From the NCBI GenBank assembly GCA_022770365.1, contig JALEHU010000127.1, forward strand, positions 1-38,369: a stretch of DNA of 38,369 nt, read 5' to 3'. Positions 1-38,369 of the stretch are shown here, piece by piece. The notes below the pieces were generated by a model. That model saw only the letters and a program-made list of their open reading frames with translations. It did not search any database and was not told the origin of the DNA. The translations under genes were made by a program, and so were the position numbers. The stretch comes from Blautia sp. Lineage in GTDB: Bacteria > Bacillota > Clostridia > Lachnospirales > Lachnospiraceae. Each line of letters starts with the position of its first letter. The stretch's first letter is position 1.

Positions 1-1
1 C

Positions 2-382
2 AAATGGTACAACCTGATGACAGAAGAACTCTGTGAAGGAGAAAGATGGTATACCCGGACCTTCGATTATCATACAATGCCTCTGATGGTGGCACCGGGC
101 AGGATTCTTGCGCTTGGAAGCTGCAGTACAAAACCGGATTACGATTATGCAGCAGGTGTGACCCTGGCAGTTTCCTGGCTGGAAGACGGAGAACGGGCAA
201 AAGTAACCGTTCCGGATCTCGCCGGAAAACCGGTGATGAGCGCAGATGCTGTCAGATGCGGTCAGGAGATCACTGTGACGGTACAGGGCGGCGATGGAAG
301 CTGGCAGACAAAAGCGCTCTGGGATAAAGATGCTGTGATTCGAAGAGAAGGCAATCAGGCTGTAATCGTATTAAGTAAATAA
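2..382 (+). CDS. Alpha-xylosidase, GH31 family, C-terminal fragment
   Basis: This is the last 126 codons of a gene that begins left of the window; the frame is open from base 2. The translation starts KWYNLMTEELCEGERW and continues with PLMVAPGRILALG and a PDYDY segment. This matches the beta-sandwich domain after the catalytic barrel in YicI-type GH31 alpha-xylosidases (family pattern: W-x-D/N-x-W-T-G-E...RW, then LPL-x-V-RPN-x-LLALG). The family removes alpha-xylose from xyloglucan oligosaccharides. The catalytic residues lie outside the window, so function rests on this C-terminal similarity only. A hairpin terminator follows at 397-446. An internal ATG at 17 should not be taken as the start, because homology continues upstream of it. 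Confidence 0.8.
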   Translation, partial: KWYNLMTEELCEGERWYTRTFDYHTMPLMVAPGRILALGSCSTKPDYDYAAGVTLAVSWLEDGERAKVTVPDLAGKPVMSADAVRCGQEITVTVQGGDGSWQTKALWDKDAVIRREGNQAVIVLSK

Positions 383-396
383 AAATAAGTCAGGGG

Positions 397-446
397 GGAC
401 AGATCACGCGACTCGAGGAATTTCGGGCTGTGGGATCTGTCCTTTT
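397..446 (+). terminator. Rho-independent terminator after the GH31 gene
   Basis: A perfect 9-bp stem (GGACAGATC at 397-405 with GATCTGTCC at 434-442) closes a 28-nt loop and is followed by TTTT at 443-446. It sits 15 nt after the GH31 stop codon. The left arm is part of a G-rich element (GGGGGGACAGAT) similar to hairpins at 5544-5571 and 14515-14555, so it may also be a repeat-derived palindrome. Confidence 0.7.
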
Positions 447-490
447 GACTTTCCTCTTTGTCCGTCCCTTTGACATTCCCCTTTGACTTT
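443..490. repeat. Short phased repeat of a TTTGAC core
   Basis: Four copies of TTTGAC or TTTGTC begin at 444, 457, 469 and 482, a spacing of 12-13 nt, separated by C/T-rich linkers. They lie directly after the terminator stem and before the convergent LysR gene. No coding role is apparent. Such G/C-rich palindromes with tandem CTTTGAC tails look like extragenic repeat elements of Clostridia, but that assignment is from memory and not verified. Confidence 0.45.
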
Positions 491-541
491 CTCGGTATAT
501 CGCGTAATGGACAGACTTTGTGTAATCCGGGTCTTTGGAAA

Positions 542-1432
542 TTATGATACAAGTGAGTGCTCTTTATAATATTTCTCTGCAAAATTCAAAAACTTCTGCA
601 TGTCATTATTGATGTATTTCCCCTTTTTCCACACCATTCCTATAGCAACTCTGATCGGAGGATCCAGAGGAATCCCAATGATATTCGGGAACTTTTTTAT
701 CATACTGGAGTATAAAAAACAACCATATTGATTCTGATTTAAAAATTGCAGAGTAGTGTAAATCTGACTGCTTCGCATAATGACATGCGGAGTATATCCG
801 TCAGATTCAAATCTGTTCTTTAAAATCTGATTTTGTACGGAATCAGCGTTAAACATAATCAGAGATTCTTTTGACATTTCTTTTGTGGTTACGGTCTCGC
901 GATTTGATAAAGGGTGTTCTTTGCTGACACAGAACATGATCTGATCATTGGCAAGAACGGCTTTGTTGAATTTATCGATATTGTATTGTTCCATATTTAC
1001 AAGTGCAAGATCCAGTGAGTCATTCTGCACCAGATTACAGGCTCTGACAGAACCGTATTCTTCCAGAATGACGGGAATATTCGGGTGTGCTTCAAGAAAA
1101 GCGTCCAGTAATTCCGGGAAAAATACACAGCTCAGCATGGGCGGGATTCCAATCCTTAATGGCGGTTTTATACGCGCAATACTGGAGTAATCTGCCTGCA
1201 GTTCATCACAGTACTGGAGAATATAGGTTGCTTTTTCATACAGGCTTTCCCCTTCTTCTGTCAGAACAAGCTGATTCCCCTTACGGTAAAACAGACTGAT
1301 CCCAAGTTCTATCTCCAGGTCGCGGATAGACACAGATACCGTGGGCTGAGTGACATATAGTTCCTGTGCAGCTCTGGTTATGCTGTGGCAGCGGCTTGCA
1401 GTGCAAAAATAGCGTAATTGATTTAGAGTCAT
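542..1432 (-). CDS. LysR-family transcriptional regulator
   Basis: A 296-residue LysR-type regulator. The N-terminus (MTLNQLRYFCTASRCHSITR, then AAQELYVTQPTVSVSIRDLE) is the canonical winged helix-turn-helix. It is followed by a linker helix and a periplasmic-binding-like effector domain starting near residue 90 (LRIGIPPMLS). The start at 1432 is preceded by GAGGA seven bases upstream. A longer open frame to 1591 exists, but its extra 53 residues are hydrophobic and do not belong to the family. It is divergent from the DASS transporter and ttdAB, the same arrangement as E. coli ttdR, so control of tartrate use is the likely role. The effector and sites are inferred from context only. Confidence 0.9.
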   Translation of the reverse strand: MTLNQLRYFCTASRCHSITRAAQELYVTQPTVSVSIRDLEIELGISLFYRKGNQLVLTEEGESLYEKATYILQYCDELQADYSSIARIKPPLRIGIPPMLSCVFFPELLDAFLEAHPNIPVILEEYGSVRACNLVQNDSLDLALVNMEQYNIDKFNKAVLANDQIMFCVSKEHPLSNRETVTTKEMSKESLIMFNADSVQNQILKNRFESDGYTPHVIMRSSQIYTTLQFLNQNQYGCFLYSSMIKKFPNIIGIPLDPPIRVAIGMVWKKGKYINNDMQKFLNFAEKYYKEHSLVS

Positions 1433-1571
1433 AGGAGATTCCTCGCTTCTGTCGGGTTTTCTATTATAAAATAACATAGGGATAAATGGAATTCCATAGA
1501 TTTTTTTTATTTTTGGAGAAAGAAGGAGAAAGGAAGAAAAGAGGAAAAAGCCAGAGAATAAAGAGATAACC

Positions 1572-1607
1572 ATGCTTTGTGAATAGTGCATAATTTGAGA
1601 ATGCTAT
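1572..1607. promoter_or_regulatory. Candidate LysR operator with three ATGC/GCAT half-sites
   Basis: In the divergent intergenic region, ATGC (1572-1575), GCAT (1588-1591) and ATGC (1601-1604) alternate in orientation. The inner pair extends to an imperfect dyad, ATAG(t)GCAT-N9-ATGCTAT, at 1583-1607. LysR regulators bind such dyads next to or between divergent promoters. The assignment is inference from position and symmetry. Confidence 0.35.
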
Positions 1608-1653
1608 TTTCCATATTATTAAAAAAATTAATGAGGTTATGGAATCCATTAAT

Positions 1654-1682
1654 TTGTTTTTTGGTGTCGGGTAAAGTAAAAT
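1654..1682 (+). promoter_or_regulatory. Candidate promoter for the transporter-ttdAB operon
   Basis: TTGTTT at 1654-1659 and TAAAAT at 1677-1682 are separated by 17 nt and lie about 80 nt before the transporter start. The weak -35 match fits an activated promoter, with the candidate LysR sites 50-110 nt upstream. The rest of the 1433-1763 gap is AT-rich with no further gene. Confidence 0.4.
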
Positions 1683-1763
1683 CAAATTATCAAAAGAAAA
1701 CATATTCGGCCGATGGTTTTCAACGATGAAATATTTTTTAGGAAACTGAAAGGAGATTTTCGT

Positions 1764-3029
1764 ATGTCCCCAACCACAATTACATTGCTTTTTCTCGCAT
1801 TTGCAATTGTAAGTTTCATTCTTGAAAAAATTCCGCTGGGTCTGACTGCTACGATATGCGCTTTGGGATTGACTGTGACGGGAGTGTTGGATGCGAGTAC
1901 TGCTTTTTCACAGTATGTGAACAGTAATGTGATCCTCTGCGTAGGAATGTTTGTTGTAGGCCAGGCTCTTTTTGAAACAGGAATGGCAAACAAAATCGGA
2001 GGAATTGTTACAAAATTTGCAAAAACGGAAAAGATGCTGATTATTGCAATTATGGTCATCGTTGGAGTAATGTCCGGATTTTTATCCAATACAGGTACGG
2101 CAGCAGTTCTGATACCGGTTGTCTGTGGTATTGCTGATGAATCCGGATATTCCAGAAGCCGGCTGCTGATGCCTCTGGTATTTGCGGCAGCGCTGGGCGG
2201 AAACCTGTCCATTATCGGTGCACCCGGAAACCTTATGGGCGTCAATGCACTTCAGGAACTTGGTCTTTCCACAAGTTTCTTTATGTATGCGCCGGTGGGT
2301 ATTCCAATGCTGGTCATCGGAATTCTTTATTTCGTGTTCATCGGATACCGTTTTTTGCCGGATGGAAAGGGAGCGTCCGGAGCTGCTGTTGAAAAACAGA
2401 AAGATTTCAGTGAGGTTCCCAGATGGAAACAGATCGTTTCCCTGGTTGTACTGATTGTAGTAATCCTTGCCATGATTTTCGAAGACCAGATCGGGATCAG
2501 TATTCAGGTATCGGCATGTGTCGGTGCAGTGATTCTTGTGCTGACAGGTGTTCTTACAGAAAAAGAGGCCTTGAATTCCATTGACCTTAAGGTGGTATTA
2601 CTGTTTGGCGGTTCGCTTGCTCTTGCAAAGGCACTGGATACAACTGGTGCAGGAACGCTGATCGCAGATAAGATCGTAGGACTTCTTGGCTCAGAACCAA
2701 ATCCGATCGTTCTTCTTCTGGTAATTTTTATCGTGACCTGTATATTGACGAATTTTATGTCAAATACAGCAACAACCGCGCTGATGGTGCCGATTGCCGT
2801 ATCTCTTGCAAACAGCCTTGGTGCTGACCCGCGTGCTGTTGTTATTGCAACTGTGATCGCAGGATCCTGTGCTTATGCGACACCGATCGGAATGCCGGCA
2901 AATACCATGGTAGTCGGTCTCGGCGGATACAAATTTAACGATTATGTGAAATCCGGTTTGCCTCTGATACTGGTTTCCTTCGTGATCTGTATGGTATTGC
3001 TTCCGATTCTGTTCCCGTTCTATCCATAA
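1764..3029 (+). CDS. DASS/SLC13-family anion transporter, probable tartrate or dicarboxylate carrier
   Basis: A 421-residue integral membrane protein with about 11-12 hydrophobic segments. Two SNT signatures, SNTGTAAVLIP (residues 108-118) and SNTATTALMVP (333-343), lie in the two inverted halves. These are the substrate and sodium binding loops of the divalent-anion/sodium symporter family (VcINDY, CitT, TtdT). The start at 1764 is chosen because AGGAG lies 8 nt upstream; an ATG at 1713 in the same frame has no ribosome binding site and adds a polar tail. It is followed by ttdA and ttdB on the same strand, so uptake of L-tartrate, perhaps in exchange for a product such as succinate, is the likely job. 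The exact substrate is inferred. Confidence 0.87.
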   Translation: MSPTTITLLFLAFAIVSFILEKIPLGLTATICALGLTVTGVLDASTAFSQYVNSNVILCVGMFVVGQALFETGMANKIGGIVTKFAKTEKMLIIAIMVIVGVMSGFLSNTGTAAVLIPVVCGIADESGYSRSRLLMPLVFAAALGGNLSIIGAPGNLMGVNALQELGLSTSFFMYAPVGIPMLVIGILYFVFIGYRFLPDGKGASGAAVEKQKDFSEVPRWKQIVSLVVLIVVILAMIFEDQIGISIQVSACVGAVILVLTGVLTEKEALNSIDLKVVLLFGGSLALAKALDTTGAGTLIADKIVGLLGSEPNPIVLLLVIFIVTCILTNFMSNTATTALMVPIAVSLANSLGADPRAVVIATVIAGSCAYATPIGMPANTMVVGLGGYKFNDYVKSGLPLILVSFVICMVLLPILFPFYP

Positions 3030-3048
3030 CATATTTATTTGATACAAG

Positions 3049-3068
3049 GGTCAAAATACCTTTTGACC
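3049..3068 (+). other. Perfect stem-loop between transporter and ttdA
   Basis: GGTCAAAA (3049-3056) and TTTTGACC (3061-3068) form an 8-bp perfect dyad with a 4-nt spacer, 29 nt before ttdA. It could be an RNA stem-loop that sets the transporter-to-enzyme ratio, or a DNA operator. It lacks the clean U-run of a terminator. Confidence 0.45.
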
Positions 3069-3097
3069 ACATCATCTTTATTTTAAGGAGGTCTATT

Positions 3098-4003
3098 ATG
3101 ACAAAAAAAGAAAACGTAAAACTGCTGACAGATATGGTGGCTGATTTTGTCGGCCATATTGGTAAGAAATTACCGGATGATGTTGTTGCAAAGCTGGAAG
3201 AACTCGCGTCTCAGGAAACAGAGGCACTTCCAAAGGTTCTCTATGAGACCATGACCAAAAACCAGGGACTGGCAGTAGAACTGGATCGTCCAAGCTGCCA
3301 GGATACAGGAGTTATTCAGTTCTGGTTAAAATGCGGAACTAATTTCCCCTATATCAATGAGCTGGAAGCTCTTTTAAAAGACGCAGTTGTTCAGGCTACA
3401 TTTGCCACTCCGCTGCGCCACAATTCTGTTGAAACATTCGATGAGTACAATACCAAGAGAAATGTGGGAAAAGGAACACCTACTGTATGGTGGGACATCG
3501 TTCCGGAAAGTGATCAGTGTGAAATTTATGCATACATGGCAGGAGGCGGATGTACTCTTCCGGGAAAAGCAATGGTTCTGATGCCGGGTGCCGGATACGA
3601 AGGAGTTACGGATTTTGTACTTGACCAGATGACAAGCTATGGTCTGAATGCATGTCCTCCGCTTCTTGTAGGGGTCGGTGTGGGAACTTCCGTTGAAACA
3701 GCAGCCATGAATTCCAAAAAGGCGCTGATGAGACCGATTGGTTCTCATAACGAAAATGCCAATGCGGCAAAGATGGAGAAACTTCTGGAAGACGGTATCA
3801 ATGCAATTGGCCTTGGACCTCAGGGTATGGGCGGAAAATACTCGGTTATGGGCGTGAATATCGAAAATACAGCACGTCATCCTTCTGCAATCGGTGTAGC
3901 TGTGAACGTCGGATGCTGGTCCCATCGCCGTGGCCATATTGTTGTGAACCCGGATCTTACCGTAACTTGTGATACTCATTCCACATGGAAATTCAATGCA
4001 TAA
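3098..4003 (+). CDS. ttdA: L(+)-tartrate dehydratase, alpha subunit
   Basis: A 301-residue protein that dehydrates L(+)-tartrate to oxaloacetate together with TtdB, in the cytoplasm. It belongs to the class I fumarase/iron-sulfur hydrolyase family and matches E. coli TtdA (303 residues) closely, including PLRHNSVETFDE, YMAGGGCTLPG, NACPPLLVGVG and GCWSHRRG. Cys67 (SCQDTG), Cys186 (NACPP) and Cys273 (GCWSHRRG) are the expected 4Fe-4S ligands; their roles are inferred by alignment with class I fumarases. AAGGAGG lies upstream of the ATG. It is second in the transporter-ttdA-ttdB operon. Fumarase activity is an alternative, but resemblance to TtdA is much stronger than to fumarase alpha subunits, and the transporter and LysR neighbours agree. 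Confidence 0.9.
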   Translation: MTKKENVKLLTDMVADFVGHIGKKLPDDVVAKLEELASQETEALPKVLYETMTKNQGLAVELDRPSCQDTGVIQFWLKCGTNFPYINELEALLKDAVVQATFATPLRHNSVETFDEYNTKRNVGKGTPTVWWDIVPESDQCEIYAYMAGGGCTLPGKAMVLMPGAGYEGVTDFVLDQMTSYGLNACPPLLVGVGVGTSVETAAMNSKKALMRPIGSHNENANAAKMEKLLEDGINAIGLGPQGMGGKYSVMGVNIENTARHPSAIGVAVNVGCWSHRRGHIVVNPDLTVTCDTHSTWKFNA

Positions 4004-4018
4004 AAGGAGGCAGTGAAA

Positions 4019-4651
4019 ATGATCGAAATCAGAGGAAATAAAAAGGTTCTTATTACACCGGTCAGTCGTGAAGATCTTGAAGACATTAAAATTGGTGATA
4101 TTGTGTGGCTTGACGGAGACCTGATGACCTGCCGCGACGTTGCGCATCGCCGACTGGTAGAATACGGAAGAGAGCTTCCGTATGATATTAAAGACAAGGC
4201 AATTTTCCATGCAGGACCGATCGTACGTAAAATTGAAGGTACCGAAGATGATTACGAAATGGTATCTGTGGGACCGACCACTTCCATGCGCATGGAAAAA
4301 TTTGAATATGAATTTACAAAGCTTACAGGAGTACGTGTGATTGTAGGAAAAGGCGGCATGGGACCGAATACAGAGCGTGCATGTAAAGAGTTTGGCGCAA
4401 TCCACTGTTTATTCCCGGCAGGATGTGCTGTTGTGGCAGCTACGGAAGTGGAATGTATTGCAGAGCATCACTGGGATGAACTTGGAATGCCGGAAACCCT
4501 GTGGTGCAATAAGGTAAAAGAGTTTGGTCCGCTGATCGTATCCATTGACGCACAGGGCAGAAATCTCTTTGAAGAAAATAAGGTGATTTTCAACGAAAGA
4601 AAAGAGGCCGCAAAACAGGCAATTTATCCGGAAGTGAAATTTATCAAATAA
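4019..4651 (+). CDS. ttdB: L(+)-tartrate dehydratase, beta subunit
   Basis: A 210-residue beta subunit of the tartrate dehydratase heteromer. It matches E. coli TtdB (201 residues) over its whole length: [56 protein letters not shown] in slightly varied form, [11 protein letters not shown], and [12 protein letters not shown]. The ATG at 4019 is preferred because AGGAGG ends 8 nt upstream; an in-frame GTG at 4013 is only 2 nt from it. It begins 15 nt after ttdA and is probably translated from the same message. A hairpin follows at 4683-4718. Confidence 0.9.
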
Positions 4652-4682
4652 TGGATATATGATAATTCGTCTCCTATGAATG

Positions 4683-4718
4683 AAGGGCAGATGTCTGGTA
4701 TTGCCGGATACTGCCCTT
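4683..4718 (+). terminator. Hairpin after ttdB, possible terminator
   Basis: AAGGGCAG (4683-4690) pairs with CTGCCCTT (4711-4718), and an inner TCTGG/CCGGA stem with one G-U pair extends the structure. The downstream sequence is T-rich (CCATTATATTTT) without a clean T-run, so termination may be partial and the next gene may be read through. Confidence 0.5.
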
Positions 4719-4752
4719 TCCCATTATATTTTAAAAATGAGGAGGAGGTACT

Positions 4753-5490
4753 GTGGGACCGCAGGAAATGCTTGACCGGGCAGAAGTAGAGGATAAGTGG
4801 ATGCTGACACCGATGAAAAACTTTAAATCTCCCAGATTGACCGCCCGTATATGGAGAACACCTCTGGCAGTAATGATCACTGCGCTTATATATAAACACC
4901 TGCTGGATGGACGAAATCCCTGTTTTGCGCTGATAGGAGCTGCATATGGGGTGGGAAGTCAGTTTGAAGAAGGTTTCCATAATGGAATCAATCGTTTTAT
5001 CGGCACATTTGTCGGCGGATTTCTCGTTATACCATTTCACTGGCTGTATGTTCATCAGCCGTTTGCCATACCAAACTGGATATGGCTTGTAGCGGGGCTG
5101 TGTCTTGTATTATGGTGCAGTCTTGCTCTTAGAGCTGATTCTGCCATTCAGCCCGGAATGGTAGTATATTTTGTTGTAATGTTTATGGTAGGGGAAGAGG
5201 AAGTGACTGCGTATACCATTGCGCGTGTGCTCGATACAGGTGCAGGGGTGTTGATTGCGCTGCTTTTGACAATGCTTATACCATCCTGTTATGACAGAGA
5301 AAAAGGATTAACTTTTCGGACATTCTGGATGGAAACGAAGTATGCGTTTCAGACATATTTGTATAACAATCGCAAAAACCGGCAGAAGGAACAGGAGAAT
5401 TTTGGTATGAAAAATGTGGAGGAAGCGGGCGATGGACCGATTTATCCGGCAAAAAAGAATGAGAGAATTTCGGAAGAAGATCCGTGGTAA
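4753..5490 (+). CDS. Aromatic acid exporter (ArAE/FUSC-like) family membrane protein
   Basis: A 245-residue protein with about five hydrophobic segments between residues 35 and 180 (for example LIGAAYGVG, FIGTFVGGFLVIPF, IWLVAGLCLVLWC, VLIALLLTMLI), then a polar C-terminal tail. The pattern RTPLAVMITALIYKHLLDGRNPCFA resembles the ArAE_1 (formerly DUF939) half of aromatic acid exporter proteins; the substrate is unknown. The GTG start at 4753 is chosen because AGGAGG at 4740-4745 gives a 7-nt spacing; an ATG at 4801, nearer the start of the conserved domain, also has an AGAGGA upstream. It could be an extra gene of the tartrate operon or independent; the preceding hairpin suggests partial separation. 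Confidence 0.7.
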   Translation: MGPQEMLDRAEVEDKWMLTPMKNFKSPRLTARIWRTPLAVMITALIYKHLLDGRNPCFALIGAAYGVGSQFEEGFHNGINRFIGTFVGGFLVIPFHWLYVHQPFAIPNWIWLVAGLCLVLWCSLALRADSAIQPGMVVYFVVMFMVGEEEVTAYTIARVLDTGAGVLIALLLTMLIPSCYDREKGLTFRTFWMETKYAFQTYLYNNRKNRQKEQENFGMKNVEEAGDGPIYPAKKNERISEEDPW

Positions 5491-5543
5491 TGAAGAGTAG
5501 AGGTGGATGTGATATCTTTCCGGAATGATGGTGAAGGGGGCAG

Positions 5544-5571
5544 GTCAGGGGACTTCCTTGTCCCCGTTGAC
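5544..5571. terminator. Bidirectional terminator between convergent genes
   Basis: GGGGAC (5548-5553) pairs with GTCCCC (5560-5565) around a 6-nt loop. The flanking GTCA and TGAC (5544-5547 and 5568-5571) extend the stem past a 2-nt bulge. It lies between the ArAE gene (ends 5490) and the response regulator (ends 5577), which converge. The upstream GGGGGCAGGT motif recurs at 14517-14526. Confidence 0.55.
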
Positions 5572-5576
5572 GCCTC

Positions 5577-7175
5577 TTATTTCTGTTTTGCAAGCAGAAG
5601 AAAATGCTTGGGTGAAATTCCATAATACTTTCGAAAACATTTACTAAAATAGCCGGAATCTGTGAATCCGCACAAAGTGGCCACATTCTGTACAGAAGGA
5701 GACTGGTCTAAGAGAAGTTCCTTTGCTTTCTGCATACGGTATTCAGTGATATAGGAAGTTAACGTCTGGTTCATTTCCTGGCTGAAAAGGGTAGAGAGGT
5801 ATTGAGGGCTTACATAAAAACGGGAGGCAATAGTTTCCAGACGAAGATCGGGATTATGGTAATGCTCTGAAATGAAACCGCATATATCTGAAATGAGAGC
5901 ATTTTTCTCTGTGGCTTCGTTTTTGGGAAACTGATCCAGCACAGAAAAATATACATGAGTAATAAGCTGTTTAAGCTGATCGATATTTTCACAATCCTGA
6001 TAAGTATCAAATGCGTTTTGTAATGGAGGAAAACAAATACTAACTTGTCCGCATTCTGTGATAAAACTGTCTAAAACAGTAAGAAAACCGGATGCAATAG
6101 CCCAAATATGCTTTATAGGTAGATTCTGGGACTGAATTTTGTGGAAATATTCGGTTAAGTAGTTCAATAGGTCGGCTTTATTCTTTTGCCGTAAAAGGAT
6201 GAGAAGCTGTTGAAATGTATCCGGATTTTTGAAAAGGGATGTATCCGGAGAATTTGAGGGAAAATAATAAAAACAGTTTCTCGATCCTGCAGGCTGATTA
6301 TGAAGGGCAGAAATGGCTTCATCATAAGATTGCCGTATTCCCTGAGCTTCCTTATGAGGAGTACCACTGAACACTGATACTGAAACATGAGCAGTTTTCT
6401 GCAGTATCTCTTGCAGACGTCTGCAATCGGTGATGAAAGAGGAAGGCTGAAAAGTGTCTTTATCTAAGTTTAGGATCATGTATTGGCGCAGCTTTGAATA
6501 ATTCACGTACAGGACTGAGGGATACACTTTGCTCATGACTTCTGTACAAATATTTTCCATAATGGAATGCAGAAGTGAAAAATTAGAATCTGCATCCCAG
6601 AATTCAGAATCAGCTTCGTCGATCTTTATCAGAAAGACCAGATTAGAGTTTTCTTTTGTAAGCTCGAGCTGCGTTTTGAGCACAGTAAATTCATCAGGAT
6701 GGCATGTTCCGGATATTGCTTTATGAAAAAAAATCTGAGCTGTTTGATGTGTATATATGTCTCTTATACGAAAATAATCATGAATCATATACTCTTTGGA
6801 TAATTCCTGATTAATTTCTTCAGTGATCCTGTTCAGGCACATCAGCAGTTGTTGATTATCCAGAGGTTTTAGCAGGTATTCCTTTACACCAAAAGAAATA
6901 GCTTGTTTTGCGTATTCAAAATCTGCATAACCGGTAAGTAAAATAAACCTGGTAGTGCAGTGAAGATAAAGAGAATTAATCATTTCTATACCATTCATGA
7001 TCGGCATGGATATATCTACTATTGCTATATCCGGCTTAAGATTCTGTATAATTTCTATTCCGGTGCTTCCGTTATTGGCCTCACCTATGATTTTGTATTC
7101 TTTCTGTCTGGACAAAAAACTGCATACTGCTTTTCTGAAAAAAATTTCATCGTCAATAATGACCAGAGTTTTCAA
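5577..7175 (-). CDS. Response regulator with AraC-type DNA-binding domain (YesN family)
   Basis: A 532-residue two-component regulator. Residues 1-120 are a receiver domain with the acidic pair D8-D9, phospho-acceptor D54 in IVDISMPIMNG, and the switch lysine in EYLLKPLDN. A long middle region of unknown fold follows, then a C-terminal AraC double helix-turn-helix (about 430-530), including LETIASRFYVSPQYLSTLF and VATLCGFTDSGYFSKCFRKY. Translation starts at a TTG (7175) with AGGAGG 8 nt upstream; no suitable ATG exists. Its start overlaps the 3' end of the histidine kinase gene by 23 nt, so the two are translationally coupled. It most likely activates the divergent ABC transporter/GH2 operon; that target is inferred from adjacency. 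Confidence 0.93.
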   Translation of the reverse strand: MKTLVIIDDEIFFRKAVCSFLSRQKEYKIIGEANNGSTGIEIIQNLKPDIAIVDISMPIMNGIEMINSLYLHCTTRFILLTGYADFEYAKQAISFGVKEYLLKPLDNQQLLMCLNRITEEINQELSKEYMIHDYFRIRDIYTHQTAQIFFHKAISGTCHPDEFTVLKTQLELTKENSNLVFLIKIDEADSEFWDADSNFSLLHSIMENICTEVMSKVYPSVLYVNYSKLRQYMILNLDKDTFQPSSFITDCRRLQEILQKTAHVSVSVFSGTPHKEAQGIRQSYDEAISALHNQPAGSRNCFYYFPSNSPDTSLFKNPDTFQQLLILLRQKNKADLLNYLTEYFHKIQSQNLPIKHIWAIASGFLTVLDSFITECGQVSICFPPLQNAFDTYQDCENIDQLKQLITHVYFSVLDQFPKNEATEKNALISDICGFISEHYHNPDLRLETIASRFYVSPQYLSTLFSQEMNQTLTSYITEYRMQKAKELLLDQSPSVQNVATLCGFTDSGYFSKCFRKYYGISPKHFLLLAKQK

Positions 7176-8955
7176 GTTGTTTTCCTCCTTTTGGAAAATG
7201 AATTTTTACAGTTGTACCGATTCCCGGCTGACTGTCTATAGAGATACCGTATTCTTTTCCATACAGCAGCTCAATTCGATGGTTGATACTTGGGAGTCCG
7301 AATGAGTTTGAGGATGCAGGACAGTTTTTTATAGATTGCTGTATGGCAGTCAGACGTTCTCTGGAAATACCTGTTCCGTCATCAGAAACAGATATAATGA
7401 AGTCTTCTTTTTCCATACATATATTAACTGAAATATGGCATTTTCTGTTACTAAGAGCATGGACAAAAATGTTTTCCACAATAGGCTGAATGGTAAGCTT
7501 GGGGATAACTGTCTGCTTGTCTATTGAGCAGGGATCATAAAGGATTTCATATTCAACAAATTCCATATAACGGAGATTTTGAATATATAAATACTGCTCA
7601 GTTAACAGCAGTTCCTGTGTCAGCGGGATGATGAATTGTCCTTTAGACAAAGAATTCCGATAAAAGGAGGACATTGCGGAGATAGCTTTTACAGCAGTTT
7701 CGTTCATGTCAAGTTCTACCAGTGATTTAATGGTACTTAGGGTGTTATATAGAAAATGGGGATTGATTTGCGACTGCAGCAATTGAATCTCCATTTTTTG
7801 TTTTGCATTTTGTTCCTCGTATATATTATTCAGTAACTGCTGTATCTGTTTCATCATTCTGTTAAACTGATTATACAAAACAGAAAGTTCATCATTGGAA
7901 GAATAAACCGCAGTAATTCCAAGATTTCCCTGAGATGCATCTTCCATTTTTGAAGCAAGCCGTTGGATAGGGGCAGTAACTGTTTTAGTACAAAGAATAG
8001 ATAGTATGAAAGATAAAAGCAGCAGGAAAAAGGATATAAAAATAATATATTTTAATATAGTCTGATGCTCTAATGTCAGGTATTCTAAAGGAATTTGATT
8101 GATAATGTGCCAGTTCAGATCCGAATATTCTTTCCGTATCAAAAGCATTTGTGATCCATTAATGGACACGGTCTGTGTGTCATTTTTTTCCAGAAGCTTC
8201 AGGTCGTCAGTGCTTATTCCTGCAAAATCAGAGAAAGACGAAAAAATTCCTTCTGAAAATGAGGATGACAGGATAATGTTGTTTTCATCTACAATATAGA
8301 AATTCCTGAAATTACTGTCAGGAAGTTCCTGAAAAGCAGAAGATATATTACTTTCTTTTATTAAAAGAACGACTGTACCGAGATATTTGGTGTTATCGAG
8401 GTTTGTAATAGATTTCAGAGCTGCAAAAACAGGTTCCTCTTCGATGATGAAAGGACCTAAAAAGTGAAACGAAAGATCTGTACGAAGACTTTCCAGGAAC
8501 TCTTCACTCAGATAAGGAGTAAGTTCATCCGTGATAGTAGTGCTGCTGTGAAACCAGTTATTTTCCGTGTCCAGTATGTCCCAGGCGCAGATATTTTTAT
8601 GCAGACCGATGATGCGCTGTACCTGATTGGTCAGATCTGAATTAGCAAGGAAGCGGTATAGCTCGTTTTCCGGTACAGTAGGGTTTTCTTTCAGGACATC
8701 TGCGATGGTGCTGCTGATGGAAAGTGTGATCGCATAATCTGATATATGGTCGATTTTTTCTTTCAGATTGCTTGTAATCAGGGAAAGCTGCTGTTGGCTG
8801 GAACGTGTGGAACGTTCGATGAGAATGTTCCTTGAGGCCTTATAAAATGACACAGATGTAATTAATAAAATCAGACTGCTAAGCAATAAATAAGTAATAA
8901 GGAGTCTGCATTTAAGAGATATTTTTGAAAAAATAGACAGGATATGCTTTTTCAT
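7153..8955 (-). CDS. Sensor histidine kinase, YesM type
   Basis: A 600-residue membrane sensor kinase. It has an N-terminal transmembrane segment (about 20-40), an extracellular sensing region of about 250 residues (Cache-like by position), a second membrane segment (ILKYIIFISFFLLLLSFIL), a HAMP linker, and a His_kinase domain. The phospho-acceptor is H400 in QINPHFLYNTL. The HATPase domain contains the N-box QPIVENIFVHAL, SDDGTGI and PGIGTTVKIHFP. The ATG at 8955 has AGGAG 10 nt upstream. Kinases of this class usually sense oligosaccharides, directly or through a solute-binding protein, and pair with YesN-type regulators, as here. The ligand is not predictable. Confidence 0.94.
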   Translation of the reverse strand: MKKHILSIFSKISLKCRLLITYLLLSSLILLITSVSFYKASRNILIERSTRSSQQQLSLITSNLKEKIDHISDYAITLSISSTIADVLKENPTVPENELYRFLANSDLTNQVQRIIGLHKNICAWDILDTENNWFHSSTTITDELTPYLSEEFLESLRTDLSFHFLGPFIIEEEPVFAALKSITNLDNTKYLGTVVLLIKESNISSAFQELPDSNFRNFYIVDENNIILSSSFSEGIFSSFSDFAGISTDDLKLLEKNDTQTVSINGSQMLLIRKEYSDLNWHIINQIPLEYLTLEHQTILKYIIFISFFLLLLSFILSILCTKTVTAPIQRLASKMEDASQGNLGITAVYSSNDELSVLYNQFNRMMKQIQQLLNNIYEEQNAKQKMEIQLLQSQINPHFLYNTLSTIKSLVELDMNETAVKAISAMSSFYRNSLSKGQFIIPLTQELLLTEQYLYIQNLRYMEFVEYEILYDPCSIDKQTVIPKLTIQPIVENIFVHALSNRKCHISVNICMEKEDFIISVSDDGTGISRERLTAIQQSIKNCPASSNSFGLPSINHRIELLYGKEYGISIDSQPGIGTTVKIHFPKGGKQLENSGHY

Positions 8956-9046
8956 TTTTCATATACTCCTCTTCAATATATTACACTTTTGTAATCGTTC
9001 GGAAATCACTATCTGTAAATGTGCCGGACAGATACGAATTTTCTAC

Positions 9047-9075
9047 ATTATATAATAGAGAAAAAGTGCATTCAA
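9047..9075 (-). promoter_or_regulatory. Promoter of the kinase-regulator operon
   Basis: On the minus strand TTGAAT (9075-9070) and a perfect TATAAT (9052-9047) are separated by 17 nt, giving a start site about 85 nt before the kinase ATG. This is a good sigma-A match and suggests basal expression of the two-component system. Confidence 0.6.
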
Positions 9076-9092
9076 GCAATCTATAAATAACA

Positions 9093-9104
9093 GGAAAATT
9101 TTCC
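9093..9104. promoter_or_regulatory. Perfect 12-bp palindrome, candidate operator
   Basis: GGAAAATTTTCC lies between the two divergent promoters, about 45 nt upstream of the -10 of the solute-binding protein gene and 18 nt behind the -35 of the kinase promoter. The position suits an activator or a shared operator. The binding protein is not known. Confidence 0.35.
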
Positions 9105-9148
9105 AGGTGAACTGAAAATAATCCATATATTTTGGGGATTTTTTTTCT

Positions 9149-9154
9149 TATAAT
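9149..9154 (+). promoter_or_regulatory. Minus-10 element for the ABC transporter operon
   Basis: A perfect TATAAT lies 50 nt before the solute-binding protein start, but no recognisable -35 is found 16-18 nt upstream (the sequence there is AT-rich: TATATT). A good -10 with no -35 is what an activator-dependent promoter looks like, consistent with the YesN-type regulator next door. Confidence 0.5.
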
Positions 9155-9204
9155 GTATTCATCGATAAGAGAAATGCTGCAGCTATAATGAGGAGGAAAC
9201 GAAT

Positions 9205-10509
9205 ATGAAGTTAAGTAAATTAATGGCAGCCGGTATGGCAGCTCTGATGTGTTTTACATCATTTAATGCGATGAACGTATGGGCGGAGAATGAAGAAGAG
9301 GAGTCGTTGGTGATCAATTATATCAGCGCAAGAGGAGAGACAGATGCAGCGCTGAAGACTTTGAAGAAGCTTGCAGAGGATTATAAAGCGGATCATCCCG
9401 GATTTGAGTTCAATGTAGAATCTATTGCAGACCGTGCAACTTATTTACAGAAAATTAAAATCCTTGCATCCAGTGATGAATTACCGGATTGGTTTGATGC
9501 AGACCCGGAAGCGTTTTTTGAGGGACTTTGTAAAAAGGATCTGATTTACTGTGTAGATGATTTATATGAGGAGCTGGGAATTGAAAATCAGTTTTTTGAT
9601 ATTGCCCTTGACTATCCGAGATTTAGCGATGGAAGTAATTATCTGATGACATGGCAGGGCAATGTAGAATATTTCTGGTATCATAAAGATATGTTTGAAA
9701 AAGCAGGAATCACAGAGACTCCGAATACTCTGGACGAGCTGCTGGAAGTCTGCCAGAAACTTCAGGACGCAGGAATGACTCCTATCTCTGCCGGAAATTA
9801 TGACATGATCATGCGTTATCCTGCATTCAAAGCCTTCCGGCTTGCAGGAAATGATTTTATTGATAATGCCAGAATGGGAAAAGAAAAATTTGTTTCTGAC
9901 ACAGGTCTGGCTACTGCGGAATACGCACAGAATATTATGCAGTATTATAGTGAAGGCTGGACAAATTCGGATGCAACAGCACAGATGAGCCTTTTCTTAA
10001 GCAGCGGCGCCGCAATGCTTTATACAGGAACATGGGATACACCTGATCTGATAGATGAAAACGGCGAACTGAAGGAAGATATTTCCATGTTCCGTCTTCC
10101 TGTAGATACAGAAGGGACAGCTACAGGAGAAAATGATTATTATGCGAACTGTGGAATTGGTACAGCAGTCTTAAAAGAATCCATGACTCCTGCAATGAAG
10201 GAATTTATCAGTTATATCTGGGAAAACTATGCGGATACGGCAATGTATGAATTTAACATGCTTCCATCTATGATGCCAAGTAATCCTGAGAGTCTTCCTG
10301 AACTTACAAGACAGATTCTTACTGACCTGGAAAACTGCGGAACATTTGCACAGTGCTGGGATGTTCGTCTGGATCCTTCCACCAATGAGGTATATAGAAA
10401 AGAACTTGCAAGTCTTGGCATGAAGGAATCCACACCGGAAGAATTCTGCGAAAATATGGACAAGGCTGTAGAGCAATATGCAGCAGATTATTTTGAAACA
10501 GAGGAATAA
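9205..10509 (+). CDS. Carbohydrate ABC transporter, extracellular solute-binding protein
   Basis: A 434-residue family 1 solute-binding protein. The N-terminus is a signal peptide (K2 and K5, hydrophobic 6-24, then NVWA before ENEEEE). The mature part has the usual features: YISARGETDAALKTL, YLQKIKILASSDELPDWF, MTWQGNVEYFWYHKDMFEKAG and GMTPISAGNYD. A clear lipobox is missing: the only cysteine of the signal region is preceded by ALM, so cleavage by signal peptidase I after VWA is more likely than lipidation. AGGAGG precedes the ATG. It delivers an oligosaccharide to the two permeases that follow. The ligand is unknown; the GH2 enzyme at the operon end suggests a beta-linked sugar. Confidence 0.9.
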   Translation: MKLSKLMAAGMAALMCFTSFNAMNVWAENEEEESLVINYISARGETDAALKTLKKLAEDYKADHPGFEFNVESIADRATYLQKIKILASSDELPDWFDADPEAFFEGLCKKDLIYCVDDLYEELGIENQFFDIALDYPRFSDGSNYLMTWQGNVEYFWYHKDMFEKAGITETPNTLDELLEVCQKLQDAGMTPISAGNYDMIMRYPAFKAFRLAGNDFIDNARMGKEKFVSDTGLATAEYAQNIMQYYSEGWTNSDATAQMSLFLSSGAAMLYTGTWDTPDLIDENGELKEDISMFRLPVDTEGTATGENDYYANCGIGTAVLKESMTPAMKEFISYIWENYADTAMYEFNMLPSMMPSNPESLPELTRQILTDLENCGTFAQCWDVRLDPSTNEVYRKELASLGMKESTPEEFCENMDKAVEQYAADYFETEE

Positions 10510-10528
10510 AATCAATAAATCTATTTCG

Positions 10529-10564
10529 CCAGGAGCGGCGGCCAGATAAGCCGCTCCTGGTTTT
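10529..10564 (+). terminator. Intra-operon stem-loop after the solute-binding protein gene
   Basis: A perfect 11-bp stem, CCAGGAGCGGC (10529-10539) with GCCGCTCCTGG (10550-10560), has a 10-nt loop and is followed by TTTT. The ribosome binding site of the permease (AGGAGG) begins right after it. Such a structure typically terminates part of the transcripts or protects the upstream message, giving more binding protein than permease. Confidence 0.7.
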
Positions 10565-10581
10565 AGGAGGATATAAAAAAT

Positions 10582-11454
10582 ATGAAACCAAAAAACAAAA
10601 TACAGCCTTTGATGTTTATAGCTCCTGCCCTTTTGGTTTATATTGCAACCGTTATTATTCCTATTATCTGGTCTATGGGTTACAGCTTTTTTTCCTGGAA
10701 TGGTATTCGTGATATGAAATTTGTTGGTCTGGAAAATTACACCAGGATGTTTACGGATAAGACGTTTCTTGGTGCAGTAGTCAATAATTTCAAGTTTGTA
10801 CTGATGGGGAGCGCGTTTCAGTTGATTCTGGGACTTTTTCTTGCGATCCTTCTTACTCATATATCAAAGGGAAATAATGTTCTGAGGGTTATATATTTTA
10901 TTCCCTGTATTATTTCTTCTATGGCAATCTGTCAGATTTTTTCAAAAATGCTTTCAGCACAACCACAGGGATTAGTATGTTATCTGATGGAAAGAATGGG
11001 AATGGAGCCGATTGCTCTGCTTGCAAATTCAAAAACGGCATTGGTGACAATTACTTTGATAGATGGTTATAAATACTGCGGGTTATATATGATCATTTTT
11101 TATTCTGCTTTTGTATCCATATCAAAAGATGTGCTGGAAGCTTCCATTATGGACGGATGTAATATTCTGCAGCAGTATCGATATATTAAACTGCCTTTGA
11201 TAAAAAACATTTTCAGCATCGTAATCGTAATGCTGGTTAATGGATGTCTGAAAACATTTGATGTATTTTATATTCTGGACAATAAATCAAAATCAACAGA
11301 AATGGTTGCGACTTATATGTATAAAACAGCATTTAATTCAGTTGATTTTGGATACGGAAGTACGCTTGCTGTGTTTTTGGTAATAGAATGTCTTGTAGCA
11401 GTTGGAATTATTCAAAAAATCCTGGGCAGCGCGAAAGGGGATGAATCACAATGA
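10582..11454 (+). CDS. Carbohydrate ABC transporter permease, MalF-like (first permease)
   Basis: A 290-residue inner-membrane permease with six predicted membrane segments, starting with LMFIAPALLVYIATVIIPII. The cytoplasmic EAA loop that contacts the ATPase is visible as LEASIMDGCNILQQYRYIKL followed by PLIKN. AGGAGG lies upstream of the ATG at 10582. Its last codons overlap the next permease gene by 4 nt (ATGA), so the pair is translationally coupled. No ATP-binding subunit is encoded in the window; a multi-purpose MsmX-type ATPase elsewhere is the usual solution in Firmicutes. Confidence 0.92.
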   Translation: MKPKNKIQPLMFIAPALLVYIATVIIPIIWSMGYSFFSWNGIRDMKFVGLENYTRMFTDKTFLGAVVNNFKFVLMGSAFQLILGLFLAILLTHISKGNNVLRVIYFIPCIISSMAICQIFSKMLSAQPQGLVCYLMERMGMEPIALLANSKTALVTITLIDGYKYCGLYMIIFYSAFVSISKDVLEASIMDGCNILQQYRYIKLPLIKNIFSIVIVMLVNGCLKTFDVFYILDNKSKSTEMVATYMYKTAFNSVDFGYGSTLAVFLVIECLVAVGIIQKILGSAKGDESQ

Positions 11455-12293
11455 TACATTCGAGAAAAAACAAGGTAATCAGAATACTATTTTATGCAGT
11501 GATTCTGGTATTTATTCTTGTGCAGATCTATCCTATATTCTGGGTGATATGTTCCAGTCTGAAAACAGCGGATGAAATGATTTATACACCTCAATATTCA
11601 CTGCCGTCCGGAATTTATCTGGGGAACTATATCAGTGCACTGACGATTTCGGCGATTCCAAGATATTTTTTAAATAGTACGGTGGTAGCAATACTTACTT
11701 TGCTTGGAATTGTGATATTGGGATGCCCGGTGGCTTTTGTCATAAGCAAGGTAAGGATAAAGTACGCAAATGCACTTATGGGATTTTTTCTTTTTGGGAT
11801 GATGATTCCCATATTTTCATGTCTTGTACCCATGTTCCAGATTTATAATGCGTTAAAATTGAGGAATACCTATTGGGCATTGGTAATTCCTCAGGTCGGT
11901 TTTGGGCTTCCGATGTGTATTTATTTGTACACGGGCTTTTTTAAATTCCTACCGGATTCTTTGTTAGAAGCTGCTGTTATTGACGGGGCGGGAATGGGAA
12001 CCGTATTTGCCAGAATTGTGGTACCTATGGCAAAAAACACGACAATGACAGTTTTGACTTATAATTTTGTATTTGTATGGAATGAATTTACATATGCAAA
12101 TACATTCATATCGTCATCAGATATGAAAACACTGCCAATTGGTCTGAATGATTTTGTAGGACAGTTCGGGAGAGTTGACTGGGGAAGTACTTTTGCCGCC
12201 ATCGTTATTTCGATTCTGCCAACATTGGTGGTGTATTTTATTCTAAATAAAAATATCATAGAAGGTATGGCTGCTGGTGCAGTAAAAAGCTGA
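11451..12293 (+). CDS. Carbohydrate ABC transporter permease, MalG-like (second permease)
   Basis: A 280-residue permease of the MalG/CUT1 type, forming the heterodimeric channel with the preceding gene product. The N-terminal segment is followed by the family motif YPIFWVICSSLKTADEM. The EAA loop reads LEAAVIDGAGMGTVFARIVV followed by PMAKN, and the C-terminus ends with NKNIIEGMAAGAVKS, typical of the family. The start overlaps the upstream stop by 4 nt. The GH2 gene follows after 14 nt. Confidence 0.92.
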   Translation: MIHSRKNKVIRILFYAVILVFILVQIYPIFWVICSSLKTADEMIYTPQYSLPSGIYLGNYISALTISAIPRYFLNSTVVAILTLLGIVILGCPVAFVISKVRIKYANALMGFFLFGMMIPIFSCLVPMFQIYNALKLRNTYWALVIPQVGFGLPMCIYLYTGFFKFLPDSLLEAAVIDGAGMGTVFARIVVPMAKNTTMTVLTYNFVFVWNEFTYANTFISSSDMKTLPIGLNDFVGQFGRVDWGSTFAAIVISILPTLVVYFILNKNIIEGMAAGAVKS

Positions 12294-12307
12294 TAGGAGA
12301 GGTAAAT

Positions 12308-14476
12308 ATGGAAACGATCGTACAATTATCAAAGGGATGGAAGATACTTCAGGATGTTCATAATATAGGGGAACAGGTGAAACTGTTTGAAAAGTGGGAA
12401 GCGGATACGGAGGTAGGTTCTCAGATTTCAGAGTGGGAAGAGCTAAAGGAATTAAAACATCTTCAGCTGATTTATGCGCAGCAGCCTTATTTTGGGCGTG
12501 AATTGAGATATTTTAATGAGGCTCCATGGTGGTATATGCTGGAATTTGAGGTGCCATGTGATGAGTATAAAAGTGCAACCCTGCATTTTACAAATGTAGA
12601 TTATTACGGTAAAGTATGGCTGAACGGGGTATTACTTGGAGAACATGAAGGATATTCAACCCCATTTTCTTTTGAAACAATAAACGTGCTGAAGCCGGAT
12701 GAGAAGAATTATCTTATTGTGAAAGTAAGTTCGCCCTGGGATGAGGAAGTGGAACTGAACGAAGAAGCATCACGGACGCACCTTGTTAAAAGAAATATGG
12801 TAAAGGGAACTTATGAACATTCAGATACCTTTATCCAGCGTGATGTAAATCCGGTGGGGATTTATGGAGAAGTATTTCTTATGCTGAATTCGGATGCCGT
12901 GATTGAGGAAAGACCGGAATTTGTATATTCTCTTGATGAGAAACTGTGTTCTGCCGATATTATCGGGAAAATAAAAATGAATCATCTGACAACGGGACAC
13001 TCTTATAAGGTAATCATAAGAATCAGGGAGAAAAACTCCGGTTTAGTGGTTGTACAAACGACAGATACATTTTCAGCAGAAGGAATTTCTGACTCGAAGT
13101 CTTACGGAATGCATTTGGAAAAAGTGAAGTTATGGAATACCTGGGATCACGGATATCCATGGATGTACGAAGCGGAAGTTCTGCTGGAGGATAATGAGAA
13201 GTGTGTCTGTATCAGAAAGACGAATCTTGCATTTCGTAAAACAGAAATAGAACGAACAAAAGAAATAACAAGATTTTGGATCAACAGAAAAAAATTCTTT
13301 GTCAGGGGAACATCCTATTATCCGGATTGCTATATATCCGCAATGACAGAGGAACGTTATCTGAGAGATTTGTTAAATATTAAGGCTGCAGGATTTAATC
13401 TGGTAAGGGTACATGTGCATACAGAAAAAGAGATTTTTTATGATCTGTGTGATCGGCTTGGAATTGTGGTTTTGCAGGATTCAGAGTACAACTGGACCCA
13501 TCCCTCCACCGATGAATGGGCTGATCGATTTGTTAATATCTATAGAGAGAATGTAAAAATGCTTAAGAATCATCCTTCTCTGATTTGCTGGATTATTATG
13601 AATGAACCGGGGTGTGTGGATCCGGATGGAAAAACAAGAGAGCGGTTTATGGAAGAAAACCCTGGACCGAGGCTTTACCGGGAAGTGAGTGAAATGGATC
13701 CGGAAAGACCTATTATCAAAGGTTCTTTCTGTGAGAATGATATTTTCAGCGGAGACAGTCATAATTATCTTGGTTCGCTGAGCAGCGGGCTGTATGAGGA
13801 TATTTATGAGCAGAAGGAGAAACTGAATACAGAGTATGGTTTTGATGCACCGGGAAGTGCTGAGAATTTGAAAAAAGTACCAGCAATACAAAAAAGGTTT
13901 GGAGAACTTCTGAATCATGTTTCTGAAATTCAGGAATATCAGTACAAGCTGCTGAAATATTATACAGAACATTATCGTATACAGAAATATAGTCCTTGCT
14001 CCGGTTATGTGCAATTTATGTTTATTGATTTATGCCCGCAGAGTTTTTACGGTGTTTATGACTGGTGGGGAATTCCGAAAAAGGGATTAAATGCAATTCT
14101 GGAGAGCAATATGCCAATGGGTGTCTTTGCAAAGTATAAAGATAGTCTGGAGGGCATATATGTAGTGAATGACAAAGACAGAGAATATACGGATTGTACA
14201 GTACATTGGGTAATTATTGATGCTGACACAGGAGAAGTGGTAGAACAGAATCAGGTGAAGATTGATGTGAATGAGGACTGTTGTCTGAAAGTTAAAGAGT
14301 TTCCGGAAGATTACGGGAAAGAAAGGAAATGGAATCTTTCTCTTACATTGACTGACAGTCAGGGAAAATGTCTTGCGGCAAATTCTTATACAGATATATT
14401 TCATCTTCTGAAACGTGTAAAGGGTCATCCGGAAAGGATGAGCCATGAGATAGGGATGAGGCTTTACTGGGCATAA
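12308..14476 (+). CDS. Glycoside hydrolase family 2 enzyme (beta-mannosidase/beta-glucuronidase-like)
   Basis: A 722-residue protein. Residues about 1-190 are the sugar-binding jelly-roll (WWYMLEFEVP, VWLNGVLLGEHEGYSTPFSF), 190-300 an immunoglobulin-like domain, and 310-620 the TIM barrel. The acid/base is E433 in IIMNEP and the nucleophile is E509 in NTEYGF, 76 residues apart as expected for GH2. The stretch GYVQFMFIDLCPQSFYGVYD resembles the beta-mannosidase and exo-glucosaminidase branch. It has no signal peptide, so it acts inside the cell on imported oligosaccharide. AGGAGAGG precedes the ATG. It closes the ABC operon. Substrate cannot be fixed from sequence; mannoside, glucosaminide, glucuronide and galactoside are all possible. 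Confidence 0.85.
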   Translation: METIVQLSKGWKILQDVHNIGEQVKLFEKWEADTEVGSQISEWEELKELKHLQLIYAQQPYFGRELRYFNEAPWWYMLEFEVPCDEYKSATLHFTNVDYYGKVWLNGVLLGEHEGYSTPFSFETINVLKPDEKNYLIVKVSSPWDEEVELNEEASRTHLVKRNMVKGTYEHSDTFIQRDVNPVGIYGEVFLMLNSDAVIEERPEFVYSLDEKLCSADIIGKIKMNHLTTGHSYKVIIRIREKNSGLVVVQTTDTFSAEGISDSKSYGMHLEKVKLWNTWDHGYPWMYEAEVLLEDNEKCVCIRKTNLAFRKTEIERTKEITRFWINRKKFFVRGTSYYPDCYISAMTEERYLRDLLNIKAAGFNLVRVHVHTEKEIFYDLCDRLGIVVLQDSEYNWTHPSTDEWADRFVNIYRENVKMLKNHPSLICWIIMNEPGCVDPDGKTRERFMEENPGPRLYREVSEMDPERPIIKGSFCENDIFSGDSHNYLGSLSSGLYEDIYEQKEKLNTEYGFDAPGSAENLKKVPAIQKRFGELLNHVSEIQEYQYKLLKYYTEHYRIQKYSPCSGYVQFMFIDLCPQSFYGVYDWWGIPKKGLNAILESNMPMGVFAKYKDSLEGIYVVNDKDREYTDCTVHWVIIDADTGEVVEQNQVKIDVNEDCCLKVKEFPEDYGKERKWNLSLTLTDSQGKCLAANSYTDIFHLLKRVKGHPERMSHEIGMRLYWA

Positions 14477-14514
14477 TAATAAGGCTGAGTTTCAGGAAAA
14501 TAGACAGACCTATA

Positions 14515-14555
14515 CAGGGGGCAGGTGTGACCATGGGAATCACACCTGCCTCCTG
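14515..14555 (+). terminator. Strong 16-bp hairpin after the GH2 gene
   Basis: Bases 14515-14530 pair with 14540-14555 (16 bp, one G-U pair) around a 9-nt loop, 38 nt after the GH2 stop. No long T-run follows (AAATTTATC), but the stability suggests transcription termination or a message 3' end. Its left arm carries GGGGGCAGGT, also found at 5536-5545. Confidence 0.6.
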
Positions 14556-14586
14556 AAATTTATCCGGGAAAGAAAAATTACAGAGT

Positions 14587-14619
14587 GTCCGGAAGAGTCA
14601 GGGAAAATGCCGGACTCTT
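14587..14619 (+). other. Two mutually exclusive small hairpins
   Basis: GTCCGG (14587-14592) can pair with CCGGAC (14610-14615), or AAGAGTC (14593-14599) with GACTCTT (14613-14619). The right arms overlap, so only one forms at a time. They lie just upstream of the candidate promoter at 14633-14661, so they may be the end of the preceding transcript; no function is established. Confidence 0.3.
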
Positions 14620-14632
14620 AATTACTGTCTAC

Positions 14633-14661
14633 TTGCGGAATGTTTTCTGCTATGCTAGACT
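14633..14661 (+). promoter_or_regulatory. Candidate promoter for the esterase-kinase-dehydrogenase operon
   Basis: TTGCGG (14633-14638) and TAGACT (14656-14661) are 17 nt apart, and a TG dinucleotide one base before the -10 makes it an extended -10 promoter. It lies 118 nt before the esterase ATG and just upstream of the 14-codon remnant at 14716. Confidence 0.45.
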
Positions 14662-14715
14662 AAAACCAGTAATGACGTCAGCTTATCGGAAGCATTAATA
14701 TTAAGGTGAGACAGT

Positions 14716-14760
14716 ATGGGGATTTATTTGAATCCTGGGGGCAGTAAATTTTATAAATAA
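14716..14760 (+). pseudogene. Fourteen-codon remnant of an AAA-ATPase-like gene
   Basis: A short frame with a good ribosome binding site (AAGGTGAG) encodes MGIYLNPGGSKFYK and then stops. The opening MGIYLNPG..KF is, from memory, the characteristic N-terminus of the abundant Clostridial AAA-ATPase/PD-(D/E)XK proteins that continue with an N-S-x-IYVDK motif. Here the gene ends abruptly and the CE7 esterase gene begins 18 nt later. It is probably the stub left by a deletion, or a leader peptide that arose from it. Confidence 0.4.
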
Positions 14761-14778
14761 GAAAAGGAATGTACTCAA

Positions 14779-15762
14779 ATGCCAATATTAGATCTGCCAG
14801 TGAAAGAACTGGAAAAGTACGAAGGAAGAAATCCAAAACCAGTCGATTTTGATGAATACTGGGAAAAAGCGATTGCTGAAATGAAAGCGGTTGATCCGCA
14901 GGTGACTTTACAGAAAGCTGTTTTTCAGACACCAACAGTGGAATGCTATGATATGTATTTCACAGGTGTGAATGGTGCGCGTATTTATGTGAAACATCTG
15001 CGGCCGAAAAATATTCAGGGAAAAATCCCGGCAGTTTTGAGATTTCATGGTTACAGCGGGGAAAGCGGTGACTGGTATGAAAAACTTGGATATGCCGCAT
15101 CCGGTATCGCGGTATTTGCCATGGACTGCCGCGGACAGGGCGGTAAGAGTGAGGATGCAGCAAATGTGAAAGGAACAACCTTCCATGGGCATATCGTCAG
15201 GGGACTTGCAGAGGATGATCCTCAGAAACTGATGTTCAGGGATATTTTTCTTGATACAGCGGAACTGGCGCGCATTGTTATGGATATGGACTTTGTGGAT
15301 GAAGCAAGAGTATATGCGGCAGGAGGAAGTCAGGGCGGCGCATTAACGATTGCATGTGCGTCACTGGAACCGCGAATTGCCAAAGCAGCACCGATATATC
15401 CGTTTCTCTGTGATTATAAGCGCGTGTGGGAAATGGATCTGGCAGTGAATGCATACGAAGAATTAAAAACCTATTTCCGTAATTATGACCCGAGACATGA
15501 AAGAGAAGATGAAATTTTTACAAAGCTTGGATATATTGATCTGCAGTATCTTGCTCCTCGCATAAAAGCGGATGTATGGATGTTTACAGGATTGATGGAT
15601 GATATTTGTCCGCCGTCCACACAGTATGCGGCATATAATAAGATGACTTGTAAAAAGAAACATATTTTGTATCCGGACTTTGGACATGAATGGCTGAAGG
15701 ATGCGGAGGATATTATTTTTGATTTTTTTGTGAACGGATGTACTGATTCTGTTGATTCTTAA
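14779..15762 (+). CDS. Acetyl xylan esterase / cephalosporin-C deacetylase family (CE7) esterase
   Basis: A 327-residue alpha/beta-hydrolase of the AXE1/CE7 family, which removes acetyl groups from short xylo- or other oligosaccharides in the cytoplasm. The catalytic triad is visible: S184 in GGSQGG, D274 in GLMDDICPPST and H303 in FGHEW. The family motif RGQGG (residues about 118-122) is present, and length fits (B. subtilis Cah is about 320). There is no signal peptide. AAAAGGAA lies upstream of the ATG. It is the first gene of the six-gene catabolic operon, implying that the imported substrate is acylated or that the enzyme cleaves another ester. A tandem duplication overlaps its stop codon. 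Confidence 0.9.
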   Translation: MPILDLPVKELEKYEGRNPKPVDFDEYWEKAIAEMKAVDPQVTLQKAVFQTPTVECYDMYFTGVNGARIYVKHLRPKNIQGKIPAVLRFHGYSGESGDWYEKLGYAASGIAVFAMDCRGQGGKSEDAANVKGTTFHGHIVRGLAEDDPQKLMFRDIFLDTAELARIVMDMDFVDEARVYAAGGSQGGALTIACASLEPRIAKAAPIYPFLCDYKRVWEMDLAVNAYEELKTYFRNYDPRHEREDEIFTKLGYIDLQYLAPRIKADVWMFTGLMDDICPPSTQYAAYNKMTCKKKHILYPDFGHEWLKDAEDIIFDFFVNGCTDSVDS

Positions 15763-15801
15763 AAATGAAATACTGATTCCGTTGACTCTTAAAAAATGAA
15801 A
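15741..15801. repeat. Imperfect 30-bp tandem duplication at the esterase stop codon
   Basis: Bases 15741-15770 and 15771-15801 are near-identical copies (three differences by eye, one an extra A). The first copy holds the last codons and TAA stop of the esterase; the second lies between that stop and the ribosome binding site of the dehydrogenase. It looks like replication slippage. Confidence 0.75.
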
Positions 15802-15819
15802 TATCAGGAGGTTGGAAGG

Positions 15820-16833
15820 ATGAAAGCGGTAAGAATCGAATCACCGGGAAATATCCATCTTGTTGAAGTGCCTGTGCCGGAACCGCCGAAAGGATTTGTG
15901 CGGGTAAAGGTCAAGGCGGCAGCCATCTGTGCCACGGATCTGGAAGTACTTGACGGCAGAATAGCCGCCAAGTATCCGCTGATTCCCGGTCATGAGTGGA
16001 GCGGTATCGTGGACAAGACAGGACCGGGTGTAGATGAATGCTGGCTGGGAGAGCGAGTGATCGGCAGTAATGATGTGGTATGTCTGACCTGTCCGGCCTG
16101 CCGCAGAGGAGAATGGCGCTACTGTAAAAGTTTTGAAGAGATTGGCTTTAAAAGAGACGGTGCCTATGCGGAATATGTGATCGTTCCGGCTTATGGTCTG
16201 TGCCGGATTCCGGAGCATATCCGTTTTGAGGAAGCAGCCCTGTGCGAACCTCTTGGCGTGGCTCTGGGAACCATGAAAAAATCCCATGCCAAGCTGGGTG
16301 ATACCTGCCTGATCATGGGCGCAGGTTCTATCGGACTGTGCACACTGGCGGTGGCGAAAGCCATGGGTCTGCGGGATGTGGTGGTGTGTGCTTCCAGCCG
16401 TAAAAGGGAAACACTTGCCAGGCGGCACGGAGCAGATCATTTTATTGCCGCATCGGAACAGGATCTGATGGAAGAGATGGCCAGAATCCATCCGGACGGT
16501 ACAGATGTGATTATTGATGCTACAGGCATGGAGGCATGTATACAGAAGGCGCTGAAGCTTTGTCGTAAAGGCGGTACAGTGGTGCTGGAAGGTTATGGCC
16601 GGGGAAAGACTATGCAGATCTGTATGGACGATATCCATATCAACAACCTGCATGTAATCGGCGCCGGCAACAACTGGAACATGCACCAGAAAGCCATGGA
16701 TCTGATCAGCAGCGGTGTTATCGATATACGTGATTTTGTATCTGAGAAGATAAGCCTGGAGGACTTTGAGAAAGGAATGGAACTGGTACGCAGCCGTCCC
16801 GAAGGTTTTGTGAAAGTGGAGTTCGTTCTATGA
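15820..16833 (+). CDS. Zinc-dependent medium-chain alcohol/polyol dehydrogenase
   Basis: A 337-residue member of the zinc medium-chain dehydrogenase family (sorbitol, threonine and galactitol dehydrogenase group). The catalytic zinc site is C37 (ICATD), H58 and E59 (GHEW). A structural zinc site is formed by C88, C91, C94 and C102. The Rossmann fingerprint is GAGSIG; after the second strand comes SSRKR rather than an acidic residue, which suggests NADP preference (inference). The start at 15820 is chosen for AGGAGG 8 nt upstream; the in-frame ATG at 15796 lies inside the tandem duplication. It overlaps the kinase gene by 4 nt. It probably oxidises a sugar, polyol or sugar-acid hydroxyl in the pathway of this operon. 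Confidence 0.9.
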   Translation: MKAVRIESPGNIHLVEVPVPEPPKGFVRVKVKAAAICATDLEVLDGRIAAKYPLIPGHEWSGIVDKTGPGVDECWLGERVIGSNDVVCLTCPACRRGEWRYCKSFEEIGFKRDGAYAEYVIVPAYGLCRIPEHIRFEEAALCEPLGVALGTMKKSHAKLGDTCLIMGAGSIGLCTLAVAKAMGLRDVVVCASSRKRETLARRHGADHFIAASEQDLMEEMARIHPDGTDVIIDATGMEACIQKALKLCRKGGTVVLEGYGRGKTMQICMDDIHINNLHVIGAGNNWNMHQKAMDLISSGVIDIRDFVSEKISLEDFEKGMELVRSRPEGFVKVEFVL

Positions 16834-18248
16834 TAGCGGGGATTGATCTGGGTACTTCTTCGGTCAAGATTATTTGCTCTGACGAAGGAAAAGTAACAGC
16901 CAGAGTCCAGGCTTGCTATCTTTCCGAAGCAGACATCCCTGTGACAGAACAATGGATCGAGGCAGTCTGCCGGGCTTTCCGGCAGCTGGAAAATGTGAGA
17001 GATAGAATCACATGCGTTGGTCTGTCTTCTCAGGTTGGTACCTATATTGTCAATGGAGAGCAGGTCGTATCCTGGCAGGAACCGGTGGGCAGAGAAGAAT
17101 TGGCAGAAGCCCGGAGAGCTTTTTCTGAAAAAACGTTTGAGGAAGAGATTTCCATGAACCATCCTGATATTCTGTCTTATCCGGTGCCCCGGATCCGCTG
17201 GCTGAAAAAACAGTACGGCAGGACACGGTCGATCATGTCGGTCTGCCAGCCAAAGGAATGGCTTCTTCATTTTCTGACCGGGAAAATGATCAGTGATCCC
17301 TGCTCCTGGAGGGGACTGGCAAATCAGGAAACGGCATGTTACAGCCGGAAAATGCTGGATTTTATCGGTATTGATCCGGATGTGCTGCCGCCGTTAAGTC
17401 TGCCCTGGAAGACAGCCGGAAAAGTCACGGGCAAAGCCGCGTCACTGACCGGACTGAAAGAGGGGGCGCCGGTATATCTCGGCTGCAACGACTATTACGC
17501 CTCCCTTCTCGGTATGGGCATTACCCGGCCGGGGCAGATGTTTGATGTGACCGGTACCAGCGAACATATCGGTGTGATCACAGAAACGCTGCAGACGGAC
17601 ACGAAGATGGTCAGTTCTCCCTATTTCCGGGGAAATGTTCTTTATGGAGTAACTGCTTCCAGCGGGGCTTCGCTGGATTATGGGATACGGCTGTTTGATC
17701 TGAAAAGCCTGAGTCCGGACGATTATAACAGGATTTTGGCGGGAATGTCTGCCGGGAAAGAACCTCCGCTGTTTCTGCCTTATCTTAATGGAGAACGTGC
17801 GCCGATTTTTGACGAACAGGCCAGAGGCGTATTTTTCGGCATATCCGGGGAGACAAGCCGGGAGGACATGGCGTATGCAGTACTGGAAGGTGTGGCTTTC
17901 AGCGTGCTGGATGTGTACCGTCATCTGAAACTTCCCTTTACGCCGGAAAAAATGATTATCTCCGGTGGGGCAGCTAAAAATCCGGTACTGAACCAGATCA
18001 AGGCTGATCTTCTCGGGATACCGGCAGTGACAGCAGGGGAACCGGATACCTCAGCCTATGGCGCCTGTATTCTGGCGGCGCTCGGCGAAGGGATGTACCC
18101 GGATATGGATACGGCAGTCAGCCGGATGTGTTGTTACGGATCATTGGTGACGCCACAGGAAGTACCGGTTCTGGAAAAAAGATTTGCGATTTACCGCGAC
18201 GTTTATCAGAGAATACGTCCGGTATTTCGGGGATTTATAAAGTTATAG
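16830..18248 (+). CDS. FGGY-family carbohydrate kinase
   Basis: A 472-residue sugar kinase with the actin-like fold. It has the N-terminal phosphate loop GIDLGTSSVK, the probable catalytic base D221 in CNDYYASLLGMG, the second phosphate loop VTGTSEH, and the adenosine motif ISGGAAKNPVLNQIKADLLG. The family phosphorylates pentuloses, polyols, glycerol or sugar acids; xylulokinase-like proteins are nearest by eye, but the substrate cannot be named. Translation is coupled to the dehydrogenase by an ATGA overlap, and the mannitol-dehydrogenase-like genes follow 18 nt later, so its product is presumably their phosphorylated substrate or derives from it. Confidence 0.9.
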   Translation: MIAGIDLGTSSVKIICSDEGKVTARVQACYLSEADIPVTEQWIEAVCRAFRQLENVRDRITCVGLSSQVGTYIVNGEQVVSWQEPVGREELAEARRAFSEKTFEEEISMNHPDILSYPVPRIRWLKKQYGRTRSIMSVCQPKEWLLHFLTGKMISDPCSWRGLANQETACYSRKMLDFIGIDPDVLPPLSLPWKTAGKVTGKAASLTGLKEGAPVYLGCNDYYASLLGMGITRPGQMFDVTGTSEHIGVITETLQTDTKMVSSPYFRGNVLYGVTASSGASLDYGIRLFDLKSLSPDDYNRILAGMSAGKEPPLFLPYLNGERAPIFDEQARGVFFGISGETSREDMAYAVLEGVAFSVLDVYRHLKLPFTPEKMIISGGAAKNPVLNQIKADLLGIPAVTAGEPDTSAYGACILAALGEGMYPDMDTAVSRMCCYGSLVTPQEVPVLEKRFAIYRDVYQRIRPVFRGFIKL

Positions 18249-18266
18249 AGTAAAGAGGAAAAAGAC

Positions 18267-19439
18267 ATGAGTTGTGTAATCTTTGGTGCCGGAAAAATTG
18301 CCAGAGGATTTATCGGGCATTTATTGTATCTGAGTAATATTCCCTTTGTATTTGTGGAAAAAGCAGACGGTCTGGCAGATCTTCTCAATGAAAAAGGAGA
18401 ATATACGGTCAATGTGCTGGGCAGCAGCGATAAAAACTGTGTGGTTAAGGGTGCAAAATGTCTGAAATACACGGAAAAGGAAAAAATCATGGACGCGATT
18501 GCAGAGGCAGACACCGTATTTAATGCAGTGGGCGGCAAAAATCTGCAGGAGATCGTTCCCTTTCTTACCGGAGGAATCGAAAGAAAAGCTCAAAGAGGCG
18601 GTAAAATTAACTTTATCACCTGCGAGAACTGGAAAAAACCGGCAGATATCCTGCGGGAAGGCATCGCCGCACAGATCAGTGAGGAAGCAAGAACCTACTT
18701 TGAAACGCAAGTGGGTATCACCGAAGCCGTTATTTTAAGAAGCGGCATTGATGCTACGGCACAGCAGAAAGAAAAGGATCCCCTCTGGGTCAATGTACAG
18801 GACTACTGGCAGCTCCATGTGGACGCTTCCCGCCTTGCGGGAACATTGCCGGATATTCTGGGACTGCATCTGATCGATGAATTCGGCGGATTCCTGGAGA
18901 GGAAATTTTATACATACAATGCTGCCAATGGTACTGCATCCTTTGCAGGCGCGCTGCTGGGTTACACGGTACTTTCGGATGCAGCCAATGACGAAAGGAT
19001 CGTAAAACTCCTGGAAGGCGTATATGCGGAGACATCGGCGGCGCTCTGTGAAAAATACGGATTTACCAAAGAGGATCAGTATGAATTTACCCGCGGTTCC
19101 CTGAACAAGCTTCAGAACCGGGTGATCGTGGATACGCTGGAGAGAAACGCCCGGGATCCCTTAAGAAAACTGGGACCGGATGACCGGCTGGTGGGGTCTG
19201 CCAGAATGGCAGAGTCTTTTGGCATTCGCCCGGAAGCTCTTGCTGTCGGTATTGCGGCGGCAATCTACTATACCAACGACGAAGATCCATCCGCTCTGGA
19301 GCTCCGCCGCATGCGGGAAGAAAAGGGCGTGGACTATGTGCTGGAGAACGTCTGCAAGCTGGATCCGAATGGGAATCTGGCAGGACTGATCCGGGAAAAA
19401 ACAGAGTATCTGAAGAAAGAAGGCTATATCCATGAGTGA
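18267..19439 (+). CDS. Mannitol-1-phosphate 5-dehydrogenase-like protein, paralogue 1
   Basis: A 390-residue polyol-specific long-chain dehydrogenase of the MtlD type. The N-terminal NAD fold has FGAGKIARGFIG; the C-terminal helical domain has ERKFYTYNAAN and VDTLERNARDPLRKLGPDDR, which match MtlD throughout. The family motif K-x4-N-x2-H is present as K213 and N218, but position 221 is Asn instead of the catalytic His. This suggests altered chemistry or substrate; true mannitol-1-phosphate oxidation is doubtful. It overlaps its paralogue by 8 nt. No PTS gene for mannitol is nearby, another reason not to call it mtlD. Confidence 0.85.
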   Translation: MSCVIFGAGKIARGFIGHLLYLSNIPFVFVEKADGLADLLNEKGEYTVNVLGSSDKNCVVKGAKCLKYTEKEKIMDAIAEADTVFNAVGGKNLQEIVPFLTGGIERKAQRGGKINFITCENWKKPADILREGIAAQISEEARTYFETQVGITEAVILRSGIDATAQQKEKDPLWVNVQDYWQLHVDASRLAGTLPDILGLHLIDEFGGFLERKFYTYNAANGTASFAGALLGYTVLSDAANDERIVKLLEGVYAETSAALCEKYGFTKEDQYEFTRGSLNKLQNRVIVDTLERNARDPLRKLGPDDRLVGSARMAESFGIRPEALAVGIAAAIYYTNDEDPSALELRRMREEKGVDYVLENVCKLDPNGNLAGLIREKTEYLKKEGYIHE

Positions 19440-20532
19440 GACAATCATTATCGGAGCCGGAAAGACAGGCCGTGGTTTTGTGGCAAGATTGCTGGCGGAG
19501 AAAAACATTCCTGTGACTTTTGTGGACAAAGACGAGATCCTGGTCAATCAGCTCAAGGATGCGGCAAAGAAAGATGGATTTACTGTCAGATTCTTTGGGG
19601 AAAAACGGACTCCCATGAAACTGACCGACTACGAGGCGGTAACCTGGGAAAAAGCTGATTTTACGGATGCAGAACTGATCTTTGTCTCTGTAGGCGGCAC
19701 TAATCTGGCAGATGTGGGAGCAGAATTACGAGGAAAACTGCCCTCAGATCACAAAGTGCATATCATTACCTGTGAAAATGCATCCGACCCGGCGGGGATT
19801 TTGAAAAAAGCCATTGACAGAGACAATGTGGCGGTTAGTCAGGCTACGGTATTCTGTACTACCACTGCGGAAAAAGGAGAACTGGATATCGCATCGGAAA
19901 ACTATCCTTATCTGCAGTTTGATGCAGACCTGCTGGAGGGCTATGTTCCAAAGGCAGATACAATCCGGCCGGTAAAAAACTTTGGCAATTTTCTGACCAG
20001 AAAGCTGTTTACCTACAATGCCGCCAGCGCTGTCATCGCCTATCTTGGATATATCTATGGCTTTACCGATTACAGTCAGGCAGCCAACAGCCCGGTGATT
20101 CAGGAACTGCTGGATCAGAATTATGCTGTGACCAACAAGGTGCTCTGCGAAGAATTCGGCTATGACCCGGAGGATCAGAAAGAATTTGCCCGGTTGTCCC
20201 GGGATAAATTTACCAGCAGGACCATCGTGGATACAGTGGAAAGAAATGCCAGAGAACCTCAGAGAAAGCTGGGACCAAAGGAGCGGATCATTGGTCCGTT
20301 ACAGCTGATTTACAATCACGGAGAGAACTGTCAGGTACTGGCTATGACAGCTGCTGCCGCGCTTCTGTATGACGGCGAGGGAGAGGATGTCTGGCGAGAG
20401 ATCCGGCGAACCCGTACACCGGAAGAAATACTGAAAGAAATCGGCGGTGTAAAAGAACAGCCGCTGATTGATCTGGTGATGGAACAATATCATAAATTTG
20501 CAAAGGCAAAAAATCCCCTTGCCGGAGAATGA
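19432..20532 (+). CDS. Mannitol-1-phosphate 5-dehydrogenase-like protein, paralogue 2
   Basis: A 366-residue homologue of the preceding protein, with IIGAGKTGRGFVARLL at the NAD site, IITCEN at residues 111-116, TRKLFTYNAAS in the catalytic helix and VDTVERNAREPQRKLGPKER near the C-terminus. The catalytic motif is K191-x4-N196-x2-S199, so the expected His is again absent, here Ser. The two paralogues are clearly diverged, so this is an old duplication rather than a recent one. Their 8-nt overlap suggests coordinated amounts, possibly a heteromer or two consecutive steps, which is inference. The UlaG-like gene follows after 39 nt. Confidence 0.85.
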   Translation: MSETIIIGAGKTGRGFVARLLAEKNIPVTFVDKDEILVNQLKDAAKKDGFTVRFFGEKRTPMKLTDYEAVTWEKADFTDAELIFVSVGGTNLADVGAELRGKLPSDHKVHIITCENASDPAGILKKAIDRDNVAVSQATVFCTTTAEKGELDIASENYPYLQFDADLLEGYVPKADTIRPVKNFGNFLTRKLFTYNAASAVIAYLGYIYGFTDYSQAANSPVIQELLDQNYAVTNKVLCEEFGYDPEDQKEFARLSRDKFTSRTIVDTVERNAREPQRKLGPKERIIGPLQLIYNHGENCQVLAMTAAAALLYDGEGEDVWREIRRTRTPEEILKEIGGVKEQPLIDLVMEQYHKFAKAKNPLAGE

Positions 20533-20571
20533 TCTCCGGTATGCGGAAAAATATAAAGGAGGAGAATATCT

Positions 20572-21405
20572 ATGGAAAGCGGATTGAAAGAAAAAATACT
20601 CGGCACAGAGCTTCTTCCCTCACAGGTGGTTCTGTTTTATCTGGGGCAGGTTGGCTTTATCCTGAAATATCAGGGAAAATATCTGATGATAGACGGATAT
20701 CTTTCTGATTATGTGGACAGAAACTGCAGCTCAGATCTGGTACAATGGAAACGCCTGTATCCATCCCCCATCCGGCCGGAAGAACTGGATTTTCTGGATT
20801 ATGTTTTTTGTACCCATACCCATTGTGACCATGCGGATCCCGACACATTGAAAGCAGTGGCTTCCTGCAGCCGGAAAGCTGTTTTTATGGGCTGCGCATC
20901 GGTGTGCGGCGCGCTGAAGGAATATGGTATCCCTGCGGACAGAATCTGCAAAATAAAGGCAGATGAGGAAATGCTTCTGGAGGAAAATATCCGCGTGACC
21001 GGTGTACCGGCGGCTCATGAAGAACTGCATCCCGACGGGGAAGGCGGCTATGAAGAAACAGGCGTATTGCTGACACTGGGAGAGAAAAGAATCTTTCATT
21101 CCGGAGACTGCTGTCCCTATGACGGGCTGGAACAGCGGATTCAGAACTGTGATGCGCTGATACTTCCTGTCAATGGAAGAGATTATTACCGCACCTGTAT
21201 CAAAAATATCATTGGCTGCTTCGACAGTGTGGAGGCAATAACGATTGCCAGGCATACCAATGCCGGACTGCTGATGCCGGTACACTGGGATCTGTACGAA
21301 GTTAATTCCGTTAATCCCGGAATCTTTGCAGATGCGATCCACAGACTGGAACCTTCACTGCCCTATCATATCTTTGTACCGGGAGAACGCTACATTCTGG
21401 CATAA
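20572..21405 (+). CDS. UlaG-like metallo-beta-lactamase-fold lactonase
   Basis: A 277-residue metallo-hydrolase. The metal-binding motif THTHCDHAD gives H82, H84, D86 and H87; H149, D179 (HSGD) and H238 (MPVHWD) complete the expected site. The layout resembles UlaG, the L-ascorbate-6-phosphate lactonase, more than typical beta-lactamases. AAAGGAGGAG precedes the ATG. As last gene of the operon it probably opens a lactone made by one of the dehydrogenases. A UlaF/AraD-type epimerase lies 1.6 kb downstream, so the pathway may end at a pentulose 5-phosphate; this is inference. Confidence 0.8.
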   Translation: MESGLKEKILGTELLPSQVVLFYLGQVGFILKYQGKYLMIDGYLSDYVDRNCSSDLVQWKRLYPSPIRPEELDFLDYVFCTHTHCDHADPDTLKAVASCSRKAVFMGCASVCGALKEYGIPADRICKIKADEEMLLEENIRVTGVPAAHEELHPDGEGGYEETGVLLTLGEKRIFHSGDCCPYDGLEQRIQNCDALILPVNGRDYYRTCIKNIIGCFDSVEAITIARHTNAGLLMPVHWDLYEVNSVNPGIFADAIHRLEPSLPYHIFVPGERYILA

Positions 21406-21436
21406 GAAGGATGCCCGTAGAAGTATTATGCCGCAG

Positions 21437-21465
21437 TTGCATATTATTTTTCAGTATGATAAGAT
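21437..21465 (+). promoter_or_regulatory. Possible promoter for the toxin-antitoxin pair
   Basis: TTGCAT (21437-21442) and TAAGAT (21460-21465) with 17-nt spacing lie 48 nt before the nucleotidyltransferase gene. Both hexamers are partial matches, so the call is weak. Confidence 0.3.
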
Positions 21466-21512
21466 GAAAATACTTACAGGCAGGGAATAGAACAGGTAAG
21501 AGCAGGGATGGC

Positions 21513-21797
21513 ATGATGAGTGCAGAAGAAGTAATAGGCAGGATCGCAGAAATCTGCAGGAAATATTCCGCATCACAGGTGATTCTGTTTGGCTCAAGAG
21601 CAAAAGGAACACAAACGGAGCGGAGTGATATTGATATCGCAGTTTCCGGAGTATATGATTTTGATTTGCTGGCTGAAGAGATAGAATCGATTCCGACTTT
21701 ATATACGATAGATTTGATTGAACTGGAAAATTGCAGAAATCAGTTGTTACTGGAGGATATCAGACAGTATGGACGAAAAATTTATGAAAAGGTTTGA
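21513..21797 (+). CDS. MntA-type nucleotidyltransferase (antitoxin of HepT/MntA pair)
   Basis: A 94-residue minimal nucleotidyltransferase. The signature G27-S28-x10-D39-x-D41 (GSRAKGTQTERSDID) is exactly the GSx10DxD motif of MNT proteins. In characterised HepT/MntA systems this enzyme AMPylates a tyrosine of the HEPN toxin and neutralises it. Two adjacent ATGs (21513, 21516) could start it. It overlaps the next gene by 29 nt, and that gene carries the matching HEPN motif, so a toxin-antitoxin role is likely. Older annotation would be HI0073-like nucleotidyltransferase. Confidence 0.85.
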   Translation: MMSAEEVIGRIAEICRKYSASQVILFGSRAKGTQTERSDIDIAVSGVYDFDLLAEEIESIPTLYTIDLIELENCRNQLLLEDIRQYGRKIYEKV

Positions 21798-22173
21798 GTC
21801 TTTTAAGAATTCATTGGATTCTCTTTCTGAGGCAAAGATGAGAGATCTGTCAGATTCTTTTGTTTTAAGCGGAACCAGTGCAAAATTCAGTATTACATTT
21901 GATCTGGCATGGAAAGTTATGAAGGATATTCTTGTACAGCACTATGCGATCATTGGATTTGTAGCCGGATCACCAAGAGAAGTATTGAAAGAATCTTTTA
22001 AAGTCGGCCTGATCTCTGATGATATATGGCTGGAAATGCTGAAGGTAAGAAATCAGCTGGCTCATGATTATGATGGAGTGATTGTGAAGGAATATTGTTC
22101 TGTGATTGTAAATGTATATATTGACAAATTTTATGAATTCAGAAAAATAGCCGAGGAATTAGTTTTACTTTGA
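21769..22173 (+). CDS. HepT-like HEPN protein (HI0074-type nucleotidyltransferase substrate-binding protein)
   Basis: A 134-residue all-alpha protein. R94-x4-H99-x-Y101 (RNQLAHDY) is the Rx4HxY motif of HEPN ribonuclease toxins whose tyrosine is the target of MntA. The segment SGTSAKFSITFDLAWKVMKD matches HI0074-family proteins. The start at 21769 (MDEKFMKRFESF) fits the family; the longer frame from 21718 would only add residues read out of frame through the antitoxin gene. GGAGG lies 12 nt upstream. It is translationally coupled to the nucleotidyltransferase. Toxicity itself is not shown by sequence. Confidence 0.82.
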   Translation: MDEKFMKRFESFKNSLDSLSEAKMRDLSDSFVLSGTSAKFSITFDLAWKVMKDILVQHYAIIGFVAGSPREVLKESFKVGLISDDIWLEMLKVRNQLAHDYDGVIVKEYCSVIVNVYIDKFYEFRKIAEELVLL

Positions 22174-22193
22174 AATAAAAAGAGGTTGGATTT

Positions 22194-22901
22194 ATGAGTT
22201 ATTGTTTTGCCGGAAGGGTACGTTACAGCGAGATCGGGGAGAACGGGTGCCTGACACTGCCGGGGATTCTGGATTATTTTCAGGACTGCAGTATTTTTCA
22301 TTCGGAGTCTGTTCATCAGGGAGTGAGTGTCCTTGGTGAGAGAAAAAGACTTTGGGTGCTTTCCTCCTGGCAGGTGGTAGTGGACCGGTACCCGAAGCTT
22401 GGAGAAGAAATTGTGACAAGTACATGGCCATATGATTTTAAAGGATTCATGGGGATGCGTAATTTTACCATGAAGACGGCAGATGGTGAGAGTCTTGCAT
22501 ATGCCAATACATTCTGGACACATCTGGATGCGGAGACGGGACTTCCGGTGAAGCTGACACAGGAGGATATGGCAGGATATATCAGCGAAGAGAAGCTGGA
22601 TATGGACTATGCACCCCGGAAGATCAGGCTTCCGGCAGAATTCCGGAAAGAAGAGAGCTTTGCTGTGCAGAAGCATCATCTGGACACCAATCATCATGTA
22701 AATAACTGTCAGTATGTACGTATGGCGGAAGATTATCTGCCGGAAGAATTTACCGTGCGTCAGATGAGAGCGGAATATAAAAAGCAGGCCAGGATAGATG
22801 ATGTGATCTGTCCTGAGGTTTGTGTGGAAGCTGGTAAGGTGACAGTCCTTCTGAATACAGAACATCAGGAAGCTTATGCGGTGGTTGAGTTTTCCGGCTG
22901 A
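22194..22901 (+). CDS. Acyl-ACP thioesterase
   Basis: A 235-residue double hot-dog protein of the FatA/FatB-like bacterial acyl-ACP thioesterase family, which releases free fatty acids from acyl carrier protein. The first hot-dog begins GRVRYSEIGENGCLTLPGIL with SSWQVVVDRYPKLGEEIVTSTWP. The second carries the conserved DTNHHVNNCQYV (residues 164-175) with the catalytic Asn/His region. Length and order fit the family. It starts 20 nt after the toxin gene with AAGAGG upstream, and may share that transcript, though function is unrelated. Confidence 0.88.
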   Translation: MSYCFAGRVRYSEIGENGCLTLPGILDYFQDCSIFHSESVHQGVSVLGERKRLWVLSSWQVVVDRYPKLGEEIVTSTWPYDFKGFMGMRNFTMKTADGESLAYANTFWTHLDAETGLPVKLTQEDMAGYISEEKLDMDYAPRKIRLPAEFRKEESFAVQKHHLDTNHHVNNCQYVRMAEDYLPEEFTVRQMRAEYKKQARIDDVICPEVCVEAGKVTVLLNTEHQEAYAVVEFSG

Positions 22902-22950
22902 GCAGGGCTGTCCGTATTCCGAATATTTATACAGAACAGGAATAAACAAG

Positions 22951-22979
22951 TGGAATGCATACAAAATGAGTGGTATGAT
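22951..22979 (+). promoter_or_regulatory. Extended -10 promoter before the epimerase gene
   Basis: TATGAT at 22974-22979 is preceded by TGG, giving an extended -10 element. The -35 position (TGGAAT, 22951-22956) is weak. The predicted start lies about 35 nt before the epimerase ATG. Confidence 0.45.
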
Positions 22980-23020
22980 AGTTTTACGACCATAGAGAAA
23001 TCATAAAGGAGAAAAAGACG

Positions 23021-23716
23021 ATGCTGGAAAAACTGAAAGAAGAAGTGTACAGGGCAAACATGGATCTTCCCAAATACGGACTGGTAACCTTTACCTGGGG
23101 AAACGTCAGTGGAATTGACAGAGAGAAAGGTCTTTTTGTTATCAAACCAAGTGGTGTGGACTATGACAAACTGAAACCGGAAGATATGGTAGTGGTGGAT
23201 CTTGAGGGAAACAAGGTAGAGGGAGAATACAATCCGTCCTCTGATACAGCAACTCATGTGGTGCTTTATAATGCATTCCCGAATATCGGCGGAATCGTTC
23301 ATACACATTCATCCTGGGCGACAAGCTGGGCACAGGCAGGACGCGCGATCCCATGCTACGGAACCACTCATGCGGATTATATCTATGGCGAAGTTCCCTG
23401 CGTGCGTAACCTGACAAAGGAAGAAATTGACGAAGCCTATGAAAAGAACACAGGCATTCTGATCGCCGATTATTTTAAAGATAAAGATTATGAGGCAGTT
23501 CCGGCGGTTCTCTGTAAAAATCACGGACCTTTTACCTGGGGTAAAGATGCTCATGAGGCAGTACATAATGCAGTTGTTCTTGAAGAAGTGGCTAAGATGG
23601 CCGCCCGCTGCGAGCAGATCAATCCTGATGTGAAAACGGCACCGCAGGAACTCCAGGATAAGCATTATTACAGAAAACACGGAGCAAATGCATACTACGG
23701 ACAGATTAAAAAATAG
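23021..23716 (+). CDS. araD: L-ribulose-5-phosphate 4-epimerase (AraD/UlaF/SgbE family)
   Basis: A 231-residue zinc enzyme interconverting L-ribulose 5-phosphate and D-xylulose 5-phosphate. The zinc ligands are H94 and H96 (VHTHSSW) and H168 (KNHGP), with the catalytic D119 (HADY) and C-terminal [12 protein letters not shown]. Other conserved parts are [16 protein letters not shown] and PSSDTATH. Length equals E. coli AraD (231). AAAGGAGA lies upstream. There is no araA or araB alongside, so it may serve the UlaG/FGGY pathway upstream as a UlaF-type enzyme; the symbol araD denotes the family only. A strong terminator follows. Confidence 0.93.
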
Positions 23717-23765
23717 AATAGATGACCGGTGTGACAGCACGCTGTCTGCAGAATCAATATTATCG

Positions 23766-23809
23766 TATGCGGATGTATGGCAAAGAACATCCGCATATGA
23801 TATTTTTTT
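23766..23809 (+). terminator. Rho-independent terminator after the epimerase gene
   Basis: TATGCGGATGT (23766-23776) pairs perfectly with ACATCCGCATA (23787-23797) around a 10-nt loop, and outer bases can extend the stem. A run of seven T follows at 23803-23809. The remainder to 23930 contains no gene that I can support. Confidence 0.88.
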
Positions 23810-23920
23810 GTTTAATACATGCGCCCGGATAATTGACCGCGTAAGGTGGGAAGGGTTATGCACTATGCAATTTCTGATATGACAGGTGAGATGTATTATG
23901 TTCCGCGGGTAAAATAAAAT

Positions 23921-23949
23921 TTCCAATCCCTTATGTTGTGTGATATAAT
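23921..23949 (+). promoter_or_regulatory. Extended -10 promoter for the cvfB-like gene
   Basis: A perfect TATAAT (23944-23949) preceded by TGA forms an extended -10 element; the -35 (TTCCAA, 23921-23926) is weak at 17-nt spacing. It lies 46 nt before the start codon and may also transcribe dnaE. Confidence 0.55.
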
Positions 23950-23995
23950 AATTCAACAAATTTTTATATAAGAAATCGTCCGGAGGATTATTTAT

Positions 23996-24835
23996 ATGAT
24001 TATATTAGGCAAAAAACAGGTTTTGACAGTGGTCAAAACCGTGGAATTTGGTATATATCTGGCAGAAGAGAAAAATGCGTCCCAGGAGGAACGTGTGCTT
24101 CTCCCGGGAAAACAGGTGCCGGCGGGAACGAAAGAAGGCGACAGTCTTGAGGTATTTATTTACAAAGATTCCAAGGACCGCCTGATCGCCACTACAAATG
24201 AGCCTGCGCTTCAGGTGGGACAGACAGCGGTTCTGAAGGTGAAGCAGGTGACAAAGATCGGTGCATTTCTGGACTGGGGTCTGGAGAAAGATCTTCTTCT
24301 TCCGTATCATGAACAGGTTCTGCGTGTGAGGGAAGGCGAGGAGTGCCTTGTGGCTCTTTATGTGGACAAGAGCAGCCGCCTGTGTGCAACCATGAAGGTT
24401 TATCCGTATCTGTCCATCAGAACCCCCTATAATATTGGTGATGAAGTGAAAGGACGGGTTTACCAGATCAGTGAGAAATTCGGGGTCTTTGTTGCTGTGG
24501 ATGACAAATATTCCGCATTGATTCCTGCACGGGAAGCTCAGGGAAAATACCGTCCGGGAACAATCCTGAACCTTCGCGTGACCGAGGTTAAAGAAGACGG
24601 CAAGATGAATGTGACCGACCGTCAGAAAGCATATATCCAGATTGACGAGGATGCAGAGAATGTTCTTTCTGTCATTGATGAATTTGCCGGCGTACTGCCC
24701 TTTGATGACAAGGTTTCGCCCGAGGTCATTCAGAGAGAATTCGGGCTGAGCAAGAATGCTTTCAAGCGTGCAGTCGGACATCTTCTGAAAGAAGGAAAAA
24801 TAGAAATAAAAGACAGACGTATCTATAAAAAATGA
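23996..24835 (+). CDS. cvfB: S1-domain RNA-binding protein, CvfB-like
   Basis: A 279-residue cytoplasmic protein made of tandem S1-like beta-barrels and a C-terminal winged helix. Barrels can be seen at about 1-65 (FGIYLAEE...VLLPGKQVP), 70-135 (VTKIGAFLDWGLEKDLLLPY) and 145-210 (GDEVKGRVYQISEKFGVFVA). The last 60 residues (SPEVIQREFGLSKNAFKRAV and following) are the helix-turn-helix. This order matches CvfB/YitL of Firmicutes (about 300 residues), linked to RNA binding and virulence regulation in staphylococci; the role here is unknown. CGGAGGA lies upstream of the ATG. dnaE starts 18 nt later. Confidence 0.85.
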   Translation: MIILGKKQVLTVVKTVEFGIYLAEEKNASQEERVLLPGKQVPAGTKEGDSLEVFIYKDSKDRLIATTNEPALQVGQTAVLKVKQVTKIGAFLDWGLEKDLLLPYHEQVLRVREGEECLVALYVDKSSRLCATMKVYPYLSIRTPYNIGDEVKGRVYQISEKFGVFVAVDDKYSALIPAREAQGKYRPGTILNLRVTEVKEDGKMNVTDRQKAYIQIDEDAENVLSVIDEFAGVLPFDDKVSPEVIQREFGLSKNAFKRAVGHLLKEGKIEIKDRRIYKK

Positions 24836-24853
24836 GATAACAGGAGAGATAAT

Positions 24854-27800
24854 TTGAACTTTACACATCTTCATGTCCATACAGAATACAGCCTTTTGGA
24901 CGGCTCAAATAAAATAAAAGAATATGTATCCAGAGTGAAGGAACTGGGCATGGACAGTGCGGCGATCACAGATCACGGCGTGATGTACGGTGTGATTGAT
25001 TTTTACCGTGCTGCGAGAGATGCCGGTATTAATCCGATCCTCGGATGCGAAGTTTATGTAGCTCCGGGTTCCAGATTTGACAGAGAAGCAGGCAGCGGCG
25101 ATGACCGTTACTATCATCTGGTCCTTCTGGCGGAAAATAATCAGGGTTACAGCAACCTGATGAAAATCGTATCCAAGGGTTTTGTAGAGGGATTTTATTA
25201 CAAACCGCGGGTGGATCTGGAACTTCTGGAAAAATATCACGAAGGAATCATTGCCCTCAGTGCATGTCTTGCAGGAGAGACGGCGAAATATCTCACAAGA
25301 GGCATGTATGAAGACGCGAAGGCAGCAGCCCTGCGTTACCAGGATATTTTCGGAAAAGGCAATTTTTTCCTTGAACTGCAGGATCACGGTATTCCGGAAC
25401 AGCAGAATGTGAATCAGCAGCTTCTGCGCATGCATCAGGAAACGGGGATCGATCTGGTTGCTACCAATGATGTTCACTATACTTATGCGGAGGATGCCCA
25501 GCCTCACGATATCCTGCTCTGCCTTCAGACGGGCAAAAAGCTTGCCGATGAAGACCGTATGCGCTATGAAGGCGGCCAGTATTATGTGAAATCTCCCGAG
25601 GAAATGGCGCAACTGTTTCCCTATGCGCTGGAGGCACTGGAAAACACACACAAAATCGGGCAGCGCTGTCATGTGGAAATTGAATTTGGTGTGACCAAGC
25701 TTCCGAAATATGATGTTCCTGACGGATATACATCCTGGGAATATCTGAATAAACTCTGTTTTGAGGGGCTGGAGCGTCTGTATCATCCGGTGACTCAGGA
25801 CCTGAAAGAGCGCCTGGAGTACGAATTATCCACGATCAAAAACATGGGATATGTGGATTATTTCCTGATTGTATGGGATTTTATTAAATATGCCCGTGAC
25901 AATGATATTATGGTGGGCCCCGGACGCGGTTCCGCGGCAGGAAGCCTTGTGGCCTATACACTGGGAATTACGCAGCTTGATCCGATCAAATATGACCTTC
26001 TGTTTGAGCGTTTCCTGAATCCTGAGCGTGTGTCCATGCCGGATATTGACGTGGATTTCTGCTTTGAGCGCCGCCAGGAAGTAATCGATTATGTTGTCCG
26101 CAAATACGGTAAGGACCGGGTGGTACAGATTGTAACATTTGGTACCCTTGCAGCTCGTGGTGTGATCCGTGATGTGGGCCGTGTTCTGGACATGCCTTAT
26201 GCCCAGGTAGATACGATTGCCAAGATGATTCCCCAGGAGCTGAACATCACTATTGACAAGGCTCTGGAAATGAATCCGGAGCTGCGCAAAGCCTATGAAG
26301 AGCAGGAGGATGTCCATTATCTGATCGATATGGCGAAGCGTCTGGAAGGGCTGCCCCGCCATACATCCATGCATGCCGCAGGTGTTGTCATCAGCCAGAA
26401 GGATGTGGACGAATATGTTCCGCTTTCCCGCGCGCAGGACGGTTCCATTACCACGCAGTTTACGATGACGACGCTGGAGGAACTGGGACTTCTGAAAATG
26501 GATTTCCTGGGCCTGCGTACACTGACGGTTATCCAGAATGCAGTGAAGCTGATCGAAAAAGACACCGGCGTTCATCTGGATATGCAGTTTATTGATTATA
26601 ATGACAAAAAAGTTCTGGATTCCCTTGGCACCGGCCGTTCAGACGGTGTATTCCAGCTGGAAAGTGCGGGAATGAAGAACTTTATGAAGGAACTGAAACC
26701 GCAGAGCCTGGAGGACGTGATCGCAGGTATTTCCCTGTACCGTCCGGGCCCGATGGATTTCATTCCCCAATATATCCGGGGCAAGAACCGTCCGGACACG
26801 ATCCGCTACGACTGTCCGCAGCTAGAACCGATCCTGAAGCCTACCTACGGCTGTATCGTATATCAGGAACAGGTTATGCAGATTGTGCGGAATCTGGCAG
26901 GATATACACTTGGCCGAAGTGACCTGGTGCGCCGTGCCATGTCCAAGAAAAAAGCCTCTGTCATGGAGAAGGAGCGCCAGAATTTTGTCTACGGAAATCC
27001 GGAGGAAGGGGTTCCAGGCTGTATTGCCAATGGAATTCCCGAAAAAACAGCCAATAAAATTTACGACGATATGACGGATTTCGCCAAATATGCGTTCAAT
27101 AAGTCTCATGCGGCAGCTTATGCAGTGGTGTCCTATCAGACCGCTTTTCTGAAATATTATTATCCGGTGGAATTCATGGCTGCTCTTATGACGTCCGTGA
27201 TCGAAATGCCGAATAAAGTTGCGGAATATATTCTCGTCTGCCGTCAGATGGGAATCAAAATTCTTCCGCCGGATATCAACTGCGGAGAATACGGGTTTTC
27301 TGTGGATAAAGGCTGTATCCGTTATGGCCTGTCCGCGATCAAGAGTGTGGGCAGACCGGTCATCGAAGCGCTTGTGCAGGAGCGCAGAGAACGTGGAGAA
27401 TACCGGTCTCTCAAGGATTTTATTGAGCGTATGACCCAGAGCATGAACAAGCGTGCCATTGAGAACTTTATCAAAGCCGGCGCTCTGGACTGCCTGGAAG
27501 GAAACCGCCGCCAGAAAATGCTGGTTTATACACAGATCGTGGACAGCATCAATCAGGATAAAAAACATTCCATGGCCGGACAGCTGAGCCTTTTTGACAT
27601 CGCCAGTGAGGAGGATAAGAAGGAATTTGAAATCCGTATGCCGGATGTGGAGGAGTATGATAAAGAAGAGCTGCTTGCCTTCGAAAAGGAAGTTCTCGGC
27701 ATTTATCTCAGCGGGCATCCACTGGAAAAGTACCGGACAGCCATGGAAAAAACCATCACCGCAAAATCCACAGACTTCCAGCAGGATGAAGAAACCGGAT

Positions 27801-28321
27801 ATCCTCATGTGATGGACGGTCAGAAAGTCATTATCGGCGGTATGATCACGGATAAAACCATCAAATATACAAAGAATAATAAGGTTATGGCATTTCTTAC
27901 TGTGGAAGATCTGGTGGGAACCGTGGAAGTCGTCGTTTTTCCAAGAGATTATGAGAAGTGGCAGACACTGATCAGCGAAGAGGCCAGGGTGTTTATCCAG
28001 GGCCGTGTTTCCGCAGAAGACGACAAAGCCAGCAAGATGATCCTGGAAAAAGTCCGTTCTTTTGACGATATTCCGAAAGAGCTGTGGTTCCAGTTCCTGA
28101 ACAGAGAAGAATATACCGATAAAGGTCCGGAGCTTCTGGAAGAACTCCGCAATTATCCGGGCGGGGACAGCGTTGTAATCTACCTTCGCGATGTGAAAGC
28201 CATGAAGAAGCTTCCTGCTGGTTATCATGTACAAATCCAGGACTTCTGGGTCAATGAAATGAAGAAAAAATATGGGAATTCCAATGTTAAAGTTGTGGAA
28301 AGAGTATTGAAAAACTTTTAA
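24854..28321 (+). CDS. dnaE: DNA polymerase III subunit alpha
   Basis: A 1155-residue replicative polymerase subunit of the DnaE type. The N-terminal PHP domain begins THLHVHTEYSLLDG. The palm carries the catalytic aspartates D397, D399 and D401 in PDIDVDF, with GPGRGSAAGSLVAY ahead of it. Fingers, helix-hairpin-helix and an OB domain (KVIIGGMITDK...MAFLTVEDLVGTVEVVVFP) follow. Length equals the usual 1150-1160. It begins with TTG at 24854, with AGGAGAG 5-7 nt upstream, since the second residue onward matches the family N-terminus and no ATG is available. Firmicutes carry PolC as well; DnaE then extends primers. Confidence 0.97.
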   Translation: MNFTHLHVHTEYSLLDGSNKIKEYVSRVKELGMDSAAITDHGVMYGVIDFYRAARDAGINPILGCEVYVAPGSRFDREAGSGDDRYYHLVLLAENNQGYSNLMKIVSKGFVEGFYYKPRVDLELLEKYHEGIIALSACLAGETAKYLTRGMYEDAKAAALRYQDIFGKGNFFLELQDHGIPEQQNVNQQLLRMHQETGIDLVATNDVHYTYAEDAQPHDILLCLQTGKKLADEDRMRYEGGQYYVKSPEEMAQLFPYALEALENTHKIGQRCHVEIEFGVTKLPKYDVPDGYTSWEYLNKLCFEGLERLYHPVTQDLKERLEYELSTIKNMGYVDYFLIVWDFIKYARDNDIMVGPGRGSAAGSLVAYTLGITQLDPIKYDLLFERFLNPERVSMPDIDVDFCFERRQEVIDYVVRKYGKDRVVQIVTFGTLAARGVIRDVGRVLDMPYAQVDTIAKMIPQELNITIDKALEMNPELRKAYEEQEDVHYLIDMAKRLEGLPRHTSMHAAGVVISQKDVDEYVPLSRAQDGSITTQFTMTTLEELGLLKMDFLGLRTLTVIQNAVKLIEKDTGVHLDMQFIDYNDKKVLDSLGTGRSDGVFQLESAGMKNFMKELKPQSLEDVIAGISLYRPGPMDFIPQYIRGKNRPDTIRYDCPQLEPILKPTYGCIVYQEQVMQIVRNLAGYTLGRSDLVRRAMSKKKASVMEKERQNFVYGNPEEGVPGCIANGIPEKTANKIYDDMTDFAKYAFNKSHAAAYAVVSYQTAFLKYYYPVEFMAALMTSVIEMPNKVAEYILVCRQMGIKILPPDINCGEYGFSVDKGCIRYGLSAIKSVGRPVIEALVQERRERGEYRSLKDFIERMTQSMNKRAIENFIKAGALDCLEGNRRQKMLVYTQIVDSINQDKKHSMAGQLSLFDIASEEDKKEFEIRMPDVEEYDKEELLAFEKEVLGIYLSGHPLEKYRTAMEKTITAKSTDFQQDEETGYPHVMDGQKVIIGGMITDKTIKYTKNNKVMAFLTVEDLVGTVEVVVFPRDYEKWQTLISEEARVFIQGRVSAEDDKASKMILEKVRSFDDIPKELWFQFLNREEYTDKGPELLEELRNYPGGDSVVIYLRDVKAMKKLPAGYHVQIQDFWVNEMKKKYGNSNVKVVERVLKNF

Positions 28322-28335
28322 AAATGCTATACACT
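28307..28335 (+). promoter_or_regulatory. Candidate pfkA promoter
   Basis: TTGAAA (28307-28312) and TACACT (28330-28335) are 17 nt apart. The -35 overlaps the last codons of dnaE. This gives an 80-nt leader before pfkA that contains a 9-bp hairpin at 28366-28374/28382-28390. Confidence 0.45.
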
Positions 28336-28365
28336 ATATCCGAATATGTGTACTATTGGAAGTTT

Positions 28366-28390
28366 CAGTGGTTCGGCAGAGGAACCGCTG
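28366..28390 (+). other. Stem-loop in the pfkA leader
   Basis: CAGTGGTTC (28366-28374) pairs with GAACCGCTG (28382-28390) with one T-G wobble and a 7-nt loop. No T-run follows, so it is not a terminator of dnaE; it ends 19 nt before the pfkA ribosome binding site and might affect message stability. Confidence 0.35.
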
Positions 28391-28422
28391 GCTGACAGAA
28401 TGAAAAGATGGAGGACAAAATT

Positions 28423-29412
28423 ATGGCAGATAACAAGATTAAGACCATTGGCGTTTTGACCAGTGGTGGTGATGCACCTGGAATGAATGCCGCGATCCGT
28501 GCCGTTGTAAGAAGAGGATTAGCTCAGGGTCTGACTGTAAAGGGTATTCTGAAGGGATATAATGGATTATTAAATGAAGAAATTATTGATATGACTGCCA
28601 AAGATGTTTCAGATACCATTGAACGCGGAGGTACAATTCTTTATACTGCCCGCTGTGCGGAATTCCGTACACCGGAAGGACAGGAGAGAGGAGCAGAAAT
28701 CTGTAGAAAGCATGGAATCGACGGTCTGGTAGTTATCGGCGGTGACGGTTCTTTTGCGGGTGCGCAGAAGCTGGCGAGCCTTGGAGTAAATACCATCGGT
28801 GTTCCGGGAACCATCGACCTGGATATTGCATGTACAGAGTACACCATCGGATTTGATACAGCAGTCAATACTGCCATGGAAGCCATTGACAAAGTACGTG
28901 ATACCTCTACTTCCCATGAGAGATGCAGTATTATCGAGGTTATGGGACGCGGCGCAGGTTATCTGGCACTGTGGTGCGGTATTGCCAATGGTGCGGAGGA
29001 TGTACTGATTCCTGAGAAGTATGATTATGATGAGCAGAAGCTGATCAACAACATCATTGAGAGCCGTAAGCGCGGTAAGAAACACCATATCATCATCAAT
29101 GCAGAAGGTATCGGTCATTCCGAAGCTATGGCAAAACGTATCGAGGCAGCTACCGGTATTGAGACACGTGCTACCATTCTGGGACACATGCAGCGCGGAG
29201 GAAATCCGACCTGTAAGGACAGAGTATATGCTTCCATGATGGGTGCTATGGCAGTGGATCTTCTTGTTGCAGGCAAGAGCTGCCGCGTAGTAGGATACCG
29301 TCACGGCCAATTCGTAGACTTTGATATTAATGAGGCACTGGCTATGAGCAAGAATGTTGACCCGTTCATGTGGGAAGTAAACCAGTCCCTTTCTCATAAT
29401 TATAATAAATAA
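28423..29412 (+). CDS. pfkA: ATP-dependent 6-phosphofructokinase
   Basis: A 329-residue glycolytic enzyme converting fructose 6-phosphate to fructose 1,6-bisphosphate. The ATP site has TSGGDAPGMNAAIR and GGDGS (G109; the small residue marks ATP rather than pyrophosphate use), and G129 before TID agrees. The catalytic D132 lies in TIDLD, where most family members have TIDND. MGRGAGYLAL and LGHMQRGGNPT complete the signature. The ATG at 28423 is chosen because GGAGG ends 8 nt upstream; an ATG at 28408 in the same frame overlaps that site. The dnaE-pfkA order is common in Clostridia. Confidence 0.96.
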   Translation: MADNKIKTIGVLTSGGDAPGMNAAIRAVVRRGLAQGLTVKGILKGYNGLLNEEIIDMTAKDVSDTIERGGTILYTARCAEFRTPEGQERGAEICRKHGIDGLVVIGGDGSFAGAQKLASLGVNTIGVPGTIDLDIACTEYTIGFDTAVNTAMEAIDKVRDTSTSHERCSIIEVMGRGAGYLALWCGIANGAEDVLIPEKYDYDEQKLINNIIESRKRGKKHHIIINAEGIGHSEAMAKRIEAATGIETRATILGHMQRGGNPTCKDRVYASMMGAMAVDLLVAGKSCRVVGYRHGQFVDFDINEALAMSKNVDPFMWEVNQSLSHNYNK

Positions 29413-29414
29413 TA

Positions 29415-30803
29415 ATGTATCAGAAATTTATCAGCAGGTTACGTAAGATGACAACAGCCCAGGTGATTGCCTGCGGCTTTGCAGCACTGATTCTGACAGG
29501 AGGGCTCATCCTTTGGATGCCGTTTTGTACGGCACCGGGACAGAGCACCTCTTTTACAGATGCTGTGTTTACGGCAACGACATGTGTATGCGTTACCGGA
29601 CTTGTAACAGTCACAACGGCAACGCACTGGACTCTGGCCGGCAAAATCGTGATGCTTATCCTGATTCAGATAGGCGGTATCGGATTTATTGCGCTGGCCA
29701 GTATTATTTTTATCTCTCTGCGTAAGAAAATTTCTATGCGCAGCAGGAAAATGATACAGGAATCCTACAATCTCGATCAGATGTCCGGTCTTGTGAGAAT
29801 GGTAAAAAGAGTCGTTGCGTGTGTATTCGGCGCTGAGGCGGTTGGCGCTGTGTGTTATGCTTTTTGTTTCATACCGGAATTTGGTGTGGTGAAAGGAATC
29901 TGGCAGTCTGTTTTCACTTCCGTATCTGCTTTCTGTAATGCAGGGGTCGATATCCTGGGTGAGAACAGCCTTATGTCCTATGTGGATGATCCGGCAGTGA
30001 ATTTTATCACGATCGCGCTGATCATAACAGCCGGTCTGGGATTCATTGTCTGGTGGGATGTGGCGGATAAAATCAGAAAGGTTTTCCGCAGAGAACTTTC
30101 TGTTCATCGGATATTTCGCAGCCTGCGTCTTCACAGCAAGCTGGTTCTTACGACCACAGCAGTTCTTGTGCTGGGCGGAACCGTTCTTATTTTTATCTTC
30201 GAGTACAACAATCCCCGAACAATGGCAGATATGCCTCTCTGGCAGAAGATGATGGCATCTCTTTTTCAGTCAGTTACCACCAGAACAGCGGGATTTCTGA
30301 CGATTGATCAGGCGGCTTTTTCCGGTGCATCGGTACTTTTGTGTCTGTTTTTGATGTTTATCGGCGGTTCTCCCATGGGAACTGCAGGCGGAATGAAGAC
30401 CACGACAGTTGCAGTGATGGTCTTAAGTGTTGTATCCAATCTTCGGGGGAAAGAAGATGTGGAATTCCGTCACAGAAGAATACGCAATCATTATATCCGT
30501 TCTGCAGTAGTCATTGTGGGAATGGGATTCGGAGTGCTTCTTACGATGAGCATGCTTTTGTCAGCGGTAATGCCGGAGACATCTCTTGTAGATATTGTTT
30601 ATGAAATTACGTCTGCCATCGCTACTGTGGGATTGTCCAGAGGTCTGACATCACAGCTTACTGCGGCTGGCAAATGGATTGTCATTCTGACCATGTATCT
30701 GGGAAGAATCGGTCCGATGACTCTTGGCATGGCAGTTGTAGTCCGGGCACAGAAGCGGTCGGAGAATACGCGTCTGGCAGCAGAGGATATTATGATCGGA
30801 TAG
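29415..30803 (+). CDS. ktrB: Potassium uptake channel subunit, TrkH/KtrB family
   Basis: A 462-residue membrane protein with four M1-P-M2 units. The four selectivity-filter loops are visible: TTCVCVTGL, SAFCNAGVD, TTRTAGFLT and ATVGLSRGLT. The length and the short N-terminus match KtrB rather than the longer TrkH of Gram-negatives. It begins 2 nt after the pfkA stop, and no Shine-Dalgarno sequence precedes the ATG, so translation may depend on coupling to pfkA; an ATG at 29448 is an alternative start. The regulatory RCK subunit follows 17 nt later. Confidence 0.92.
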   Translation: MYQKFISRLRKMTTAQVIACGFAALILTGGLILWMPFCTAPGQSTSFTDAVFTATTCVCVTGLVTVTTATHWTLAGKIVMLILIQIGGIGFIALASIIFISLRKKISMRSRKMIQESYNLDQMSGLVRMVKRVVACVFGAEAVGAVCYAFCFIPEFGVVKGIWQSVFTSVSAFCNAGVDILGENSLMSYVDDPAVNFITIALIITAGLGFIVWWDVADKIRKVFRRELSVHRIFRSLRLHSKLVLTTTAVLVLGGTVLIFIFEYNNPRTMADMPLWQKMMASLFQSVTTRTAGFLTIDQAAFSGASVLLCLFLMFIGGSPMGTAGGMKTTTVAVMVLSVVSNLRGKEDVEFRHRRIRNHYIRSAVVIVGMGFGVLLTMSMLLSAVMPETSLVDIVYEITSAIATVGLSRGLTSQLTAAGKWIVILTMYLGRIGPMTLGMAVVVRAQKRSENTRLAAEDIMIG

Positions 30804-30820
30804 ACCTTTAAGGAGGATAT

Positions 30821-31474
30821 ATGAAGGATAAATCATATGCGGTAATCGGTCTGGGACAATTCGGAATGACTCTGGCTACTACACTGGCGGAGAGTGATAA
30901 CGATGTTCTGGTGATTGACGACAAAGAAGAAAACATTCAGGAAATTGCGGAAAAAGTGACATATGCTGTGAGGGCAGATGTGAGGGAACCGGGGATTCTG
31001 GAATCTCTTGGTGTACAGAATGTGGATGTGGCAGTGATCGCAGTTGCCGAAAATATAGAAGCCAGTATCACAGCCACCATGCAGGCAAAAGAACTGGGTG
31101 TTCCCTATGTGATGGCCAAGGCCATGAACGGTCTGCACGGAAGGATTCTGAGTAAAATCGGCGCAGATGAAGTGATCTATCCGGAGCAGTCGATGGGACT
31201 GCGTGTGGCGAAGAACCTGATGTCCGGCGGATTTCTGGATATTTTTGAACTTTCTTCAGAGTTCAGTATTGCCGAATTCCGCATACCGGAGAAGTGGGTG
31301 GACAAAAGTCTCATCTCTCTTGGTGTTCGTGAGAAACATAAGATCAATATTATTGGTATCAAGATAAATGATGAAGTAAGGGTTGACCTTGATCCGGAAG
31401 AAAAACTGCCGGAAGGATGTACTCTGATTGCAGTAGGAAAGAATAAAGATCTGAGCCAGACACCCGGCTTCTGA
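30821..31474 (+). CDS. ktrA: Potassium uptake regulatory subunit, TrkA/KtrA family
   Basis: A 217-residue cytoplasmic RCK protein that gates the KtrB channel. The N-terminal RCK_N domain has the nucleotide fingerprint VIGLGQFGMTLA and an acidic end of the second strand (VLVIDDKEEN), consistent with ATP/ADP or NAD binding. The RCK_C domain spans about residues 135-215 (FSIAEFRIPEKWVDKSL...GCTLIAVGKNKDL). AAGGAGG precedes the ATG. It forms an operon with ktrB. Confidence 0.92.
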   Translation: MKDKSYAVIGLGQFGMTLATTLAESDNDVLVIDDKEENIQEIAEKVTYAVRADVREPGILESLGVQNVDVAVIAVAENIEASITATMQAKELGVPYVMAKAMNGLHGRILSKIGADEVIYPEQSMGLRVAKNLMSGGFLDIFELSSEFSIAEFRIPEKWVDKSLISLGVREKHKINIIGIKINDEVRVDLDPEEKLPEGCTLIAVGKNKDLSQTPGF

Positions 31475-31542
31475 AATCATGATAATCTGCCGGCGTGAGC
31501 AGACTGATCAGTGAAAGTTGTAAGAAAAGCAGAGGATGATTT

Positions 31543-32319
31543 ATGATTACCAGTTTGAATAATGAACAGGTAAAAAATGTTATACAGTTGAATCAGAAAA
31601 CAAAAGCCCGGAAAAAACAGGGGCTTTTTGTAGCAGAAGGAAGAAAGATGTTCAAAGAGGCTCCCCGTGACTGGATTTCCCGGGTTTATGTAACAGAGAG
31701 CCTGTCCGCGGATGAGGAACTGATGGGAAAGGTTCGGGAACTGCCTCATGAAATTGTGGCGGATATAGTCTTTCGTCAGATGAGCGACACACTGACGCCT
31801 CAGGGAATTCTCACAGTTTTGAAAACACCCTCGTATACGCTGGAGGAAATTTTTCGGAAAGAGCATCCTTTTTTGATGGTGCTTGAGGATCTGCAGGATC
31901 CGGGAAATGCAGGAACAATTTTCCGCACCGGAGAGGGCGCAGGAGTGGATGGAATCCTTCTTACAAAAACCTGTGTGGATGTAACCAACCCCAAGGTTAT
32001 CCGTTCCACAATGGGGTCTGTTTACAGAATGCCTTTCCTATATGTGGAAGATGTGGTATCATTAAAGGAGAGCTTTCGTGAAAAAAATATCCGCACATTT
32101 GCTGCTCATCTGAAGGGTAAAAACTTTTATGATGGGGAAGACTATCGGGGAGGAACCGTGTTTTTGATCGGAAACGAGGGCAACGGACTGAGCGAGCAGG
32201 CAGCTTCGGCGGCTGACTGCCTGATTAAAATTCCCATGTGCGGTAAGGTGGAATCTCTCAATGCTGCTATGGCAGCGGGGATCCTGATGTATGAAGCGGC
32301 GCGTCAGCGCCGGAGTTGA
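31543..32319 (+). CDS. SpoU/TrmH-family RNA 2'-O-methyltransferase
   Basis: A 258-residue SPOUT methyltransferase. An N-terminal substrate-binding domain (about 1-95, KKQGLFVAEGRKMFKEA) precedes the knotted catalytic domain. Motif 1 is visible in DPGNAGTIFRTGEGAG, motif 2 in LIGNEGNGLS and motif 3 in IPMCGKVESLNAAMAAGILM, which form the S-adenosylmethionine pocket. Targets are ribose positions in 23S rRNA or tRNA; RlmB-like and TsnR-like enzymes share this layout, so the exact nucleotide is not assigned. AGAGGA lies upstream of the ATG. Confidence 0.92.
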   Translation: MITSLNNEQVKNVIQLNQKTKARKKQGLFVAEGRKMFKEAPRDWISRVYVTESLSADEELMGKVRELPHEIVADIVFRQMSDTLTPQGILTVLKTPSYTLEEIFRKEHPFLMVLEDLQDPGNAGTIFRTGEGAGVDGILLTKTCVDVTNPKVIRSTMGSVYRMPFLYVEDVVSLKESFREKNIRTFAAHLKGKNFYDGEDYRGGTVFLIGNEGNGLSEQAASAADCLIKIPMCGKVESLNAAMAAGILMYEAARQRRS

Positions 32320-32348
32320 AATATGCCATATGAGAAAGGGGGAGTTTT

Positions 32349-32777
32349 ATGGATCCGTTTGTATGGCTTGCGATACTTGCGGTATTGCTGGTCACGGAGG
32401 CGATTACGACAGGGCTGACTACCATCTGGTTTGCCGGAGGGGCGCTTGTATCGGCTGTTGCTTCTTATTTGGGGGCTGGACTGGTGACACAGCTGATCCT
32501 GTTTTTGGGTGTATCACTGGTACTTCTGATTTTTACAAGACCTGTAGCAGTGAAAATCATGAATAAAGATGTGACAAAAACCAATGCAAACAGTCTCATT
32601 GGCAAAAAAGCAGTTGTTATTCAAACGATTGATAACCTGGCACAGACCGGGCAGGTAAGGATCAGCGATATTGAATGGATGGCGAGGTCTGCCTCCGAAG
32701 ATGTCGTAATTCCGGAAAATACAGTTGTAATCGTAAAAGAAATACAGGGTGTAAAACTGATTGTTGAAGAAGTATAG
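32349..32777 (+). CDS. NfeD-family membrane protein
   Basis: A 142-residue protein. Two or three hydrophobic segments fill residues 4-70 (VWLAILAVLLVTEAITTGLT, LVTQLILFLGVSLVLLIFTR). A soluble OB-fold follows (SLIGKKAVVIQ...GQVRISDIEWMARSA), the hallmark of NfeD proteins. They sit beside SPFH proteins and are thought to support membrane microdomain assembly or quality control. GGGGGAG precedes the ATG and the SPFH gene starts 12 nt after the stop, so the pair is an operon, as is usual. Confidence 0.92.
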   Translation: MDPFVWLAILAVLLVTEAITTGLTTIWFAGGALVSAVASYLGAGLVTQLILFLGVSLVLLIFTRPVAVKIMNKDVTKTNANSLIGKKAVVIQTIDNLAQTGQVRISDIEWMARSASEDVVIPENTVVIVKEIQGVKLIVEEV

Positions 32778-32789
32778 GAGGGTTAAACA

Positions 32790-33722
32790 ATGGGAAAAGG
32801 TATTTTTGTTATTATTTTGCTGGTACTTTTGCTGTGGATTCTGGCATCCTGTATCAGAATCGTACCACAGGCCTATGCAGTCGTTCTGGAACGCCTGGGA
32901 GCATATCGGGCTACCTGGAATACGGGTATTCATTTCAAGTTTCCGTTTATTGAACGTGCAGCCAGAAAAGTCAACCTGAAGGAACAGGTTGTGGATTTTC
33001 CGCCGCAGCCGGTAATTACCAAAGATAATGTTACCATGCAGATCGATACTGTTGTATTTTTCCAGATTACAGATCCGAAGCTGTATGCTTACGGTGTGGA
33101 AAATCCGATCATGGCAATTGAGAATCTTTCCGCTACCACATTGCGCAATATCATTGGTGACATGGAACTGGATGAAACTCTGACATCCCGTGAAGTGATC
33201 AATACCAAGATGCGTGCATCTCTGGATGTTGCCACAGACCCGTGGGGAATCAAAGTTAACCGTGTGGAGCTGAAGAATATCATTCCTCCGGCAGCGATTC
33301 AGGATGCCATGGAGAAACAGATGAAAGCAGAGCGTGAACGCCGTGAAGCGATCCTGATTGCAGAAGGTGAGAAACGTTCCACGATTCTTGTGGCAGAAGG
33401 TAAGAAACAGTCTGCGATTCTTGATGCAGAAGCAGAAAAACAGGCAGCGATCCTCCGTGCGGAGGCTCAGAAAGAGCGAATGATCAAAGAAGCTGAAGGT
33501 CAGGCGGAGGCAGTCCTGAAGGTACAGAAGGCAACTGCGGAAGGTATCCGTATGATTAAGGAAGCCGGTGCAGATCAGTCGGTTCTGACGCTGAAAAGTC
33601 TGGAGGCTTTTGCAAAGGCGGCTGACGGCAGGGCAACGAAGCTGATCATTCCGTCAGATATTCAGGGAATCGCAGGTCTTGCAGCGTCTCTGAAGGAAGT
33701 TGTTGCGGATGAGGAAAAATAA
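32790..33722 (+). CDS. SPFH/band-7 family protein, QmcA-like
   Basis: A 310-residue membrane-anchored protein. One N-terminal transmembrane segment (5-22) precedes the SPFH domain (about 24-190; VVLERLGAYRATWNTGIHFK, ITKDNVTMQIDTVVFFQI). A long charged helix of about 11-residue repeats built on AIL-x-AE follows (AILIAEGEKR, TILVAEGKKQ, AILDAEAEKQ, AILRAEAQKE), which drives oligomerisation. Homologues form large membrane rings and partner NfeD proteins or FtsH-type proteases. The adjacent NfeD gene fits this. Its exact role is not known. Confidence 0.94.
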   Translation: MGKGIFVIILLVLLLWILASCIRIVPQAYAVVLERLGAYRATWNTGIHFKFPFIERAARKVNLKEQVVDFPPQPVITKDNVTMQIDTVVFFQITDPKLYAYGVENPIMAIENLSATTLRNIIGDMELDETLTSREVINTKMRASLDVATDPWGIKVNRVELKNIIPPAAIQDAMEKQMKAERERREAILIAEGEKRSTILVAEGKKQSAILDAEAEKQAAILRAEAQKERMIKEAEGQAEAVLKVQKATAEGIRMIKEAGADQSVLTLKSLEAFAKAADGRATKLIIPSDIQGIAGLAASLKEVVADEEK

Positions 33723-33759
33723 ATATATGTAAAGATGAAACACAGAGGAGGAGATTATT

Positions 33760-34776
33760 ATGAATTTAAAAGGGCGGAATTTCCTGACACTGAAAGATTA
33801 CACGCCGGAGGAAATCGTGTATCTTCTTGACCTTGCTGCAGAACTGAAGGCGAAGAAAAAGGCCGGTGAACTGCATGAGTATTACAAAGGCAAGAATATC
33901 GCGCTGATTTTTGAAAAAACCAGCACCAGAACCCGCTGCGCTTTTGAAGTGGCAGCGCATGATCTGGGCATGGGAAGCACTTATCTGGATCCGTCCGGTT
34001 CCCAGATCGGCAAGAAAGAGAGCATTGCGGATACGGCAAGAGTTCTCGGAAGAATGTTTGATGGTATTGAATACCGCGGATTCGGACAGGAAATCGTGGA
34101 AGAGCTTGCGAAATATGCAGGGGTTCCTGTATGGAATGGTCTGACAAATGAATATCATCCCACACAGATGCTTGCAGATATGCTTACCATTCGTGAGCAC
34201 TTCGGCAGGCTGGAGGGAATCAGACTGGTTTATATGGGCGATGCCCGCTACAATATGGGCAATTCCCTGATGGTAGCATGCTCCAAGCTCGGTATGCATT
34301 TCACCGCATGTACTACAGAGAAATATTTCCCCAATGAGGAACTGGTGGCTCAGTGCCGAGAATGGGCGAAGACTTCCGGCGGTTCTGTTACTCTGACAGA
34401 GGATGCAATGGCAGGAACCAAAGATGCGGATGTTATCTATACAGACGTATGGGTTTCCATGGGCGAGCCGGATGAAGTATGGGAAGAAAGAATCCGTGAA
34501 CTGACGCCATATAAAGTGACGAAGGAGATTATGGCGAATGCAGGAGAAAAGGCAATATTCCTTCATTGTCTGCCTGCATTCCATGACCTGAAGACAAAGA
34601 TCGGCAAGGAAATGGGAGAGCGTTTCCAGCTTACGGATATGGAAGTAACGGATGAAGTGTTTGAGTCTGCCCAGTCGAAGGTTTTCGATGAGGCAGAGAA
34701 CCGTATGCATACCATTAAGGCTGTGATGGCTGCTACTCTGGGATTACCTGAGAAATTGGAAATATCGGAGAAATAA
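33760..34776 (+). CDS. argF: Ornithine carbamoyltransferase
   Basis: A 338-residue enzyme making citrulline from ornithine and carbamoyl phosphate (or the reverse in the arginine deiminase route). The carbamoyl phosphate site is S55-T56-R57-T58-R59 ([13 protein letters not shown]) with NEYHPTQ; the ornithine loop is DVWVSMGE, and the catalytic cysteine is in [10 protein letters not shown]. Similarity to E. coli ArgF is very high along its length. GAGGAGGAG lies upstream of the ATG. No arcA or arcC is adjacent, so an anabolic role is assumed but not proven. It overlaps the biotin ligase gene by one base (TAATG). Confidence 0.96.
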
Positions 34777-35582
34777 TGACAGAGATGAAATTTGACGAAA
34801 AGACAATTTCAAATGCGATACATACAAAATGGGCGGGTAAAACCGTCCATTTTGCGGAAGAAGTGGATTCTACAAATGAGTGGGCGAAGAAACTGGGGAA
34901 AGATGGAGCAGAACACGGCACTCTCGCTGTGGCGGACTATCAGTCTGCCGGCAAAGGCCGTCTGGGGCGTAGATGGACAGCACCTTCCGGAAGCTGTATT
35001 ACCATGAGTGTTCTTCTGCGCCCGGATTTTGAGCCTCAGTATGCACCTATGCTGACGGTCGTCATGGGCTTGTCTGTTGCACAGGCGGCACAGAAGATGG
35101 GGGTGGAGACTTCCATCAAATGGCCGAATGATGTTGTGGTTTCCAGGAAAAAAATCTGCGGCATTCTGACAGAAATGAGTGTTGAGGAGGGAAAGATCCG
35201 ATATGTGGTGATCGGAGTGGGAATCAATGTGAATCTGGATACGATTCCGGAGGGACTGGAAGACAAAGCAACCTCTCTTTATCTGGAAACAGGGAAGAAA
35301 TTTGACCGGAACGAGATAGCCGCTTATGCGATGGAAGCCTTTGAAAATAATTACGAAAGATTTATAAAGACCTGTGATCTGTCATTTCTGCAGGAAGATT
35401 ATAACCGGATGCTGGCTAATTTCGGACAGCCGGTACGTGTCCTGGACCCCATTGCACCTTATGAAGGCGTTGCCTGCGGAATTGATGAGAGAGGCGGGCT
35501 GATCGTGGAGAAAAAGGACGGCACCAGGATATGTGTGAGCGCCGGGGAAGTTTCCGTGCGGGGATTGTACAGTTATGTATAA
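34776..35582 (+). CDS. birA: Biotin--[acetyl-CoA-carboxylase] ligase, without DNA-binding domain
   Basis: A 268-residue group I-type biotin protein ligase that attaches biotin to carboxylase carrier domains. The catalytic motif is SAGKGRLGRRW, with IKWPNDV, KICGILTEM and the C-terminal SH3-like part (GIDERGGLIVEKKDGT). The N-terminal winged helix of E. coli BirA is missing, so this protein should not repress biotin genes. It starts at the A of the argF stop (TAATG), a one-base overlap that implies reinitiation. Confidence 0.94.
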   Translation: MTEMKFDEKTISNAIHTKWAGKTVHFAEEVDSTNEWAKKLGKDGAEHGTLAVADYQSAGKGRLGRRWTAPSGSCITMSVLLRPDFEPQYAPMLTVVMGLSVAQAAQKMGVETSIKWPNDVVVSRKKICGILTEMSVEEGKIRYVVIGVGINVNLDTIPEGLEDKATSLYLETGKKFDRNEIAAYAMEAFENNYERFIKTCDLSFLQEDYNRMLANFGQPVRVLDPIAPYEGVACGIDERGGLIVEKKDGTRICVSAGEVSVRGLYSYV

Positions 35583-35609
35583 ATATCAGGAAAAGATTGG
35601 GGAGAAATT

Positions 35610-35984
35610 ATGTATCAGGAAAATATTGTACTCTGCGGAGCAAGCTCCTATGAACAGAAATTCTATTTTAACCATGATTTTGATTCACTTCCGGAACATG
35701 TGAAACAGGAACTTCAGGTTCTCTGCGTTCTTTACACGGAAGAGATCGGCGGAGTTCTGACACTGGAATTTGATGAAGAAGGACAGATTCAGTTTAAGAC
35801 GGAAGCGCAGGACAGTGACGGATTTTATGATGAGATCGGCAGTGTGCTGAAGATCAAACAGATTCAGACAGAAAAGAGAGAACTGCTGGAATCCCTGGAA
35901 GTTTATTACCGGGTATTTTTCCTTGGGGATATCCCGGACGAAGAACTGCAGAAAAAAGTGGATTCTGTGGATAAAGAGGAGTAG
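35610..35984 (+). CDS. Small conserved protein of unknown function (Lachnospiraceae type, perhaps DUF6145)
   Basis: A 124-residue acidic, soluble protein with no signal peptide or membrane segment. I recognise the opening YQENIVLCGASSYEQKFYFN and the segment YYRVFFLGDIPDEELQK as typical of a small family restricted to Lachnospiraceae, which I believe is DUF6145; the number is from memory. The predicted fold has several beta strands in the first 80 residues and a helix near 90-105. It lies 27 nt after birA with GGGGAGA upstream, and 3 nt before dusB, so it is part of the operon. No function is proposed. Confidence 0.8.
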   Translation: MYQENIVLCGASSYEQKFYFNHDFDSLPEHVKQELQVLCVLYTEEIGGVLTLEFDEEGQIQFKTEAQDSDGFYDEIGSVLKIKQIQTEKRELLESLEVYYRVFFLGDIPDEELQKKVDSVDKEE

Positions 35985-35987
35985 ATC

Positions 35988-36953
35988 ATGCAGATGCGGT
36001 GGAAAATCGGCAATGTGCAGATGGAAAATCCCTTTGTGCTGGCACCCATGGCCGGTGTGACGGATCTTCCTTTCCGGAAGCTCTGCAAAGAGCAGGGCGC
36101 CGGCCTGATCTGTATGGAAATGGTCAGCGCCAAAGCGATTTCTTTTCATAATAAAAATACGGAGACGCTCATGGAAATTGATCCCTGTGAGCATCCGGTG
36201 TCCATGCAGCTTTTTGGCAGTGAGCCGGAGCTGATGGCCCGGGTGGCGGCAGAGATTGAAGAGCGCCCTTTTGACATTCTGGATATCAATATGGGCTGCC
36301 CGGTACCTAAAGTGGTGAATAACGGGGAGGGCTCCGCCCTGCTGAAAGACCCTGTTCTGATCAGAAAAATCGTAACAGCAGTCTCACATGCGGTAAAAAA
36401 GCCGGTGACAGTAAAAGTCCGCATCGGATTTGAGGGCTATCCGGTAGATGTGGCGGAAATCGCAAAGATCGTCGAGGATTCCGGAGCTGCGGCAATCGCA
36501 GTTCACGGAAGGACAAGGCAGCAGTATTACTCCGGGAAGGCAGACTGGGATGCAATCCGGAGAGTGAAGGAAGCCGTTTCCATTCCGGTGATCGGCAACG
36601 GGGATGTGGACACCCCTTTAAAAGCAGAAAAAATGATGAAAGAAACAGGCTGTGATGCCGTGATGATCGGCCGGGCTGTCCGGGGTAATCCATGGATTTT
36701 CCGGGAAATGCGGCATTATTTTACGACAGGGGAACTGATGGAGAGACCTTCTGCCGGGGAAATCCGGGAAATAATCCTACGTCACGCGAGAGCACAGATC
36801 GAACTGAAGGGAGAATTTACCGGAATCCGGGAAATGCGCAAGCATGTGGCATGGTATACTGCTGGAATGCGGCATAGTGCCGGACTTCGCCGGGAATCCA
36901 ATACGATTGGAAGCTATGAGGAACTGGAACGATTGCTGGAAAGACTTGGCTGA
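35988..36953 (+). CDS. dusB: tRNA-dihydrouridine synthase B
   Basis: A 321-residue FMN enzyme reducing specific uridines in tRNA. The TIM barrel opens with PFVLAPMAGVTDLPFRKLC. The catalytic Cys is C104 in NMGCPVPKV, and GEGSALLKDP, VHGRTRQQYYSGKADW and VIGNGDV mark the flavin site. A helical tRNA-binding domain fills the last 75 residues. AGAGGAG precedes the ATG. In Clostridia dusB is commonly followed by greA; here a surface-protein gene lies in between. Confidence 0.94.
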   Translation: MQMRWKIGNVQMENPFVLAPMAGVTDLPFRKLCKEQGAGLICMEMVSAKAISFHNKNTETLMEIDPCEHPVSMQLFGSEPELMARVAAEIEERPFDILDINMGCPVPKVVNNGEGSALLKDPVLIRKIVTAVSHAVKKPVTVKVRIGFEGYPVDVAEIAKIVEDSGAAAIAVHGRTRQQYYSGKADWDAIRRVKEAVSIPVIGNGDVDTPLKAEKMMKETGCDAVMIGRAVRGNPWIFREMRHYFTTGELMERPSAGEIREIILRHARAQIELKGEFTGIREMRKHVAWYTAGMRHSAGLRRESNTIGSYEELERLLERLG

Positions 36954-37002
36954 TATTTAAAGATATTTTATTTTTTCATCCTGGCATGAAACTGAAAGGA
37001 GG

Positions 37003-37986
37003 ATGACCATTACGAAACAAAAGAAATGGGATAACAGATATTTTGCGATAATCGTGGTCATACTGCTTCTGGTGATGATGTCTGGTGTGTTTTTGTATAA
37101 GAGAATCATAAAAGAAAACCCGGATCAGAGAGATAGTGTAAAAGGAAACAGCAGCATAAATCATGGGAATAACATATATGATGAGAATAACACATGTTAT
37201 GATGAAAGCATAAATAACAGTGATATACAGGTAAGCGCCTCACTGTCTGAGATTTATGCACAGGAAGGAATCCTGCATCTGAAAATGGTGCAGTGTGGCG
37301 GATCAGAGAATGATAAATTTACATTGACCATCAGGATCAATGATGAAAAATATCGTGGAGAAGCGGTCGTAGATGGTAGGCCTGTAACTGTAGACGGCGG
37401 AAAACTGAAGCTGAAAGGCGGACAGAGAGCTGAGATCGGTAGTATCGCTTACGGAAGCAGCTATCGGATTACGCAAAAGAAGGATATTTCCTATACAACG
37501 ATGGTAAATGGGGGAGATACGCAGGAAGTGGCCGGTGCAGTTAAAGAAGAATGTCCGGAAGCGACTGGAGAGAACAATGAAGAATGCCTGGAAGCAGCAG
37601 GAGAGATCAATGAGGGATGTCCGGAAGTAACAGAAGTATTTACCAATACACTTGGCACGGGATGTCTTACTCTGAGATATACATGTGACGAGAATATGGA
37701 CTGCCGGTTTCTTCCGTTTACTGTCAGAATCGGTGGAGATTTATATGACGGAACGGTTAAAACCGGTGAGGCAGAAATCTCTGTGACAGATGGCATTGTC
37801 TGGCTGACACAAAATAAGGCCGCAGAATTTGAGGATATTCCCTTTGGAACTGCTTACGAAATCAAGGTACAGAAATATGGAAACTATCCGGTGATAGTGG
37901 ACGGAATGGAAATCTGTGAAGCATCCGGGATTGTGAGCGGGCAGAATGTGAATCCCGAAGTGGTTTTTGAAATTGGCGGAGCTTAA
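37003..37986 (+). CDS. Membrane-anchored protein with two Cna-B/DUF7601-like domains
   Basis: A protein of about 327 residues. One membrane segment (about 12-33, YFAIIVVILLLVMMSGVFLY) is followed by an extracellular part. Two similar beta-sandwich units appear at about 100-185 (KFTLTIRINDEKYRGEAVVD...AEIGSIAYGSSYRIT) and 240-325 (RFLPFTVRIGGDLYDGTVK...AEFEDIPFGTAYEIK), resembling the pilin/adhesin Cna-B or DUF7601 pattern of Gram-positives. A linker has three copies of a short cysteine-bearing repeat (37546-37635). No LPxTG signal is present, so it is held by its N-terminal helix. AGGAGG directly abuts the ATG, so the true start may be ATT at 37009. Function unknown. Confidence 0.7.
   Translation: MTITKQKKWDNRYFAIIVVILLLVMMSGVFLYKRIIKENPDQRDSVKGNSSINHGNNIYDENNTCYDESINNSDIQVSASLSEIYAQEGILHLKMVQCGGSENDKFTLTIRINDEKYRGEAVVDGRPVTVDGGKLKLKGGQRAEIGSIAYGSSYRITQKKDISYTTMVNGGDTQEVAGAVKEECPEATGENNEECLEAAGEINEGCPEVTEVFTNTLGTGCLTLRYTCDENMDCRFLPFTVRIGGDLYDGTVKTGEAEISVTDGIVWLTQNKAAEFEDIPFGTAYEIKVQKYGNYPVIVDGMEICEASGIVSGQNVNPEVVFEIGGA
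37546..37635 (+). repeat. Three tandem copies of an 11-codon repeat with cysteine
   Basis: Codons for EECPEATGENN (37546-37578), EECLEAAGEIN (37579-37611) and the partial EGCPEVTE (37612-37635) repeat at 33-nt period, inside the linker between the two beta-sandwich domains. Each unit carries one Cys. Confidence 0.8.
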
Positions 37987-38013
37987 AGGTACGAATAGAT
38001 ACGAGTTTTATAA

Positions 38014-38045
38014 ATTAACGCTGCATCAGGATTGTGCATTAACGC
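38014..38045. repeat. Direct repeat ATTAACGC upstream of the greA promoter
   Basis: ATTAACGC occurs at 38014-38021 and 38038-38045, 24 bp apart, with GCAT/GCA sequences next to each. The pair lies 20-51 nt upstream of the -35, a suitable place for a regulator; none is identified. Confidence 0.35.
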
Positions 38046-38064
38046 AAAATAGCGGTTTTCGCCC

Positions 38065-38093
38065 TTGACAATGCAGATGATTTTATGTATAAT
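38065..38093 (+). promoter_or_regulatory. Consensus sigma-A promoter for greA
   Basis: TTGACA (38065-38070) and TATAAT (38088-38093) are both perfect and separated by the ideal 17 nt. The predicted start near 38100 leaves a leader of about 160 nt before greA, with inverted repeats TCTACCCT/AGGGTAGA (38122-38129/38143-38150) and CCGGATC/GATCCGG (38202-38208/38231-38237). Confidence 0.9.
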
Positions 38094-38121
38094 ACAGAAA
38101 TTGCGAGTATCCTGGCATAAG

Positions 38122-38150
38122 TCTACCCTTTTTTAGGAAAACAGGGTAGA
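38122..38150 (+). other. Stem-loop in the greA leader
   Basis: TCTACCCT pairs with AGGGTAGA (8 bp, 13-nt loop) about 22 nt after the predicted transcript start. No T-run follows directly. It could stabilise the message or take part in leader regulation; a known riboswitch is not recognised. Confidence 0.4.
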
Positions 38151-38258
38151 GACATTTGTAATTTTATCTGATCGTGCCGGATATGAGAGGTAATGGAATT
38201 TCCGGATCGTGGGAAAACATCGGCGATCCAGATCCGGGCAGGAAAGGGAGTAAGGAAT

Positions 38259-38369
38259 ATGGAAGAAAAGAAGAACTTACTAACTTATGCAGGACTTAAA
38301 AAATTAGAAGAAGAGCTGCATGACTTAAAGGTAGTAAAAAGAAAAGAAGTAGCAGGAAAAATTAAAGAA
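38259..38369 (+). CDS. greA: Transcription elongation factor GreA, N-terminal fragment
   Basis: The first 37 codons of a gene that runs past the right edge of the window. MEEKKNLLTYAGLKKLEEEL followed by HDLKVVKRKEVAGKIKE is the start of the GreA N-terminal coiled coil, which inserts into the RNA polymerase secondary channel to rescue backtracked complexes by transcript cleavage. GGGAG and AAGGA lie upstream of the ATG. The consensus promoter at 38065-38093 drives it. The C-terminal domain is not visible. Confidence 0.88.
   Translation, partial: MEEKKNLLTYAGLKKLEEELHDLKVVKRKEVAGKIKE

What the first reader, a model, noticed from the sequence alone, without database searches (positions are those of the whole stretch)
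14779..21405. Unassigned six-gene catabolic operon: CE7 esterase, zinc dehydrogenase, FGGY kinase, two MtlD-like proteins, UlaG-like lactonase
The gaps are short (4-nt and 8-nt overlaps, 18- and 39-nt spacers), so the genes act together. The enzyme set does not match the mannitol, xylose, uronate, ascorbate or arabinose routes I know. A workable inference is deacylation, oxidation, phosphorylation, two further redox steps on a phosphorylated polyol or sugar acid, then lactone opening. A UlaF/AraD-type epimerase nearby hints at exit through a pentulose 5-phosphate. No transporter is inside the operon, so the ABC system at 9205-12293 may feed it.
Basis: partly seen in the sequence, partly recalled or inferred. 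Interest (0 to 1): 0.72.

Follow-up and report, generated by a model that had tools for sequence, protein, structure and literature searches.

The report
Conserved five-gene sugar-phosphate redox cassette
Five of the six genes form a rare but repeatedly conserved bacterial cassette that probably breaks down an unidentified small sugar or sugar alcohol by oxidising it, adding phosphate and then passing it through two unusual relatives of mannitol-phosphate dehydrogenase.

Summary
The six ORFs are real and the stated overlaps and spacers exact; the dehydrogenase more likely starts at 15820 than 15796. The conserved unit is five genes, not six: Zn-dehydrogenase, FGGY kinase, MtlD1, MtlD2 and a UlaG-fold hydrolase. 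The first four keep order and strand in 11 of 11 loci (window plus 10) where contigs show them; the hydrolase lies beside them, or one regulator gene away, in 9 of 12, the other three being cut by contig ends. CE7, GH2 and the ABC genes have no match in 17 stretches around other copies; AraD has one weak match. The core is rare: 7 of 64 genomes of its genus, 4 of 397 of its family (own genome counted), and only the own genome in order and phylum samples. MtlD1 and MtlD2 are separate clades. Both keep the catalytic triad and, one Arg-to-His apart, the phosphate pocket of mannitol-1-phosphate dehydrogenase, but a substrate-contact histidine is Asn in 12 of 12 MtlD1 and Ser in 12 of 12 MtlD2. They look like dehydrogenases of a phosphorylated substrate other than mannitol 1-phosphate. 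In two other genomes, probably three, the core sits inside an L-fucose-type island. Substrate and step order are inferred. Ten searches of one paper library found no description.

The parts
15820..16833 (+). Core gene 1: medium-chain Zn-dependent dehydrogenase (threonine / sorbitol / RspB-like), conserved start at 15820
   Evidence: ADH_N + ADH_zinc_N; 63-81% identity to nine relatives, with C37, H58, E59, E143 and C88, C91, C94, C102 invariant (zinc-site roles recalled); RBS before 15820
16830..18248 (+). Core gene 2: FGGY carbohydrate kinase of a distinct subfamily (XylB-like, below the xylulokinase cut-off)
   Evidence: FGGY_N/C; TIGR01312 207 bits against 380.25; 42-53% identity to nine relatives; 4-nt overlap with gene 1
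18267..19439 (+). Core gene 3: MtlD1, mannitol-1-phosphate-dehydrogenase-like; triad and phosphate pocket kept, substrate-contact His replaced by Asn
19432..20532 (+). Core gene 4: MtlD2, second, more divergent MtlD-like dehydrogenase; the same His replaced by Ser
   Evidence: AF2 model pLDDT 91.4, best PDB matches S. aureus and Shigella MtlD
20572..21405 (+). Core gene 5: UlaG-fold metallo-beta-lactamase hydrolase with a complete metal-ligand set
   Evidence: Lactamase_B_2; H82, H84, D86, H87, H149, D179, H238 invariant in eight sequences (ligand pattern recalled); AF2 model pLDDT 86, best Foldseek matches 2wyl/3bv6/2wym
14779..15762 (+). CE7 acetyl esterase; same strand, 57 nt upstream of gene 1; local companion, not part of the conserved core
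   Evidence: AXE1 423.5 bits; no match in 17 fetched stretches around other copies of the core
14515..14555 (+). Inverted repeat (16-nt arms) between GH2 and CE7, possible boundary between the two operons
   Evidence: not listed by the terminator scan, which showed no clear excess over shuffles

Best explanation
The core is a portable catabolic cassette for one small sugar, polyol or sugar acid. The Zn-dehydrogenase oxidises a free hydroxyl, the FGGY kinase phosphorylates the product, and MtlD1 and MtlD2 then act in series on the phosphorylated compound: one reduces the carbonyl, the other re-oxidises at another position or with other stereochemistry. The net effect would be a nearly redox-neutral carbonyl relocation or epimerisation into a sugar phosphate that ordinary metabolism can use, the same logic as L-sorbose-1-phosphate reductase plus glucitol-6-phosphate dehydrogenase (recalled). 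The UlaG-fold hydrolase opens a lactone formed on the way or removes a side product. Shown: gene set, order, conservation, catalytic and phosphate-pocket residues, predicted folds of two of the five. Inferred: step order, direction, the relay, the role of the hydrolase, the substrate.
For: Four-gene order in 11 of 11 loci that show it; hydrolase beside the core or one ROK gene away in 9 of 12, the other three cut by contig ends. In 12 of 12 loci MtlD1 and MtlD2 stand side by side. MtlD1 (12), MtlD2 (12) and ordinary MtlD (13) are three separate groups in a tree. SaM1PDH triad N119/K200/N205 and substrate-side R280 and K288 kept in 11 of 11 MtlD1 and 10 of 10 MtlD2; phosphate-pocket R287 and R294 kept in all 21, R283 in 20 of 21 (residue roles from passages of PMC6623548; positions mapped by reading the alignments). 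H208 is Asn in 12 of 12 MtlD1 and Ser in 12 of 12 MtlD2, while 13 of 13 ordinary MtlD keep His. In a family sample the kinase subfamily turned up in 2 of 250 genomes, both with the core; the third core genome there, G163, has its contig cut at that point. Metal ligands of the hydrolase invariant in 8 sequences, UlaG fold. ROK regulator near the core in 6 of 12 loci. In G273 and G1031 the core lies between an aldo-keto reductase and a ribose-type CUT2 importer.
Against: No substrate, activity or expression data. The two MtlD proteins could be subunits of one enzyme. A redox relay gives no obvious task to a hydrolase; a lactone route gives it one. Importers were recognised at only 4 of 12 loci. 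The fucose-type island is not tied to the core: its AKR occurs in 37 of 57 genus genomes without the core (7 of 7 with it; Fisher p = 0.088).
Confidence: 0.5

Rival explanations
1. Aldonate route: the Zn-dehydrogenase oxidises C1 of a rare aldose to a lactone, the UlaG-fold enzyme opens it, FGGY phosphorylates the aldonate, and the two MtlD-like enzymes (whose wider family includes hexuronate reductases) epimerise the phospho-aldonate through a keto acid towards 6-phosphogluconate.
For: Gives every gene a task. Pfam's glucose-dehydrogenase C-terminal domain also hits the dehydrogenase; the best solved kinase by sequence is a gluconate kinase (3gbt); fructuronate reductase 4im7 is among the MtlD2 fold matches; the changed H208 position could accommodate a carboxylate (inference).
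Against: The 3gbt match is weak evidence (129.7 bits), and the gluconokinase model scores far below its cut-off (113.9 against 648.55). I did not look for an extra basic residue for a carboxylate in a structure.
Confidence: 0.25
2. MtlD1 and MtlD2 are two subunits of one heteromeric dehydrogenase, so there is only one phosphorylated redox step.
For: Side by side in 12 of 12 loci; 8-nt overlap in 6 of 12.
Against: Each keeps its own Rossmann motif, triad and pocket and a different residue at position 208. Oligomeric state was not tested.
Confidence: 0.12
3. Ordinary mannitol, xylulose and ascorbate genes gathered by chance.
For: All Pfam names are ordinary.
Against: No core protein reaches an NCBIfam cut-off; His208 replaced in both MtlD lineages; the four-gene order recurs in 11 loci.
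Confidence: 0.05

Closest known systems
Mannitol-1-phosphate 5-dehydrogenase (MtlD / M1PDH)
   Same: Fold of MtlD2, catalytic triad and phosphate-binding arginines of both
   Different: Two paralogues in tandem; substrate-contact His replaced by Asn or Ser; scores below all NCBIfam MtlD cut-offs listed; no PTS family among the flanking proteins that were scanned (not all were scanned)
L-sorbose-1-phosphate reductase + glucitol-6-phosphate dehydrogenase (pathway recalled; only the names, and the reductase's place in the MDR/PDH family, were seen in passages of PMC11519228)
   Same: Would be the same logic: reduce a ketose phosphate, re-oxidise the alditol phosphate elsewhere
   Different: Other enzyme families (the second is an SDR, recalled), and substrate entry by PTS instead of an FGGY kinase (recalled)
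UlaG L-ascorbate-6-phosphate lactonase
   Same: Fold and metal ligands
   Different: About 19% identity; 277 residues against a 355-position model; 41.9 bits against a cut-off of 306
Thermotoga inositol route IolM / IolN (recalled; the paper search found nothing)
   Same: A TDH-like Zn-dehydrogenase paired with a metallo-beta-lactamase hydrolase (recalled); the IolM model hits the dehydrogenase at 169.2 bits
   Different: Below the 450-bit cut-off; no kinase or MtlD pair in that route (recalled); IolN itself was not compared

Membership tests
Mannitol-1-phosphate 5-dehydrogenase | Catalytic triad Asn-Lys-Asn | tested here: met
   11 of 11 MtlD1, 10 of 10 MtlD2 (residues from passages of PMC6623548)
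Mannitol-1-phosphate 5-dehydrogenase | Three-arginine phosphate pocket (R283, R287, R294) | tested here: met
   R287 and R294 in 21 of 21, R283 in 20 of 21 (His in L021 MtlD2; not in the window)
Mannitol-1-phosphate 5-dehydrogenase | Substrate-contact His208 | tested here: not met
   Asn in 12 of 12 MtlD1, Ser in 12 of 12 MtlD2; His in 13 of 13 ordinary MtlD
Mannitol-1-phosphate 5-dehydrogenase | NCBIfam equivalog cut-off | tested here: not met
   Best model NF002652: 275 (MtlD1) and 140.8 (MtlD2) against 356 bits
UlaG L-ascorbate-6-phosphate lactonase | UlaG-type MBL fold with full metal-ligand set | tested here: met
   (ligand pattern recalled; other MBL enzymes such as NAPE-PLD follow in the same list)
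UlaG L-ascorbate-6-phosphate lactonase | NCBIfam equivalog cut-off | tested here: not met
   41.9 against 306 bits
UlaG L-ascorbate-6-phosphate lactonase | Lactonase activity | not testable with these tools
   Needs enzyme assay
Xylulokinase XylB | TIGR01312 cut-off | tested here: not met
   207 against 380.25 bits
CE7 acetyl xylan esterase / cephalosporin-C deacetylase | AXE1 domain | tested here: met
   423.5 against 21 bits; substrate not testable here
Thermotoga-type inositol ring cleavage (IolM/IolN) | IolM equivalog cut-off | tested here: not met
   169.2 against 450 bits
Thermotoga-type inositol ring cleavage (IolM/IolN) | Hydrolase orthologous to IolN | not tested
   No IolN sequence was compared

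The most novel reading that the evidence does not exclude
A previously undescribed catabolic pathway in which two new MtlD subfamilies form a redox-neutral relay that moves the carbonyl, or inverts a centre, of a rare sugar phosphate, letting these Lachnospiraceae-type bacteria feed an unusual (possibly galacto- or fuco-configured) sugar or polyol into glycolysis.
Probability: 0.35. Interest if true: 0.68.

Novelty: new variant of a known kind. Interest (0 to 1): 0.5.

Why it matters
Family names suggest mannitol, xylulose and ascorbate metabolism, and residue evidence says at least the mannitol label is misleading. If the relay is real it is a new way of salvaging sugars and adds two assignable enzyme subfamilies with a clear residue signature (N-x2-N and N-x2-S in place of N-x2-H). 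The patchy distribution (7 of 64 genomes of one genus) would mark a niche substrate.

Tried and rejected
A six-gene unit including CE7: rejected, no match near other copies. Feeding by the 9205-12293 ABC system and GH2, and exit by AraD: no match, and for AraD one weak match, at other loci. Importer in L032: the two-ABC-domain protein aligns only 22-24% with the ribose-type ATPase of L034 and reads as an ABC-F-like protein (recalled). PfkB, GatD-like dehydrogenase, aldolase and AKR as obligatory downstream steps: they belong to a fucose-type island whose AKR also occurs in 37 of 57 core-less genus genomes (only the AKR was searched); co-occurrence 7 of 7, p = 0.088. UlaG-like genes of seven family genomes without the core (G002, G028, G043, G058, G075, G162, G247): no MtlD, kinase or dehydrogenase match within the fetched stretches, G075 being only 4.4 kb. 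Promoter and terminator scan: no clear excess over shuffles (11 against 9.1, sd 3.4; 9 against 6.4, sd 2.5). Hits G455 and G634 at E below 1e-50 are ordinary MtlD with the His motif. Ten paper searches listed no paper recognisable as describing this gene set; most subscription papers are not in that library. PMC6623548, PMC11519228 and PMC5583593 were seen as passages and abstract starts only.

Limits: L021 and L036 end within 151 bases of MtlD2, and L023 ends just past MtlD1, so the hydrolase could not be judged there. L033 MtlD2 is in frame with an S66 peptidase; it is missing from the residue table, as are the two L066 proteins, and was cut to 345 residues for the tree. Letters X were dropped from ordinary MtlD sequences. 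In one search some starts (L022 FGGY, L034 MtlD2, L066 FGGY and ADH) were set by eye, so those gap lengths are not exact. ROK in L022, L032 and L066 rests on similarity to Pfam-scanned ROK of L033 or to each other. The microcompartment reading of L067 is from ORF starts and one family scan. Genome samples overlap, so counts must not be added.
Full report
OBSERVATION. The six ORFs, their strand and the short gaps are as described. The dehydrogenase start should be moved to 15820: six of nine aligned relatives have their first possible start there and the other three have Met or Val at that position, and AGGAGG lies eight bases before it. The CE7 to dehydrogenase gap is then 57 nt and holds the second unit of a 30-nt-spaced tandem duplication whose first unit covers the CE7 stop codon. 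A 16-nt inverted repeat at 14515-14555 lies between GH2 and CE7.

CONSERVATION. An MtlD2 orthologue was found in 7 of 64 genomes of the window's genus, the own genome included. In a first family sample 12 of 250 genomes passed E 1e-20, but only 3 (own, G163, G225) at 53% identity or more; the other nine hold ordinary MtlD at 26-30%. A second family sample gave 4 of 397 (adding G1031). In the order sample (295) only the own genome passed E 1e-50; in the phylum sample (398) three did, two of them ordinary MtlD. A scan of genome contigs gave 2 more loci. Neighbourhoods were read for the window and 11 other loci (L020, L021, L022, L023, L032, L033, L034, L035, L036, L037, L066). ADH-FGGY-MtlD1-MtlD2 keep order and strand in 11 of 11; L023 is cut by its contig end after MtlD1. 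The UlaG-type gene is found with them in 9 of 12: downstream on the same strand (window, L035, L037), or divergent on the other side of ADH (L022, L032, L033, L066; in L020 and L034 with the ROK gene between). The remaining three are cut by contig ends; in the genome of L023 (G163) the UlaG gene lies at the edge of another contig. A ROK regulator sits beside the core, or just beyond the UlaG gene (in L066 with one more gene between), in 6 of 12. In the first family sample the kinase subfamily was found in 2 of 250 genomes, both with the core. CE7, GH2 and the ABC genes have no tblastn match at E 1e-10 in 17 fetched stretches; AraD has one at 30% in L067, in a gene of the class II aldolase family.

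THE TWO MtlD PROTEINS. A tree of 12 MtlD1, 12 MtlD2 and 13 ordinary MtlD puts each group on one side of one branch (support 99/98, 100/100 and 100/99). Long branches were flagged, so the deeper order is unsure. Read against passages on S. aureus M1PDH (PMC6623548; positions mapped through the alignments), the triad N119-K200-N205 and substrate-side R280 and K288 are kept in 11 of 11 MtlD1 and 10 of 10 MtlD2; of the phosphate pocket, R287 and R294 are kept in all 21 and R283 in 20. Position H208, which that paper superimposes on a mannitol-binding His, is Asn in 12 of 12 MtlD1 and Ser in 12 of 12 MtlD2, while 13 of 13 ordinary MtlD keep His. The MtlD2 model (pLDDT 91.4) matches MtlD structures best (5jnm, E 1.2e-27, TM 0.83). 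So both are probably working dehydrogenases of a phosphorylated substrate that is not mannitol 1-phosphate.

THE OTHER CORE PROTEINS. The kinase is XylB-like but far below the xylulokinase cut-off, with D6 and D221 invariant in ten sequences (roles recalled). The dehydrogenase is nearest to threonine dehydrogenase and related enzymes, RspB and sorbitol dehydrogenase among them. The hydrolase keeps the expected metal ligands, and its model (pLDDT 86) matches E. coli UlaG best (TM 0.80, about 19% identity); the same list includes NAPE-PLD, isothiocyanate hydrolase and others, so fold alone does not prove a lactonase.

WIDER CONTEXT. In G273 (window's genus) and G1031 (another genus) the core lies between an aldo-keto reductase and a ribose-type CUT2 importer, within an island that carries an L-fucose-mutarotase-like gene (125.7 bits, cut-off 141, scanned in G1031), a rhamnulokinase-like kinase (above its cut-off in G273, below it in G1031), a ketose-bisphosphate aldolase, a second FGGY kinase (XylB-type, just above cut-off in G1031), a GatD-like dehydrogenase (312-313 bits, cut-off 550) and a 1-phosphofructokinase-type PfkB (above cut-off); L-fucose isomerase was seen in G1031 but not in the stretch read of G273. 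G163 fits the same layout, split over two contigs and without fucose genes in view. The own genome has that island on another contig, without the core: the AKR and the response regulator are 246 bp apart, where G273 has 8.7 kb holding the core. The core thus behaves as a movable cassette. All 7 genus genomes with the core have the AKR, but so do 37 of 57 without it (p = 0.088), so a shared pathway is only suggested.

MECHANISM. Most likely: oxidation, phosphorylation, then a two-enzyme relay on the phosphorylated compound, with the hydrolase opening a lactone or clearing a by-product. The main rival is an aldonate route in which the hydrolase acts early. Neither substrate nor order is shown.

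VERDICT. This is a new variant of a known kind, worth an enzyme screen.

Noticed in passing
window 21513-22173: MntA-like nucleotidyltransferase (49.6 bits, below its 60-bit cut-off) and an HI0074-family partner (88.6, above 55.8): an MNT/HEPN toxin-antitoxin-like pair directly after the operon.
   Followed up: partly
window 15741-15803: Tandem duplication (spacing 30 nt) across the CE7 stop codon.
   Followed up: no
L033 7955-9934: MtlD2 in one frame with an S66 LD-carboxypeptidase (660 codons).
   Followed up: no
L034 3472-12144 versus L073 11897-12144: Presence/absence of the core inside an otherwise similar fucose-type island in two genomes of one genus.
   Followed up: yes
L073 1195-2988: L-fucose isomerase is split into two ORFs in the window's own genome; may be an assembly error.
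   Followed up: no
L021 3383-4447 and L036 5623-6663: A DUF362 protein lies just before the core in two loci.
   Followed up: no
L050 1-2808: A 42%-identical UlaG-like gene beside a protein resembling aceric acid hydrolase (395.7 bits, cut-off 950), hinting at pectin-type substrates for the wider hydrolase family.
   Followed up: no
L067 4417-17658: DeoR-like regulator, apparent microcompartment shell genes and a glycyl-radical-type enzyme next to the island in G1031, read mostly from ORF starts.
   Followed up: no
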